Shown here one piece after another: positions 1 through 53,856 of a DNA stretch of 53,856 nt. This stretch comes from Anaerolineaceae bacterium (lineage in GTDB: Bacteria; Chloroflexota; Anaerolineae; Anaerolineales; Villigracilaceae), in NCBI GenBank assembly GCA_009885945.1, contig VFJR01000059.1, positions 1 to 53,856 of the forward strand, given 5' to 3'. The first letter of the stretch is position 1, and the number at the start of each line of letters is the position of its first letter. The notes below the pieces were generated by a model that ran no database searches, was not told the origin of the DNA, and was given only the letters and a program-made list of their open reading frames with translations. Both the position numbers and the translations under genes were made by a program.

Positions 1-933
1 ACTGACACCTCTCTCGTTGGCTTGATCGGCTCCAGCTGTTCCGATGAGACCGTTGGTGGTATTGCTACCCTCACCAACGCTGGTTTAACCACCATCTCCC
101 CATCCAACACTCGCCCTGTGCTCACCAGCGCTGACCGCGGTCCTGACTATGCTGGTTACTTGCGCACAGCTCACAGCGATGCCTTCCAAGGCAAAGCTGT
201 TGCTGAATTTGCTTTCAATGTTTTGAAAGTCAAAAAAGCCGCAACCATTCATGATGGTTCTGCTTATGCTCAGGCTCTTCAACAGGTCTTCGCTGACGAA
301 TTCACCGCCTTGGGCGGAACGATCGTCGCTCAAGAAGCTGTTGCTAAAGATTCCACCGACATGGGTCCAGTTTTGACCACCGTCGCTGCAGCCGCTCCAG
401 AATTCGTTTACTTCCCAGTGTTCGTTGCTGCGGGTGGTTATATTGCCGCTCAAATCCGTGATGTTGCTGGTCTTGAAGATGTAGCCATTGCTGGTTCTGA
501 TGGTATCTTCACCGCTGACTTCATCAAAGCTGGCGGCAAGAACACCGAAGGCATGTACCTCTCCAGCCCAGATTTCGGTCTGTTCCCTGGTGGTTATGCT
601 ACCTTCGTTGAGAAGCACAATGCCAAATATGGCGGCGCGCCTCTCTCTGTATTCCATGCTCATGCTTATGATGCCGCTAACATTTTGTTCACGGCTCTTA
701 AGGCAGTTGCTGTCGTCCAAGCTGATGGAACCATTTATGTTCCTCGCCAGGCTCTGCGTGATGCCATTTATGCCACCAAAGATTTCCAAGGCATTACCGG
801 TACACTCTCCTGCTCTGCTTCCGGTGACTGCGGCGCCCCTGTAATTGCGATGTATGAAATCGTAAGCTCAGATCCAGCCGCTTGGAATCCTCAGGATGCA
901 ACCAACCCCAATCCTAAGAAGGTTTATCCTTAA
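1..933 (+). CDS. livK: Branched-chain amino-acid ABC transporter substrate-binding protein, 3' part
   Basis: The reading frame is open from base 1, so the gene starts upstream of the window. About 310 C-terminal residues remain. The sequence matches the periplasmic-binding-protein type I (LivK/Leu-Ile-Val) fold and aligns along its length with the complete paralogue at 8676-9848: GLIGSSCS against GIIGGTCSS, ATIHDGSAY against VTIHDGTAY, and LSCSASGDC against ITCSPSGDC. It should capture hydrophobic or branched-chain amino acids outside the membrane and deliver them to the LivHMGF complex encoded next. Codon use is strikingly biased to GCT, GGT, ATC, TTC and AAG, unlike the downstream permease genes; this suggests very high expression. 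A 17-bp hairpin follows the stop. The signal peptide is outside the window. The exact ligand cannot be read from sequence. Confidence 0.9.
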   Translation, partial: TDTSLVGLIGSSCSDETVGGIATLTNAGLTTISPSNTRPVLTSADRGPDYAGYLRTAHSDAFQGKAVAEFAFNVLKVKKAATIHDGSAYAQALQQVFADEFTALGGTIVAQEAVAKDSTDMGPVLTTVAAAAPEFVYFPVFVAAGGYIAAQIRDVAGLEDVAIAGSDGIFTADFIKAGGKNTEGMYLSSPDFGLFPGGYATFVEKHNAKYGGAPLSVFHAHAYDAANILFTALKAVAVVQADGTIYVPRQALRDAIYATKDFQGITGTLSCSASGDCGAPVIAMYEIVSSDPAAWNPQDATNPNPKKVYP

Positions 934-953
934 TCTTTAGATTTAAGAATTAA

Positions 954-988
954 TAATGATGGGGCAGATATTATCTGCCCCATCATTA
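954..988. terminator. Perfect 17-bp hairpin between livK and livH
   Basis: Bases 954-970 and 972-988 are exact reverse complements around a single central base. The hairpin lies 20 nt after the livK stop and before the livH ribosome site. It is followed by AATTTTCC, a weak T-tract. I read it as a partial terminator or mRNA-stabilising element that lets the binding protein be made in excess over the permease. Confidence 0.6.
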
Positions 989-1015
989 AATTTTCCATCC
1001 GTTAGGAGCAAGTCT

Positions 1016-2083
1016 ATGATGCGTACAAGTTTTAGCGAACGACTTACAGACTGGGCAGTAAATGGTTTTTTGTGGGGGTTTCGTATACTAATAGTTCTTA
1101 TTGTTGTTATAGGTACTTTTTTAACGATCTCTAGCGGTAAATATACCAATGAGCAATGGATCGATTTTATTGTTTCTGGAATTTCGCAGGGGAGTATTTA
1201 TGCATTAATAGCTCTTGGCTACACCATGGTCTACGGGATTCTACGCATGATCAATTTTGCTCATGGTGAAATTTTTATGACTGGCGCATTCAGCGGATAC
1301 TTCTTTGCCACATGGTTAACATCAACTGGCTTTATGAACACGAATCCATACATAGGGCTTACTTTTTCTATTATTTTCGCAATGCTTATATCAGCTTCAA
1401 TCGCTATGCTGGTTGAGAAAATCGCATACCGCCCATTACGCGGAGCTTCTCGCCTTGTGCCTTTGATCAGCGCAATTGGCGTTTCGTTTTTCCTTCAATA
1501 TGCATTTCGGGGATTTTTCGGACCTGGTGTTTATGCCTATCCAAGCATTGACGCTTTGGATGGGGATTGGAATATTTTTGGCATAGAAATTCTTAAAGTG
1601 AAAATTATCGTTGTGGTTTCAGCCTTCCTGATGATGGCTATCCTTTATTATGTTGTTATGTTTACTAAAATGGGCAAGGCAATGCGCGCAGTTTCTGAAA
1701 ACAAAGACGTAGCGTCGCTGATGGGAATTGACGTCAATCGGGTTATTGTTACAACATTTGCGCTAGGCGCAGCTATGGCTGGCGCCGCAGGCGTTTTGTA
1801 TGCATTGATTTTCCGTCAAGTAAGTTTTTATATGGGCATTGTACCAGGCGTTAAAGCGTTTACCGCCGCGGTATTGGGCGGCATTGGAAATATACCAGGC
1901 GCAATGGTGGGCGGGCTTGTTCTAGGTATCTTAGAATCTGTTGGACCAGCTCTTTTCCTTGAAAGTATCGGCATTGACCGCCCTTATCAACTTAAAGATG
2001 CAATTGCCTATATTATGCTAGTCATGATATTGTTATTCCGCCCATCCGGTATCTTAGGCGAACGTGTTTCTAAAAAAGCATAG
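1016..2083 (+). CDS. livH: Branched-chain amino-acid ABC transporter permease LivH
   Basis: This is a multi-pass inner-membrane permease of about 355 residues. It has the LivH hallmarks near the first transmembrane segments (ISQGSIYALIALGYTMVYG, then MINFAHGEIFM) and the GGIGNIPGAMVGG motif in the late cytoplasmic loop that contacts the ATPase. I choose the ATG at 1016 because AGGAG at 1004-1008 sits 7 nt upstream. The longer ORF starting at 956 would run through the intergenic hairpin and is not credible. It pairs with LivM to form the channel for amino acids delivered by LivK. An N-terminal extension of roughly 45 residues with one extra hydrophobic segment precedes the core. Confidence 0.93.
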   Translation: MMRTSFSERLTDWAVNGFLWGFRILIVLIVVIGTFLTISSGKYTNEQWIDFIVSGISQGSIYALIALGYTMVYGILRMINFAHGEIFMTGAFSGYFFATWLTSTGFMNTNPYIGLTFSIIFAMLISASIAMLVEKIAYRPLRGASRLVPLISAIGVSFFLQYAFRGFFGPGVYAYPSIDALDGDWNIFGIEILKVKIIVVVSAFLMMAILYYVVMFTKMGKAMRAVSENKDVASLMGIDVNRVIVTTFALGAAMAGAAGVLYALIFRQVSFYMGIVPGVKAFTAAVLGGIGNIPGAMVGGLVLGILESVGPALFLESIGIDRPYQLKDAIAYIMLVMILLFRPSGILGERVSKKA

Positions 2084-2094
2084 GACAAAAGACT

Positions 2095-3831
2095 ATGATC
2101 AATAAAAACAACTTCCTTTGGAACGCAATAAAGCTCGGCCTGCTTGGCGGAACAATTGGAATATTTTTCTCTCTTGTGGGCATGATCGAAGTCTTTAGCA
2201 AGCGTGATGTTATTGAAAATGTTATCACGCTTGGGGATTTCATGCTTCTTGCAACTGCAGCCATCTCAGGTTTTATTGCCACTCGCTCACAAACTAATTC
2301 AAAAACGATTACTACGAACCTAGTTACAGGGACATTAGCTGGCTTAACAACCGGCGGTTTGCTGGCACTGTTTGTCTGGGTCGGTAGTCAAATTAATTTA
2401 CGCGCTGTATTTCTCAACGCATCTCCCGTCTTGTTCGATTTGCTCACCTATAAAAAAGGCGCGAATGGTGCATGGCTATTGCTCGAATATGGAGCACTAG
2501 CTGGGTTAATAGGTTCATTATTATTTGGATTGCCAGAAAAAACACGCAAGCCGCTTACTAACACCATCCTTTTTCTATTTGGTATGGCGCTCTTCTCTGG
2601 TCTTTTCCGTGTGGTGATGATCAACCAAGAGGGCGGCGCGGCAAAATTAGCAAAATTTTTATTTGGACAAACTGGGCTTACCCTCAGCGGAGCCTTCATA
2701 TTCTTTATTATCGTCGCCGCATTTACATCACTTTGGTCTGGGCAATCAAAAAAAATACAAGGCAGCTATGCGCGCTTGCCTAAAAAAGGTCAAATTACAG
2801 TACGTGTGATTTTAATTGCTGTGTTGGCATTTATCGCGATTGCACTGCCCCAAATTTCAGGTCCGTTCATTGCGCAGGTCATTGTTGTAGTTTGCCTTTA
2901 CGCCATGATGGGGCTTGGGCTTAATATCACCCTTGGCTTTGCAGGTTTATTAGACCTTGGCTTTGTAGCATTCTTTGCAGTTGGTGCCTATACCGTCGGC
3001 TTACTTACATCCTATGGACCATTTGGATTGGAACATATCTCATTTTGGGCGGCAGTACCGATTGCAGTTTTAGCATCCATGTTGTTTGGCGCGATCTTGG
3101 GTTTGCCAGTATTAGGTGTACGAGGCGATTATCTAGCTATTGCCACGCTTGGCTTTGGAGAAATTATCCGCTTATTAGCAGGCTCCGATTTTCTTGCCAA
3201 ATACTTTGGTGGACCGCAAGGCATTATAGGTATTCAAAAGCCCTGCTTGGGAACTCTTGAGCAATTCGTTAAAATTGATGTACCTCGAGTTTGCGATGGA
3301 CTTGAATTTGCAGGACCAAAGGAAATATATTACCTCGCACTTGCCAGCGCAATTTTGATCGCTTTCATCGCCTGGAGATTACAAAGCTCGCGTCTTGGAC
3401 GCGCTTGGATGGCTATTCGTGAAGATGAGGATGTAGCTGAGGCGTTGGGCATTAATTTAATTCAAACCAAACTTTTGGCATATGTGCTGGGCGCGGCATT
3501 TGCAGGGTTGGGCGGAGCCATATTTACAGTATTAGTTGGCTCTATTTTTGCCAGCAGCATGCAGCTGAATGTATCTATCAACGTCGTAGCAATTATTATC
3601 GTTGGCGGAATGGGCAGTATCCCCGGTGTAATTTTAGGCGCAATCGCATTGATCGGCTTACCTGAACTTTTACGAGAAGTTTCAGAATTTCGTTATTTAT
3701 TATACGGAATTACCTTGATCATAATGATGCTTGCAAAACCTGAAGGCTTATGGCCATCTCAAACTATTCTGCGTGAACTTAAACATAATGAAATTATGCC
3801 TGATACAGAATCACCCAATATAAAGGCATAA
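2095..3831 (+). CDS. livM: Branched-chain amino-acid ABC transporter permease LivM with long N-terminal membrane extension
   Basis: The C-terminal part, from about residue 235, is a standard LivM permease (AMMGLGLNITLGFAGLLDLG, LPVLGVRGDYLAIATLGFGE, GGMGSIPGVILGA). The first 230 residues are an additional set of roughly five hydrophobic segments that I do not recognise. Total length is 578 residues, against about 300-430 for typical LivM. The ATG lies 11 nt after the livH stop, with a weak AGGAC upstream. The gene is co-transcribed with livH, livG and livF. The extension could be a regulatory or assembly domain. The permease assignment is firm; the role of the extension is unknown. Confidence 0.92.
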   Translation: MINKNNFLWNAIKLGLLGGTIGIFFSLVGMIEVFSKRDVIENVITLGDFMLLATAAISGFIATRSQTNSKTITTNLVTGTLAGLTTGGLLALFVWVGSQINLRAVFLNASPVLFDLLTYKKGANGAWLLLEYGALAGLIGSLLFGLPEKTRKPLTNTILFLFGMALFSGLFRVVMINQEGGAAKLAKFLFGQTGLTLSGAFIFFIIVAAFTSLWSGQSKKIQGSYARLPKKGQITVRVILIAVLAFIAIALPQISGPFIAQVIVVVCLYAMMGLGLNITLGFAGLLDLGFVAFFAVGAYTVGLLTSYGPFGLEHISFWAAVPIAVLASMLFGAILGLPVLGVRGDYLAIATLGFGEIIRLLAGSDFLAKYFGGPQGIIGIQKPCLGTLEQFVKIDVPRVCDGLEFAGPKEIYYLALASAILIAFIAWRLQSSRLGRAWMAIREDEDVAEALGINLIQTKLLAYVLGAAFAGLGGAIFTVLVGSIFASSMQLNVSINVVAIIIVGGMGSIPGVILGAIALIGLPELLREVSEFRYLLYGITLIIMMLAKPEGLWPSQTILRELKHNEIMPDTESPNIKA

Positions 3832-3841
3832 AGAGGCGATT

Positions 3842-4672
3842 ATGACTTCGATCTTAACTGCAAAAAAAGTTATTAAAAGATTCGGCGGGTTAGTTGCTGT
3901 AAACTCTGTTGATTTTGAAATTCCTGAAAAATCGATTGTCAGTATTATTGGACCAAACGGCGCAGGCAAAACTACTTTTTTTAACTGCATCACCGGGTTT
4001 GGCAAAATTGATGAAGGCGAAATCACCTTTGAGGGAACTCAAATCCATCGTTTACGACCAGACCAAATCACAAGACTTGGTATTTCCCGTACATATCAGA
4101 ATATCCGCTTATTTCCAGATATGTCCGCCTTGGAAAATATTCTCGTCGGGCAGCATCTGTTCTTACATTCTAGTTGGATTAGTGCAGTATTAAGCACCCC
4201 AAAAGTACGTGCAGAAGAAAAAATGGCGTTGAATGAAGCACAAAGATTACTAAACTTTGTAGACTTAAAAGGCAAAGGCGACATGCTAGCCCGCAACTTA
4301 CCATACGGCGCTCAACGCCGCCTTGAAATTGCACGCGCGCTCGCAACCCAACCTAAATTGCTTCTATTAGACGAACCTTCTGCGGGCATGAATCCGCGCG
4401 AAACAGAAGACTTGACCGCTTTTATTCGTAAATTGCGAGACGAGCTGGGAATTTCAATTTTACTTATTGAACATCACATGCGCGTCGTAATGGGAATTTC
4501 TGAACGAATTACTGTTCTAGATTATGGTGAAAAAATCGCAGAAGGTACACCGAAAGAAATTCAAAATAATCCCCGAGTGATCGAGGCGTATCTTGGTCGC
4601 GGTGCAGCCACCGAAGGCATGGCAAATGCACACGAACGCTTTGCCGATAGCAAAAATTCCAAATCTAATTAA
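3842..4672 (+). CDS. livG: Branched-chain amino-acid ABC transporter ATP-binding protein LivG
   Basis: This is a cytoplasmic ABC ATPase of 276 residues that energises amino-acid uptake. Walker A GPNGAGKTT lies at residues 37-45. The LivG-typical RTYQNIRLFPDMSALENILV follows, then Walker B (LLLLDEPSAGMNP) and the H-loop (LLIEHHM). The ABC signature is atypical, NLPYGAQRRLEIARAL, which is usual for LivG (LPYG in place of LSGG). AGAGG precedes the ATG. It lies 10 nt from livM and 12 nt from livF, so it is one operon. The last 20 residues are a charged, poorly conserved tail. Confidence 0.95.
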   Translation: MTSILTAKKVIKRFGGLVAVNSVDFEIPEKSIVSIIGPNGAGKTTFFNCITGFGKIDEGEITFEGTQIHRLRPDQITRLGISRTYQNIRLFPDMSALENILVGQHLFLHSSWISAVLSTPKVRAEEKMALNEAQRLLNFVDLKGKGDMLARNLPYGAQRRLEIARALATQPKLLLLDEPSAGMNPRETEDLTAFIRKLRDELGISILLIEHHMRVVMGISERITVLDYGEKIAEGTPKEIQNNPRVIEAYLGRGAATEGMANAHERFADSKNSKSN

Positions 4673-4684
4673 GAGTAGGCAAAA

Positions 4685-5398
4685 ATGTCCACACTAACAA
4701 TAGACAATATTCACACCTACTATGGCAATATCCACGCGCTTAGAGGTATTTCTCTAAAAATAGAGAAAGGCGAGATCGTAACTCTAATCGGCGGAAATGG
4801 CGCAGGAAAAACAACCACTTTGCGAACGATCTCTGGGTTATTAAAACCCCGCGAGGGAAATATCAGCCTTGATGGTGAAGACCTGCTTAAATACCCAGCA
4901 CATGAAGTCGTTTACAAAGGCGTCTCAATGGTGCCAGAGGGTCGCGGCGTTTTTGCCCGCCTGACTGTTCTTGAAAACCTTGAAATGGGTGCTTTTAGCC
5001 GCAAAAGCAAAGAAGAATTAAATCATAACTTAGAAAAAATGTTTACATTGTTTCCTCGTCTAAAAGAACGTCGCACGCAAACAGCCGGCACTCTTTCTGG
5101 AGGTGAGCAACAAATGCTCGCTACCGGCCGCGCCCTAATGGCAAACCCGACCGTGCTGTTAATGGACGAACCTTCCATGGGACTTGCGCCAGTATTAGTA
5201 GAATTGATTTTTGACATCATCAAAAAGATCAACGAAGACGGTACAACAATTCTATTGGTAGAACAGAACGCCCTTATGGCTTTAAGCATTGCTAATCGTG
5301 GATACGTTCTGCAAACGGGCGAAATCACACTGACAGACACCGCTCAAAATTTAAAGAACAATCCAATGGTGCAAAAAGCTTACCTCGGCATGGAGTAG
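4685..5398 (+). CDS. livF: Branched-chain amino-acid ABC transporter ATP-binding protein LivF
   Basis: This is the second ATPase of the importer, 237 residues, the normal LivF length. Walker A GGNGAGKTT lies at residues 36-44. Other motifs are the LivF motif VPEGRGVFARLTVLENLEMG, signature LSGGEQQMLATGRAL, Walker B VLLMDEPSMGLAP, and H-loop LLVEQNA. It heterodimerises with LivG beneath LivHM. It is the last gene of the operon and is followed within 40 nt by a strong hairpin terminator. Confidence 0.95.
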   Translation: MSTLTIDNIHTYYGNIHALRGISLKIEKGEIVTLIGGNGAGKTTTLRTISGLLKPREGNISLDGEDLLKYPAHEVVYKGVSMVPEGRGVFARLTVLENLEMGAFSRKSKEELNHNLEKMFTLFPRLKERRTQTAGTLSGGEQQMLATGRALMANPTVLLMDEPSMGLAPVLVELIFDIIKKINEDGTTILLVEQNALMALSIANRGYVLQTGEITLTDTAQNLKNNPMVQKAYLGME

Positions 5399-5433
5399 GA
5401 AAATCGCACTGTTTGGAATCTGAACGTTTGGTC

Positions 5434-5472
5434 AATGGCACAAGATAAAGAAAATATCTTGTGCCATTTTAT
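5434..5472 (+). terminator. Terminator of the liv operon
   Basis: Bases 5434-5447 pair perfectly with 5455-5468 (14 bp, 7-nt loop AAGAAAA), followed by TTTTATTAT. It sits 36 nt after the livF stop and just before the next start codon at 5487, so it separates the importer operon from the downstream lipoprotein gene. Confidence 0.8.
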
Positions 5473-5486
5473 TATCAAATCATAAA

Positions 5487-6467
5487 ATGAAAAAACTGAT
5501 TTCTAAAATTTTATTATTGTCCATCATCACAGGATGCTCAAGCAATCAGGTGGACGAAGCTGCATCTTCAAGATTAAGTACGCCAACTATTACACAACCC
5601 TATATACTTTCAGCCAATGAGAGTAAAAAGCTTGATCTTGGATCAACTCGTATATCACCCGTTGATGGAATGACTCAGGTTTTTATTGCGGGCGGCGAAT
5701 TTAAAATGGGGTCACAAATTGGATTAACAGATGAGCAACCGCAGCATAAAGTTATCCTTGATTCATTTTGGCTTGATAAAACAGAAATTACCAATGCTCT
5801 GTATAATAAATGTGTTCTCGCTGGGAAATGCAGACCGCCAAAAACACAAAACAGTTACGAGGATCAGAATACTCCTTTTGATTATTTCGAAAACTCAACA
5901 TTAATAAACCACCCGGTTGTTTTAGTTTCATGGAACGACGCAAAAAATTATTGTACATGGGCAGGCAAACGACTGCCCACTGAAGCAGAATGGGAGAAAG
6001 CCGCTATTTGGGATCCCACTTCAAATGAACAGCGCACATATCCTTGGGGAAACAACTTCGATTGCAAAAACGGAAATTACGATGATGAGATAGAACTAGA
6101 TGCATCTATGATGTCTAACACTACCAAAAATTGTGATGGATACTCACGAAGCTCCCCTGTTGGTAGTTTTCCTCAAGGCGCAAGCGCTTATGGCGCCTTA
6201 GATATGGGCGGGAACGTATGGGAATGGGTTAACGATGCGTTTATTGAAATTGACCCGTTTAACAATAAGGGTTTAAAAAAATATTATGAGATATCTCCGC
6301 TTCATAACCCGCCCGGAGTTGACCCTGCTATTAGTGAATATCGCATCTTACGCGGCGGCTCGTGGAATATGATTTTCGGCTTCGGGCGTGGAGCCTATCG
6401 GTTATGGTTTGGCTTGGATGATGCTTATGATGGCGTTGGTTTTCGCTGTGCCAGTAATATGAATTAA
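5487..6467 (+). CDS. SUMF1/FGE-fold lipoprotein, probably non-catalytic
   Basis: The start has a lipoprotein signal (MKKLISKILLLSIITGC, cysteine at 17), so the protein should be anchored to the membrane outside the cytoplasm. From about residue 65 it is a formylglycine-generating-enzyme/sulfatase-modifying-factor domain: GGEFKMGS, FWLDKTEITNALY, VSWNDAKNYCTWAGKRLPTE, GGNVWEWVND, RILRGGSWN, GVGFRCA. Genuine FGE has two catalytic cysteines just after the RGGS motif. Here that segment (RGGSWNMIFGFGRGAYR) has none, so sulfatase activation is unlikely. Many bacterial members of this fold bind ligands or carbohydrate, or accompany signalling proteins. No sulfatase gene is nearby. The true role is unknown. 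Confidence 0.85.
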   Translation: MKKLISKILLLSIITGCSSNQVDEAASSRLSTPTITQPYILSANESKKLDLGSTRISPVDGMTQVFIAGGEFKMGSQIGLTDEQPQHKVILDSFWLDKTEITNALYNKCVLAGKCRPPKTQNSYEDQNTPFDYFENSTLINHPVVLVSWNDAKNYCTWAGKRLPTEAEWEKAAIWDPTSNEQRTYPWGNNFDCKNGNYDDEIELDASMMSNTTKNCDGYSRSSPVGSFPQGASAYGALDMGGNVWEWVNDAFIEIDPFNNKGLKKYYEISPLHNPPGVDPAISEYRILRGGSWNMIFGFGRGAYRLWFGLDDAYDGVGFRCASNMN

Positions 6468-6486
6468 AATAAACCATGGAGAAAAT

Positions 6487-7476
6487 ATGTTAATCCTTAA
6501 TGCAGATGAAGTTCGCAAATCATTACCGATGCAAGAAGCAATTAATGCAATGAAAAAAGCCTATATAGCGCTCTCTAATGGAGATGCGCAGGTTCCTTTG
6601 CGCAGCCGCCTGCCAGTTAGCCCACATGATGGCGTGACGCTATTAATGCCAGCCTTTGTTGATAGCAAGAACAATCAAGCACTTGCTGTAAAAATTATTT
6701 CGCTATTCTCTAATAACCCACAAAACAACCTGCCCTTAATTTATGCAACCGTATTAGTAATGGAAGCCAGCACAGGAAAGCCTGTTGCATTACTTGAAGG
6801 TAATTCATTAACTGCCATTCGCACTGGCGCAGGCAGTGGTTTGGCAACCGATGTGCTTTCGCGCGCAGATAGCCATGTTGCGGCGATTTTCGGAGCGGGC
6901 GTGCAGGCACGAACACAACTAGAGGCAACATGCACAGTTCGAAAAATTGAACAGGTCTGGATATACAATTCGAATCGCGAGCGCGCTGAAAAGCTTATCG
7001 CAGAAATGGCTGGCGTAGGACCAATCCCCAAAGATATACGTATTGCGAAATCATCCGAAGAAGCGGTTCGCAATGCTGATATCATTTGCACAGCTACAAC
7101 ATCACTAACCCCCGTCTTTGATGATGCCGACCTCAAGCCAGGAGCACACGTTAGCGCAGTCGGTTCGTATACCCCGCAGATGCAGGAGATTCCATCTCAA
7201 ACAGTTAAGCGGGCACGCGTGGTAGTCGATTCGCTTTCAGCGACATTGGCAGAAACTGGGGACTTTCTAATTCCAATCGCAGCAGGGTTGATCAAAACTG
7301 AAGAAATTAACATTGAGCTCGGCGAGATTCTGGTGGGCAGAATACCCGCCAGAACCAGTCCGCATGAAATCACATTGTTTAAATCAGTTGGCATTGCAGT
7401 ACAGGATGCGATGGCGGCACAATGCGCGCTGGAAAATGCTCAAAAATCGGGAATTGGGCAAATAATTCACTGGTAG
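6487..7476 (+). CDS. Ornithine cyclodeaminase / mu-crystallin family protein
   Basis: This is a cytoplasmic NAD(P)-dependent enzyme of 329 residues, the usual length. The family pattern is clear: KIISLFSNNP, LLEGNSLTAIRTGAGSGLAT, then a Rossmann motif FGAGVQARTQLEA near residue 137, and CTATTSLTPVF. Members convert ornithine to proline, reduce cyclic ketimines, or act as alanine dehydrogenases. Sequence alone does not choose among these. GGAGAAAAT precedes the ATG. The next genes are a DAO-family oxidoreductase and a LivK-like lipoprotein, so I infer a small amino-acid catabolic operon. Confidence 0.9.
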   Translation: MLILNADEVRKSLPMQEAINAMKKAYIALSNGDAQVPLRSRLPVSPHDGVTLLMPAFVDSKNNQALAVKIISLFSNNPQNNLPLIYATVLVMEASTGKPVALLEGNSLTAIRTGAGSGLATDVLSRADSHVAAIFGAGVQARTQLEATCTVRKIEQVWIYNSNRERAEKLIAEMAGVGPIPKDIRIAKSSEEAVRNADIICTATTSLTPVFDDADLKPGAHVSAVGSYTPQMQEIPSQTVKRARVVVDSLSATLAETGDFLIPIAAGLIKTEEINIELGEILVGRIPARTSPHEITLFKSVGIAVQDAMAAQCALENAQKSGIGQIIHW

Positions 7477-7503
7477 TTTACAGCGAAGGAAAAAACTTTA
7501 ATC

Positions 7504-8658
7504 ATGCAAATTCCCAACACAGCAGATATTGTCATCATAGGCGGCGGAGTAATGGGCGCCAGCGCAGCTTATCACTTAGCCTTACGCGGGGCAAAAAATA
7601 TTATCCTGCTTGAAAAAGAACCGTACTTTGGCACTGGCTCAACTGGACGATGCGCTGGTGGAGTGCGGTATCAATTTGCCACAGATGTAAACATTCGCCT
7701 CTCGCAACTTAGCCTGCCAATGATCGAGCGCTTTAAAGATGAACTTGGGCAAGAAGTAAATTACAAACAATGCGGGTATTTATTTGCATTAAATAACGAA
7801 AATGATATTTCTGTCTTTAAAAAAAATGTGGAATTACAACACAAACTAGGCGTGATGACAGAGTGGCTGACAGGCGATGAAATTCGTAAACGCCTGCCTC
7901 TCATGAAATTTGAAGATATGCTGGCTGGAACTTTTTATCAAAAAGACGGCATCGTAGACGCCAATAGCGTAGTCAGTGGATATATCAGCGCGGCACAACG
8001 CTTGGGTGTAAAAACACTTTCCGGCGCTGAGGTAATTGGAATCACTGTCAGCGGGGATAAGGTTGAGGAAGTGCAAACAACTTTGGGCGCAATTAAGACG
8101 CGCATGATATTGAACACGGCAGGTCCGTGGGCGGGTCAGATCAGCGCCATGGCGGGCGTGGAAATTCCAATCACACCGATTCGCCGCCAAATGTTCACTA
8201 CCAATCCGCTGCAAGAAATACCGCTTGACTTTCCTTTTGTGATCGATTTTTCGCAATCATTATATTTTCATCGCGAGGCAGATGGCTTATTAATTGGCAT
8301 GAGCAACGCGAACGAAACTGCGGGCTTTGATCAAAGTGTGGATGAAGATTTTGAATTGGTTAATATGGAAGCGGCGCTGGAGAGATTGCCTTTACTTGCT
8401 AAAGCCAGCCGCGCCGCGCACTGGGCTGGGCTGTATGAGGTAACGCCCGATGCACATCCTATTTTTGGCAAAACACCCGTTGAGGGAATGGTCTTATGTG
8501 CAGGTTTTTCGGGTCATGGCTTTATGCACGGTCCGATTGCTGGAAAATTAATGTCTGAATATATTTTAGATGGGGATTTTTCAAGCCTTGATATTAACAT
8601 GCTTGATCTTGCTCGATTTGCTGAGGACAGATTAATAAAAGAGTACAATGTAGTTTAA
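7504..8658 (+). CDS. DAO-family FAD-dependent oxidoreductase (sarcosine oxidase beta / HcnC-like)
   Basis: This is a 384-residue flavoprotein. The N-terminal dinucleotide-binding motif IVIIGGGVMGASAAYHLA is at about residue 10, followed by GSTGRCAGGVRYQF, which is typical of sarcosine oxidase beta subunits and amino-acid dehydrogenases. The C-terminal FAD site is LCAGFSGHGFMHGPIAGKLM. It probably oxidises a secondary or D-amino acid such as proline, sarcosine or glycine. It starts 28 nt after the cyclodeaminase gene and is followed at once by a substrate-binding lipoprotein gene. No alpha, gamma or delta sarcosine-oxidase subunits are present, so it may act alone or with distant partners. Confidence 0.88.
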   Translation: MQIPNTADIVIIGGGVMGASAAYHLALRGAKNIILLEKEPYFGTGSTGRCAGGVRYQFATDVNIRLSQLSLPMIERFKDELGQEVNYKQCGYLFALNNENDISVFKKNVELQHKLGVMTEWLTGDEIRKRLPLMKFEDMLAGTFYQKDGIVDANSVVSGYISAAQRLGVKTLSGAEVIGITVSGDKVEEVQTTLGAIKTRMILNTAGPWAGQISAMAGVEIPITPIRRQMFTTNPLQEIPLDFPFVIDFSQSLYFHREADGLLIGMSNANETAGFDQSVDEDFELVNMEAALERLPLLAKASRAAHWAGLYEVTPDAHPIFGKTPVEGMVLCAGFSGHGFMHGPIAGKLMSEYILDGDFSSLDINMLDLARFAEDRLIKEYNVV

Positions 8659-8675
8659 TAAAGGAGACAATGCAA

Positions 8676-9848
8676 ATGAATAAAATTATAGTATTGAATT
8701 TTATTGCAATACTTTTACTTTCTGCCTGCGGCAGCGCTGCTTATAATTGCCAAGATCCGCTTGGGTGCGTGGAAGTAAAGAGCGGCGAAAATATCAAAAT
8801 GGGCGCATTGCTTACTTTAAGCGGACCTGATTCTCCTTATGGAATTGACGCCTTACGCGGCACTGAAATTGCTATTTCGGATTACGGAAAAATTAAAGGA
8901 TTTGCCGTTGAACTTATCCAACGTGATGAGCTTTGCTCGGAACAAGGCGGCATTGATGGCGCTACCGCATTTGCAAATGATGCACAGATGACGGGGATCA
9001 TTGGCGGAACATGTTCAAGCGCATCCATTCCTGCCGCGCAAATTCTCACCGAAGCAAAAATGATCTTAATTTCACCATCCAGCACTACGCCATCTTTAAC
9101 AGAAGTTGGATCTCACGAGGCTGGTTTTTTACGCGTCATCTATAATGATAAGGCGCAGGGGAAATTTGTAGCAGAGTTTGCAATTGAAGCATTGGGCGTC
9201 TTGAAAATGGTCACGATTCATGACGGCACAGCATACTCAGAACAATTACAAAAAGCGGCTTGCGAAAATTTTGAACAATTGGGCGGTTCGTGCCTTGCGC
9301 AAATACAAATTGAAAGTGGCAAAGATGACCCAGAAAAAATCTTGCGCAGAGTTGCGGCGCTTGAGCCAGATATTTTATATTATCCAATTTACACAACAGA
9401 CGGGGTCGCACTTACCAATCAAATACGCAAGGCTGGATTAACCAATCTCGCCTTGATCAGCTCAGATGGTTTATTAAGCACCGATTTTATACAACAAACA
9501 AATCCTGCTTCGCAAGGCATGTATTTATCAGGTCCTACCAACACAGATGAATCAGCAGATTTTGTCCAGAAATATACTAATGCGTACGGCGAAGCGCCAA
9601 TTGCGGCATACCATTTGCAAGGGTACGATGCGGCTACATTACTTCTGCAAGCCATTGCTCAAGTCTCGGTAGAAAGTAACGGAACACTTTTTATTCCACG
9701 CCAGTCATTGCGCGCGGCAGTATATCAAACAAAAGAATTGCAAGGTCTAAGCGCGGTGATTACGTGCTCTCCCTCAGGAGATTGCATCACACCTGATATT
9801 AAAATCTTCCAAGTTCAGGGCGGTACGTTTACGCCAATTTACCCGTAA
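8676..9848 (+). CDS. Second LivK-like substrate-binding lipoprotein
   Basis: It has a lipoprotein signal with lipobox LLSAC near residue 18, then a type I periplasmic-binding-protein domain (MGALLTLSGPDSPYGIDALR). It is homologous to the LivK fragment at 1-933 but uses ordinary codons. I prefer the ATG at 8676: AAGGAG at 8661-8666 is 9 nt from it but only 3 nt from the in-frame ATG at 8670. With no second permease set here, it probably feeds the LivHMGF importer 3 kb upstream with another ligand. Its position after the cyclodeaminase and flavoprotein genes hints that the ligand is their substrate. Confidence 0.9.
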   Translation: MNKIIVLNFIAILLLSACGSAAYNCQDPLGCVEVKSGENIKMGALLTLSGPDSPYGIDALRGTEIAISDYGKIKGFAVELIQRDELCSEQGGIDGATAFANDAQMTGIIGGTCSSASIPAAQILTEAKMILISPSSTTPSLTEVGSHEAGFLRVIYNDKAQGKFVAEFAIEALGVLKMVTIHDGTAYSEQLQKAACENFEQLGGSCLAQIQIESGKDDPEKILRRVAALEPDILYYPIYTTDGVALTNQIRKAGLTNLALISSDGLLSTDFIQQTNPASQGMYLSGPTNTDESADFVQKYTNAYGEAPIAAYHLQGYDAATLLLQAIAQVSVESNGTLFIPRQSLRAAVYQTKELQGLSAVITCSPSGDCITPDIKIFQVQGGTFTPIYP

Positions 9849-9853
9849 ACAAG

Positions 9854-10993
9854 ATGGCTTCTGCAGAAATCATTACAATTGGTACTGAAATATTGCTTGG
9901 TGAAATAGTAGACACCAATACGCGCTACATTGCCCGCGCACTGCGCGGCTTGGGCGTGAATTTGTTTCGCACAATCACTATTGGCGATAACACCGAACGC
10001 ATTGCAGCCGAAATTCACGCATCCATGCAGCACACCAATATCATTATTACCACAGGCGGTCTTGGTCCCACTGTAGACGACCCCACACGGGAAGCTGTTG
10101 CCAAAGCCGCAGGTGTTGAAGTTGAATTTCGTGAAGAACTATGGGAGCAAATATCAGCTATATTCGTGCGCTATGGACGCAAACCAACCGAAAATCAAAA
10201 ACGCCAGGCTTATGTTCCAAAAGGCTCCATTGCCTTAAATAATCCAGTCGGCACTGCGCCTTGCTTTATTGTCGAATATCAAAATGCAAATGGCGACGGG
10301 GCGATCATCTCTCTACCGGGTGTGCCAAGCGAAATGGAACATATCCTGCACGAATCTGTGATCCCGTATTTGCAAAAAAAATTCAAGCTTCATGAAATTA
10401 TCAAAGTGCGCTTAATTCGTCTGGCTGGAATTGGCGAGGGAATGATAGACGATAAAATTGGCGACCTAGAAAAACTTACCAACCCCACTGTCGGCTTGGC
10501 TGCGCACAGCGGCGTTGTAGATGTGCGCATTGCCGCTAAGGCAGAAAATGAAACTCAGGCAAATAGTATGATCGCAGAAATTGAGGCGCAAGTTCGCGAA
10601 CGGCTGGGGAGTGCAGTTTTCGGTGTAGATGAAGATACACTGGAAAGCATCACATTCAATGCAGTTGAAAGATGCGGCTGGAAATTGATTCTGCTCGAAA
10701 GCGGATTGCCAGAATCCATAAAACTCAAACTTCCAGGCATCGCTTCACTGCCCCGCCTTCAAGCTGATTCGCTTACTGAAACAGTACGTGCCGCCCAAGC
10801 AAATGCAAACGCAACTGCCGCGCTCGGCATTGTATTATTCCTTGAAGAACGTGTCGCCGAATTTGCAGTACTAACCCCCAATGGTGATGACATAAAACGT
10901 ATCACCTATGGCGGACCTGTAAAAACATTCCCGCGCTGGGTGCTGAGCAATGCGCTTAATGCCTTACGTTTGAAAGCTGAAGAAAAAAATTAA
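9854..10993 (+). CDS. cinA: CinA-like protein (MoCF-biosynthesis domain) with degenerate C-terminal domain
   Basis: Residues 1-170 form a CinA/MoaB-like domain: IITIGTEILLGEIVDTN, ITTGGLGPTVDDPTREAVA, and SLPGVPSEM. In CinA this part carries ADP-ribose or NMN-related pyrophosphatase activity. The middle region (about 170-255) is the linking domain. The C-terminal stretch, from about residue 272, lies where CinA normally has its NMN deamidase, but the usual AESCTGG-like catalytic motif is absent. So deamidase activity is probably lost. It starts 5 nt after the binding-protein stop and overlaps the next gene by one base (TAATG), implying translational coupling. Confidence 0.85.
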   Translation: MASAEIITIGTEILLGEIVDTNTRYIARALRGLGVNLFRTITIGDNTERIAAEIHASMQHTNIIITTGGLGPTVDDPTREAVAKAAGVEVEFREELWEQISAIFVRYGRKPTENQKRQAYVPKGSIALNNPVGTAPCFIVEYQNANGDGAIISLPGVPSEMEHILHESVIPYLQKKFKLHEIIKVRLIRLAGIGEGMIDDKIGDLEKLTNPTVGLAAHSGVVDVRIAAKAENETQANSMIAEIEAQVRERLGSAVFGVDEDTLESITFNAVERCGWKLILLESGLPESIKLKLPGIASLPRLQADSLTETVRAAQANANATAALGIVLFLEERVAEFAVLTPNGDDIKRITYGGPVKTFPRWVLSNALNALRLKAEEKN

Positions 10994-11994
10994 TGACTCG
11001 CAGTAAACCCAAAAAAGACGAACACCTTGTCGCACTGGCTGTTTCTTTACCTCTGCTAGGCTGTATCGCAATCGCCGCTATTGGAATTTTATACTGGACG
11101 CAAACAACTTCTGTTCAGGCAGGCTCGGCGCCTAGTCAGACGATATATTCCAACCCCATTATTAATTCTACAAACACACCACTGCCAACGCCTTACTATC
11201 TGCCTACAGTCACAAGGAACCCACAATCCACAGAAGTAGTGCTTTTAACACCCACACCCTTCACGCTTATTTTTGGACCAAAGCCAATGACAATTGGCGT
11301 ATCTGTTTCAGGCAGGCTGATCGAAGTATATTCCTTCGGCGCTGGCATTGACGAAAGAATGATCATCGCAGGTATTCACGGCGGCTACGAACGCAACACA
11401 ATCGAGCTTGCTGATGAATTGATCAAATATTTTAACGAAAATCCCAGCGCAATTCCAGCAGGCGTAAAGCTATATATTTTACGCAACCTGAATCCAGATG
11501 GCGATGCGCGCGATTATGGTATTGACGGACGCGTAAATGATCATGGCGTGGATTTAAACCGCAACTTCCCCATTAATTGGGCAAAGACCTGGAAAAGGCA
11601 AGGATGTTTCAACTCCACAAAAACAAGCGGCGGACCATCCCCTGCCTCTGAACCTGAAACACAGGCTGTGATAAACTTTTTCAGCACGCACAAGATCAAG
11701 GCTGTAATTAGCTATCACAGTGCCGCCTTAGGCGTATTCCCTGGCGGCGAACCTTGGGAAGCAAACTCCATTCTGCTTGCCAAGGCAATTGCCAAAGCCA
11801 GTAATTACCCCTACCCGCCTATTGACACAGGCTGCGTTTACACTGGCACCCTCGCAGATTTTGCAGTTTCCACAGGCGCCGCCGCAGTAGATATGGAACT
11901 AACAGATCACACGAACACAGATTTTGAAGTCAATAAAAAAGTGCTGCAAGTTTTATTAAATTTTGACTTAACGGAAAACAAAGGAGAAAAATGA
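10993..11994 (+). CDS. Membrane-anchored M14-type zinc carboxypeptidase-like protein
   Basis: A single N-terminal hydrophobic segment (about residues 12-32) is followed by a Pro/Thr-rich linker and an M14-like domain. Visible active-site features are GIHGGYERNT near residue 127 (zinc His and Glu), NPDGDARDYG, the RVNDHGVDLNRNFP motif, VISYHSAALG (third zinc ligand), and a late VDMELTDH supplying the general-base Glu. It should trim peptides or cell-wall peptides outside the membrane. It overlaps cinA by 1 nt and the next gene by 4 nt. The spacing of the first zinc motif (HGGYE) is longer than HxxE, as in some murein-peptide amidase relatives. Confidence 0.82.
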   Translation: MTRSKPKKDEHLVALAVSLPLLGCIAIAAIGILYWTQTTSVQAGSAPSQTIYSNPIINSTNTPLPTPYYLPTVTRNPQSTEVVLLTPTPFTLIFGPKPMTIGVSVSGRLIEVYSFGAGIDERMIIAGIHGGYERNTIELADELIKYFNENPSAIPAGVKLYILRNLNPDGDARDYGIDGRVNDHGVDLNRNFPINWAKTWKRQGCFNSTKTSGGPSPASEPETQAVINFFSTHKIKAVISYHSAALGVFPGGEPWEANSILLAKAIAKASNYPYPPIDTGCVYTGTLADFAVSTGAAAVDMELTDHTNTDFEVNKKVLQVLLNFDLTENKGEK

Positions 11995-13973
11995 CAAAAA
12001 CAGCGGATACCCTCCTCGTCAATGCCCATATCCTCACCATGGATGAAACATTAAATCAATATCGCACTGGCGCCATAGCAATTAGCGGCGAAAAAATTGT
12101 CGCAGTCGGCAACGAAGCCGACATAAAAAGTGAATATACCGCCAAAGAAATCATTGACTGCGGCGGAAAAATTCTTATGCCGGGCTTGATCAACGCCCAC
12201 ACACACGTACCCATGACTCTCCTGCGCGGCTTGGCAGATGACCTGCGGCTTGACGTTTGGCTAATGGGATACATGCTGCCCGTTGAAAGAGAATTCGTCT
12301 CGCCAGAATTTGTTAAACTAGGCACCTCACTCGCCTGCGCAGAACAGATTCGCAGCGGCATCACCACCTTCAACGACATGTATTATTTTGAAGAAGATGT
12401 CGCCAAAGCCACTGTGCAAGCTGGTATGCGCGCTGTGCTTGGGCAAACCGTCATGAAATACCCTGCACCAGATGCAGAATCATTTGAAGTATCGCTTAAC
12501 AAAGCCCGAGAATTTATTCAGGGCTGGAAAAATCACTCACTGATCACCCCCGCCGTATCGCCGCATGCACCCTATAGTTGCACACCAGAAATCTTGCGCG
12601 CAACATCAAATCTTGCACAGGAATTTGACGTTCCCTTACACATCCATATTTCTGAAACTGCCTATGAAGTGGAAACCATGCGCAAGGAAAATGGCATACC
12701 CGTTGTGCCTTACATAAAGAAACACGGCATTTTAGAAGCAAAAGTAATTGCCGCCCATTGTGTTCACATCGACAGCGGCGAAATGCGAACGCTCTTGCAT
12801 GCAGGCGCGGGCATATCTCATAACCCATCATCAAATTTAAAACTTGCCTCTGGGTTTGCGCCAGTGCAAAAAATGCTTGAAAGCGGATTAAATGTTGGCA
12901 TCGGCACAGATGGACCCGCCTCCAATAATGACCTTGACATGTTTGAAGAGATCCGCCTCGCCTCTTTCGTCGCCAAAGCTGTTTCCAACGACCCAACCGT
13001 TGTCCCCGCTGTAACAGCCCTTCTTATGGCTACCCGCATGGGCGCAAAGGCTCTTCACCTTGGGGATGTGACTGGCTCTCTCGAAGTTGGCAAACGCGCC
13101 GACATCATTCTTGTGGATATCATGCCTTTACATAATGCTCCACGCTTCATGCGTGACTTAAACAATGCCTATGCTCAACTAGTCTATGCCTCCAAATCCA
13201 CAGATGTAACAGATGTGATGGTTAATGGCAAATGGTTAATGCGCTCGAAGAAATTACTAACCTTGAATGAAACCGACTTACTTGAACATGCCCAGGATAT
13301 GGCAAAGAAAATAGATATCTTTCTGATCGAACGCGAGCAATCTGTGTTATCCAAATTGATCGCGTTAGGCGGATCACTGGAAGAAGAATCCTTTGAAGTG
13401 CAAACCAAAGTTAGAGTTTCTAACCCCGGCACAGTCAGCGAAAAAATACAACAACCAGAAATTGAGATCATCCGCTTTAGGCATTACATAGAACATGATG
13501 CGTATTTCTCCTTTGACGATGAAAAACAAGGTCGCCTACGCTTTCGTGAAGATGATTTTCTCGATGAAAAAGGAAATACCACCAACACGCGCAGCAGGCT
13601 GACCTTGCTGGGCGTAAAACGTGAAGATAAAGTAGCAGACAATGTAGTTCTTTCACGCAGTCGCTTTTTTGCTCCTGCTATTCACAGCCTGCGCTTTTAT
13701 AAGGAATATTTCAAGCCACAACAAGAAGTTAATATTGAAAAAGACCGCTTGCGCTGGTTAATTCGCTACAAAGACACAGAGTTTTTCGTCAATCTCGATA
13801 AGATCATCCAGCCCGCCGCAGGTCACTTCCTCGAGATCAAATCGCGCACCTGGAGCCGCACAGACGCAGAACATAAAGCAGAACTGGTTAATGAGCTGCT
13901 TGAATTGCTCGGTCAAAAAAATGCGCCGACAGTGACACAAGATTATATTGAGTTTATTACTACGCAACCCTAA
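11991..13973 (+). CDS. Amidohydrolase (SAH/MTA deaminase-like) fused to a CYTH-like domain
   Basis: Residues 1-440 form a metal-dependent deaminase of the MtaD/S-adenosylhomocysteine deaminase group. Metal ligands are visible: H70 and H72 in NAHTH, SPHAPYSC, HIHISET, AAHCVH and GTDGPASNN. From about residue 466 to 655 comes a second domain beginning FEVQTKVRV, a variant of the CYTH ExExK motif. It continues with LRFREDD, SRLTLLG, RWLIRYKD and HFLEIKSRTW, the alternating Arg/Lys/Glu pattern of triphosphate-tunnel enzymes. CYTH enzymes act on triphosphates or as class IV adenylate cyclases. A single 660-residue chain joining the two is unusual. It overlaps the M14 gene by ATGA. Confidence 0.82.
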   Translation: MTKTADTLLVNAHILTMDETLNQYRTGAIAISGEKIVAVGNEADIKSEYTAKEIIDCGGKILMPGLINAHTHVPMTLLRGLADDLRLDVWLMGYMLPVEREFVSPEFVKLGTSLACAEQIRSGITTFNDMYYFEEDVAKATVQAGMRAVLGQTVMKYPAPDAESFEVSLNKAREFIQGWKNHSLITPAVSPHAPYSCTPEILRATSNLAQEFDVPLHIHISETAYEVETMRKENGIPVVPYIKKHGILEAKVIAAHCVHIDSGEMRTLLHAGAGISHNPSSNLKLASGFAPVQKMLESGLNVGIGTDGPASNNDLDMFEEIRLASFVAKAVSNDPTVVPAVTALLMATRMGAKALHLGDVTGSLEVGKRADIILVDIMPLHNAPRFMRDLNNAYAQLVYASKSTDVTDVMVNGKWLMRSKKLLTLNETDLLEHAQDMAKKIDIFLIEREQSVLSKLIALGGSLEEESFEVQTKVRVSNPGTVSEKIQQPEIEIIRFRHYIEHDAYFSFDDEKQGRLRFREDDFLDEKGNTTNTRSRLTLLGVKREDKVADNVVLSRSRFFAPAIHSLRFYKEYFKPQQEVNIEKDRLRWLIRYKDTEFFVNLDKIIQPAAGHFLEIKSRTWSRTDAEHKAELVNELLELLGQKNAPTVTQDYIEFITTQP

Positions 13974-14093
13974 CCCTTATGGCGCGGCGTAGTTTTCAGA
14001 GAAAAAAAAACGCCTCTCGAAACAGAATCAGATATCGGCTTAAGAGAGAAGCGGCTTTTCATCTAAAAAGATGATTATATTTACATCATTCAA

Positions 14094-14121
14094 TTGACTT
14101 ATACCCTCACCCTGCTATAAT
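14094..14121 (+). promoter_or_regulatory. Sigma70-type promoter of iscX-mrp
   Basis: TTGACT at 14094-14099 and TATAAT at 14116-14121 are separated by 16 nt, with TGC just before the -10 (extended -10). The ATG of iscX at 14136 would be only about 8 nt from the expected transcription start, so the mRNA would have almost no leader and no Shine-Dalgarno. Confidence 0.75.
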
Positions 14122-14135
14122 CTGCGCACTTATCA

Positions 14136-14354
14136 ATGACACTCAACTGGGAATCCACCTTCGCCATCGCAATGGAATTACGCAGACAGCACAAAGTCGT
14201 AAATATTGAAGATGTAACTATACAGCAAATTTATAAATGGACGCTTGAGCTTTCAGAATTTGAGGACGACGCGGCGCTTGCCAACGACGACATTCTTTAT
14301 GCGATTTACCAGGACTGGTTCGAAGAAAACATACATGGAAAAACAAATCCATAA
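14136..14354 (+). CDS. iscX: IscX-like Fe-S cluster assembly protein
   Basis: This is a 72-residue acidic protein. It follows the IscX/YfhJ pattern end to end: LNWESTFAIAMEL at the start, IYKWTLELSEFEDD in the middle (compare the family's W-x-x-x-L-x-x-F-x-D-D), and an ILYAIYQDWFEE end. IscX binds IscS and iron and modulates Fe-S cluster assembly. It is followed 73 nt later by mrp, another Fe-S-related gene, supporting a shared function. No iscS or iscU is visible in the window. The length matches the family (about 66 residues). Confidence 0.75.
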   Translation: MTLNWESTFAIAMELRRQHKVVNIEDVTIQQIYKWTLELSEFEDDAALANDDILYAIYQDWFEENIHGKTNP

Positions 14355-14427
14355 TTGTTAAAAATTAATTCATCCCTAAGACCAAAAGCGCTGCACACAG
14401 CGACATCATTATTAATTGGAAAAATAA

Positions 14428-15501
14428 ATGTCAACACTTACAAAAGAATCTGTACTAGCCGCATTGAGCAAAGTTCAAGAACCTGATCTGCATCAGGATT
14501 TGGTTACACTTAATATGGTGCACGATGTTGAAGTGACGGGCGAGCAAGTTAACTTTACGATCATGCTGACCACGCCCGCCTGCCCATTTCGTGCAAAAAT
14601 TGAAAGGGAAGCAAAAGAAGCGGTGATGTCTGTTGGCGCTAAAACAGTGAACATAAAAATGGACTCGGATGTACCCAACGACGGGCGTATGCGCGGATTG
14701 GTGAACATGCCTATTCGCAATGCCATCGCTGTTGGCTCGGGCAAAGGCGGCGTAGGAAAATCTACTGTGGCTGTGAATATTGCTGTGTCTTTGGCGATGA
14801 GCGGCGCGCGTGTTGGTTTATTAGACGCGGATATTTACGGTCCCAACACACCCACGATGCTGGGCGTAGAAAAACTACCTCCGCCCGATGGCAAGCGCTT
14901 GATTCCTGCACAGGCTTATGGATTGAAAATGATATCGATGGGTCTGCTGGTTAAGCCTGGACAGCCGCTCATCTGGCGCGGACCGATGTTGAACTCTGCT
15001 ATTCGTCAATTTTTAGGCGATGTAGATTGGGGCGAACTAGACTACCTGATTGTTGATCTGCCGCCCGGCACCGGCGACGCCTCTTTGAGTCTCGCTCAAG
15101 CCCTGCCCCTCAGCGGCGCTGTTGTTGTGACTCTGCCTCAGTTGGTATCACTAGAAGACGCATCGCGCGGCTTGAATATGTTCAAGACTCTCGAAGTGCC
15201 GATCCTTGGCATTGTTGAGAATATGTCTTACCTCGAGTTGCCAGACGGTACACGCATGGATTTGTTCGGCTCTGGCGGCGGCGCAAAATTAGCAGAATCA
15301 ACCCAAACAGAATTACTCGGCATGGTGCCCATTGATCAAAATATACGCATCGGCGGGGATACTGGCAAACCGATTGTTGCCTCTCACCCTGATTCGGTGG
15401 TTGCCAAGGCGTTGACAGAAATATCGCAAAAGATCGCCGCCAAAGTTTCTGTGGCGGCGCTGGGCGGGAAGAACGATATTCCGATTAGTATTGTGGAATA
15501 A
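14428..15501 (+). CDS. mrp: Mrp/NBP35-family P-loop ATPase
   Basis: Residues 1-85 are a MIP18/DUF59 domain and residues 95-340 a ParA/MinD-like ATPase with deviant Walker A GSGKGGVGKST at 103-113. DADIYGPNTPTMLG and VDLPPGTGD follow. The family carries and transfers Fe-S clusters. However, the usual CxxC after the NMSY motif, which bridges a cluster at the dimer interface, is missing: the sequence reads NMSYLELPDGTRMDLFG. The only obvious Cys is in ACPF of the DUF59 domain. So cluster carriage may be altered. It is preceded by iscX and closed by a strong terminator. Confidence 0.93.
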   Translation: MSTLTKESVLAALSKVQEPDLHQDLVTLNMVHDVEVTGEQVNFTIMLTTPACPFRAKIEREAKEAVMSVGAKTVNIKMDSDVPNDGRMRGLVNMPIRNAIAVGSGKGGVGKSTVAVNIAVSLAMSGARVGLLDADIYGPNTPTMLGVEKLPPPDGKRLIPAQAYGLKMISMGLLVKPGQPLIWRGPMLNSAIRQFLGDVDWGELDYLIVDLPPGTGDASLSLAQALPLSGAVVVTLPQLVSLEDASRGLNMFKTLEVPILGIVENMSYLELPDGTRMDLFGSGGGAKLAESTQTELLGMVPIDQNIRIGGDTGKPIVASHPDSVVAKALTEISQKIAAKVSVAALGGKNDIPISIVE

Positions 15502-15517
15502 GAAAAAGATAATTAGG

Positions 15518-15551
15518 AAAGGCCTGACAGTTTGGAAATCGTCAGGCCTTT
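15518..15551. terminator. Terminator after mrp
   Basis: AAAGGCCTGAC (15518-15528) pairs perfectly with GTCAGGCCTTT (15541-15551) around a 12-nt loop, followed by TTTTATT on the plus strand. The minus-strand VF530 gene ends inside the right arm (stop at 15544-15542), so the hairpin probably serves both converging genes. Confidence 0.9.
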
Positions 15552-15760
15552 TTTATTGTGCGCAGATATAGATCTTCCACTTTTTTTCTTGCCCAAGGGG
15601 TAGTTCGCAAAAACTTGAGACTGGATTTAATACTGGGATTATCTGTAAAGCATTTAATGGGAATGCGCACGCCCAGTTCTTCCCAACCGTATTGCTCCAC
15701 TAAATGGGTTAGGATCATTTCCAAGGTAATGCCGTGTAAGGGGTTTTGGGGTTGAGACAT
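15542..15760 (-). CDS. VF530 family DNA-binding protein
   Basis: This is a 72-residue basic protein. It follows the VF530 (DUF2132) family: [34 protein letters not shown], then [20 protein letters not shown]. Members are small double-stranded-DNA-binding proteins of unclear biological role. It is a single gene converging on mrp and sharing its terminator. The family match is strong; function beyond DNA binding is unknown. Confidence 0.88.
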
Positions 15761-15856
15761 AGTAGAAAATAGAAAGTGATTTGGATGAGTTCTTTTTTTG
15801 AGAATCTTTTCGCAATAATTTTTTTTACAGGCCCACGGGAAAGTAAAATTTAAAAT

Positions 15857-16225
15857 CTATTCTTTACTGGTTTCATATTCCAGCACATGAAGTATGGCGA
15901 GTATAACGCCATCCATATTTTTCGTCACTTCGTTGTTCCAAAAGCGGATCACTTTGTAGCCGATAGAGTTCAGGTATTTTGTTCTTTCCAGATCGTACTC
16001 TTCCTGTTCCAAATGCTGACTTCCATCCAGTTCGATGATGAGTTTCTTTTCGATGCAGACAAAATCGGGAATGTATTTGCCGATGGCGTGCTGCCTTCTA
16101 AAGTTGACTTCTAACTGGTCATTGCGGATAATTACCCACAATTTTCGCTCGGCGGGTGTAGGTTCTTTGCGGAGTTCGATGGCGTGAGTTCTGGTTTTTG
16201 GGTTGCTTCTGGGTGGGCGTGGCAA
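15857..16225 (-). CDS. DUF559 endonuclease-like protein
   Basis: This is a small protein of about 122 residues with the DUF559 (Vsr-like, PD-(D/E)xK) pattern: LRKEPTPAERKLW, FRRQHAIGKYIPDFVC, KLIIELDGSQH and YKVIRFWNNEV. The D and E-x-D residues fit a nuclease core, but no substrate is known for the family. I prefer a TTG start at 16225 because GGAGGGG lies 5 nt upstream (minus strand); the longer frame to 16246 would put that site inside the coding region. It stands alone, about 100 nt from VF530. Confidence 0.82.
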   Translation of the reverse strand: MPRPPRSNPKTRTHAIELRKEPTPAERKLWVIIRNDQLEVNFRRQHAIGKYIPDFVCIEKKLIIELDGSQHLEQEEYDLERTKYLNSIGYKVIRFWNNEVTKNMDGVILAILHVLEYETSKE

Positions 16226-16298
16226 TTCTTCCCCTCCTAGCCTCAAACGGCAAGTATCCGCCCCCGCCGTGACTCAACCCTCGCCACCACGCAGTAAA

Positions 16299-17201
16299 TT
16301 ACGGCACCAAAATCTGCAAGCGGCTTGGCTGAATAGAATATTCAAAATCCTGCATCCACTCGGGGAACAATTCTCCGTCTGTGTGTGCGGGCGAAGAGCG
16401 GTTTAGATGCACCGAAATTTTACTGGTCTGCACTTCACGCATCCCATCCATGTAGATGTAACTCTTTTCGCCTTCGTTAAAGGCGCGCGGCAAAGCTTGG
16501 AATAATCCCAGCCGCGTACTTCGATATCCGAATGCCAGCGCCAGCTTGCCGTCAAACATGTTGGCGTGCGGAGTCATAAAGAATCCGCCTGTGCGCCGCC
16601 CATTCCCAATTGAGATCAGTGAGATCGGGCCCTCATATTCTCCATCATCCCATTTCACTACAGCCTGCCACTCAGGCTTATCCAAAATGCCCTGCACCGC
16701 CGCGATCAAATATCGAGCCATGCCTTTGACCCAATGAATGGCTTCGTGCTTGATGGAGACATACGGCTCAAGCCCCGCTGCAGAGTTGTTGACAAAATAT
16801 TTTCCATTTAACAAGCCGAGGTCCATATTTCTGGTCTTGCCAGCCGCAATCACTTTTACAGCCGCGCTTAAATCAGTAGGCAACCCAAGCGAAAAACAAA
16901 TATCATTTGCAGTGCCCGTTGGCAAAATACCTAATGGACCCAGCGCATCCTGCTCAGACTTCGCGGCACTCGCCAAACCGTTGACAACTTCGCCTACCGT
17001 CCCGTCACCCCCCATCGCAACAATCGGAGCAAATCCAGCACGAGCGGCTTGTTCAGCCAGTTCAGCGATATGCCCTTTGCGTTCTGATAATGCTATTTCA
17101 AAATCAAGACCCACAGCCCTCAAGGCAGACTCAGCTTCGGGCCAGCGTGCCTTCGAATTCCAACGGTTTGAATATGGATTGAGAATTATTTTTGCAGTCA
17201 T
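16299..17201 (-). CDS. Diacylglycerol kinase family lipid kinase
   Basis: This is a 300-residue cytoplasmic or peripheral lipid kinase of the YegS/DgkB type. The nucleotide-binding motif GGDGT is at residues 64-68, followed by GILPTGTANDICFSLGLP and MDLGLLNGKYFVNNSAAG, both diagnostic of the DAGK catalytic family. It phosphorylates diacylglycerol or a related lipid or sphingoid base using ATP. TAGGAG lies just upstream of the ATG. It may be co-transcribed with the upstream M20 gene (53-nt gap), though no functional link is evident. Confidence 0.9.
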   Translation of the reverse strand: MTAKIILNPYSNRWNSKARWPEAESALRAVGLDFEIALSERKGHIAELAEQAARAGFAPIVAMGGDGTVGEVVNGLASAAKSEQDALGPLGILPTGTANDICFSLGLPTDLSAAVKVIAAGKTRNMDLGLLNGKYFVNNSAAGLEPYVSIKHEAIHWVKGMARYLIAAVQGILDKPEWQAVVKWDDGEYEGPISLISIGNGRRTGGFFMTPHANMFDGKLALAFGYRSTRLGLFQALPRAFNEGEKSYIYMDGMREVQTSKISVHLNRSSPAHTDGELFPEWMQDFEYSIQPSRLQILVP

Positions 17202-17254
17202 GAATATCTCCTAAGGCGCATCATTTTTAAAGCAGAGTTAAAATCCGCGCAAGG

Positions 17255-18667
17255 CTAGATATTCAAGGGCGGCTTTGTGCCTGCAGGAATCGGGGAGACG
17301 TAATTTGCGGCGGCGCGTTTTTGTTTAAATTCTTGCATGGCTTGCTCGCGCAGTTTTTTATTTTGCATAAATTCTAATGCGCTGACCGCCATTACCTTAC
17401 CGGCGTATAACATGCCGCGCTGCCCAATGCCCATTTTGCCTTGCGCAACAATTTGCCATGAATGACCCGGCGAACCTAAAGCCCAACACGTAGTGATGAT
17501 TTGTCCCGTCGGCGCAACCCAAGAGACGTCGCCAACATCTGTCGAACCAGGCAGAACGATCTCGGTTTTGAAGGGCGGCAAAATATCTTCAAATAGAACA
17601 GTATCCTTTAATGCGGCAACTGCTTTTGAATCCAATCCATAAACATAAGCGCTTGTGGCGAGGCTGTCTGCTGGAATAGATTTGGAAAGTTCACGGGCAA
17701 AGGCATGTTCATCTTCAGTAAATTTTGGCGCGCCCACTTCATGCAATTTAGCTTGCAGAACATCGTTGATGGTCTCATTAGGAAGCATATTGGACATGCC
17801 TGTAATTACCTTAATATCCACTTCCGTGCCAGTCATCAACGCGGCTCCTTTGGCAACATTTTTAATGCGCTCGAATAACGAATCCAGTTGATCGGTACGC
17901 GGGGCACGCACAAAGTAATACGACTCGGCTTCATCGGGTACAACGTTCGGGGCTACTCCGCCTTTTGTAACAACGTAATGGACTCGCGCATCGGGGATCA
18001 TGTGTTCACGTAAAAAGTTAACGCCCACATTCATCAACTCAACCGCGTCCAGCGCACTTCTTCCGTTGAATGGGTCTGCGGCAGCGTGGGCTGTCTTGCC
18101 ATGGAACTTGAAAGTTGCGCAATAAATAGCAAGGAAGTTCGCGTACAGTGTTCCGTTAAATGTGTCAGGGTGCCAAGTCAGGCAAATATCTACGCCATCA
18201 AAGACACCCGCATTCGCCATAAACGCTTTGCCTGCGCCGCCTTCTTCTGCCGGGCATCCAAAATATTTAATCATGCCTTTTACTTCACCGGAGTCAATTG
18301 CTTGCTTAACCGCCATACATGCCGCCAGCCCTGCTACCCCTAATAAGTTATGCCCGCAGCCGTGACCCGGCATGCCATTATCAAGCGGTTTACGATATGG
18401 CACGCAATCCTGACTTAATCCAGGCAAGGCATCGTACTCTCCAAGAATACCGATAACAGGACCATCACTGTTTCCATAACTAGCAACAAAGGCTGTCGGG
18501 ATTTCTGCCAGCCCGCGCTCAATTTTGAAACCGTTCTCCTCAAGCGCATCTTCCAATGTCTTTGACGATTGAACTTCTTTATAACCAAGCTCAGCATAGC
18601 CCCAAATTTCGTTACTGAGTTCAACGAACATCGAGCGATTTGATTCGATCCATTCAGAGATTTTCAT
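17255..18667 (-). CDS. M20 family amidohydrolase (AbgB-like)
   Basis: This is a 470-residue enzyme like aminobenzoyl-glutamate utilisation protein B. The metal-binding motif GMPGHGCGHNLLG and the later WHPDTFNGTLYANF and HGKTAHAAADPFNG segments are visible, the last being the dimerisation-domain insert of M20D enzymes. Members hydrolyse N-acyl or p-aminobenzoyl-glutamate-type amides. AAGGAG precedes the ATG. No AbgA or AbgT partner is present, so the substrate remains open. Confidence 0.88.
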   Translation of the reverse strand: MKISEWIESNRSMFVELSNEIWGYAELGYKEVQSSKTLEDALEENGFKIERGLAEIPTAFVASYGNSDGPVIGILGEYDALPGLSQDCVPYRKPLDNGMPGHGCGHNLLGVAGLAACMAVKQAIDSGEVKGMIKYFGCPAEEGGAGKAFMANAGVFDGVDICLTWHPDTFNGTLYANFLAIYCATFKFHGKTAHAAADPFNGRSALDAVELMNVGVNFLREHMIPDARVHYVVTKGGVAPNVVPDEAESYYFVRAPRTDQLDSLFERIKNVAKGAALMTGTEVDIKVITGMSNMLPNETINDVLQAKLHEVGAPKFTEDEHAFARELSKSIPADSLATSAYVYGLDSKAVAALKDTVLFEDILPPFKTEIVLPGSTDVGDVSWVAPTGQIITTCWALGSPGHSWQIVAQGKMGIGQRGMLYAGKVMAVSALEFMQNKKLREQAMQEFKQKRAAANYVSPIPAGTKPPLNI

Positions 18668-18706
18668 TGTTTGCTCCTTAATCTATTATCTTCCAATATA
18701 TAATAA

Positions 18707-19198
18707 TTAATGACCCGGAGTCATTACTGGATAAATATTTAAGTCTATAAGCGGATCAACATCCAGATCAGCCGCAGAGATCCAGCAGAGTTTATGAAAA
18801 TATGGATTAAGGATTACTAACCAACCATCAACGCTACCGCGACCCTCCAATTGAACCTTTTGCCCTGCTTCAATATTACTATCCAGCTCGTAAGACGAAC
18901 CAGGGCCATACCAGCAACTTGTGAACTTATTCGTAATAGGCTTCGCGATAGGTGCTTTTTTAGTAGCTGTAAGTTTCACTTTAGTAGGACCACGTGTTTT
19001 AGTTGCCTTAACCGGTCGAGGCGTGGGTGTAGGTGTATAAGCAGCAGCAGTTTGAGTCTGCATACCAGATGCCAATTGGGCGACAATAGTGCCCATGGAA
19101 TCTACAGGCGGCGCCGTGGGTGTTTGTGGAACGCAAGCCACTGCCACAAATAGTAGCAATAATATAGTTATGACAGGTTTTGTATGTTGGCTAGTCAC
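18707..19198 (-). CDS. SH3-domain lipoprotein with Thr/Pro linker
   Basis: This is a 163-residue secreted protein. A hydrophobic signal segment ends in lipobox VAVAC near residue 22. A TPTPTPRP-rich and Lys/Thr-rich linker follows, then from about residue 90 an SH3b-like domain (CWYGPGSSYELDSNIEAG, VQLEGRGSVDGWLVI, CWISAADLD). Such domains in this lineage are usually cell-surface ligand- or peptidoglycan-binding modules. The start is GTG with TAGGAG 8 nt upstream. A transcription signal is proposed at 19252-19260. Confidence 0.8.
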   Translation of the reverse strand: MTSQHTKPVITILLLLFVAVACVPQTPTAPPVDSMGTIVAQLASGMQTQTAAAYTPTPTPRPVKATKTRGPTKVKLTATKKAPIAKPITNKFTSCWYGPGSSYELDSNIEAGQKVQLEGRGSVDGWLVILNPYFHKLCWISAADLDVDPLIDLNIYPVMTPGH

Positions 19199-19251
19199 TA
19201 AAAGATCTCCTATATTTAGGATGGATGTGAAGACGGGCTTCGTATGTTCTT

Positions 19252-19260
19252 AGTATAGCA
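19252..19260 (-). promoter_or_regulatory. Extended -10 promoter of the SH3 lipoprotein gene
   Basis: On the minus strand this reads TGCTATACT, an extended -10 (TGn plus TATACT), about 54 nt before the GTG start at 19198. No good -35 is visible, as expected for extended -10 promoters. The intergenic region to dinG shows nothing else I can name. Confidence 0.4.
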
Positions 19261-19373
19261 TGTGCAAAATTATTATTACCTGATGTTCCGCACCGTCTCG
19301 AAGACGTAAGGTCAGTTATTAAAATCTACATCCACTATTCTCTAAAATTCCCATATGGTACACTTGTTCTATT

Positions 19374-22160
19374 ATGAAATCAATCGTAGCCATAGATATA
19401 GAAACCACGGGCTTAAGCGACGAACGCGATTCCATTATTGAGATTGCGGCGGTTAAGTTCAAGGGTCACCGTGTAGAAGCAGAGTGGTCTTCGCTGGTTA
19501 ACCCCGGCAAGCCCATTCCCCCATTTATTATAGGATTAACCAATATTGATGACGCCATGGTGCGCGGTGCTCCGCGGCTCCAAGAGGTTGCCCATCAGTT
19601 GGAAGCCTTCGTCGGCGACGCGCCGGTAGTGGGACATAATGTCAAATTTGATTTGGGGTTCCTGCAAAAAAAAGGGTTGCTACAACACAATGAAGTGATC
19701 GATACCTACGAATTAGCATCGGTTCTTTTTCCCACTGCCAGCAGATACAACCTCGGTGCTTTGGGCAAACAATTGGGCATTCTCCTGCCAGCCACACACC
19801 GCGCCCTCGACGATACGCGCGTGACTCACGCTGTCTACAACCGCCTTATCGAAATTGCGATGGAACTACCGATTGATTTAATTTCAGAGATCGTGCGCTT
19901 AGGCGAGCCTCTAGACTGGAATGCCAACTACGTATTTCAAGAAGTGCTTCAAGCGCGCGCCAAAGAAGGCATCGGCGCGAAAAAAGTTCGCAGAAAACAG
20001 AAGCAAATTTTCGGGGATGGCGAGCGTTTACCAGCCATAGAAATCCCAGAAGAGCCGAAAGAACTCGACGCAGAAGAAGTCGCATCCATTCTTGAGTATG
20101 GCGGACCTTTCTCAAAGTATTTTGAAGCATACGAACAACGCCCCGAACAAGTGGAAATGCTCAAGGCGGTCACCAAAGCGCTTTCACGCGGCAATCATCT
20201 AATGATCGAAGCTGGCACAGGTGTTGGCAAATCTTTTGCTTATCTTGTGCCTGCCGCCATGTTTGCCATTAAAAATAATGCGCGCGTGGTTGTCTCCACA
20301 AACACGATCAACTTGCAAGATCAACTAATTCAAAAAGACCTGCCCGATCTCGCCGCCGCATTAAATATTAATTTACGTTCTGCCATGTTAAAGGGACGTT
20401 CTAATTATTTATGCCCGCGCCGATTGCAAAACATTAAACAATACGGTCCGCGCAACGCCGATGAAATGCGCGTGCTGGCAAAAATTATGGTCTGGCAATT
20501 GGAAAACGAATCGGGCGACCGCAACGAATTGAATCTCAACGGACCCGTTGAACGCGAAGTGTGGATGCGCATGTCTGCTGAAGACGATGCTTGTATCACT
20601 GAAACATGCATGGGGCGTGAAGGCGGCACATGCCCATTTCACATTGCAAAGACCGCCTCGCAAACAGCGCATATTCTCGTGGTCAATCATGCCTTATTAT
20701 TATCGGATATTGCCACAGGCAATAAAGTGTTACCTGAATATTCTTATTTGGTGATCGACGAAGGTCATCATCTTGAGTCTGCCACTACCAACGCGCTTTC
20801 TTTCCGTTTGAACCAGTATGATTTGGAACGTATGATGAAAGAAGTAGGCGGATCAAACGCCGGGATTCTTGGGCGCACCTTGGGCGCGGCTCACAACACG
20901 CTGCGCCCCTCCGACTTTGGCTTGCTTCAACAAAAGGTCAGCCACGCCACCGACAGCGCCTTTCGCTTGGAACAACTCAACCGCGAATTCTTCAACGCGA
21001 TTGGATTCTTTATTCAAAGCCAGCGCGAAGGACAACAGCAAAACAATTATTCATGGACAATGCGCGTTCTGCCTAACACGCGCACACTGCCCGTCTGGGA
21101 TGAAGTTGAAAATGCATGGGAACAAACGAACCAAACCATGACCATTTTGCTAAAAAGTGTTGATGAGATTCACAAAGCCGTTGCAGATATTTACTCCGAT
21201 GGTCACGATCAACTCGAGGATTCTCTTGGTGACATCGCTAACTTCTCACGCAGATTATCAGAAGCGCACACAAATTTATTTGGCATGTTTAGCAAACCTA
21301 ACAACGAGCAAATCTACTGGCTGGAGATGCAACCCAACGGCAACAAAATCACATTAAACGCCGCCCCGCTGAGGATTGGTCCCATGATCGAAGAAAACCT
21401 CTGGCATCAAAAAGCCAGCGTTATTGTTACCTCTGCCACTCTCACTGCGCATGGCGAATATCAATATCTCAAAAATGCGCTCGGCGCTGACGAAGCCGAC
21501 ACGATGACTCTCGGCTCACCTTATGATTATGAAAGCGCCGCGTTATTATATGTAGCCAACGATATTCCAGAGCCAAACGTACACGGCTATCAACAGGCAT
21601 TAGACCGCGCCATTATCAACACTGCCAAAGCCACTGGCGGGCGCATGTTGGTTTTGTTTACATCCTACGCCGCGCTCAAGAAAACCGCGCAAGCTATTAC
21701 AAACCCGCTCGCCAAAGAAGATATTTATGTCTACGAACAAGGCGACGGCGCCTCTCCCAACGCATTGCTTGAATCTTTCAAATCCACCGAACGCGCAGTA
21801 TTGCTCGGCACACGCTCCTTCTGGGAAGGCGTAGACGTGCCCGGCGATTCGCTCCAAGTTGTATTCATTACCAAACTGCCTTTTGATGTTCCATCTGACC
21901 CCATCATCGCCGCCCGATCTGAATTATACGAAGATGCCTTCCATGAATATTACTTACCCGAATCTATTTTAAAATTCCGCCAAGGCTTCGGGCGCTTAAT
22001 TCGCACCGCCTCAGACCGCGGCGTGGTTGCAATTCTCGACAGACGTATTCTCACCAAACAATATGGACGTTTATTTCTCGAATCATTGCCGCAATGCACC
22101 ACCCGCCAAGGCGCTATTGCGCAACTGCCAAAATCGGCAGGTGAATGGCTTGGGTTATAG
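19374..22160 (+). CDS. dinG: DnaQ-like exonuclease fused to DinG-type helicase
   Basis: Residues 1-165 are a DEDDh 3'-5' exonuclease (AIDIETTGL at 5-13, VGHNVKFDLGFL, HRALDDTRVTH). Residues 240-928 are an XPD/DinG-type superfamily 2 helicase: Walker A EAGTGVGKS near 279-287, DEGH box near 460 (VIDEGHHLE), and FRQGFGRLIR at the end. Four Cys between the Walker A and DEGH boxes (NYLCPRRL, ACITETC, GGTCPF) fit the Fe-S cluster of this family. The two-domain arrangement and 928-residue length are as in Gram-positive DinG. It should unwind damaged DNA, D-loops or R-loops. It is a single-gene unit. Confidence 0.93.
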   Translation: MKSIVAIDIETTGLSDERDSIIEIAAVKFKGHRVEAEWSSLVNPGKPIPPFIIGLTNIDDAMVRGAPRLQEVAHQLEAFVGDAPVVGHNVKFDLGFLQKKGLLQHNEVIDTYELASVLFPTASRYNLGALGKQLGILLPATHRALDDTRVTHAVYNRLIEIAMELPIDLISEIVRLGEPLDWNANYVFQEVLQARAKEGIGAKKVRRKQKQIFGDGERLPAIEIPEEPKELDAEEVASILEYGGPFSKYFEAYEQRPEQVEMLKAVTKALSRGNHLMIEAGTGVGKSFAYLVPAAMFAIKNNARVVVSTNTINLQDQLIQKDLPDLAAALNINLRSAMLKGRSNYLCPRRLQNIKQYGPRNADEMRVLAKIMVWQLENESGDRNELNLNGPVEREVWMRMSAEDDACITETCMGREGGTCPFHIAKTASQTAHILVVNHALLLSDIATGNKVLPEYSYLVIDEGHHLESATTNALSFRLNQYDLERMMKEVGGSNAGILGRTLGAAHNTLRPSDFGLLQQKVSHATDSAFRLEQLNREFFNAIGFFIQSQREGQQQNNYSWTMRVLPNTRTLPVWDEVENAWEQTNQTMTILLKSVDEIHKAVADIYSDGHDQLEDSLGDIANFSRRLSEAHTNLFGMFSKPNNEQIYWLEMQPNGNKITLNAAPLRIGPMIEENLWHQKASVIVTSATLTAHGEYQYLKNALGADEADTMTLGSPYDYESAALLYVANDIPEPNVHGYQQALDRAIINTAKATGGRMLVLFTSYAALKKTAQAITNPLAKEDIYVYEQGDGASPNALLESFKSTERAVLLGTRSFWEGVDVPGDSLQVVFITKLPFDVPSDPIIAARSELYEDAFHEYYLPESILKFRQGFGRLIRTASDRGVVAILDRRILTKQYGRLFLESLPQCTTRQGAIAQLPKSAGEWLGL

Positions 22161-22199
22161 ATAAAATTAGAGCGAGATAATATCTCGCTCTAATTTTAT
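22161..22199. terminator. Perfect 19-bp bidirectional hairpin after dinG
   Basis: Bases 22161-22179 and 22181-22199 are exact reverse complements with one central base. The arm has an A-rich outer left side and T-rich outer right side, so it can terminate both dinG (plus) and the converging ROK kinase gene (minus, stop at 22227). It begins immediately after the dinG stop codon. Confidence 0.8.
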
Positions 22200-22226
22200 T
22201 GTGTTTAGCCGCCACCCCAAAGACAA

Positions 22227-23123
22227 TCATTCCGCCTCTTTCGCAAGAGCAATTGCCCCAAGAACTCCAGAATTATCACCCAAGGCTGGAGGAATAATAT
22301 ATTCATCAATATTCTCAAGAATATCTTTATGCTGGACGTAGTTATTTAATGTTTCTTGTACTTTTTTTCGAATACCCGCAAACAAAAATTTGCTGTGCAT
22401 CACTCCTCCCCCGAGGATTATTTTTTTAGGGCTTAAAATAAGAACAAGGTTGGCAATTGCTTGACCGATATAATTTGCCTCTAAATCCCAAACTGCATCA
22501 TTATCATCAATCACTTCAGCCTTCTTCCCAGTTCTCTTGTATATCGCTACACCAGATGCTAACCCCTCAAAACAATCGCCATGATAGGGACACACTCCTG
22601 AAAAATCATCATCCTTCCAATCATGAAGCACGCGTATATGCCCCATTTCAGGAACTGCTAAACCTTTTAAGGTTTTACTGCCAATCACATAACCGCCGCC
22701 AATCCCTGTCCCAATCGTAATATACAAAGATGGGTCTAAATCCTTGCTTGCTCCAAACATAAATTCCCCAAAAGCGGCCGCGTTTACATCTGTATCAAAA
22801 ATAACTTTTACACCAAGCTCAGTTTCAAGAGCGCCAACAATATTAGTATTTTGCCATTTAGGCTTTGGCGTAGTAGTAATATAGCCATAGGTAACTGAAT
22901 TAATTTCAAGGTCGATGGGGCCAAAAGAACCCAAGCCTATATTTTTTAGGGCGCCAGATTCCACAAAAGGTTTAAAAAAAAAGACCGCTGTTTTCAATGT
23001 TTCAGCAGGCGCTGCAGTTGGAAACTGAATTTTCTCAATGATATTCCCGTCCCCATCCCCAACCGCACAGACAAATTTTGTTCCACCCGCTTCAATTCCA
23101 CCATACAATAATTTACTTTTCAT
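22227..23123 (-). CDS. ROK family sugar kinase (fructokinase-like)
   Basis: This is a cytoplasmic kinase of about 298 residues. Motifs are GGIEAGGTKFVCAVGD (phosphate loop), TDVNAAAFGEF (catalytic Asp), ITIGTGIGGGYV, and a zinc-binding segment GHIRV followed by CPYHGDCFEGLASG, which is characteristic of bacterial ROK fructokinases and mannokinases. It phosphorylates a hexose, most likely fructose or mannose. I use the ATG at 23123 rather than the upstream TTG at 23132; neither has a strong ribosome site. A small FHA gene lies upstream by about 30 nt and may share the transcript. Confidence 0.88.
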   Translation of the reverse strand: MKSKLLYGGIEAGGTKFVCAVGDGDGNIIEKIQFPTAAPAETLKTAVFFFKPFVESGALKNIGLGSFGPIDLEINSVTYGYITTTPKPKWQNTNIVGALETELGVKVIFDTDVNAAAFGEFMFGASKDLDPSLYITIGTGIGGGYVIGSKTLKGLAVPEMGHIRVLHDWKDDDFSGVCPYHGDCFEGLASGVAIYKRTGKKAEVIDDNDAVWDLEANYIGQAIANLVLILSPKKIILGGGVMHSKFLFAGIRKKVQETLNNYVQHKDILENIDEYIIPPALGDNSGVLGAIALAKEAE

Positions 23124-23152
23124 AGCCACCAATCCGCTTAAATAATATTAAA

Positions 23153-23578
23153 TCACTCGATCTTTACAACTATCTTTGTTTTCCCGCACACAATCTCATC
23201 ACCAGAAGTCACTACTGTTGGAATATTCACAACATGTTTATTTAAACGCGTGCCATTCTTCGATTCCAAATCTTCTAACCACCACTGATTATGATGATAA
23301 CGAAGCCGCGCATGCCGCGCAGAAATAATAGTCTCATCCAAATGAAGATCGCACTCTGGGTCACGGCCAATAGTAATTTCTTGCTGATCAAATAATTTGA
23401 TTGATGAAAACCCGCCTCTGCTCCGCACTGTCAAGTTGATTCTCGGAACCGTACGCAACATCAACTCTGACGCCTGGCTCTTTAAACCGCGCCACAAAGT
23501 ATAAATTGCCCAACCAAGAAATGCGTATAAAGCAATAGCAAGCAACAATCTTAAAATTAATACGATAATTCCGCTCAT
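23153..23578 (-). CDS. Membrane-anchored FHA-domain protein
   Basis: This is a 141-residue protein. One N-terminal transmembrane segment (about residues 3-27) is followed by a short linker and an FHA domain with the expected GRDPECDLHL, ISARHARL and ESKNGTRLN core residues (phosphothreonine-binding Arg, Ser and Asn). It should recognise a phosphothreonine peptide at the inner membrane. A second FHA gene lies just upstream on the same strand, separated by a terminator. No Ser/Thr kinase is in the window. Confidence 0.85.
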   Translation of the reverse strand: MSGIIVLILRLLLAIALYAFLGWAIYTLWRGLKSQASELMLRTVPRINLTVRSRGGFSSIKLFDQQEITIGRDPECDLHLDETIISARHARLRYHHNQWWLEDLESKNGTRLNKHVVNIPTVVTSGDEIVCGKTKIVVKIE

Positions 23579-23608
23579 AATGTGTCAATTATAAGGGGTA
23601 ATTAAACA

Positions 23609-23642
23609 ATAAAAGCGACTCAGAAAAAGGAGTCGCTTTTAT
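23609..23642 (-). terminator. Terminator after the second FHA gene
   Basis: Bases 23609-23621 pair with 23630-23642 (13 bp, 8-nt loop). On the minus strand the hairpin lies 3 nt after the FHA stop and is followed by TTGTTTAATT. It separates this gene from the downstream membrane FHA gene. Confidence 0.75.
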
Positions 23643-23644
23643 CT

Positions 23645-24094
23645 CTATTTACGATCTTTTTGATTAAATTTTGCTGTTGTCATTTCCCGTAAAATAGCAG
23701 TTGGTCGATCCTGAGAGGCATTCATCAAAGGAGATGTCTCAGCTAGGTCTGGGCGCGGCGGCGGGTTATCCTGCCCAAAAATTATGGCAACGCCCGCCAG
23801 TGAAATCACATCCCCGGGATAAAGAACACTTTGATTCGTCCTTTGCCCATTCACGAAAGTCCCGCCTGTTGAGTTCAAATCAAAAAGCACAAACCGCCCC
23901 TTTAGGGAACGCAACTGTACATGATTTCGTGAAACGCGCGGGTCGTCAATCACAAGCTGGTTATCCAGCCTGCGCCCAATATTTACCACGCTCACTTTAA
24001 GAGGAAAAACTTTCACGCCTTCAATAATAAGAAAGGCGTTTTCTGGCATAGTAGTATCTTCTTCTTGCTGGTTTTTATCTTGTGTTTCAGTCAT
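23645..24094 (-). CDS. Cytoplasmic FHA-domain protein
   Basis: This is a 149-residue protein with no membrane segment. The FHA core is plain: VVNIGRRLDNQLVIDD, VSRNHVQLRS, LNSTGGTFVNGQR. The C-terminal 40 residues are Pro/Thr/Ser-rich (PPPRPDLAET, RPTAILREM) and could be a kinase substrate tail. An alternative start at the internal Met of MPENAF would drop about 15 charged residues. It sits between a zinc-ribbon gene and another FHA gene, so a shared phospho-signalling role is likely but unproven. Confidence 0.83.
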   Translation of the reverse strand: MTETQDKNQQEEDTTMPENAFLIIEGVKVFPLKVSVVNIGRRLDNQLVIDDPRVSRNHVQLRSLKGRFVLFDLNSTGGTFVNGQRTNQSVLYPGDVISLAGVAIIFGQDNPPPRPDLAETSPLMNASQDRPTAILREMTTAKFNQKDRK

Positions 24095-24186
24095 TATTTA
24101 TCCCAATGTATTTCTAGCAACGAACATATACTTTAGCTTTCACTATATGATTATAGGATACCGATAGCTGTTTTGCAAGTGATGAA

Positions 24187-24771
24187 TCACACAATATTTC
24201 CACAATTTTGACAAGTCACGCCACTTGCGTCAACAATAAACCCACATTTAGAACATGGCTTTGGCTGGGATTTACCGAGCGGGGCTCCGCAAGCAATACA
24301 AGCGGGTTCCCCAACCGGGGTAGCTACACCGCAGTGGTCACAAGTCAACCTGCTTAATTTTTCAGAAAGTTGATGAGATGCCCCCGCAGATTTAATCGCA
24401 GCGCCAACCACCCGCCAGGCACGCTCTGCCAGCTGCAAACTTTCAATATCCTGAGCAATATCGTCCAAACGCCCCAGTAAACTTAGCGGATTCCTCAAGG
24501 CTGCAAATGCGCTATACCCAAGGCTAGCCGCTACGCCCATCCACGCCTGTTGCCCCACCTCCACCATTACACCACCTTGAGTCTCTTGAATAGAGACAGT
24601 CAAAGCAGTCTGCCCGCCAGATTGCGAATCAAGGCGCGTGCCAATTTGTACAGCTATTTTTTTACCCTGCCCTGCCATTTGCGCGCGCAAATTACCTTGA
24701 TCAAACTCCGCTAGCAATGCCTGCGCAATATCTGTTGGGGCTATTTTTCCGTGAAAAATTTTACGATCCAT
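24187..24771 (-). CDS. Zinc-ribbon protein of unknown function
   Basis: This is a 194-residue protein. Residues 1-135 are a domain I do not recognise (FHGKIAPTDIAQALLAEFD at the start) that includes an alanine-rich helix region. The C-terminal 60 residues carry two or three CxxC knuckles: CDHCG, CIACG, CSKCG and CQNCG, forming paired zinc ribbons. TATAAT lies only 7 nt upstream of the ATG on the minus strand, so the mRNA may be leaderless. It heads the FHA gene group. Its biochemical role is unknown. Confidence 0.7.
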   Translation of the reverse strand: MDRKIFHGKIAPTDIAQALLAEFDQGNLRAQMAGQGKKIAVQIGTRLDSQSGGQTALTVSIQETQGGVMVEVGQQAWMGVAASLGYSAFAALRNPLSLLGRLDDIAQDIESLQLAERAWRVVGAAIKSAGASHQLSEKLSRLTCDHCGVATPVGEPACIACGAPLGKSQPKPCSKCGFIVDASGVTCQNCGNIV

Positions 24772-24871
24772 GTTTTAGATTATAATCTCAATTGAATTTG
24801 ACATTATTAAACCATCCTTACAGTTTCCTATACACATCCCCTCACAATCCAACTTACATCAATATAACGCA

Positions 24872-25471
24872 ATGAATAAAAATAAGTTTCATCTTTTCTC
24901 TTTGATGTCCATCCTAATGTTTTGTGCACTTAAAAGCGCGGCAACAGCTCATGCTCAAGAGCCAACACCGACATCCGCATCGAATAGCAATGGAATGTAT
25001 ATTACTGTCATCTCAACCGAGCCGCAGATTAATGTGCGCATGGGACCTGGCTCAATTGCCTACCCCGTTGTTGGAACTTTACTGCCAGGGCAAACCGCTC
25101 CAGCCTTAGGGCGTTCTCCGGGCGGCGATTGGATTCAAATCTCCTACCCTGGCGCGCCTTTTGACGCCGGCTGGGTATACGCGGCGCTTGTACAAGTATC
25201 TCCAGGAACATTAAACATCAGCGAACCGCCGCCAACTTTGGTGCCCCCTCCCACGCCTACAATAGACCCAACATTGCTAGCCCAATTTTCAACTCAAACC
25301 ACCGTGACTCGTCTGCCAACATTCACACCGCCTCCATCGTTATCCATACCTGCGTTTACAGATACACCATCAGCAAAAAATTCATTACCATTTCCAATGG
25401 CAGGCGCCGTTATCTTTTTTGCGATCATTGGCTTAATGGGTCTTCTGGCTTCATTCATGCGTCGTTCGTGA
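24872..25471 (+). CDS. Secreted SH3-domain protein, C-terminally anchored (copy 1)
   Basis: This is a 199-residue protein with a signal peptide ending near ATAHAQE (about residue 29). An SH3b-like domain follows (INVRMGPGSIAYPVVGTL, APALGRSPGGDWIQI, AGWVYAALV), then a Pro/Thr linker, a C-terminal transmembrane helix (about 170-195) and a basic tail. The topology suggests a domain held on the outer face of the membrane. It forms a tandem pair with the next gene: the stop codon lies 2 nt before the ATG I choose for copy 2. Confidence 0.8.
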   Translation: MNKNKFHLFSLMSILMFCALKSAATAHAQEPTPTSASNSNGMYITVISTEPQINVRMGPGSIAYPVVGTLLPGQTAPALGRSPGGDWIQISYPGAPFDAGWVYAALVQVSPGTLNISEPPPTLVPPPTPTIDPTLLAQFSTQTTVTRLPTFTPPPSLSIPAFTDTPSAKNSLPFPMAGAVIFFAIIGLMGLLASFMRRS

Positions 25472-25473
25472 TC

Positions 25474-26094
25474 ATGAACAAAAAGAATTATTCTCTATTA
25501 TTACTGAGTCTATTATTTAGTGTAGGATTATTATTAAATATAATCACAGCTCCGCCTAAGATCGCGCGCGCACAACAACCTACAGGCATTATTCCAACCG
25601 TCACAGGCACACCCTTAGGCGCTTACGTTGAGGTCTATCAAGACCTAGGCTATATATATGTATATGCAGGACCCGGCAAATACGATTACCCAAATCCAAT
25701 TGGTGTTTTACTCGCACTGCAACAAGCCCCAGCGCTGGGGCGTTCACCAGATGAACAATATATAAAAATTAAATATGAAGGCGTACCAGGCTCTGTAGGC
25801 TGGGTATACGCCTTATCAGTTTCATTAAACAACGGCACCCTGCAAATTATTGAAGTTCCACCAACGCCAACTTTTGCATCGACACCCACCATTAACCCAA
25901 CTCTTGCAGCAGCATTCATTACTCAAAATGCAGCAACTCGTCTGCCCACCTATACAGCTCCAGCCCCAATTGCCATCCCAGCATTTCAAGACGAAACAGA
26001 ACAGCCAAGCCGCATCCCATCTGGATTAACCATTCTTGCTCTGGCATTCATCGGCGCACTAGGCACATTAATTTCCTTCCTGCGTGGACGTTAA
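25474..26094 (+). CDS. Secreted SH3-domain protein, C-terminally anchored (copy 2)
   Basis: This paralogue of the preceding gene has the same layout: signal peptide, SH3b-like domain (YIYVYAGPGKYDYPNPIGVL, APALGRSPDEQYIKI, SVGWVYAL), a TPT-rich linker, NPTLAAAF and TRLPTYTAP blocks matching copy 1, and a final transmembrane helix with Arg tail. I choose the ATG at 25474; a GTG at 25468 would overlap the previous stop. The hallmark Arg of the SH3 VRxGPG motif is replaced (YAGPG), so binding specificity may differ. A bidirectional terminator overlaps its stop codon. Confidence 0.8.
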   Translation: MNKKNYSLLLLSLLFSVGLLLNIITAPPKIARAQQPTGIIPTVTGTPLGAYVEVYQDLGYIYVYAGPGKYDYPNPIGVLLALQQAPALGRSPDEQYIKIKYEGVPGSVGWVYALSVSLNNGTLQIIEVPPTPTFASTPTINPTLAAAFITQNAATRLPTYTAPAPIAIPAFQDETEQPSRIPSGLTILALAFIGALGTLISFLRGR

Positions 26095-26137
26095 AACAAA
26101 AAAGACCAGCATATTTCGCTGGTCTTTTTTGTTTTAA
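26091..26137. terminator. Perfect 20-bp bidirectional terminator
   Basis: Bases 26091-26110 pair exactly with 26118-26137 (7-nt loop ATATTTC). The arms contain an A6 run on the left and a T6 run on the right, so it can stop transcription from both sides. It contains the stop codon of the SH3 gene and ends 10 nt before the converging iscA-like gene. Confidence 0.9.
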
Positions 26138-26146
26138 TTTCTATAA

Positions 26147-26569
26147 TTAGTTATGGTTGCCGCAAGAGCAAGCACTAGCTCCGCCGCCGCATCCACAGCC
26201 GCCACCACCACCACTGCCTCCACTACCACATGCGCAACCGCCATGTTCAGAAGCTGCAGCATTAGGATTGCTGACTACAAAACCAGCGCCACGCTGAGGG
26301 TCGTTCACAAAATCAACGGTGGCGCCGCGCAATGAATCCATGGAAATATTATCAACTACGACTTTAATTCCATTTGCTTCAAAGGTCATATCATTCCCTT
26401 GAAAGTTATTATCGAGCGCCATGCCAAAGCTAACCCCGCAGCATCCGCCGCCTGCAACATATACGCGCAGAGCATAGCCGTCAAGGTTGCGCTCAGTGAT
26501 AATATTCTGAACCGCTTCTGAAGCGGCAGGGCTTATATTAATTGTTTGAACATCAATTTCTTGTAACAT
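26147..26569 (-). CDS. HesB/IscA-family A-type Fe-S carrier with Cys/Gly-rich tail
   Basis: Residues 1-105 follow the HesB/IscA fold (NISPAASEAV, RVYVAGGGCCGVSFGMALD, FVNDPQRGAGFVVSNPNA). Normal members end in a CGCG motif. Here the ending is replaced by a tail of about 33 residues rich in Gly, Cys and His: HGGCACGSGG, then GCGCGGG and ACSCGNHN. The tail has seven or so cysteines and could bind metal or clusters. AAGGAG precedes the ATG. The protein should take part in Fe-S cluster delivery. No isc or suf genes are adjacent. Confidence 0.85.
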   Translation of the reverse strand: MLQEIDVQTINISPAASEAVQNIITERNLDGYALRVYVAGGGCCGVSFGMALDNNFQGNDMTFEANGIKVVVDNISMDSLRGATVDFVNDPQRGAGFVVSNPNAAASEHGGCACGSGGSGGGGGCGCGGGASACSCGNHN

Positions 26570-26617
26570 TTTTTCTCCTTGTTTTGTTGGAGCTGAAGTG
26601 GATATATATTATCAAAT

Positions 26618-27274
26618 TCACACCTTTAAGTCAATCAGCGCTTTAGCGAAGTCATTAGGGTACGGGGCAGTAAAAGATGATCTTTCCTGCGTGTTTGGAT
26701 GAGTAATAGCCAATGAGTATGCGTGAAGCGCAGGGCGTAAAATCACATTTGTTTCAGGCGCGCTATACAGAGTATCACCCAACAGCGGATACCCCAACGC
26801 GTAAGCGTGGACTCTAATCTGATGAGTTCTGCCCGTCATCGGCATCGCCTCTACTAACGCTGAGGCTGGGTTGCGCTTCAGAACCTTGAATCGTGTCTCA
26901 GAGCGGATGCCGCTTCTGTTGTCCACCATAGTGCGGTGCTTATGCCCAACATTCACACGTAAAGGAAATTTTGTAATCTTCTCATCCCACTTGGGCACAC
27001 CCACCAAAATAGCGTGATACGTTTTCTCCACTTGATGTTTTTCAAATTGAATATTTAACGAACGATGGGCTTCAGCGGTTAATGCGAAAACAATAATACC
27101 GCTGGTGATTTTATCTATACGATGCACAACCCACACCTTGCCAAATTGTTCATTCAGCATTTTAACAAGATAATCAGCCTCCTTTTCCCAGCCCTCTGGC
27201 AAAACAGAAAGCCCTGCAGGTTTATTAACAAGCAAAACGTCAGAATCTTTATAAACAATATCAATATGCGTCAT
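26618..27274 (-). CDS. RluA-family pseudouridine synthase
   Basis: This is a protein of about 218 residues lacking an S4 domain. It begins DSDVLLVNKPAGLSVLPEG and contains the catalytic motif HRIDKITSGIIVFA (Asp nucleophile), KTYHAILVG, and the C-terminal TGRTHQIRVHAYALGYPLLGD. It isomerises uridine in rRNA or tRNA; the exact site cannot be told. I choose the ATG at 27274; the longer frame begins with TTG at 27295. It diverges from the merR gene with a 104-nt gap. Confidence 0.9.
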   Translation of the reverse strand: MTHIDIVYKDSDVLLVNKPAGLSVLPEGWEKEADYLVKMLNEQFGKVWVVHRIDKITSGIIVFALTAEAHRSLNIQFEKHQVEKTYHAILVGVPKWDEKITKFPLRVNVGHKHRTMVDNRSGIRSETRFKVLKRNPASALVEAMPMTGRTHQIRVHAYALGYPLLGDTLYSAPETNVILRPALHAYSLAITHPNTQERSSFTAPYPNDFAKALIDLKV

Positions 27275-27341
27275 GTATACGATTGTACCTTGCAACCTAA
27301 AACCTTTGACTTTTGACCCTCAACTTCCAACTTTAAAAACC

Positions 27342-27372
27342 TTGACATTAACGTAACGTTAGGGTTTATAGT
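27342..27372 (+). promoter_or_regulatory. MerR-type promoter with 19-bp spacer and operator
   Basis: TTGACA (27342-27347) and TATAGT (27367-27372) are 19 bp apart, the stretched spacing seen at MerR-activated promoters. Within the spacer lies the inverted repeat TAACG-TAA-CGTTA (27349-27361). The merR ATG follows 6 nt after the -10, so the predicted transcript starts at or next to the start codon. I infer autoregulation by the encoded regulator. Confidence 0.75.
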
Positions 27373-27378
27373 TGCGGT

Positions 27379-28125
27379 ATGTTCACTGTAAAACAACTCT
27401 CTAAAATAGCAGGTGTTACACCGCGCACGCTCCATCATTATGACGGCATTGGGCTTCTTAAGCCAACCCGTGTTGGCGATAATGGCTATCGCTACTACGG
27501 TGAAGAATCCCTCTTGCGCTTGCAGCAAATTCTATTTTATCGAGAGTTGGATATGCCGCTGGATGAAATTCGTAAAATCATGGGACGCCGTGACTTTGAC
27601 GCGTTGTCAGCGTTGGAAACACATAAAGAATCGCTGATCAGGCAAATGGAAAAGACGAAGCGGCTGCTTATCACAGTGGGCAATACAATTAATCATCTGA
27701 AAGGAAAAAAGATCATGAGCGAAAAAGAATTGTTTAAAGGCTTTAGCGATGAAGAGCAGGAGCAGTACGCCCAAGAGGCAGAGCAACTATATGATCCCGA
27801 AACCGTGCGCGAATCTAATCGTAAGTGGAAGGCATATTCTGCTGCAAAGAAAGAGGCAATTATGGCAGAAGGCAAGGCAGTTTACGTGGATATGATTGCT
27901 GTAATGCCAAAAGGCGCAAACAGCTCAGAAGCACAGGCGGTCGTTGAACGCTGGCACAAACACATGCAGTATTTTTGGACACCAAATCTCGACCAACTTA
28001 GAGAGTTGGCAAAAGGCTATAACGACGATGCGCGCTTCAAAGCAAATTTCGACAAGCTACATCCAAAGCTCGCAGGTTTTATACTGGAAGCAGTAGCCGC
28101 GTACGTAGAAGCCAAAAAGAAGTAA
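27379..28125 (+). CDS. MerR-family regulator with TipAS effector domain
   Basis: This is a 248-residue regulator. Residues 1-70 are a MerR winged helix (FTVKQLSKIAGVTPRTLHHY, GYRYYGEESLLRLQQI). Residues 75-110 are a coiled-coil dimerisation helix. Residues 120-245 are a TipAS antibiotic-recognition domain (YDPETVRESNRKWKAY, RWHKHMQYFW, LHPKLAGFILEAV). TipAS members sense thiopeptide or other drugs and activate their own promoter. The start follows directly after the -10 element, with no Shine-Dalgarno, so it is probably leaderless. A strong terminator follows; no obvious target pump gene is adjacent. Confidence 0.92.
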   Translation: MFTVKQLSKIAGVTPRTLHHYDGIGLLKPTRVGDNGYRYYGEESLLRLQQILFYRELDMPLDEIRKIMGRRDFDALSALETHKESLIRQMEKTKRLLITVGNTINHLKGKKIMSEKELFKGFSDEEQEQYAQEAEQLYDPETVRESNRKWKAYSAAKKEAIMAEGKAVYVDMIAVMPKGANSSEAQAVVERWHKHMQYFWTPNLDQLRELAKGYNDDARFKANFDKLHPKLAGFILEAVAAYVEAKKK

Positions 28126-28142
28126 AGAATAGACTCAAATTT

Positions 28143-28193
28143 AACTACAGAAAATGCAGGTTCGGTTTTACCGAACCTGCATTTTCTGTAGTT
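28143..28193 (+). terminator. Perfect 24-bp terminator hairpin after merR
   Basis: Bases 28143-28166 pair exactly with 28170-28193 around a TTT loop. The distal arm contains ATTTTCTGTAGTTT and a T-rich stretch follows. It lies 17 nt after the merR stop and isolates it from the META lipoprotein gene. Confidence 0.85.
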
Positions 28194-28257
28194 TCTGCAT
28201 TTTTACAATTGGGAACTTTTTTTGATTAGAGTCGTCAATAGTACACAGGAGATACAA

Positions 28258-28668
28258 ATGAAAACAACTACAATAATTTTAACTGCTTTACTCATCTTAT
28301 TAAGCGCGTGTTCCACAAAAGCGGATTTGGCCATTGCAGGTGAATGGGAACTGGTTTCGTACGGCGACACATCGAACCCTACTTCTGCTTTAACGGATGT
28401 AGACACTTCCATTATTTTTGGCAAAGACGGTAAATTAAACGGAAATGTTGGCTGTAATTCTTTTGGCGGCGAATACAAGTTGAATAATAATGAAATTGTC
28501 TTTGGGGCAATTTTTTCAACGTTAATGTTTTGTGAAGCTGTTTCCTCTCAAGAAAGCATGGTTCTGGGCATTTTGTCGGATAAGTCAGTCACTTTTCAGA
28601 TTGATGAAAATTTATTAACGATTACATCTGCCGATGGCGCATCTACAATAACGCTTGCGCGTAAATAA
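28258..28668 (+). CDS. META-domain (HslJ-like) lipoprotein
   Basis: This is a 136-residue lipoprotein with signal and lipobox ILLSAC (cysteine near 18). It has a META domain: GEWELVSYGD, DGKLNGNVGCNSFGGEY, FCEAVSSQESMVLGIL. HslJ/META proteins are associated with heat or drug resistance, but their mechanism is unclear. ACAGGAG lies upstream of the ATG at 28258, so the longer frame from 28222 is rejected. Its stop abuts the stop of the converging kynureninase gene with no gap. Confidence 0.85.
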   Translation: MKTTTIILTALLILLSACSTKADLAIAGEWELVSYGDTSNPTSALTDVDTSIIFGKDGKLNGNVGCNSFGGEYKLNNNEIVFGAIFSTLMFCEAVSSQESMVLGILSDKSVTFQIDENLLTITSADGASTITLARK

Positions 28669-29943
28669 TTACGTTACTACCAATTTTTGGGCAGAGTACT
28701 TCTCGTATTTCTTTTGCTGCACAACTTGTTTAATTCTATCAAAGCCTTCCCATATCTCTGCGAAGGAAAGGTAGAGAGGTGCAAAACCAAGACGCAAATT
28801 GTCGGGGGCGCGAAAATCTGGAATAACATTCATTTCTTCGATGAGGGCGCGGTTGATACGATAACCTTCGGGATGTCGAATACTAATATGCGAGCCGCGC
28901 TTGGCAGAATCACGCGGAGAGCCGAGAGAAAAGCTCAATGGGGCAAGCCAGCTATCCGTTAAGAATGAGGCGTAGTCTGTCATCAAAATAGATTTTTCGC
29001 GTAAACGAGTGATACCTGCATCTAATAATGGAACGATGCCCGTTTCGAGCGCAATCATTGAGAGCATGGGCGCAGTGCCGGTTAAAAACCTGTGCGGACC
29101 GGGGGCGGGTGTGTACTCCAAGCCAAAATCAAACGGGTTGCTTTGCCCCCACCAGCCCCAAATGGGCGATGAAGTTTTTTCTTGAATTTTTTTATTGACG
29201 TAAAGAAACGCAGGTGCGCCTGGTCCGCCATTGAGGTATTTATAAGTACAGCCAATCGCTAAATCCACATTGCATTTATCGAGTTCAACAGGATATGCGC
29301 CGGCTGAATGGCTTAGATCCCATAGGATAAGTGCGCCTTTGCGATGGGCCATTTCAGTTATCTTTTGCATATCATATACATATCCACTTTTAAAAGTGGT
29401 GTGCGAAAGTGTAACAAGGGCAGTGTTTTCGTCAATTGCAGATTCAAGCGCGGCAAGGTCTGGGGTGATGTCATTATCTTGTGCGCCGATGCGGACTATT
29501 TCATGCTGGTTGCCAAGTGATTTAACAATACCTTGCAAAATATAAAGGTCAGAAGGGAAATTAAATGTGTCGGTGATAATACGTTTTTTTTCTGGCTGTA
29601 ATGTAAGCGCCGCCATTGCAAGTTTATATAAATTGAGCGAAGTTTGATCACTAACAATAACCTGCCCTTCAGCCGCACCTAAAACAGCGGCGAGCATTTC
29701 GCCAATTCTTGCAGGAGCTTCCCACCAACCTTTATTCCAGCCGCGGATAAGGTCTGCACCCCACTCTTTTGCAATCGCTTTTTGCATTCGCTCAACGACG
29801 GATTTAGACATGCGCCCCAAAGAATTGCCGTCAAAATAAATAAGACTTGGGTCACTGATTAAAAATTGATTTCGATAAGAAGCAAGAGGGTCTTGCTGAT
29901 CTAATTGATGTGCGTATTCAAGGGTAGTAGTGAAGTTTGTCAT
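28669..29943 (-). CDS. kynU: Kynureninase
   Basis: This is a PLP-dependent hydrolase of about 424 residues that cleaves kynurenine to anthranilate and alanine. Family landmarks are YFDGNSLGRMSKSV near the start, IITDTFNFPSDLYI, DLSHSAGAYPVEL (cofactor Asp), the Schiff-base Lys in CTYKYLNGGPG, and SHISIRHPEGYRI. I choose the ATG at 29943 because AAGGA precedes it; the frame to 29970 adds nine unlikely residues. No tryptophan dioxygenase or formamidase gene is nearby, so the rest of the kynurenine pathway is elsewhere or absent. Confidence 0.93.
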   Translation of the reverse strand: MTNFTTTLEYAHQLDQQDPLASYRNQFLISDPSLIYFDGNSLGRMSKSVVERMQKAIAKEWGADLIRGWNKGWWEAPARIGEMLAAVLGAAEGQVIVSDQTSLNLYKLAMAALTLQPEKKRIITDTFNFPSDLYILQGIVKSLGNQHEIVRIGAQDNDITPDLAALESAIDENTALVTLSHTTFKSGYVYDMQKITEMAHRKGALILWDLSHSAGAYPVELDKCNVDLAIGCTYKYLNGGPGAPAFLYVNKKIQEKTSSPIWGWWGQSNPFDFGLEYTPAPGPHRFLTGTAPMLSMIALETGIVPLLDAGITRLREKSILMTDYASFLTDSWLAPLSFSLGSPRDSAKRGSHISIRHPEGYRINRALIEEMNVIPDFRAPDNLRLGFAPLYLSFAEIWEGFDRIKQVVQQKKYEKYSAQKLVVT

Positions 29944-29995
29944 AGTTTCCTTTTTTGCCACGGGTTTCACGAATTATCACGGGTTTTTTTCTACA

Positions 29996-30120
29996 ATTGA
30001 CCTCTTGCAAAAGTCTTTTTTGCCACAGAGATCACAGAGAAAAATGAGCTTCACAGCTTTTCACAGAGAACTGTGTATTCTCTGTGGCTAGTTTGTTTTT
30101 ACTTATGCAAGAGGTTTAAT
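29996..30120. repeat. Imperfect 125-bp palindromic element with CACAGAG motifs
   Basis: The outer arms at 29996-30014 and 30101-30120 are near-perfect reverse complements (one mismatch, one bulge). Inner arms GCCACAGAGA (30022-30031) and TCTCTGTGGC (30079-30088) are exact. CACAGAG recurs at 30033-30039 and 30062-30068. An 11-nt direct repeat TTTTTTGCCAC also occurs at 29951-29961 and 30016-30026. The right arm overlaps the end of the GMC gene. It resembles a REP or MITE-like dispersed palindrome. Confidence 0.6.
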
Positions 30121-31686
30121 CTTACTCACTGCATATTCAGCCAAGGCGGTAATCGTCAGGCTTGGATTAACACCGGGGTTAGCAGGCATAATGGAACCGT
30201 CAATAATATACAACCCAGGATAGTTGTGGATTTCAAAATTTTCGTCAACCACACCTTCATCTGCATTTTTGCCCATGGGAGCGCCGCCTAGAACATGCGC
30301 AGTTGTAGGCAAGTTTAATAAATTCTCGCCGAGTGAACCCATCGCAATTCCATTGGTGCGTTTGGCAAAATCACGCACTAATTCATGCGAGCCGTCTACA
30401 GTGGCATTAATTTTGTAGCCCGGCTCATCCTCAGCGACAAGACTGCGAGAGAAAAGCGTCAGCAAACTGCGCCCAAGCCTGAAACGCATTCGATTATCAA
30501 CATGCTGCATGACAAGCAAAATAGTGGCATTATGCGCCCAGCCTGGCAAAATCATTGTTTTCAAAAAATCGATCGGACGAGTGATAACCCAGCCAATTGT
30601 TTTGAGGATACGCGCTGGTACGCTGGCATCCAGATCAATTAATGGCGCAGAAACAAAACGCATCAAAGACGAACCATCGGGATAACGCACTGGCTCAACA
30701 CGTGTAGTTTCATTCATGTTAAAAATAGATGAAATCGCAATTCCTTGTGAATAATCAACATCACTTTTGCGCGCAATAGAGCCAAGCAAGCCCTCAGAGT
30801 TAGTGCGGATCATTGTGCCGAGTTTGGCTGAAATCTTAGGCAAGGAGGTTTCACGCAGATTGAGCAATAATTTCATAGTGCCCATTACGCCGGCAGAAAA
30901 AATTACATTATGCGCTTGAACAGTATGCTTACTCTTTAAAAATTTTGTAGATGATTGATAAGTGATGGAATAGCGCGATTCAGCAGAGGCGGCTGGCAGA
31001 ACATCAACAACTTCCATTTCTGAAATAACTTCTACGCCTTGTTTTTCTGCAAAAAATAAATAATTTTTTGGAAGGGTATTTTTTGCATTGTAACGGCAAC
31101 CCACCATACATCCGCCGCACTGGATACAACCTGCACGCGCGGGTCCTTCCCCGCTGAAAAATGGATCAGCGACAAGTACGCCTGCTTCTTCGCCAAAAAA
31201 TACCCCAACATCGGTTGCGCGAAAGGTGTGCGCCATATTCATATCTTCTGCCATTTGCTTAAGCACAAGATCGCCTGCCCATAATTTTGGATTTCGAGCA
31301 GGGTTCAACATTTTGCGCGCAGATTCGTAATATGGCGCAAGTGTTTTCTTCCAAGGCATAGGATGATTCCAGGCGGGCGTCTCAAATGTTTCGTCAGTAG
31401 GAACTTCCAACACATTTGCGTATCCCAAACTGCCCCCGCCCACGCCCACGCCATGCAAGATCATTGCCCCTTTGGTGAGGGAGATTTGCAAAATTCCGTG
31501 CGCCCGCAATTTTGGGATCCATAAATATTTCCAAAACTGCCAGTTGGATTTTGCAAAATCCTTATCTGTAAATCGTTTTCCTTTTTCAATAATTAAGACG
31601 GTGTACCCCTTTTGCACAAGCCTCATCGCAGAAACACTGCCCCCAAACCCAGAGCCAATAATGACGTAATCGTAAATTTTCTGCAT
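30103..31686 (-). CDS. GMC oxidoreductase (cholesterol-oxidase-like)
   Basis: This is a 527-residue flavoprotein. The N-terminal FAD motif is DYVIIGSGFGGSVSAMRL. GVGVGGGSLGYANVL follows, then a Cys cluster CIQCGGCMVGCRYNAKNTL, and C-terminal GGAPMGKNADEGVVDEN plus DGSIMPANPGVNPSLTI. This arrangement resembles the ChoD-like cholesterol oxidase branch of GMC enzymes, which oxidise sterols or other alcohols. AAGGAAA precedes the ATG. The last codons lie inside a palindromic repeat. The Cys cluster might hold an Fe-S centre; the substrate is unknown. Confidence 0.85.
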   Translation of the reverse strand: MQKIYDYVIIGSGFGGSVSAMRLVQKGYTVLIIEKGKRFTDKDFAKSNWQFWKYLWIPKLRAHGILQISLTKGAMILHGVGVGGGSLGYANVLEVPTDETFETPAWNHPMPWKKTLAPYYESARKMLNPARNPKLWAGDLVLKQMAEDMNMAHTFRATDVGVFFGEEAGVLVADPFFSGEGPARAGCIQCGGCMVGCRYNAKNTLPKNYLFFAEKQGVEVISEMEVVDVLPAASAESRYSITYQSSTKFLKSKHTVQAHNVIFSAGVMGTMKLLLNLRETSLPKISAKLGTMIRTNSEGLLGSIARKSDVDYSQGIAISSIFNMNETTRVEPVRYPDGSSLMRFVSAPLIDLDASVPARILKTIGWVITRPIDFLKTMILPGWAHNATILLVMQHVDNRMRFRLGRSLLTLFSRSLVAEDEPGYKINATVDGSHELVRDFAKRTNGIAMGSLGENLLNLPTTAHVLGGAPMGKNADEGVVDENFEIHNYPGLYIIDGSIMPANPGVNPSLTITALAEYAVSKIKPLA

Positions 31687-31739
31687 TGAATTTCCTTCAA
31701 CAATTTAGTTATATATCTGTCAAGCGAATTACATTTAAG

Positions 31740-31793
31740 TATAATCTCAAACTTGTTACTCTCAGTTTATTGAAAGTAACGAAAAGGTATAAT
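31740..31793 (+). promoter_or_regulatory. Two candidate -10 elements upstream of threonine aldolase
   Basis: TATAAT occurs at 31740-31745 and again at 31788-31793, each inside the 12-nt direct repeat GTATAATCTCAA. The first has CTGTCA 17 nt upstream as a plausible -35. The second lacks a good -35. They may be tandem promoters for the aldolase gene at 31831. Confidence 0.45.
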
Positions 31794-31830
31794 CTCAATG
31801 ATAAATCAATAAAGCTCTGGAGAAGAATCA

Positions 31831-32871
31831 ATGGAATATATAGACTTACGCTCAGACACAGTCACCAAGCCCACACCTGAAATGCGAAAAGCCATGGCAG
31901 AAGCAGAAGTGGGCGATGATGTGTATATGGACGATCCCACTGTCAACAAGCTTCAAGAAAAAGCCGCGGATATGCTAGGGAAAGAAGCCTCTTTATTTGT
32001 GCCTAGCGGAACGATGGGCAATTTACTGGCATTGCTAATTCACTGTCAGCGCGGGGATGAGATCATTCTTGGAAATCTTTCGCACATATACATAAACGAA
32101 GCAGGTGGAAGCGCCGCGTTAGGCGGCATTCATGCTATGCCTGTTAAAAATCAGGCGGATGGAACGCTGGCGATACAAGATATCATCACCGCAATTCAAA
32201 CTGAGGATGTTCATCACACCATCACTAGATTGATTTGTCTTGAAAATACTCAAAACGTATGCGGGGGAATTCCACTTACAGCGGCATATACCCGTGAAGT
32301 TGGCGCTCTCGCACGTGACCGAGGCTTGATCCTGCACATTGACGGGGCGCGCATCTTCAACGCTGCGGCGGCGCAAAATGTTTCTGTCAAAGAATTAACT
32401 GAGCCTGCTGATTCTGTTATGTTTTGCTTAAGCAAGGGGTTGGCAGCACCAGTTGGGTCGATGTTAGTTGGCACGAATAAGTTCATTGCGCGCGCGCGCC
32501 ACCTAAGAAAAATGCTCGGCGGAGGAATGCGTCAAGTTGGGGTTTTGGCGGCAGCGGGATTAATTTCTATGGACACGATGACGAGCAGGCTTAGGCAGGA
32601 TCATGCACGGGCGAAGAAGCTGGCTGATGGTTTGAATCAGATTACAGGCTTGGTCTTAGATGCGGGTACTGCCTCTACAAATATGATTTATTTTAATTTA
32701 TCTAAGGATGTTAAATTAACTGACCAGCAGATTATTGATCAAATGAAAACATATGGGGTATTGGTAGATTGGGCAGACAAGAGACGCTTTCGCTTAGTGA
32801 CACACTTTTGGGTGGATGACGATGGAGTTAAAAAAACCATCAAGGCATTTAAAAAAATATTTAACTCTTGA
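31831..32871 (+). CDS. Low-specificity L-threonine aldolase
   Basis: This is a 346-residue PLP enzyme that cleaves threonine or allo-threonine to glycine and acetaldehyde. Diagnostic features are [19 protein letters not shown] at the N-terminus, [28 protein letters not shown] (cofactor Asp), and [17 protein letters not shown] with the Schiff-base Lys. CTGGAGAAG precedes the ATG. It stands alone and is followed by the converging HD-GYP gene. Confidence 0.94.
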
Positions 32872-32920
32872 TTATTAAAGGTATTTCTAATAAATAAAGC
32901 ATTTCCAACAACCAATAAAT

Positions 32921-35900
32921 TTAAGTGGAAAACATTTCTTCAAAGGCATCAACAATTTTTGGGTCAAACAAAATCTCTTTATTCTCGCGAATATATTGAA
33001 ACGCTTCAGCGGCTGTAATCTTCTCACGATATGGACGCAGGGTGGTTAATGCATCAAAAGCATCAATTACTGAAAAAATGCGTGCCAATAATGGGATCGA
33101 ATCGCCGCGCAGCCCATCTGGATACCCAGAACCATCCCATCGTTCTTGATGATGACGAATCAGCGGAATTGTTTCCAGCAAAAACGGAATACCTGCCACG
33201 ATGCGCGCGCCGATATCAGGGTGCAATTTCATCAACTTCCATTCGGCTTCTGTCAACTGACCTGGTTTATGCAAGATCGTATCACTAACACCGATTTTTC
33301 CGATGTCGTGCAAAAGCGAACCGCGCTCTAATATTTTTAATTCGTGAGCGCTCAAACCCAAAGCAGATCCGAGTTTCACAGTCATTTGACTCACCCGTGT
33401 ACTATGCCCTTCTGTCTCACGGTCACGCGCATCCAGCGATGACATTAAAGCGGCGAGCGTTCTATCATAAGTTAATTCCAATTCAGAATATGCTATCTCT
33501 AATTCATCCGCCTGCCTGCGCGACTCTTCAAGATATATCAGGCGTTCAAGTGCTAGCGCAGCTTGATTTGCAAGAGTTTGCAAATCTGGGGTTTTTCCTG
33601 CTTTTGGACTGCGCTCATCAGGAATATTTATCCAAAGGACACCATATATTCTTAAGGGAGTCTGAATCGGAATGGAAACCTGCGCAGAGATCTGATTGCG
33701 AGAAATATACATTGTCTTTTTTTGCGACATTGTTTCTTCGATCAATGCCATAGGATGAGATGAGATCTGGCGCTTGCCGGAAGCATCTACACCCACTTCC
33801 GTTTCTATCTGACCATTAGGCAGGAACAGCACAATCCCAGCTTCTGATTCCACTGAAAGTTTTTGCGCAGTTTGAGCAATATAAAATGCCGCTTCTCGCA
33901 AACCCAGTGCCTGCAAAATTTTTATACTCAGTTGATATAGTAAAGAGGTTGTTGTTAAGCTAGTTCGTAATTCATCTTGCAGCCAAGTGCTTTCGAATGC
34001 GCCTGCCGCCTGCGTTGCAATTAACCTTGCCAAAGATTCATCATCTTCAGTGAAAAAGACTTCGTCTTGTTTACCGAACGCAAAAACAACGCCAACATTT
34101 AACCTGTGCAATCGGATGGGAATCACCAGCAAACTGCGTAAGTTTCGCTGATCTGCATCTAAGTGAAGGGTTGATATATTTTTATTAATGTCACGAATTC
34201 GAAACGGGTGCGATGCCTGCAAAGCCATCTTGAAAACAGAATTGCTTTCAGCATCTTTTTCAATGGATTGCAATAATTTTGGCGCAAACCCAGAAGATGC
34301 CGTAAAAACAAAAGTGTTTTCTTGGCCGGGTTGTATTTTTGCATACACAAAGCGAGCCTGCAAGGTATTGCGCGAAATTGTGGCTATTTGGCGCGTTGTA
34401 TCTAGCGGAGAAATCATACTGGATAGACTAGCACCCGATTCAATCAACTCTGTCAGTTTTTGATAATAAATAGAACGCGACCAACTTCGGGCTAATTCTT
34501 CAGCAGCATTTTCAACTAGACTTACATCTGCACTGGAAAACGCATTTACTTTCGGCGCAGTCAACTTAAGTACGCCATGAACATATCCGTTATAAATTAC
34601 GGGTAACGCAAGGATAGAAAGGCTTCTTTCATTTTCAAGTGCTATAAAATCAGGGTCAAGCTTTGTATCATCCACCACTTGTGTCTTACGCTGTCGCACC
34701 GCACGTCCTAGCACGCCAACTGATATATTTTGACGATAGCCCCAAGGAATAACTCTGGCATTAGTTCCTGCAGATGCAAGCACGATCAATTCTCGCTTCT
34801 CAATTTCGTGGGTATACACACAAACAACATCACATTCAACTGCATGTTCCAATGCATTAACAACCAATTGCGCGGCAACCGGCTGCTCCAACTGAGTTTC
34901 CAGTTGCTGGCTTAACTCGCCTAGCAAAATAAGCTGAGTGTTCTTTCGTTTTTGCAGATTCAACTGGTCGGTTAATAAATCAATCCGACTGGCTTGCGAA
35001 TCCAAGCGAGCTTGCAAGCCAATACGAGAAAGAGAAAAAGGAGACAAAAACCTGGAAATCCGTTGATTCCAGGTATGTTTATTCTCGTTTGTTTCATTGG
35101 CTGAAAGCGGAAAATCCTGCGTCAGTCCATTAATGGTGATAAGAATCGTGGATACGCCATAGATGATCAAAAGGGAGAGAATCAAAAAGAGCCAAAATAT
35201 AGCAAGGCGAATAGGATAAATAATATGAATTTCGGCTGTAGTTAATTTTCCTTCCAAAATAAATAGCAAGCCGCTAACCACACCAATCACGACAGCCAAA
35301 GTAGTGCTTGTTGCAAAAACAACCCTGCGCCCCACAATGTCATTTTTTGGCAGAGACAATCTTTCCCATGGAAAGGTGTCGCCAATAAGGATCATTACAA
35401 CCAAGGAAATCGGCGAAATAATGTGTGTTAAGTTGAAAGATATAAAAAATAGCCCGCACCAAACGACCCAAGGGAATACTAGAAAGTAATTCAGCAGGCG
35501 ATTCTGTTTAAATTTTGAAAGGATTAAAAATAAACTCGCAACCCCGGTAATAACAAAACTCCAGCCTGTTAAATCTGGAAGATTGTAAGTAAATCCTTTT
35601 TCTATTAGCAGAAAGCTGCCGCAAATCACGTTCAACACACCCAACATGATTTTCAAAATATCCACATCTATCGTATGGCGACGACCATCAAGATACAAAA
35701 CAAACGCTTTGGCAACAACCAACAGAGCTATAATTCCGCTTTCAACAAAATAGCCTGAGCGCATGTAAAGCCAAAATAAAACAACCGCCACGGTTGAGGT
35801 AACAAATTCTGTTATTTGTTTTGTTGATTTTGTAACTGGCACAGATATAGGAATTGCACAAGCTAAGCCTGCAAGAAAAAAAATCATCCCCGCCACTGAA

Positions 35901-36064
35901 ACCGCAGCGCCCCCGCTACTCCCAAACAAATTCAGCTGCGACTCGGGGGTTAGTAAAAAATACATGCCAGTAAGCACAAAGACCGAGGTTGCAACAGCGT
36001 CAATAATGAAATAGTATCGTTTGTTCATAAATTTTTCGTCAACTAATCTAAGGTAGGATAGCAT
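32921..36064 (-). CDS. Membrane GAF / HD-GYP protein (putative c-di-GMP phosphodiesterase)
   Basis: This is a 1047-residue sensor. About the first 320 residues contain some nine hydrophobic segments, followed by a coiled-coil linker. Three GAF-like domains follow (roughly 380-530, 535-690, 700-850). A C-terminal HD-GYP domain (about 875-1045) has HDIGKIGVSD, HPDIGARIV, HHQERWDGSGYPDGLRG and DAFDALTTLRPYR. The metal and GYP residues are intact, so it should hydrolyse cyclic di-GMP in response to a signal. Start choice is uncertain: ATG 36064 or ATG 36028, neither with a ribosome site. It diverges from pnp. Confidence 0.9.
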   Translation of the reverse strand: MLSYLRLVDEKFMNKRYYFIIDAVATSVFVLTGMYFLLTPESQLNLFGSSGGAAVSVAGMIFFLAGLACAIPISVPVTKSTKQITEFVTSTVAVVLFWLYMRSGYFVESGIIALLVVAKAFVLYLDGRRHTIDVDILKIMLGVLNVICGSFLLIEKGFTYNLPDLTGWSFVITGVASLFLILSKFKQNRLLNYFLVFPWVVWCGLFFISFNLTHIISPISLVVMILIGDTFPWERLSLPKNDIVGRRVVFATSTTLAVVIGVVSGLLFILEGKLTTAEIHIIYPIRLAIFWLFLILSLLIIYGVSTILITINGLTQDFPLSANETNENKHTWNQRISRFLSPFSLSRIGLQARLDSQASRIDLLTDQLNLQKRKNTQLILLGELSQQLETQLEQPVAAQLVVNALEHAVECDVVCVYTHEIEKRELIVLASAGTNARVIPWGYRQNISVGVLGRAVRQRKTQVVDDTKLDPDFIALENERSLSILALPVIYNGYVHGVLKLTAPKVNAFSSADVSLVENAAEELARSWSRSIYYQKLTELIESGASLSSMISPLDTTRQIATISRNTLQARFVYAKIQPGQENTFVFTASSGFAPKLLQSIEKDAESNSVFKMALQASHPFRIRDINKNISTLHLDADQRNLRSLLVIPIRLHRLNVGVVFAFGKQDEVFFTEDDESLARLIATQAAGAFESTWLQDELRTSLTTTSLLYQLSIKILQALGLREAAFYIAQTAQKLSVESEAGIVLFLPNGQIETEVGVDASGKRQISSHPMALIEETMSQKKTMYISRNQISAQVSIPIQTPLRIYGVLWINIPDERSPKAGKTPDLQTLANQAALALERLIYLEESRRQADELEIAYSELELTYDRTLAALMSSLDARDRETEGHSTRVSQMTVKLGSALGLSAHELKILERGSLLHDIGKIGVSDTILHKPGQLTEAEWKLMKLHPDIGARIVAGIPFLLETIPLIRHHQERWDGSGYPDGLRGDSIPLLARIFSVIDAFDALTTLRPYREKITAAEAFQYIRENKEILFDPKIVDAFEEMFST

Positions 36065-36195
36065 AAGAAACGCTTTTTTACTACCTCTGAAAGCTGTGTT
36101 TTGATTTCTGATATAATCTTTTTAACAAGCAAATTCAAGTTCTGAAGATAATAACTTGTATTCTTGCTCTGAAATTAATATTAGGTATATTCCAC

Positions 36196-37035
36196 ATGCA
36201 CACTCAATTCATGACAATAGAACAAATTCAAGAAACTGCGCAGGCTATTCGTATGCGCACAAAACATAAACCAACTGTAGGTATCATTCTCGGTTCGGGG
36301 CTAAACGAGTTGGCTGATTCCGTCCAAAAGGCAGATTCTATGCTCTTCAGTGAAGCGCCTAATTTCCCAGTCTCTACAGTTTATGGGCACAGCGGAAAAT
36401 TGGTCATTGGCGAACTGGAAAACCAGATCGTTTATGTAATGCGTGGACGCATTCATTTTTACGAAGGCTACAGTATGAGTCAAATCACCTTGCCTGTACG
36501 GGTAATGAAATTACTGGGCGTGGAAACATTAATTGTAACCAATGCCGCCGGCGGTGTAAATTCAGAATTCAACCCCGGCGATGTTATGTTAATCACAGAT
36601 CATTTAAATTTAATGGGTATGACGGGATTTAATCCGCTGATAGGACCTAACCTCGAAGAGTTTGGCACACGCTTCCCGGATATGAGCCAAGCGTACGATC
36701 GTGAATTATCCGATACAGCAAGGCGTGTTGCAAAGGAAAATAATATCAATTTACGCGAAGGTGTATACGCTGGATTGAGCGGTCCTTCATTTGAATCTCC
36801 AGCAGACTTGCGCTTCCTAAAAACAGCAGGTGCTGATTCTGTCGGCATGTCCACAGTACCAGAGGTAATTGTAGCCCGTCACAGCAACATGCGCGTGCTT
36901 GGTCTTTCCGGGATTAGTAATAAAGCTAATTTAGACGGTTCAACAACCACAACCCATGAAGAAGTTATGGAAGCAGGAAAAATCATTACACCGAAAATGG
37001 AAAAGATCGTTCGTGGGGTTTTACGATCACTTTAA
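36196..37035 (+). CDS. Purine nucleoside phosphorylase
   Basis: This is a 279-residue trimeric-type PNP for inosine and guanosine. Visible motifs are ILGSGLNELAD, GHSGKLVIGEL, GRIHFYEGYSM, VTNAAGGVN, GLSGPSFESPADLRFL (purine-binding Glu), VGMSTVPEVIVARH and SGISNKA. It splits purine nucleosides with phosphate to base and ribose-1-phosphate. A second possible start is the Met five codons in. It leads a plus-strand run with three small gaps (3-20 nt) to the next genes, so they are probably co-transcribed. Confidence 0.93.
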   Translation: MHTQFMTIEQIQETAQAIRMRTKHKPTVGIILGSGLNELADSVQKADSMLFSEAPNFPVSTVYGHSGKLVIGELENQIVYVMRGRIHFYEGYSMSQITLPVRVMKLLGVETLIVTNAAGGVNSEFNPGDVMLITDHLNLMGMTGFNPLIGPNLEEFGTRFPDMSQAYDRELSDTARRVAKENNINLREGVYAGLSGPSFESPADLRFLKTAGADSVGMSTVPEVIVARHSNMRVLGLSGISNKANLDGSTTTTHEEVMEAGKIITPKMEKIVRGVLRSL

Positions 37036-37038
37036 GTT

Positions 37039-37713
37039 ATGATTTCCATTTATAAATTTTTATCACTATACGAGCCGCTCATCTATATTGTGCTTGCCAT
37101 CGGCGGGATGTTCGCCTTCCGCTGGCTATGGAATTCTTGGAACGAATGGCAAACTGCTATTTACACGCTAGAGCGCGAATTTTCAGCACGTAGGCTTGGA
37201 CAATCTGCTGCAATTTCTAGTTTGCTGGTTATCTTTTTTTGTGCAGAATTCGTAACAGCCTCTTTTATCATTCCCGGGCTGCCAGCTGAGTATTTTATAA
37301 TTACGCCTACGCTAAATCTTCTGGTTACGCCTGTTGGCACACTTTCTGCAGAACAACTAACTCAATATGCTGTTTTACCTCAAGCTGTTAATTCAAATAC
37401 TGCGGGATGCGCGCCAGATCAACTGATTATTACGTCGCCAAAAGCGGGTCAGGAAATCTCTGGCGCGATTGAAATTATAGGCACTGTCAACATTGCAAAC
37501 TTTGGGTTTTATAAATACGAAGTTGCATCACAAGGCAGCGATATTTGGGCAACCATTTCTGCAGGGCGCGAGATTGTGGTAAACAACATCATCGGACGCT
37601 GGGATACATCCGCATTAACGCCGGGTGATTATCAGCTAAGGATTGTTGCAACTGATAACAAAGGACAGCTAATTCCCCCATGTACAATCCCAATACGAAT
37701 TGCACCAAGGTAA
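37039..37713 (+). CDS. Membrane protein with extracytoplasmic Ig-like domain
   Basis: This is a 224-residue protein with two transmembrane helices (about 10-32 and 55-80). The C-terminal domain of roughly 95 residues shows an immunoglobulin-like beta pattern: ITSPKAGQEISGAIEIIGTV, FYKYEVASQG, GRWDTSALTPGDYQLRIVA. I know similar domains as accessory modules on surface proteins, but no function is assigned. It begins 3 nt after pnp and ends 3 nt before the GNAT gene, so it is tightly coupled with both. Confidence 0.65.
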   Translation: MISIYKFLSLYEPLIYIVLAIGGMFAFRWLWNSWNEWQTAIYTLEREFSARRLGQSAAISSLLVIFFCAEFVTASFIIPGLPAEYFIITPTLNLLVTPVGTLSAEQLTQYAVLPQAVNSNTAGCAPDQLIITSPKAGQEISGAIEIIGTVNIANFGFYKYEVASQGSDIWATISAGREIVVNNIIGRWDTSALTPGDYQLRIVATDNKGQLIPPCTIPIRIAPR

Positions 37714-37716
37714 GCC

Positions 37717-38256
37717 ATGAGTGATATACAAATTAGACCTACTGTAGCTACTGATCTTAACCGCCTGATGGGCATGGATCACAGCGAGACGAGCGAGTTT
37801 GTCTGGCAATTAGAATTGCGCCGAGAGGTGAATCAAATCGCGGCTACATTTCGTGAAGTTCGTCTGCCTCGCCCAATTTCGCTTATTTATCCGCACGATC
37901 AATATGCCCTGGCAGATGAATGGACTCGCAAATCCATGATGTTCACTGCATTAATGGGTTCTGACCCTGTTGGATACGCCAGTTTAATTGAGCGCAAAGG
38001 CGCATCCATCGTGTGGATAAATGACCTGGTCGTGGCGAAAGAAGCGCGGCGCCAAGGTGTGGCATCCAGCTTATTAACTGCATCGCAGGATTGGGCGACA
38101 TCGCGAAGCGCTCGCCGCATTATTCTTGAAATGCAGTCTAAAAATCAGGCAAGCATCCGCCTTGCTCAAAAATTTGGGTATGAGTTCTGCGGGTATAATG
38201 ACCAATATTACGCAACACAAGACGTGTCGTTATTTTTCTCGAAAAATTTGAAGTAA
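37717..38256 (+). CDS. GNAT family N-acetyltransferase
   Basis: This is a 179-residue acyltransferase. The acetyl-CoA binding motif is VAKEARRQGVASSLLTASQDWA, followed by ILEMQSKNQASIRLAQKFGYEFCGYND, both standard GNAT elements. The first 60 residues (DLNRLMGMDHSETSEFVWQ) form a family-specific extension. The substrate is unknown. It lies in the pnp to ftsK gene run. Confidence 0.85.
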   Translation: MSDIQIRPTVATDLNRLMGMDHSETSEFVWQLELRREVNQIAATFREVRLPRPISLIYPHDQYALADEWTRKSMMFTALMGSDPVGYASLIERKGASIVWINDLVVAKEARRQGVASSLLTASQDWATSRSARRIILEMQSKNQASIRLAQKFGYEFCGYNDQYYATQDVSLFFSKNLK

Positions 38257-38275
38257 TCAATAATTGGAAGGCTGA

Positions 38276-40189
38276 ATGATCAACGGTTGGGCTGAAAATG
38301 TGCTGGCAGGGCTTCAGACACTAAATCAGATATTAACAGCGGGAATTGCGATCACGGCTTTTTCGCTATTCCTATATGCGCTTTCATTTAATTTACGCGA
38401 CCGAGTAGCACGTTCTTTTGCCCTGATTCTGTTGTGCGTTGTAATCGTTTTTACAACAGAAGCCTTGCAAGATAAATCCATCTCAGACAATGTATTGGAA
38501 TCCCTCCTACGCCTGCAATGGTTTGGCATTATCTTTTTGCCAGCCTCTTATTTACATTTATCAGACGCAGTATTGGTTACAGCGGGCCGCCCATCACGCG
38601 GCAGAAGAAGGCTGGCTGTACGCACAACATACCTGATCTGTCTTGTATTTGTCGCTCTTTTATTAAGTGGCGACCTGCTTGGAAACTTAATATCAAACGG
38701 CGAACCAGCCCCACATCTTCAAAGAACAAATTACACAGGCGCGTTTACAGCTTTCTATATTGCGGCAATGATTTGGGCGGCGATCAATTTTTCGCGCGCA
38801 TACAGCCGTATGTTAACTCGTTCTGGCCGTAGGCGCATGTTATATCTGATGGTAGGGGCTACTGCGCCCGCGCTTGGCTCGTATCCCTTCTTGCTTTATG
38901 GATCATCCATTGCATCTAAATTCCCATTAATTTTCTGGGGATCTGTAGTTGTTATTAATATTTTGGTTGCGGTCTTGGTAATTTTGATGGCATACGCTGT
39001 GGCATTCTTTGGCGTATCCTGGCCCGATCGTGTCGTAAAAAGCCGCCTGATGAAATGGCTGATGCGCGGACCGGTAACAGCATCTGCTGCCTTGGGATTA
39101 ATGACCGTTGTACGGCGGGCGGGCGACTTGTTCGACAATAATCCTTATACTGCATTTGTACCGTTTACTATGGTAGCAACTGTTCTACTAATGGAGCATC
39201 TCATCACCTTTGCAGCGCCACTTTGGGAACGTTGGTTTTTTCAAGGCAGCGACCACGGAGAACTACAGATCCTGCAAAACGCAGAAGAACGCTTGCTAAC
39301 CCAAAGCGACTTACAGCAATTTCTAGAATCTGTTTTGGCGGCGGTGCGCGACCACGTCCAATCGCCATCTGCATTTGTTGCCGCATTGGACGAAGATGAA
39401 TTATCGCTGGTTGTCATGGCAGGCAACCGCGCTATGCTGGACCAAGACGCACTCACTGAAGCATTAAATAAAATACAAGATGACCAGCGACGTGAATTTC
39501 GCTGGGGAAATTTTTGGATACTGCCTCTTTATCAACTCAAACGCCAAGATTTAGACCGCGATGAAACACCCCCGCTCCTAGGGCTGCTGGGTGTTGCCCA
39601 TCGCGACGAATCTTCATCCGTTTTTGAAAAAGATCAACGTGACGCCTTATGGCTTCTGGCAGATCGCGCTACATTGGCGCTTCAAGATCGCCTCATGCAA
39701 AAACGAATCTTTCGCTCGTTAGCCGATATTCAACCTCAAGTAGAAATGATTCAACGCCTGCGCGCGGCGAGTCAATATGATAGTACTGCAAATTTACTAT
39801 CAGAACCAAAACCACAGGAAGCTGATCTCGCCAACTGGATCAAAGACGCACTGACCCATTATTGGGGCGGCCCAAAGCTGACAAACAACCCAATTATGAA
39901 ATTAAAGATCGTACAAGATCTAATAAAAGAATCCGATGGCAATGCATCTAATGCAATGCGCACCTTACTAAGAAGCGCAGTAGATCAAGTAAAACCTGAA
40001 GGCGACCGCAGGTTTACCAGCGAATGGATTTTGTACAATATACTTGAAATGAAATTTATAGAGGGGCGCAAAGTGCGCGAAGTAGCAGGCAGACTGGCAA
40101 TGTCTGAAGCTGATCTTTATCGCAAGCAACGCGTGGCTATCGAAGTCATGGCACGCGTAATTTTGAAAATGGAAGAGGAAATAAAATAA
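38276..40189 (+). CDS. 7TM-GAF protein with C-terminal helix-turn-helix-like domain
   Basis: This is a 637-residue protein. Residues 1-330 contain about eight hydrophobic segments like the 7TM input region of histidine kinases. Residues 340-480 are GAF-like, with a predicted helical linker. There is no DHp or HATPase domain. The last 110 residues are instead a helical domain ending FIEGRKVREVAGRLAMSEAD and YRKQRVAIEVMARVI, which looks like a helix-turn-helix in a one-component regulator. A membrane-tethered transcription factor is my inference. It is followed by ftsK with overlapping or near-overlapping ends. Confidence 0.6.
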   Translation: MINGWAENVLAGLQTLNQILTAGIAITAFSLFLYALSFNLRDRVARSFALILLCVVIVFTTEALQDKSISDNVLESLLRLQWFGIIFLPASYLHLSDAVLVTAGRPSRGRRRLAVRTTYLICLVFVALLLSGDLLGNLISNGEPAPHLQRTNYTGAFTAFYIAAMIWAAINFSRAYSRMLTRSGRRRMLYLMVGATAPALGSYPFLLYGSSIASKFPLIFWGSVVVINILVAVLVILMAYAVAFFGVSWPDRVVKSRLMKWLMRGPVTASAALGLMTVVRRAGDLFDNNPYTAFVPFTMVATVLLMEHLITFAAPLWERWFFQGSDHGELQILQNAEERLLTQSDLQQFLESVLAAVRDHVQSPSAFVAALDEDELSLVVMAGNRAMLDQDALTEALNKIQDDQRREFRWGNFWILPLYQLKRQDLDRDETPPLLGLLGVAHRDESSSVFEKDQRDALWLLADRATLALQDRLMQKRIFRSLADIQPQVEMIQRLRAASQYDSTANLLSEPKPQEADLANWIKDALTHYWGGPKLTNNPIMKLKIVQDLIKESDGNASNAMRTLLRSAVDQVKPEGDRRFTSEWILYNILEMKFIEGRKVREVAGRLAMSEADLYRKQRVAIEVMARVILKMEEEIK

Positions 40190-40317
40190 AAAAACAAGCG
40201 CGCAAGTATCAGCAAGTCCAACCACCCAACCAAAGCAAATCAAACTGGCTGGATCGTTTTGCGCGCTTCAACCTGTACTTCGGCAGATTTCTACGCGATG
40301 TCAGCGGTGTAGCACTA

Positions 40318-42387
40318 ATGGCTTTTGCAGTAATGTCATTATTCGCAGTTTGGGGATGGACAGAAGGATTATTATTAAAACCCTGGGGGAGCTTATTAAG
40401 AACATGGTTTGGCTGGGGCAGTTACATCGTTGTAACTGCTTTGATATTTGCGGGCCAGACGTTTATTCAACGAGATACGAAAAAACTACCCACCGGAAAA
40501 TTAATTTCACTTGAAGTCGCTTCTCTCTTAACTTTGGGCTTGCTTGCCCTGCTCGGAGGCAGTTCCCTCACCCGGGCAGAGCTTGGCATGGACGGCGGCA
40601 GAATAGGCTGGGGTATTGCAAAGCTTGCTGTCTTGCCTGCTGGTACCTTTATAGGTTTTTTAATTCTTTTCTTCTCATGGGCATTAAGCATCATGAGCGG
40701 CTTTGGCTTATGGACGATCCTAGAAAAACGCCTCGCAAAAATTGCAGGGATTTCTGAAGTCGCAGCAGAATCAAAACCCCAAGCTGTTATTGTGGGTGAA
40801 ATAGAAGAACTTGCGCAACAAAAAGCGCCTAAAAAGAAGCCCGATTCGTTACCCGCCGAATTTCGCACTACCCTTAAAGCAGATCAACAGAAAGAACAAA
40901 AATCAGCCAAACCTGTTCAACGCGATACAAGCCTGCCGCCCCTCAGCATTCTATTGGGAGATACAGCTGTCCGTAACGATGAAAGAACGATCAACCAAAC
41001 TGCTGGACTGATCATGAAAACTCTCTCGGAGTTTGGCATTCCAGCAACAGTAATTGGATACCGAGTTGGTCCTGCAATTACCCAATTTGCAGTTCAGCCG
41101 GGCTTCATCAAAAAGCCTGGTACAGACGAAGAAGATGCGCAACAAATGAAAGTGCGCGTGGCGCAAATCGCTTCGTTGCAAAAAGACCTCACCTTGGCAC
41201 TGTCAGCCCAAAGACTGCGCATTGAAGCGCCTGTTCCGGGTAAACCTTATGTAGGCATAGAAGTTCCCAATTTACAATCATCCACTGTAAGGCTAAAAAC
41301 ACTGATCGAATCAGAAGCATTTAATAAGATAGGCGCACCTCTTGCAATCGGACTCGGACGAGATGTATCCGGTCACCCGCTGATTGCAGATCTCTCACGC
41401 ATGCCCCATCTATTAATTGCGGGCTCCACTGGGTCAGGAAAATCTGTTTGTATTACAGCCATTGCGGCATGTCTCGCTATGAACAACACACCGGAAGATT
41501 TACGAATGGTGATGATCGATGCAAAAATGGTGGAGTTGATCCGCTTCAACGGGCTCCCGCATTTATTGGGCAAAGTTGAAACGAACGTAGATCGAATCCT
41601 AGGCGTTTTACGCTGGGTGGTAGTTGAAATGGAACATCGCTATCGCCTGCTTGAAGAAGCGCATGTCCGCGATATCAATGCGTATAATAAAAAAATATCA
41701 CGGCGCACCGATATAAATGCTTTACCTCGCATTGTTGTCATCATTGACGAACTCGCCGACTTGATGATGTCTGCGCCTGATCAAACAGAACATAATTTAG
41801 TACGCCTGGCTCAAATGGCGCGCGCAACAGGGATCCACTTAGTAGTTGCTACTCAACGCCCCAGCACAGATGTGGTCACAGGGCTTATCAAAGCAAACTT
41901 CCCGGCACGCCTCGCCTTTTCAGTTGCATCTGGCGTGGACAGCCGCGTTATTTTAGACAGCAGCGGCGCAGAAAGTTTACTTGGACGCGGCGACATGCTA
42001 TTTTTAAATCCAGAAGTCGGCAATCCGATTCGCGCTCAAGGTGTATTGATCACAGATGCAGAAATTGAACGGATCATTTCTCACTGGCAAAAGAACAGCG
42101 ACATACCCGTAGATGATGCGCCGCCTTGGGAAAAATTATTAACAGAACCAGAAGAAGGCGCGGATGACGGATTAATTGAACAAGCTATTTCCATTGTTAA
42201 ACAAAGCCAACGCGCATCAGCTTCGCTTTTACAACGCCGACTTAGAATTGGGTACCCGCGAGCCGCGCGCCTATTAGATCAATTGGAAGAAATGGGAATA
42301 GTGGGTCCATCTTTAGGGGGTGGCAAAGAACGAGATGTGCTTCTCAACCCGGACGACGGGGCAGAATTTGACAGCGAGCAAGGATAA
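40318..42387 (+). CDS. ftsK: DNA translocase FtsK
   Basis: Four transmembrane helices occupy the first 140 residues, followed by a linker, then the FtsK motor. Motor features are GDTAVRNDERTINQTAGLI, Walker A AGSTGSGKSVC near 367-377, VIIDELADLMM (Walker B) and ATQRPSTDVVTG. A C-terminal winged-helix gamma domain follows (SLLQRRLRIGYPRAARLLDQ). It pumps DNA through the septum at division. The frame is open upstream, and bases 40186-40317 encode a plausible basic N-terminus (NWLDRFARFNLYFGRFLR) before helix 1. The real start may therefore be a rare codon near 40186, with GAGG at 40175-40178. I give the ATG at 40318 as the conventional start. Confidence 0.92.
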   Translation: MAFAVMSLFAVWGWTEGLLLKPWGSLLRTWFGWGSYIVVTALIFAGQTFIQRDTKKLPTGKLISLEVASLLTLGLLALLGGSSLTRAELGMDGGRIGWGIAKLAVLPAGTFIGFLILFFSWALSIMSGFGLWTILEKRLAKIAGISEVAAESKPQAVIVGEIEELAQQKAPKKKPDSLPAEFRTTLKADQQKEQKSAKPVQRDTSLPPLSILLGDTAVRNDERTINQTAGLIMKTLSEFGIPATVIGYRVGPAITQFAVQPGFIKKPGTDEEDAQQMKVRVAQIASLQKDLTLALSAQRLRIEAPVPGKPYVGIEVPNLQSSTVRLKTLIESEAFNKIGAPLAIGLGRDVSGHPLIADLSRMPHLLIAGSTGSGKSVCITAIAACLAMNNTPEDLRMVMIDAKMVELIRFNGLPHLLGKVETNVDRILGVLRWVVVEMEHRYRLLEEAHVRDINAYNKKISRRTDINALPRIVVIIDELADLMMSAPDQTEHNLVRLAQMARATGIHLVVATQRPSTDVVTGLIKANFPARLAFSVASGVDSRVILDSSGAESLLGRGDMLFLNPEVGNPIRAQGVLITDAEIERIISHWQKNSDIPVDDAPPWEKLLTEPEEGADDGLIEQAISIVKQSQRASASLLQRRLRIGYPRAARLLDQLEEMGIVGPSLGGGKERDVLLNPDDGAEFDSEQG

Positions 42388-42414
42388 TTTTTTTCGATAA
42401 CGAGGTCAATCATT

Positions 42415-43035
42415 ATGACGCATGCAAACTCAAAGAAAACCTTTACCGACCATCTGCGATCTATATTCAAATGGATACTCGATCCTATTGGCGCTTTTAT
42501 AAATAGTGTAGGAATTACCCCAAACATCATGACCCTGCTCGGCTTGGCAGGCACTATGCTGGGCGGATATTATCTTGCTCAAGGCAACATGTTAATTGGT
42601 GGAATCGTGATCCTCTTCATGGCGCCGATAGATTCGCTAGATGGCACCATGGCTCGCCTGCGCGGAGAATCCACAGAATTTGGTGCATTTGTAGATTCGG
42701 TCAGCGATCGTTATTCCGAATTAATTATTATAGGCGGGTTGTTATATTATTTCACAGCAACGAATAATGATAATGGCGTAATGCTAGCCTATCTTGCTGC
42801 CGCAGGCTCTATTCTTGTATCCTATGTAAAAGCGCGCGCTGAAGGATTGGGGTTTCAGGCAAAAGTCGGGCTGTTAACCCGTGTTGAAAGATATATTGTT
42901 TTAATACCCTGCCTGATATTTAATCAGCCTTTCGCCGCAATGTTTATCATTGCTATATTGGCAAATATCACCGCTCTGCAACGAATTTTTTATGTCCGCA
43001 AAGAAATGCACAGACGCATGACAGAGAATAAATAA
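42415..43035 (+). CDS. CDP-alcohol phosphatidyltransferase family protein
   Basis: This is a 206-residue integral membrane enzyme. The catalytic pattern D-x2-DG-x2-AR-x8-G-x3-D-x3-D is present as DSLDGTMARLRGESTEFGAF followed by VDSVSDRYSE. It transfers a phosphatidyl group from CDP-diacylglycerol to an alcohol such as inositol phosphate, glycerol phosphate or serine. The sequence resembles the phosphatidylinositol-phosphate or archaetidyl-inositol synthase branch more than PgsA, but I cannot settle it. It overlaps lgt by one base, so the two lipid genes are coupled. Confidence 0.88.
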   Translation: MTHANSKKTFTDHLRSIFKWILDPIGAFINSVGITPNIMTLLGLAGTMLGGYYLAQGNMLIGGIVILFMAPIDSLDGTMARLRGESTEFGAFVDSVSDRYSELIIIGGLLYYFTATNNDNGVMLAYLAAAGSILVSYVKARAEGLGFQAKVGLLTRVERYIVLIPCLIFNQPFAAMFIIAILANITALQRIFYVRKEMHRRMTENK

Positions 43036-43832
43036 TGGCCGACGGATTTTTTGTTGGGCCTATTTACATTCGCTTCTTTGGAATCCTGATTATGGCTGGA
43101 GTTCTTGCAGGGACATGGTTATCAACTCATTTTGCAAAACAGAACAACGAAGAGCCAGAGATAGCCTGGGATATGCTCGTCAACCTAATGGTTGGCGGAA
43201 TTATTGGAGCACGTTTTTGGCACATCCTGACGCCTACCAATTCATCCATACAGCAAGGGCTAACGTCTTATTTTTATCTTACACACCCACTTGATATTCT
43301 GGCAATTTGGGACGGCGGTTTGGGAGTGCCGGGCGCACTCATTGGCGGCGCTTTCGCTTTATGGAGATACACACGTAAAAATGAATTAAGCTTTGCAAAA
43401 TGGGCAGATATTATTTCGCCAGGAATTGCGTTAGCTCAGGCAATTGGCAGAACGTCAGATTATTTCAACCAGCAAATTTACGGAATCCCAACCAACCTGC
43501 CATGGAAAATATTTATTGATCCGTCTCACCGCCTAACGGGGTATGAAAACATAGAGTTTTATCATCCATTATTCGGATACGAAATCATCCTAAACATCAT
43601 CAACGCGGGCATCCTTATTTGGATATTTAAACGTTATGCAAATAAAATAAGCAGTGGTAATTTATTTATTCTTTATATATTTAATTATTCACTCATACGG
43701 GTTGGTTTGGAGTTTTTACGCTTGGATACAGCCATAATTGCCGGTTACAATGTAAATCAATTTCTTGCCGCGCTGTGTGTTATTTTAGCCGGTTTACTTT
43801 TCGCCCAGCGCCATTATTCAAACGATAAGTAG
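43035..43832 (+). CDS. lgt: Prolipoprotein diacylglyceryl transferase
   Basis: This is a 265-residue polytopic membrane enzyme that transfers diacylglyceryl from phosphatidylglycerol to the lipobox Cys of prolipoproteins; several such lipoproteins occur in this window. Features are VGPIYIRFFGILI at the start, WDGGLGVPGALIGG, and the Lgt signature region QAIGRTSDYFNQQIYGIP. Compared with E. coli Lgt the signature is divergent: NFINGE becomes DYFNQQ, and the His of SFHGG becomes Pro. Related Gram-positive Lgt proteins also lack that His. The start overlaps the previous stop (TAATG). Confidence 0.88.
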   Translation: MADGFFVGPIYIRFFGILIMAGVLAGTWLSTHFAKQNNEEPEIAWDMLVNLMVGGIIGARFWHILTPTNSSIQQGLTSYFYLTHPLDILAIWDGGLGVPGALIGGAFALWRYTRKNELSFAKWADIISPGIALAQAIGRTSDYFNQQIYGIPTNLPWKIFIDPSHRLTGYENIEFYHPLFGYEIILNIINAGILIWIFKRYANKISSGNLFILYIFNYSLIRVGLEFLRLDTAIIAGYNVNQFLAALCVILAGLLFAQRHYSNDK

Positions 43833-43867
43833 TTGACGATTCTTACTTTCGCCAATTTGGAGAAGAT

Positions 43868-44812
43868 ATGATTGAAACAAACGATCTTAGCAAACAATTC
43901 AATGATTATTGGGCAGTAGACGGGGTAACTCTCAATGTTAAAGAGGGGCAAATTCTTGCTCTACTTGGACAAAACGGAGCCGGCAAAACAACCACCATAC
44001 GGATGATCACTGCGCTTCTTTCCCCAACCCGAGGCTGGGCACGCGTTGCAGGATATGATGTGGCGACCCAGGGTCAAGACCTGCGCATGTCAGTCGGCGT
44101 TTTAACCGAACAGCATGGCTTATATATGCGCATGACTGCATATGAATACCTTGACTTCTTTGGACAAGCCTACAGCTTATCCCCTCAAGTTAGAAAACAA
44201 AGAAGCGATTACCTGCTAGAATATTTTGGTTTACAACACGCCGCAAAACGACGGGTCGGTGAATATTCAAAAGGTATGAAGCAAAAATTAGCCCTTGCGC
44301 GCGCGCTGATCCATGAACCGCCTGTCCTTTTGTTAGACGAACCCACATCTGCGATGGATCCCGAATCAGCTCAGTTAGTGAGAAATGAAATTGAACGGCT
44401 ACGTTCATCCAAAAGAACCATCGTGCTTTGTACGCACAATCTAAACGAAGCTGAATCATTAGCAGATGCCGTTGCCATCATTTACAAAGGTAAAGTGTTG
44501 GAGCAAGGCATGCTAACAGAATTAAAGGATAAAGTTCTTGGCAACCCAGAGTTCGAAGTCAAATTTGCAAAACCTTGGAATGGAGACGCTCTTAAACCAA
44601 TAGACGGCGTAGATATAACATCACGGAGCGAGACCAGTCTCAAGGTGCGCGTGAAGCGTCCTCAAGAAACAAATCCAATCCTATTAAGTTCACTTACATT
44701 ACAAGGAGCATCTATCATGGCGCTTCAAGAATCAACTCGCACGTTGGAGCAAGCCTATCTAAAAGTAATGTCTGACGCACAAGGAGGCGCCATCAATGCT
44801 CAACAGATCTAG
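43868..44812 (+). CDS. ABC transporter ATP-binding protein (ABC-2 exporter type)
   Basis: This is a 314-residue cytoplasmic ATPase. Walker A GQNGAGKTT is at residues 34-42. Signature is YSKGMKQKLALARAL, Walker B VLLLDEPTSAMDP, H-loop VLCTHNLNEAE. The C-terminal 90 residues form the accessory domain seen in DrrA/NatA-type exporters. It overlaps the permease gene by 17 nt, and the permease ribosome site AAGGAGG lies within its last codons. The substrate is unknown. Confidence 0.92.
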   Translation: MIETNDLSKQFNDYWAVDGVTLNVKEGQILALLGQNGAGKTTTIRMITALLSPTRGWARVAGYDVATQGQDLRMSVGVLTEQHGLYMRMTAYEYLDFFGQAYSLSPQVRKQRSDYLLEYFGLQHAAKRRVGEYSKGMKQKLALARALIHEPPVLLLDEPTSAMDPESAQLVRNEIERLRSSKRTIVLCTHNLNEAESLADAVAIIYKGKVLEQGMLTELKDKVLGNPEFEVKFAKPWNGDALKPIDGVDITSRSETSLKVRVKRPQETNPILLSSLTLQGASIMALQESTRTLEQAYLKVMSDAQGGAINAQQI

Positions 44813-46235
44813 TAAGATATGGCTGATCGCCAAAAGAGAACTTCGAGATCAACTTCGGGATTGGCGTATGCTGACCCCAATGTTGATTCTTGCGCTAGGG
44901 TTTCCTTTTTTTATGAATGAGGTATCCTATCGAACGATTAACTTTATCAATCAGTTTGGCGGTCCACCCATTATCGTTGACCGCCTTGTTCCCGCATCTA
45001 TTTTCATTATCGGATTCTTTCCTGTTACCGTTGCGCTAGTGATCGCATTGGAAGCGTTCGTTGGTGAAAAAGAACGCGGAACCATCGAACCTTTGCTTAG
45101 TTCGCCTCTTAATAGTAAAGATCTTTATCTTGGAAAATTGTTAGCAGGTGCGTCCACTCCAATTCTTGCAAGCTATCTTTCTATTACAGTATATTTAATA
45201 TTGGTTTCAAGACAACAATTGCAAATGCCGCCGATTGGGATAATTGCCCAATTGTTTGCGCTGACAACAGCGCATGGAATTCTCATGATCAGCGCAGCAA
45301 TCATTGTTTCCATACAATCCACATCGATCAAGTCGGCAAATTTGATGGCATCCTTCATTGTTGTGCCCGTTGCGATTCTAATGCAGAGCGAAGCAGGCAT
45401 GTTGTTTTGGGAAGGAGACGACGCGCGGACGCTTTGGTTCATCGTAATTGGCATTTTCGTATTATCCACATTATTGATTCGCTTAGGCATGGCTCATTTT
45501 CACCGTGAATATTTGCTTGGCAGAGAAATTGACGAATTAAATATACGCCAATTAAGCAAGTCATTCTGGCAAGCATTTAAAGGCAAAGCAATTTCTGTAA
45601 GAAATTGGTATTCTATAACAGTACGAGAGTCGCTACAGCGCTTACGTACACCACTACTAGTAACAACAGTCCTAGCCATTGCAGCATTTGCGGTTGGATA
45701 TCAATGGACGATCACGAACGTTCCCAGCATGTTAGAACGAGCATCTAGTCAAAACGTCACAAACTTTACCGAATTGCTCAAAAAATCGCCCGACTTGCAA
45801 ACCTTAGGCAGAGATATTTCTGTAACGTATTTGTTCCGCCACAATGTACGAACTATGGTTATCATTTTAATCTTGGGCATAGTCTCATTCAGTGTGCTAG
45901 GTATGTTTATTTACCTTATTAATGCCGCCTTGATTGGAGGGGTGCTGGGTGTATTCCAAATTATCGGCTTATCACCGCTTAACCTTTTCCTATATGGAAT
46001 TCTCCCGCACGGAATTTTTGAACTGCCTGCACTATTACTGGCTTCTGCCACCGTGCTTCGTCTGGGTATTATGCTGGTCACCCCGCAATTAGGAAAATCA
46101 ATGGGCGATATATTTATTGAATTACTCGCTGATTGGGCAAAAGTATTTATCGGTTTGGTCGTTCCATTACTTGCGGTTGCGGCGATGGTTGAGGTGTACG
46201 TCACGCCCACGCTTTTATTATCCATTTTGAAATAG
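44796..46235 (+). CDS. ABC-2 permease fused to a SpoIIM-like (DUF95) domain
   Basis: This is a 479-residue membrane protein. Residues 1-235 are an ABC-2 permease (AKRELRDQLRDWRMLTPMLI, EAFVGEKERGTIEPLLSSPL). Residues 255-479 match the stage II sporulation protein M family: VRESLQRLRTP, YLFRHNVRTMVIILILGIVS, GILPHGIFELPALLLASAT and VPLLAVAAMVEVYVTP. SpoIIM-like proteins are normally separate and often sit with MoxR genes. It should form the channel driven by the preceding ATPase. The extra domain's role is unknown. Confidence 0.8.
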   Translation: MLNRSSKIWLIAKRELRDQLRDWRMLTPMLILALGFPFFMNEVSYRTINFINQFGGPPIIVDRLVPASIFIIGFFPVTVALVIALEAFVGEKERGTIEPLLSSPLNSKDLYLGKLLAGASTPILASYLSITVYLILVSRQQLQMPPIGIIAQLFALTTAHGILMISAAIIVSIQSTSIKSANLMASFIVVPVAILMQSEAGMLFWEGDDARTLWFIVIGIFVLSTLLIRLGMAHFHREYLLGREIDELNIRQLSKSFWQAFKGKAISVRNWYSITVRESLQRLRTPLLVTTVLAIAAFAVGYQWTITNVPSMLERASSQNVTNFTELLKKSPDLQTLGRDISVTYLFRHNVRTMVIILILGIVSFSVLGMFIYLINAALIGGVLGVFQIIGLSPLNLFLYGILPHGIFELPALLLASATVLRLGIMLVTPQLGKSMGDIFIELLADWAKVFIGLVVPLLAVAAMVEVYVTPTLLLSILK

Positions 46236-46243
46236 GTGAATGT

Positions 46244-47002
46244 ATGCCAAAAATCGTTATTCTAGGAGCATCGAATGCTGTTCCTACCCTTAAAAGTGAG
46301 AACACTCATATGGCTCTCGTTGGAAAGAAACGAGTTGTCTTAGTAGATTGCGTCAGCACTGCGGTTGTAAGGCTGGAACAGGCTGGGATTGAGCTCAACG
46401 ATATAACTGATTTGGTGATTACACACTTTCACCCTGATCATGTTGCGGGAGTTCCCCTGCTTCTTATGGATATGTGGTTAATAGGCAGAAAAACATCTAT
46501 TAATATATATGGCTTGCATTACACACTTGACCGCCTAGAAGAACTTATGAAACTATATGGCTGGGAAGAGTGGCCCAACCTTTTTCCAATATCCTTTTGC
46601 CGTTTGCCTGCCTCTGAAATGACACTTGTAATGGACAACGAAGACTTCACGATCCATTCATCCCCCGTGCATCATTTTATTCCCAACATAGGAATAAAAG
46701 TAGAATTCAACGAAACAAAAAAAACAATGGCATATTCCTGCGATACAGAACCTTGTGAAGAGGTTATTAAATTAAGCGCTGGAGTAGATGTCTTAATTCA
46801 CGAAGCAGCGGGAGCCTCTGCGGGACATTCCTCTGCGGCGCAGGCTGGAGAAATCGCCACAAAATCTGAAGTGGACTCCTTGTACCTTATTCACTATGCC
46901 ACAGGAAAATTCGCCAAAGGGGATTTGGTTGCAGAAGCCAGCGCTACATTCAAAGGCAAGGTTGCATTAGCAACTGATTTTATGGAAGTAGATTTTTCGT
47001 AA
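46244..47002 (+). CDS. Metallo-beta-lactamase fold hydrolase (RNase Z-like)
   Basis: This is a 252-residue protein with the two-metal site HFHPDH (HxHxDH), a later His in SSPVHHFIPNIG, the Asp in SCDTEP, and a final His in LIHYATG. HEAAGASAGHSSAAQAGEIA is characteristic of the RNase Z/ElaC-like branch. It may process RNA or act as an arylsulfatase-like hydrolase. It begins 8 nt after the ABC permease gene and ends flush against the deoC stop. It lacks the long exosite typical of true RNase Z, so tRNA processing is uncertain. Confidence 0.82.
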   Translation: MPKIVILGASNAVPTLKSENTHMALVGKKRVVLVDCVSTAVVRLEQAGIELNDITDLVITHFHPDHVAGVPLLLMDMWLIGRKTSINIYGLHYTLDRLEELMKLYGWEEWPNLFPISFCRLPASEMTLVMDNEDFTIHSSPVHHFIPNIGIKVEFNETKKTMAYSCDTEPCEEVIKLSAGVDVLIHEAAGASAGHSSAAQAGEIATKSEVDSLYLIHYATGKFAKGDLVAEASATFKGKVALATDFMEVDFS

Positions 47003-47980
47003 TCAACCCAAAGCCTGATATTGCATTGAAGCATAGCGCCCATAAGCATAATGCTCTAGCTGGCGCTCAATATCATTAAGTAACGCCGAGGCGCCAATAC
47101 GAAACAAATGGGGTTGCATCCATTCATCCCCTAGTTCTTCTTTCATTAATATTAACCAATCCAAAGATTGCTTTGCAGAACGAACACCACCAGCGGGTTT
47201 AAAACCAACTTTATATCCAGTTTGTTCATAATAATCCCGAATAGCCCTAACCATTACCAAACTCACAGGCAATGTTGCATTGGTTGGTTCCTTACCTGTA
47301 GATGTTTTGATAAAGTCTGAACCTGCTTGCATACATACATAACTCGCACGCATCACATTTTTAAGCGTACCAAGTTCCCCAGTTGCTAAAATAGACTTCA
47401 TATGCGCATCGCCGCAAACCTCACGAAAAGCCCGCACTTCATCGTATAACGCCTGCCAATTTTGAGTAAGCACATGCTGACGTGAAATCACAATATCAAT
47501 TTCACTTGCGCCTGCTTTTACAGATGCTTCAATTTCCTCAATTTTTTGTTTAAATGGATTCAACCCAGCGGGAAAACCTGTAGAGACAGCCGCCACCGGA
47601 ATACCTGAACCTTCCAAAGCATCAACTGCCGCAGAGACCATGCCATGATACACACAGACAGCGCCCGTTGTTAATGATTCTTTTAAACCAAGCGCATCCA
47701 CAATTTCAGATCGAAGCGGCTGACGGGCTTTGACACACAAGCGCTTGACCGTTCCAGGCGTATCGTCACCAGAGAGAGTCGTCAAATCAATGACACGAAT
47801 CGCCTGTACAAGCCAGCTTGCCTGCCATTCTTTTTTTACAGTACGCCGTGTTGGAATCGTCGCGGCGCGCCTTTCCACTGCCGAACGATTCACTTTTACA
47901 TTTTCTACAAAGCTAAGATCAAGCGGCATAATTGGAACACGAGTGTAAATTTTAGGTTTTGTATTTTCAGCGGTCTTCAT
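47003..47980 (-). CDS. deoC: Deoxyribose-phosphate aldolase (long type)
   Basis: This is a 325-residue protein. It cleaves deoxyribose-5-phosphate to glyceraldehyde-3-phosphate and acetaldehyde. Catalytic motifs are IDIVISRQHVL (Asp), DFIKTSTGKEPTNATL with the Schiff-base Lys, and VGFKPAGGVRSA with the second Lys. It carries an extra N-terminal segment of about 75 residues, as in animal DERA, rather than the 220-260 residues of most bacterial enzymes. AGGAG lies 5 nt upstream of the ATG. The stop codon abuts the converging MBL gene, with no terminator between them. Confidence 0.92.
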   Translation of the reverse strand: MKTAENTKPKIYTRVPIMPLDLSFVENVKVNRSAVERRAATIPTRRTVKKEWQASWLVQAIRVIDLTTLSGDDTPGTVKRLCVKARQPLRSEIVDALGLKESLTTGAVCVYHGMVSAAVDALEGSGIPVAAVSTGFPAGLNPFKQKIEEIEASVKAGASEIDIVISRQHVLTQNWQALYDEVRAFREVCGDAHMKSILATGELGTLKNVMRASYVCMQAGSDFIKTSTGKEPTNATLPVSLVMVRAIRDYYEQTGYKVGFKPAGGVRSAKQSLDWLILMKEELGDEWMQPHLFRIGASALLNDIERQLEHYAYGRYASMQYQALG

Positions 47981-48000
47981 AAAAACTCCTGTTATACGGT

Positions 48001-48006
48001 ATTATA
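48001..48006 (-). promoter_or_regulatory. -10 element of the deoC promoter
   Basis: On the minus strand this reads TATAAT, about 20 nt before the deoC ATG at 47980. The 67-nt gap between deoC and the divergent DinB-like gene also contains the near-palindrome ATACGGTAT (47994-48002), a possible operator. No convincing -35 was seen. Confidence 0.4.
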
Positions 48007-48047
48007 CAGCCATAGCAATACAATCTTTTGAATTACAAAGGAACAAC

Positions 48048-48578
48048 ATGAAATCACTGACCCAGCCTACTACAGATGAATATGCCCCATTTTATAGTGA
48101 TTATATTGAGCGCGCACAAAAAACCAATGTGCTCTCCAGATTAACAGAACAAATTAATGAGATCAATTCAGCGCTTGGCGCTCTTACGGACCAACAGGCT
48201 TTAATAAAAGACGCGCCAAAAGAATGGTCTATTAAAGAAATCGTTGGGCACATCAACGATGCGGAGCGAGTCTTTTCCTACAGGCTTCTACGCATCTCAC
48301 GCAATGATCAAACACCTCTTTCAGGCTTTGAACAAAATGATTATGTGACCGCCGCGCAATTTGATACACATCCCATCAAAGACCTTGTTGCAGAATTTGA
48401 GCATTTACGCCGCGCCAATATTTTAGCAATCTATAACATGAGCGATGAAGCCGTCTTGCGGCAAGGTACAGCCAGCGGAGCCACCATCAGTGCGCGGGCA
48501 TTAATTTATATTTTGGTGGGTCACGTAGAAAACCATCTGGCAAGCCTGCATGAAAAATATCTGCCATTAATAAAATGA
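48048..48578 (+). CDS. DinB-like (DUF664/DinB_2) protein
   Basis: This is a 176-residue protein with the four-helix DinB fold. Its three metal-binding His candidates are in VGHINDAERVF, a middle FDTHPIKD and the C-terminal VGHVENHLASL. Family members are metal-dependent thiol transferases or DNA-damage-induced proteins of unclear role. AAAGGAAC precedes the ATG. The stop overlaps the MBL-rhodanese start by ATGA, and that gene handles persulfides, so a thiol-related role is a reasonable inference. Confidence 0.82.
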   Translation: MKSLTQPTTDEYAPFYSDYIERAQKTNVLSRLTEQINEINSALGALTDQQALIKDAPKEWSIKEIVGHINDAERVFSYRLLRISRNDQTPLSGFEQNDYVTAAQFDTHPIKDLVAEFEHLRRANILAIYNMSDEAVLRQGTASGATISARALIYILVGHVENHLASLHEKYLPLIK

Positions 48579-49978
48579 AACAACCCTACTTTATTCAACC
48601 ATTTGTGGATACTGGATTAGGCAACTCAGCCTATCTGATTGGATCGCACGACACCAAAAAAGCGATTTTAATTGACCCGCTTCGCGACGTGGACCGATAC
48701 CTGTATGCCGCATCCGAGCAGGGTCTTACCCTGACGCATGTTCTCGACACACATCTGCACGCCGATTTTGTCTCAGGGAATAGAGAAATCGCCCAGCAAA
48801 CAGGAGCGCTCATCGGCGCCAGCGCAGAAGCGAAAGTTGGTTTTGACCATCAAGCTCTCACTGAAGATTCGATCATTGATCTAGGCGCGTTCCAAATTCG
48901 CATTATGGCTACACCCGGTCATACCCCAGAACATATTTCATTTCTCATTACAAATGCTGACGGCAAAACACCTGAAGCTTTATTCAGCGGCGGGGCGTTG
49001 ATCGTGGGCGGGGCGGCGCGCACCGACTTGCTTTCGCATGAGATGACTCACCCGTTGGCAAATCATTTGTATCACACCATTCACAACAAGTTATTAAAAC
49101 TGCCAGATGAAGTAAACGTCTTTCCTACTCACGGTGCAGGATCATTTTGCGTTGCGCCAGCGTCTTCTGAAAGAACGACAACGATCGGTAAAGAAAGAGT
49201 TACAAATAAACTGGCGCAGCCACAAAGTGAACAAGAATTTATCAAACGCGCGTTAACTGGTTTGCCGATGTATCCCACTTACTATAAGTATATGCGCGAA
49301 ATCAATCAAAGAGGCGCAAAAATTTTAGGCGGTGTGCCGATCCTAAAACCACACAGCCCTGCCGAAGCAAAATCCTTGATAGATTCAGGCGCAGTCGTTT
49401 TGGACATTCGCAAGCAAAAACAATTTGGCGAAGGGCATATCCCAAACTCATTTGGGATTCGGGTGGATGCGCCGCTTCTCGTTTGGGCAGGTTGGGTGAT
49501 TCCGTTTGGAAGTAGAATTCTGCTGGTTGGTGAGTCAGCAAGCCAAATGGAAGACGCGACGCGGCAACTTATGCGCATTGGTTATGATGATGTGCTTGGT
49601 TATATCGAAGGCGGCATTGAGGCGTGGGCGCGTGAGTATTCTGTTGAAACCATAAAGAGCATGAATGTCACCGAATTGCGTGAACGATTAAATGATTTCA
49701 CGCTTGTGGATGTGCGCAATCTTGTTGAATGGGAAAGCGGACATATTGCGGGCGCAAATCATTTTGAAGGCGGACGAATTGCGTGGGAAGAATTTCCTTT
49801 TTCGCAAGACAAACCTTTGGCAATTCAATGCGCCAGCGGCAACCGTTCGATGATTGCGATATCAGTATTGAAGCGGCATGGGTTTCATAATGTGATTCAA
49901 GTGGAAGGCGGAATGACTCAGTGGAAATTGAAGGGGTTTGAAACCACTAGAAGCGCGCCAAACATTATTCAACTATAA
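48575..49978 (+). CDS. MBL-fold hydrolase with two rhodanese domains (persulfide dioxygenase-like)
   Basis: This is a 467-residue protein. Residues 1-240 are a glyoxalase II/persulfide-dioxygenase domain (THLHADFVSGNREIA, ATPGHTPEHISF, FPTHGAGSFC). Residues 255-355 are a first rhodanese domain without a visible active Cys (RILLVGESASQ). Residues 360-460 are a second rhodanese with the active loop QCASGNRS (Cys near 419). This architecture is known from sulfide-oxidation proteins such as CstB-like enzymes. It probably oxidises glutathione or bacillithiol persulfide to sulfite. It is coupled to the DinB-like gene upstream. Confidence 0.88.
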   Translation: MKQPYFIQPFVDTGLGNSAYLIGSHDTKKAILIDPLRDVDRYLYAASEQGLTLTHVLDTHLHADFVSGNREIAQQTGALIGASAEAKVGFDHQALTEDSIIDLGAFQIRIMATPGHTPEHISFLITNADGKTPEALFSGGALIVGGAARTDLLSHEMTHPLANHLYHTIHNKLLKLPDEVNVFPTHGAGSFCVAPASSERTTTIGKERVTNKLAQPQSEQEFIKRALTGLPMYPTYYKYMREINQRGAKILGGVPILKPHSPAEAKSLIDSGAVVLDIRKQKQFGEGHIPNSFGIRVDAPLLVWAGWVIPFGSRILLVGESASQMEDATRQLMRIGYDDVLGYIEGGIEAWAREYSVETIKSMNVTELRERLNDFTLVDVRNLVEWESGHIAGANHFEGGRIAWEEFPFSQDKPLAIQCASGNRSMIAISVLKRHGFHNVIQVEGGMTQWKLKGFETTRSAPNIIQL

Positions 49979-49979
49979 A

Positions 49980-50801
49980 ATGAACACAAACTCTTTTCCA
50001 TCTTTCAATTCATATTTAACCAATCTCGATGGGTTTATCTCCAAGCTGGTAGAGAATTATCAACAAGGAAGCATAAATTCCTGGGGCACGTTAGACAAAG
50101 CGGTAAAAGAATATTTTGACATTCAACAAATGGAAGAAACCGAATCTGTTATCCCGGGCTGGACTCGCATGGCATCCTATACAGATGGAATCACATTAAC
50201 GCACGTGATATGCGTATTTTTAGGAATGTCTATGCTCCCAGAATATAAAAAACTGAATGAAAGCCAAAAAAATCTGGTGAATTGGATCGTATTATTTCAC
50301 GATGTAGAAAAAATACACATTAAAGGAAAAAGGGATTTTATCCATGGGTTCGTTTCTGCATCTACTACTGCAAAAGCGTTAGGGGATTTAGGTTTTAGCG
50401 TTACGGATCAATATAAAGAACTGTTATCAAGCTGGGGTGAATTGACACGCAGCGCAATCGCAAAATCTGAAAACGGCGGCGATGATATTCAAGATAACAA
50501 AAAACTTCCGCGCATTATCGCTGGGATAGATGAAATGTTTGGCGATAATACAGCAGGCGCATTGATCACCAAAGGCGTATTATTGCACATGTCTGTGAAT
50601 GTAGTCCTTGAATATCCGCAAGCCGCCCCATTGAGTAATGATGAAATCAAACAGTATATCGGCAAAGATTTGACGCCTTTGCTAAAAGTAATGATGCTGG
50701 CAGATAATGACGGCTGGACTCTTTTTTACCCAGAGACTAGAGAACAACAAAGAAGAGAAACTCTGGAAGTTTTTGAAGGGCTTGAAAAAAATCTTCAATG
50801 A
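49980..50801 (+). CDS. HD-like putative phosphohydrolase, uncharacterised
   Basis: This is a protein of about 273 residues starting at the ATG 1 nt after the preceding stop. Possible HD-type metal ligands are seen in order: THVICVFLGM, the LFHDVEKIH segment, RDFIHGFVSASTTAKAL, and a late MLADNDGW. I do not recognise a specific family, so HD hydrolase is tentative. It overlaps the next gene by ATGA. It lies inside an operon leading to moxR. Confidence 0.6.
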   Translation: MNTNSFPSFNSYLTNLDGFISKLVENYQQGSINSWGTLDKAVKEYFDIQQMEETESVIPGWTRMASYTDGITLTHVICVFLGMSMLPEYKKLNESQKNLVNWIVLFHDVEKIHIKGKRDFIHGFVSASTTAKALGDLGFSVTDQYKELLSSWGELTRSAIAKSENGGDDIQDNKKLPRIIAGIDEMFGDNTAGALITKGVLLHMSVNVVLEYPQAAPLSNDEIKQYIGKDLTPLLKVMMLADNDGWTLFYPETREQQRRETLEVFEGLEKNLQ

Positions 50802-52354
50802 CAACTATCAGCGAGCTTTTCAAAACCTTGGGCGCTTGGACACGTTGGATGCGCGCACAACGCGCTTTGACATGGTCTTTACGCGGATTTATTTTTGGAT
50901 TGGGAGTTTCACTGCTCGGTGGGCTGGCTGGTTTATGGTTTGAAAAAATCGTTAAGTTTGAATTTATGATTTTACTAACATCAGGCTCTCTCGTTTTGTC
51001 TTTGCTTGCGGGAATCGTTGCCTATCTTTGGAAAATTCAGCTTTTGCAAGCCGCACGCAAATTTGATACAACTTTTCATCTGAAAGAACGCATCAGCACC
51101 GCGCTAGAACTTGCTGAGGGGAAAACACGCGCGTCGAAGGAATTAATTGCGAAACAATTAACAGACGCATTAAATGCCGCGCGCAAAGTAAACCCTGCGC
51201 GCGATTTTGGATTAAGTGTCAAGAAGCGAGAAATTCTTTATGCTCTAGTTCTAATAATTTTCGCGAGCCTGACCTGGCTACGCGGAGAAAGATTATTTGC
51301 AGCAGCACAGCAAGCACGTACTGTGCAATATGCAGTACAGGCACAGGAAACAAAGGTCGAAGAAATTATTAAAGCAATTGAGACAAATTCATCTTTAACC
51401 GAAGAGCAAAAGAAGGCTTTAACTACCCCATTGAACGAAGCATTGCAGGAATTAAACAACGACCCATCTCTGGAAGGTTCTGTTTCGACATTGACTAGCG
51501 CGGGCGAAAAACTACAAGCTATGTCTGATTCTCAGGTGGGGCAAACTGCACAGGCGTTGCAGGAATCGGGGAAAAATATTTCAGAGCAAAAGGGAAGTCC
51601 TTTGGAGGGCGTGGGTGAAAAGCTTGCAAACGGAGATACGATTGGCGCGGCGAATGATTTGCAAAATTTGGATTTGAGCAAATTATCAGCTAGTGAATTG
51701 GAACAGTTGGCGAATCAATTATCAACGATGGCAGATGCGATTGCTTCTACAAACCCGCAATTAGCAGAGAAATTAAATCAGGCGGCAGAAGCAATCAATA
51801 ATGGGAATACAGTTGCGGCGCAACAAGCTTTGAGTGAAGCAAGTCAGGCGATGACGCAAGCGGGACAACAACAGATTATGAATCAAGCGGCGCAACAAGC
51901 TGGGACACAATTACAGCAAGGCGCGGGACAAGTATTGGTGGCGGGCGGAGGTCAGCAGGGATCAACTCAAAGTGGGAATCAGGCTGATGGTTCAGGATCA
52001 GGTTCGGGGACGGGTGAAGCGAACGGGGAATCAAATTCAGGCGGTCAGAGTTCCAATTCTCAGCAAAATAATGGCGCGGGCGATGGCGGCGAATCAACGT
52101 ATGAGCAAATTTATGCGCCTTCATTATTAGGCGGTGAAAATAATGCGAATGTGACTTTGCCTTCTGCGGGCACAGACGGTGAAGTAGTTGGCACAGGACC
52201 TGTTTCTGCAAGCGATGATGGAAATAGCGTGGTTCCTTATAACGAAGTATTTTCGCAATATGAAGATGCGAATCAACAGGCGATGGATAATGGCGATGTG
52301 CCGTTTCAGTTTATGACGATCATTCGGAATTATTTTGATTCGCTAAAACCGTAG
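50798..52354 (+). CDS. Membrane coiled-coil protein with Gln/Gly/Ser-rich region, MoxR-associated
   Basis: This is a 518-residue protein. Two N-terminal transmembrane helices (about 30-80) are followed by a third hydrophobic segment near 145-165. Next come long alanine- and glutamine-rich coiled-coil repeats (170-370), a low-complexity Gly/Ser/Gln/Asn tract (about 385-435), and a conserved-looking end (YEQIYAPSLLGG, then PFQFMTIIRNYFDSL). Similar proteins sit upstream of moxR in related genomes, as here (31-nt gap). It may act in the envelope with MoxR. No catalytic motif is seen. Confidence 0.7.
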   Translation: MTTISELFKTLGAWTRWMRAQRALTWSLRGFIFGLGVSLLGGLAGLWFEKIVKFEFMILLTSGSLVLSLLAGIVAYLWKIQLLQAARKFDTTFHLKERISTALELAEGKTRASKELIAKQLTDALNAARKVNPARDFGLSVKKREILYALVLIIFASLTWLRGERLFAAAQQARTVQYAVQAQETKVEEIIKAIETNSSLTEEQKKALTTPLNEALQELNNDPSLEGSVSTLTSAGEKLQAMSDSQVGQTAQALQESGKNISEQKGSPLEGVGEKLANGDTIGAANDLQNLDLSKLSASELEQLANQLSTMADAIASTNPQLAEKLNQAAEAINNGNTVAAQQALSEASQAMTQAGQQQIMNQAAQQAGTQLQQGAGQVLVAGGGQQGSTQSGNQADGSGSGSGTGEANGESNSGGQSSNSQQNNGAGDGGESTYEQIYAPSLLGGENNANVTLPSAGTDGEVVGTGPVSASDDGNSVVPYNEVFSQYEDANQQAMDNGDVPFQFMTIIRNYFDSLKP

Positions 52355-52385
52355 TTAATGGAAAGTAGAAAGTGGAGGATGGTTA

Positions 52386-53363
52386 ATGGAAACTTTGTCG
52401 GTTGAAGAATTTAAGGAAATTGCAAAAAATATTGAAAGTGAAGTGGGGCATGTGATCGTTGGTCAGAATGAAGTTGTGCGTCACGCACTAGTAAGCATTT
52501 TGGCGGGCGGACATGTTTTATTGGAGGGCGTGCCAGGGCTTGGCAAGACGATGTTAATCCGCACTTTGGGGCAGGCGTTGGATTTGAAATTTTCGCGCAT
52601 TCAATTTACGCCTGATTTAATGCCCGCAGATATTTTGGGCACTGAAATTCTTTTGGATGAAAATGGAAAACGTGAGTTTCGTTTTCGTGAGGGTCCGCTT
52701 TTTTCAAATTTAGTATTGGCAGATGAAATCAATCGCGCCACACCCAAGACACAATCTGCTTTGTTAGAGGCGATGCAAGAAAGTTCTGTGACGGTGGCGC
52801 GAAAAACATACAAACTTGACGAACCTTTCTTTGTAATGGCAACTCAAAATCCGTTGGAGATGGAAGGTACATATCCCCTGCCTGAAGCGCAATTGGATCG
52901 TTTCTTTTTCAAAGTGAATGTGAATTTACCCAATGTCAGCGACTTGGCGGAAATTTTAGAACGCACAACGGGCAAAGAAATTACATCCGCAAACCGTGCG
53001 GCAACTGGCGGGCAAATTATAAAAATGCGCGAACTAGCGCGAACCGTGCCGATTGCATCTCATGTGAAAGAATATATTGCGGGATTAATTCTCGCCACAC
53101 ATCCAGATAATCCTACCGCTACACCGTTGGTTAATAAATACGTGCGCTATGGTTCCTCTCCGCGCGGCGGGCAGGCAATTGTGCTGGGTGCAAAAGTGAC
53201 GGCACTGTTAGCAGGCAGATACAATGTCTCCTTTGAAGATGTTCATACCGTTGCGCCCGCGGCTTTACGTCATCGTTTGTTGTTGAATTTTGACGGCTTG
53301 GCGGAGGGGATTAAGACAGATGATGTAATTGGGGAAGTGATAAGGATGAAGGGGAAGGGATGA
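52386..53363 (+). CDS. moxR: MoxR-family AAA+ ATPase
   Basis: This is a 325-residue AAA+ protein. Walker A GVPGLGKT is near residue 50, followed by RIQFTPDLMPADILGTEIL, LVLADEINRATPKTQSALL (Walker B and sensor 1 region), ATQNPLEMEGTYPLPEAQLD, and the C-terminal lid SPRGGQAIVLGAKVTALL. MoxR proteins act as chaperones for von Willebrand-factor proteins and DUF58 partners. GGAGG precedes the ATG. The usual downstream DUF58 and VWA genes are missing: a purine-rich tract and a restriction-gene fragment follow instead. Confidence 0.93.
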   Translation: METLSVEEFKEIAKNIESEVGHVIVGQNEVVRHALVSILAGGHVLLEGVPGLGKTMLIRTLGQALDLKFSRIQFTPDLMPADILGTEILLDENGKREFRFREGPLFSNLVLADEINRATPKTQSALLEAMQESSVTVARKTYKLDEPFFVMATQNPLEMEGTYPLPEAQLDRFFFKVNVNLPNVSDLAEILERTTGKEITSANRAATGGQIIKMRELARTVPIASHVKEYIAGLILATHPDNPTATPLVNKYVRYGSSPRGGQAIVLGAKVTALLAGRYNVSFEDVHTVAPAALRHRLLLNFDGLAEGIKTDDVIGEVIRMKGKG

Positions 53364-53477
53364 GGGATAAGGGAATAGAAGGTGGAAAGTAGAAAGTGGA
53401 AAGGTGAAAGAAGAAAGATGAAAGAGTGAAAGTAGAAAAAAAGAGAATGAATTAGAATGAAGGTTGTATTGTGAAGT
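53318..53477 (+). repeat. 160-nt cytosine-free purine-rich tract
   Basis: The plus strand has no C from 53318 to 53477, covering the last moxR codons and the intergenic region. It is dominated by GAAAG, GGAAAG and TGAAAG units. The 17-mer GGAAAGTAGAAAGTGGA at 53384-53400 also occurs exactly at 52360-52376, just before moxR. The rest of this intergenic region (53478-53525) holds only the ribosome site of the next frame. Confidence 0.8.
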
Positions 53478-53525
53478 CCCTCAGGGGGCGAGATTTAAAA
53501 CTGACTCTTACAATAGGAAAACAAC

Positions 53526-53765
53526 ATGCCTGCTCCACAAAAAATCATACAGCTTGTAGAAATCTTTGAACAAAATATCAATGACTATCATAATAAGAAC
53601 GAAACAGAATTGCGTCGCCATTTCCTTGATCCTTTCTTTGAAGCATTGGGCTGGGATGTAAGCAACGCCAAAGGCAATGACGAACGCAGCAAGGAAGTAG
53701 CGCACGAACTTTCGGTAGAGATTGACGGTCAGCAGAAAAAAGCAGATTACGGAATGTGTCAATGA
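53526..53765 (+). pseudogene. Restriction-enzyme N-terminal fragment (HsdR_N-like), interrupted
   Basis: Seventy-nine codons are readable. The sequence matches the start of type I/IIG restriction enzymes or related HSDR_N proteins: LVEIFEQNINDYHNKNETEL, RRHFLDPFFEALGWDVSNA, VAHELSVEIDGQQKKADYG. In intact proteins this ADYG segment runs into the nuclease core. Here it stops three codons later in unrelated sequence (MCQ, then TGA). AGGA lies 7 nt upstream of the ATG. I read it as a gene broken by an insertion near 53750. Confidence 0.7.
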
Positions 53766-53856
53766 TTTGAGACACGAAATTCAAGAATTTAGTCACTCCA
53801 ACGGAGAGACTGTTTGTAGACAAAATTCAGGTAAAATTATCTCACCCCCAAACGAA
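53755..53856. mobile_element. Probable insertion-sequence end
   Basis: The restriction gene changes into unrelated sequence at about 53750. It begins with a short inverted motif GTGTC-AATGATTTGA-GACAC (53756-53775), which resembles terminal sequences of IS481-type elements. No transposase is readable in the roughly 100 nt before the window ends. The call rests on the break in the reading frame and the terminal motif, so the family is tentative. Confidence 0.45.

Follow-up and report, generated by a model that had tools for sequence, protein, structure and literature searches.

The window, the whole stretch of DNA analyzed here, is 53,856 nt long (contig VFJR01000059.1 of the Anaerolineaceae bacterium assembly GCA_009885945.1). 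On its forward strand, a CinA-like gene, an M14 zinc carboxypeptidase-like gene, and a gene for a 660-aa fusion protein follow one another. As the initial annotation had proposed, the last of these is a single frame that unites an amidohydrolase with a CYTH-like domain. Its start lies within the final codons of the M14 gene; the overlap that had been reported for the two genes is 4 bases, and that between the M14 and CinA-like genes is 1 base. The genes and domains are as follows.

9854–10993, + strand: CinA-like gene (MoCF_biosynth and CinA_KH), upstream of the fusion gene and in the same orientation across much of the order
10993–11994, + strand: M14 zinc carboxypeptidase-like gene, with a hydrophobic segment at the N-terminus of its product; 4-base overlap with the fusion gene
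11991–13973, + strand: fusion gene for the amidohydrolase-CYTH protein; ATG start, 660 aa, single open frame, with full-length orthologues
11991–13310, + strand: amidohydrolase (deaminase-type) domain, residues 1–440 (Pfam Amidohydro_1; NCBIfam PRK09045; Foldseek 4F0R)
13269–13364, + strand: linker helices, residues 427–458, with conserved F444, R448, E449, and K455 (AlphaFold2 model and conservation)
13386–13970, + strand: CYTH/TTM domain, residues 466–660 (Pfam CYTH in 21 of 36 orthologues; AlphaFold2; TTM structures)

The CinA-like protein has MoCF and KH domains and no Pfam CinA C-terminal deamidase domain. Beyond the fusion gene, on the minus strand, a small ORF (15857–16246) was recognized by eye as resembling DUF559-type endonuclease-like proteins.

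What is the N-terminal half? Residues 61–416 match Pfam Amidohydro_1 (E 1.1e-75). The best NCBIfam model is the TRZ/ATZ hydrolase PRK09045 (E 1.9e-139), with 465 bits, under the curated cut-off of 540. PRK15493 scores 296.6 bits against a curated cut-off of 779, and the other NCBIfam nucleoside deaminase models that match also fall below their cut-offs. By curated score, neither PRK09045 nor PRK15493 assigns the protein to MTA/SAH deaminases at the equivalog level. The closest solved structures by sequence are MTA/SAH/adenosine deaminases, at about 40% identity. An AlphaFold2 model of the full-length protein, built with 63 orthologues, has a pLDDT of 88.8 and a pTM of 0.87; a Foldseek search with its first domain gives 4F0R as the best match (E 1.4e-42, target TM 0.94), with further matches to 4GBD (with methylthio-coformycin), 4DYK, and 3LNP. 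Conservation was scored on an alignment of 100 orthologues, in which H70, H72, E99, R147, H192, H219, E222, H256, and D307 are invariant. The set of metal and catalytic residues (H70, H72, H219, E222, H256, and D307), whose metal ligands had been recognized by eye, is thus complete in 100 of 100 orthologues. With its TIM barrel and its set of HxH, His, His, and Asp residues, the domain belongs to the cog0402-like deaminase subgroup of the amidohydrolase superfamily. The main positions, each conserved in 100/100 orthologues, are:

12198–12206, + strand: H70-x-H72 metal ligands
12285–12287, + strand: E99, candidate ribose-binding Glu
12645–12656, + strand: H219 and E222, metal/catalytic residues
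12756–12758, + strand: H256
12909–12911, + strand: D307, metal ligand

We take E99 to be the equivalent of a TM0936 residue, which makes it a candidate for ribose binding. The segment ADDLRLDVWLM (residues 82–92; 12234–12266) hardly varies, although confidence in the model is lowest there; it is probably a mobile active-site loop particular to this fusion family. The earlier suggestion that the first domain acts on an adenosine derivative is supported as a predicted activity, with 4F0R and 4GBD as the nearest structures.

The C-terminal half is harder to recognize. In the window copy, Pfam recognizes no family in the last 197 residues, and their match to NCBIfam cyaB is weak and sub-threshold (E 8e-5). 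Pfam CYTH does match 21 of 36 diverse orthologous domains, with a best E of 2.9e-8. A sequence search of the PDB with a CYTH profile gave no match, so the fold is assigned only from structure prediction and from the Pfam matches of relatives. The AlphaFold2 model of residues 442–660 (pLDDT 87.3, pTM 0.83) matches PH1819 (Z 18.0), SaTTM with triphosphate (Z 17.6), a class IV adenylyl cyclase (Z 16), ygiF (Z 14.2), and mouse ThTPase (Z 14.2). Because of these TTM matches and the Pfam matches in orthologues, the model indicates a real CYTH domain, even though the window copy lies below Pfam detection; the predicted tunnel fold and, by way of the orthologues, Pfam membership place it in the CYTH/TTM superfamily. 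Thus, the comparison of residues 440–660 with CYTH structures that had been proposed as a check returned a predicted TTM fold, and the variant motif EVQTK, said to lie near a domain start at about residue 466, is found at residues 469–473.

Invariant residues in this half, among the same 100 orthologues, are E469, Q471, K473, D503, Y505, R517, R519, D521, R568, F569, Y570, E572, Y573, K584, R586, R588, D603, E615, K617, W621, and D625. They cluster in the following motifs.

13395–13409, + strand: variant motif E469-V-Q471-T-K473, ExQxK for ExExK; 100/100, opposite EIEAK of a canonical CYTH
13497–13505, + strand: D503-x-Y505, fitting the DxY phosphate-water motif (PMC8233210); 100/100
13539–13553, + strand: R517-x-R519-E-D phosphate-binding strand; R517, R519, and D521 100/100
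13692–13712, + strand: R568-F-Y-x-E-Y-F helix, the family signature; 99–100/100 per fixed position
13740–13754, + strand: K584-x-R586-x-R588; 100/100
13833–13853, + strand: E615-x-K617-x-R-T-W, Lys for the second Glu of ExE; E615, K617, and W621 100/100, opposite FVEIE

In an hhalign comparison with one canonical CYTH protein of the same genome, whose probability was not significant, EVQTK stands opposite EIEAK and FLEIK opposite FVEIE; a second CYTH protein of that genome, with an ExE ending, aligns over the C-terminal part with E 2.6e-4. All 100 orthologues have ExQxK in place of the ExExK hallmark and ExK in place of the ExE of active TTM triphosphatases and ThTPases. In ygiF, Glu4, Glu6, and Glu162 hold metal 2, the activator of the attacking water, and Glu160 holds metal 1 (PMC4641920); the second Glu of ExE is required for metal 2 in TTMs and ThTPases (PMC8233210). 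By the published TTM mechanism, then, Gln and Lys replace two of the three ligands and the catalytic metal-2 site would be lost. The phosphate-binding residues are kept: K473, together with the RxR, DxY, and KxR motifs (R517, R519, D503, Y505, K584, and R586, each 100/100). Class IV cyclases are marked by an HF motif and ExA, and ThTPases by W/YxRxR (PMC8233210). The first class is rejected here, as HFxxxxExExK and ExA are absent (L463-E464, ExQxK, and ExK instead), and so is the second, as the ThTPase Trp position, 515, is Arg. With Gln and Lys at metal 2, no HF, and Arg at position 515, the domain fits none of the characterized active classes by published motif criteria. Hence, the triphosphatase activity for which the initial annotation had proposed an assay is unlikely, two of the three metal-2 ligands being invariably replaced (PMC4641920, PMC8233210).

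How widespread is the fusion? A full-length match (residues 1–657 or nearly so) is present in 57 of 61 genomes, a set of 60 relatives plus the window's own. Of 298 class genomes, 181 carry the CYTH part; in a sample of 350 genomes from across Chloroflexota, which takes in families outside the class, 75 do. It nearly always lies within one open frame of about 650–750 aa; an earlier call to look for other proteins of this architecture is thus answered by orthologous fusions in all three sets. The deaminase half, at E <= 1e-95, occurs in 187 of the same 298 class genomes, against 181 with the CYTH part, so the two parts almost always travel together. The surplus genomes include weak matches (E about 1e-98 to 1e-114), which are probably unfused paralogues, and in at least one (G166) the deaminase-half match without a CYTH part sits near a contig start. 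No stand-alone C-terminal domain was found; the two short frames inspected (L204 and L219) end at contig ends. A scan of 84,980 genomes gave 544 relatives, and the best 80 of the 544 carry only Chloroflexota-type names, the named organisms among them being Anaerolineae/Anaerolineales and other Chloroflexi. Because the two halves co-occur in single frames across genomes, and the short frames are cut by contig ends, the fusion can be regarded as old and stable and not as an error.

The neighbors of the fusion gene shift with lineage, yet nucleoside phosphorylases recur. Of 80 named Anaerolineales loci, 62 have a CinA-like gene upstream in the same orientation and 50 have the M14 gene there. In the window's own family (15 loci), 11 have CinA and 11 have M14; in other families of that order (20 loci), 8 have CinA and none has M14. 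Hence, the reported linkage to CinA holds across much of the order, whereas that to M14 seldom extends beyond the family of the window and its close relatives, and M14 can be set aside as an essential partner. In 13 of 20 loci mainly outside the class, a dephospho-CoA kinase gene is directly downstream on the same strand (L197, L201–L204, L206–L208, and L210 among them). In eight loci (L076, L079, L081, L093–L095, L098, and L100), a gene near the fusion gene encodes a protein that combines an FHA domain with a DNA-binding domain of the winged-helix, response-regulator type. By NCBIfam assignment, a pyrimidine-nucleoside phosphorylase (PyNP) gene adjoins the fusion gene divergently in nine loci of the order and class sets (L029, L036, L037, L038, L039, L041, L042, L086, and L103), and an MTA phosphorylase (MTAP) gene adjoins it convergently in four class loci from several families (L064, L069, L070, and L072). 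Coordinate comparison adds more MTAP neighbors, e.g., in genomes G099, G108, G130, and G200. The link to nucleoside salvage that had been suggested thus gains support from relatives. MTAP and PyNP lie on the strand opposite the fusion gene and are therefore not operon partners.

Which nucleoside is the substrate? The window's genome encodes an S-adenosylhomocysteine hydrolase above cut-off, with an HVTTE segment, and AhcY of the HxTxE type prefers SAH over S-inosylhomocysteine (PMC10978960). With an SAH-type AhcY in the same genome, salvage of SAH by deamination is not required, and SAH is rejected as an obligate substrate. As the main substrate, a role that the initial annotation had allowed for, it becomes less likely for the same reason (PMC10978960). 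Because such salvage is not required, MTA, 5′-deoxyadenosine, or adenosine would be likelier substrates than SAH. The genome also has an MTA/SAH nucleosidase homologue and MtnA. No MTA phosphorylase above cut-off was found in it; the best match is an inosine/guanosine purine-nucleoside phosphorylase (TIGR01700, above cut-off) on the same contig, at 36196–37035 on the + strand of the window.

What, then, might the CYTH domain do? The reading that we favor, with about even confidence, is that the protein is a 5′-modified-adenosine deaminase with a triphosphate-binding, probably non-hydrolyzing CYTH regulatory domain. The zinc-type amidohydrolase would deaminate adenosine or a 5′-modified adenosine (methylthioadenosine, 5′-deoxyadenosine, adenosine, or S-adenosylhomocysteine). 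The permanently fused CYTH domain would retain its triphosphate-binding tunnel minus two of the three catalytic-metal ligands, would most likely bind triphosphate or another polyphosphate without hydrolyzing it, and may tune the deaminase or position the protein. From the residues, we most directly infer that the domain holds a triphosphate-like ligand without the usual hydrolysis, because the metal-2 residues are replaced and the phosphate-contact residues are kept. The triphosphate binding that the initial annotation had expected is thus plausible, with catalysis at the tunnel probably lost, and the nucleotide sensing that it had suggested may be its role. The same fusion, with the same residue changes, in hundreds of Chloroflexota suggests a sensor or partner domain and not an accident. 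Some points run counter to this reading. The best deaminase family model stays under its curated cut-off (465 versus 540 bits). The steady neighbors, CinA in the window's order and dephospho-CoA kinase mostly outside the class, give no clear pointer to nucleoside salvage. Finally, Lys in place of Glu could serve a different chemistry.

Indeed, the protein could be a bifunctional enzyme, in which an active CYTH phosphohydrolase or phosphotransferase, using metal 1 and Lys617 in place of metal 2, would act in series with the deaminase. All 100 orthologues share the tunnel residues, K617 included, a degree of conservation that an active site would show. Activity on pyrophosphate is reported for plant TTM1/2, which have neither ExExK nor ExE, and class IV adenylyl cyclases likewise do without the second Glu of ExE (PMC8233210). 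However, mutating the equivalent Glu residues strongly cuts activity in AtTTM3 and ygiF (PMC4641920), and with L-E at 463–464 in place of HF and R in place of an aromatic at 515, no characterized active class fits. A bifunctional enzyme is therefore a credible but unlikely explanation. Less likely still is a CYTH domain that binds no small molecule and has a structural or protein-interaction role, like the TTM-like Mediator subunits. Med18 and Med20 chains are indeed among the fold matches of the C-terminal model (Z about 10 to 13), and the conserved RFYxEYF helix and linker residues could form an interface, but invariance falls on the tunnel residues (ExQxK, RxR, DxY, KxR, and ExK), which need not be retained in a mere scaffold. 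The chance that the fusion arose as an artefact of assembly or reading frame is practically nil: the nearest thing to support is a few short frames (L204 and L219), explained by contig ends, and a single frame spans both halves in 57 of the 61 relatives and in hundreds more genomes that were assembled independently, which excludes both a sequencing frame error and a chimeric assembly.

What are the functional implications of the favored reading, a deaminase with a ligand-binding, non-hydrolyzing CYTH domain? Most of what is known of CYTH/TTM domains concerns enzymes, often paired with CHAD or kinase domains. In the fusion protein, the catalytic metal site of a CYTH domain appears replaced and its phosphate-binding residues frozen, and the fusion to a deaminase is kept in at least two class-rank lineages of one phylum. 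This is a clear and testable example of a TTM that may have become a ligand sensor, and it gives a defined hypothesis to a gene common in uncultured Chloroflexota. Tripolyphosphate is an intermediate in S-adenosylmethionine synthesis. A more speculative proposal, to which we attach little probability, is that the tunnel is catalytically dead, responds to tripolyphosphate or ATP, and controls how fast adenosine-type by-products of S-adenosylmethionine use are deaminated, across Chloroflexota. If true, the start and the end of S-adenosylmethionine metabolism would be tied within one polypeptide. A literature search found no paper on this amidohydrolase-CYTH fusion. Both fold families were known before; the literature searched appears to contain no description of the architecture or of the CYTH subtype, and what seems new is the phylum-wide conservation together with the invariant ExQxK/ExK pattern.

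How does the protein compare with known systems? First, it shares with the MTA/SAH/adenosine deaminases (4F0R/4F0S of Chromobacterium violaceum, 4GBD/4DYK of Pseudomonas aeruginosa, and PRK09045) a common fold (target TM 0.94–0.96), about 40% identity, and the invariant metal and catalytic residues. Those enzymes stop near residue 440, whereas the fusion protein continues with a CYTH domain, has its own active-site loop (ADDLRLDVWL), and scores below the PRK09045 cut-off. Second, it has in common with the CYTH/TTM phosphohydrolases (SaTTM, ygiF, and AtTTM3; PF01928) the eight-stranded tunnel fold, the first Glu and the Lys of ExExK, RxR, DxY, KxR, and the first Glu of ExE. Unlike them, it is fused to an amidohydrolase, and in every orthologue the second Glu is Gln in ExExK and Lys in ExE, so the metal-2 site is predicted to be disrupted. 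Third, class IV adenylyl cyclase (CyaB) has a like fold (Z 16 for Y. pestis CyaB) and gives the weak NCBIfam match, but the fusion protein lacks the HF motif, keeps the first Arg of RxR, and has ExK, not ExA. Fourth, plant TTM1/2 (kinase-TTM, PDB 7Z67; Z 14.8) are also two-domain proteins whose TTM lacks the canonical acidic motifs; their partner is a phosphoribulokinase-type kinase domain rather than an amidohydrolase, and no close sequence relation to them was seen.

Follow-up and report, generated by a model that had tools for sequence, protein, structure and literature searches.

The window analysed here (53,856 nucleotides in total) is contig C144, one of the 209 contigs of a 3.43-Mb genome that is 95.7% complete with an estimated contamination of 0.68%. 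Close to its right edge lies an open reading frame (53526-53765) that encodes 79 amino acids and has both a start and a stop. Does this frame represent a small gene in its own right, or the remnant of a longer gene? A sequence-only reading had proposed the latter, i.e. a restriction gene that is cut by an insertion sequence at the window edge. The evidence described below makes us highly confident that a 1638-bp element of the IS3 family jumped into a single-polypeptide restriction-modification gene after codon 74 and left a 79-residue stub behind.

The interrupted restriction-modification gene

The 5' part of the frame (53526-53749, + strand) consists of 74 codons plus two bases and is 79-82% identical at the amino acid level to the N-terminus of two intact proteins of 975 and 1071 amino acids. 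The frame breaks between 53749 and 53750, i.e. between the Tyr and the Gly of 'ADYG', which is where the sequence-only reading had placed the end of the normal HsdR_N-like sequence. What follows (53750-53765, + strand) is derived from the insertion sequence: it provides the third base of the Tyr codon and is then translated as Gly-Met-Cys-Gln-stop. In other words, of the 79 residues the first 74 are specified by native codons, the next one (Tyr) by a hybrid codon and the last four (GMCQ) by the element. Against the HSDR_N profile (PF04313) the frame scores 21.7 bits, which is below the cut-off of 25.1, and the match is confined to residues 24-57. The insertion point falls within the Tyr-75 codon of '...KKADY', and in the close relatives 'VEAKKP' comes about 14 residues later; in terms of the PD-(D/E)xK nuclease pattern, the insertion would lie between the first acidic residue and E-x-K.

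The 75 residues translated from 53526-53750 were used as a query against a genome collection, which gave 373 related stretches; the best 80 were kept, and each frame was measured from the point where the match begins. In 49 of these 80 loci the frame continues for 876-1283 amino acids, in 17 it runs past the end of the available stretch and in the remaining 14 it ends before 850 amino acids (130-823), while a stop at 70-90 amino acids is found in none of the best 80 of the 373. The closest named homologues among the same 80 come from metagenome assemblies of Anaerolineales, so that the genome is probably a metagenome-assembled one from the Chloroflexota.

Two intact relatives, L039 (1071 amino acids) and L040 (975 amino acids), were searched for domains, and in both of them HSDR_N, Eco57I methylase, N6_Mtase/MmeI_Mtase and TaqI_C are found in a single chain. 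Judged by these profiles, nuclease, methylase and specificity functions would be united in one polypeptide as in Eco57I-like enzymes, and we take type IIG to be the appropriate label for such single-chain proteins; the copy in the window differs from them in that it holds the first 74 codons only. The methylase part of L040 also matches the BREX-1 PglX profile of NCBIfam, and one of its 10 PDB matches is a BrxX chain. The score of 120 bits is, however, far under the 500-bit cut-off, and L040 was not counted as a PglX protein. Since the nuclease domain is largely absent from the stub, and the methylase and specificity domains are wholly so, the gene is presumably dead as a restriction-modification enzyme.

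A search of the 209-contig assembly with two full-length homologues did not recover the continuation of the gene; it returned only the stub in the window and a different paralogue on contig C60. The latter has a frame of 1033 codons and matches L040 in pieces of 25, 39 and 45% identity and L039 in pieces of 27-55% identity, one of which spans a TAA. A genome-wide search with the HSDR_N profile gave the stub and two weak matches on C60, none of them above the cut-off.

The insertion sequence and its copies

The last 107 bases of the window (53750-53856, + strand) are the left end of a 1638-bp insertion sequence that belongs to the IS3 family and in the midst of which the contig stops. They are identical to positions 5582-5688 of locus L015, which lies on contig C75 and contains the single complete copy of the element in this genome (C75:30581-32218, i.e. 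L015 5582-7219). In the window copy the transposase frames would sit further in, on the - strand. The complete copy, read as the continuation beyond 53856, holds the transposase that the sequence-only reading had proposed to look for: its - strand carries OrfA (137 amino acids) and OrfB (371 amino acids). OrfB reaches 171 bits with the NCBIfam IS3 transposase profile NF033516 (cut-off 160) and matches Pfam rve (84 bits) and rve_3. A D...D-35 residues-E spacing can be read directly in its sequence, which we take to be the DDE transposase motif. OrfA matches HTH_Tnp_1 with 26.1 bits against a cut-off of 24.1. The two frames overlap at TTGATG in the -1 register, and the OrfB frame extends without a stop for 117 nt ahead of its first start codon, across an A8G run. 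IS3 elements use a programmed frameshift, and this arrangement would suit such a mechanism.

The terminal inverted repeat of the left end, CGGAATGTGTC...TGAGACAC (53750-53775, + strand), has its partner CCCTCTGTGAC...TGAGACAC at the opposite end in reverse complement. The repeat is imperfect (CGGAATGTGTCAATGATTTGAGACAC versus CCCTCTGTGACTATAATGATGAGACAC), the parts common to both ends being TGTG, C and TGAGACAC. The GTGTC...GACAC motif that had earlier been taken for a terminal-like sequence lies indeed inside these first 26 bp, with a matching sequence at the right end of the element.

The two overlapping frames, the helix-turn-helix of OrfA and its -1 overlap with OrfB, the rve core of an OrfB that scores above the IS3 cut-off and the imperfect terminal repeats are all shared with the IS3 family. 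Members of the family usually end in TG...CA; with the boundaries taken here as CGGAA...GAGGG, the ends of this element are 5 bp outside such a pair. A further difference is that OrfB continues for about 90 residues past the region that the NCBIfam profile covers (residues 10-279 of 371). The best ten plasmid matches of OrfB among those listed are 55.7-62.5% identical over 84-88% of the protein, and three of the ten are annotated as IS3 family transposase. Some match to the element was found in 26 of 152 genomes of the family (two candidates scored per genome), many of these matches being short. The nearest full-length relatives in this set are 85% (G151) and 75% (G022) identical; the G151 copy has matching CAG flanks, whereas the flanks of the G022 copy, TTG and ATT, do not match.

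Within the genome, six left ends (window, C75, C32, C4, C29 and C25) and seven right ends (C75, C77, C161, C101, C130, C5 and C64) were found. The repeat at 53750-53856 is identical over all 107 bases at the five other places, the C25 contig holding only 106 of them. The right ends have 0 mismatches even though 3 were allowed, and a reversed-pattern control gave 0 matches. Four of the five other left-end places reach the last or last-but-one base of their contig, and only C75 runs on. The window contig probably stops at the element because the assembler was unable to resolve a sequence of which the genome has several copies.

Target duplications in the IS3 family are 3-5 bp long. With the boundaries given above, five of the six left flanks end in the same three bases as a right flank: C75-C161 (TTC), C32-C64 (TAG), C4-C5 (CAA), C29-C75 (CTG) and C25-C101 (GAA), while none of the 42 possible pairs shares 4 to 7 bases. 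The chance of at least five matches is 2.5e-5, as estimated from 200,000 simulated draws of random 3-mers of the window. The 3-bp matches at the other copies represent target duplications, which is a further likeness to the IS3 family, as are the CAG flanks at one of the two relatives' copies. When C4-C5 and C25-C101 are joined in silico, the reading frame runs through the joint for 337 and 398 codons, lengths that no other of the 42 joins attains; among the unmatched joins the maximum is 261 codons. Values near 200 codons are common among unmatched joins, since certain flanks by themselves already stay open over about 190-200 codons. The three remaining matched pairs yield short frames (63, 76 and 126 codons) and do not test the duplication.

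The expected target-site duplication of the window copy is the TTA beside the element (53747-53749, + strand). It is the only left flank without a partner: none of the seven right ends in the genome starts with TTA, and the duplication of this particular copy is putative. The seven right ends were for this reason rejected as the site of the gene remainder. Two right flanks are also partnerless, namely that of C77 (GCA), which presumably belongs to an ECF sigma factor gene, and that of C130 (TTG), which carries an unrelated frame.

We note that the only complete copy, on C75, has flanks (TTC on the left, CTG on the right) that do not match each other and pair with C161 and C29, respectively, and that the glycosyltransferases lying right of the C75 copy have paralogues on C29 (45-53% identity). 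An assembly switch or a recombination between copies is likely at this place.

Alternative explanations

The reading of the 79-residue frame as a real small gene, with the repeat at its 3' side as a shared intergenic element, can draw on the start and stop that the frame possesses. It is refuted, and in our view retains next to no probability: none of the 80 homologous loci stops at 70-90 amino acids, the last four residues are encoded by the insertion sequence, and the 107-bp repeat forms one end of an element that carries a transposase. The sequence-only reading had named a missing transposase and a conserved 79-residue protein as observations that would speak against it, and the opposite was found on both counts.

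Two other explanations accept the insertion and differ in what became of the rest of the gene. The population may be mixed, with the element present in some cells only, so that the assembler joined the gene to the element and left the intact version unbinned. The bin lacks the right flank, right ends on C77 and C130 are without a left partner and a second moxR tail on C199 (89% identity) looks as if it came from a sister strain, all of which are consistent with such a mixture; the continuation of the gene, however, was found on no contig of the genome and the estimated contamination is low, and we regard this explanation as unlikely. Alternatively, recombination between copies after the insertion may have moved or deleted the remainder, in which case the right end would now lie beside unrelated DNA such as the C77 or C130 flank. 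The mismatched flanks of the C75 copy and the glycosyltransferase paralogues on C29 would fit events of this kind. Yet the C75 copy may have been misassembled at its joint, and a remainder absent from the bin is explained equally well by a deletion and by an unbinned contig; this course of events, too, seems improbable to us. The joint between gene and element could in principle also be an assembly switch at the insertion sequence, as may have happened in C75.

According to the explanation that we prefer, i.e. a simple insertion, a gene with an N-terminal HSDR_N-like nuclease domain, an Eco57I-type N6-adenine methylase and a TaqI_C specificity domain, as predicted from its relatives, would have been the target. 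A DDE transposase would have moved the element into it, and the remainder of the gene would lie beyond the missing right end. Against this explanation stand the failure to find the right junction and the remainder in the assembly, the three matched pairs of flanks that give no long frame on joining, and the unmatched flanks of G022, one of the two relatives' copies checked. The insertion had been called recent at the outset. The insertion itself stands, and the identical ends at several places suggest that the element was active recently, which gives no date; where contigs terminate in a collapsed repeat, the exact agreement of their ends is in part a product of the assembly, and only one copy is readable in full.

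The moxR neighbourhood and significance

The upstream neighbour of the stub is a gene for a moxR-type AAA+ ATPase (52386-53363, + strand; Pfam AAA_3 214.6 bits, AAA_lid_2 55.1 bits). It had been described as a truncated moxR neighbourhood, which is not borne out for the gene: it is complete with 325 amino acids and aligns with that of L176 over residues 1-325, and only the neighbourhood differs. A query of moxR plus the stub gave matches in 129 of the 152 family genomes (among the matches listed, two candidates scored per genome), and 24 moxR loci of relatives were compared with about 1.5 kb of flank each. The window moxR is 77-83% identical to these at the amino acid level. In 21 of these loci moxR is followed by DUF58, at a distance of 12-647 bp from where the moxR match ends, and the other three (L171, L174 and L179) have none within the roughly 1.5 kb examined. 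The usual DUF58 partner is also missing beside the window moxR. The spacer 3' of moxR (53363-53440) is purine-rich; among its matches listed, 13 fall at other places of the genome (25-56 bp, 79-96% identical).

The nearest DUF58 relative of the genome is on contig C199, with a further match on C145. The C199 locus (L145, 17324 down to 15646) carries a second moxR, of which the contig end has left only the final 70 codons, then a RelB/YafQ-type pair and then DUF58. The 89% identity of this moxR tail to the window gene is at the DNA level, and over 70 codons (stop included) there are 19 synonymous and 2 non-synonymous differences, which indicates that the C199 copy, too, has evolved as a working gene. 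C199 may be a contig of a sister strain; alternatively, moxR may occur twice in this genome, as part of a duplicated operon.

Among the matches listed, twelve other genomes match the restriction-modification part and none of them has a moxR match within 100 kb of it, so that the linkage of the two genes seems, within this list, to be specific to the genome studied here. The gap between moxR and DUF58 is 441-647 bp in L162, L163, L169, L173 and L176, and each of these gaps holds a small frame; the remaining 16 gaps that were measured span 12-278 bp. Four of the five frames encode 122-125 amino acids, which we assume to be four-helix-bundle-like, and the one in L162 encodes 158 amino acids with a Cys-rich end that is presumably SEC-C-like. 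It is a tentative and rather doubtful idea that small cargo has repeatedly landed in this gap in such Anaerolineales-like operons, perhaps by way of recombination that restores the 3' end of moxR. Equally speculative is the corresponding list of cargo, which would include the four-helix-type genes, the RelB/YafQ pair and, here, a restriction-modification gene that was later silenced by the insertion sequence.

A literature search found no paper that combines Anaerolineales, insertion sequences and restriction-modification. The interrupted gene could be annotated as a 79-amino-acid protein, and the contig edge at 53856 is an insertion sequence and no biological end. The insertion of such an element into a restriction-modification gene is an ordinary and common kind of event. 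The value of the present example is accordingly modest: it is a clean case of an insertion sequence that silences a restriction-modification gene and at the same time ends the contig.
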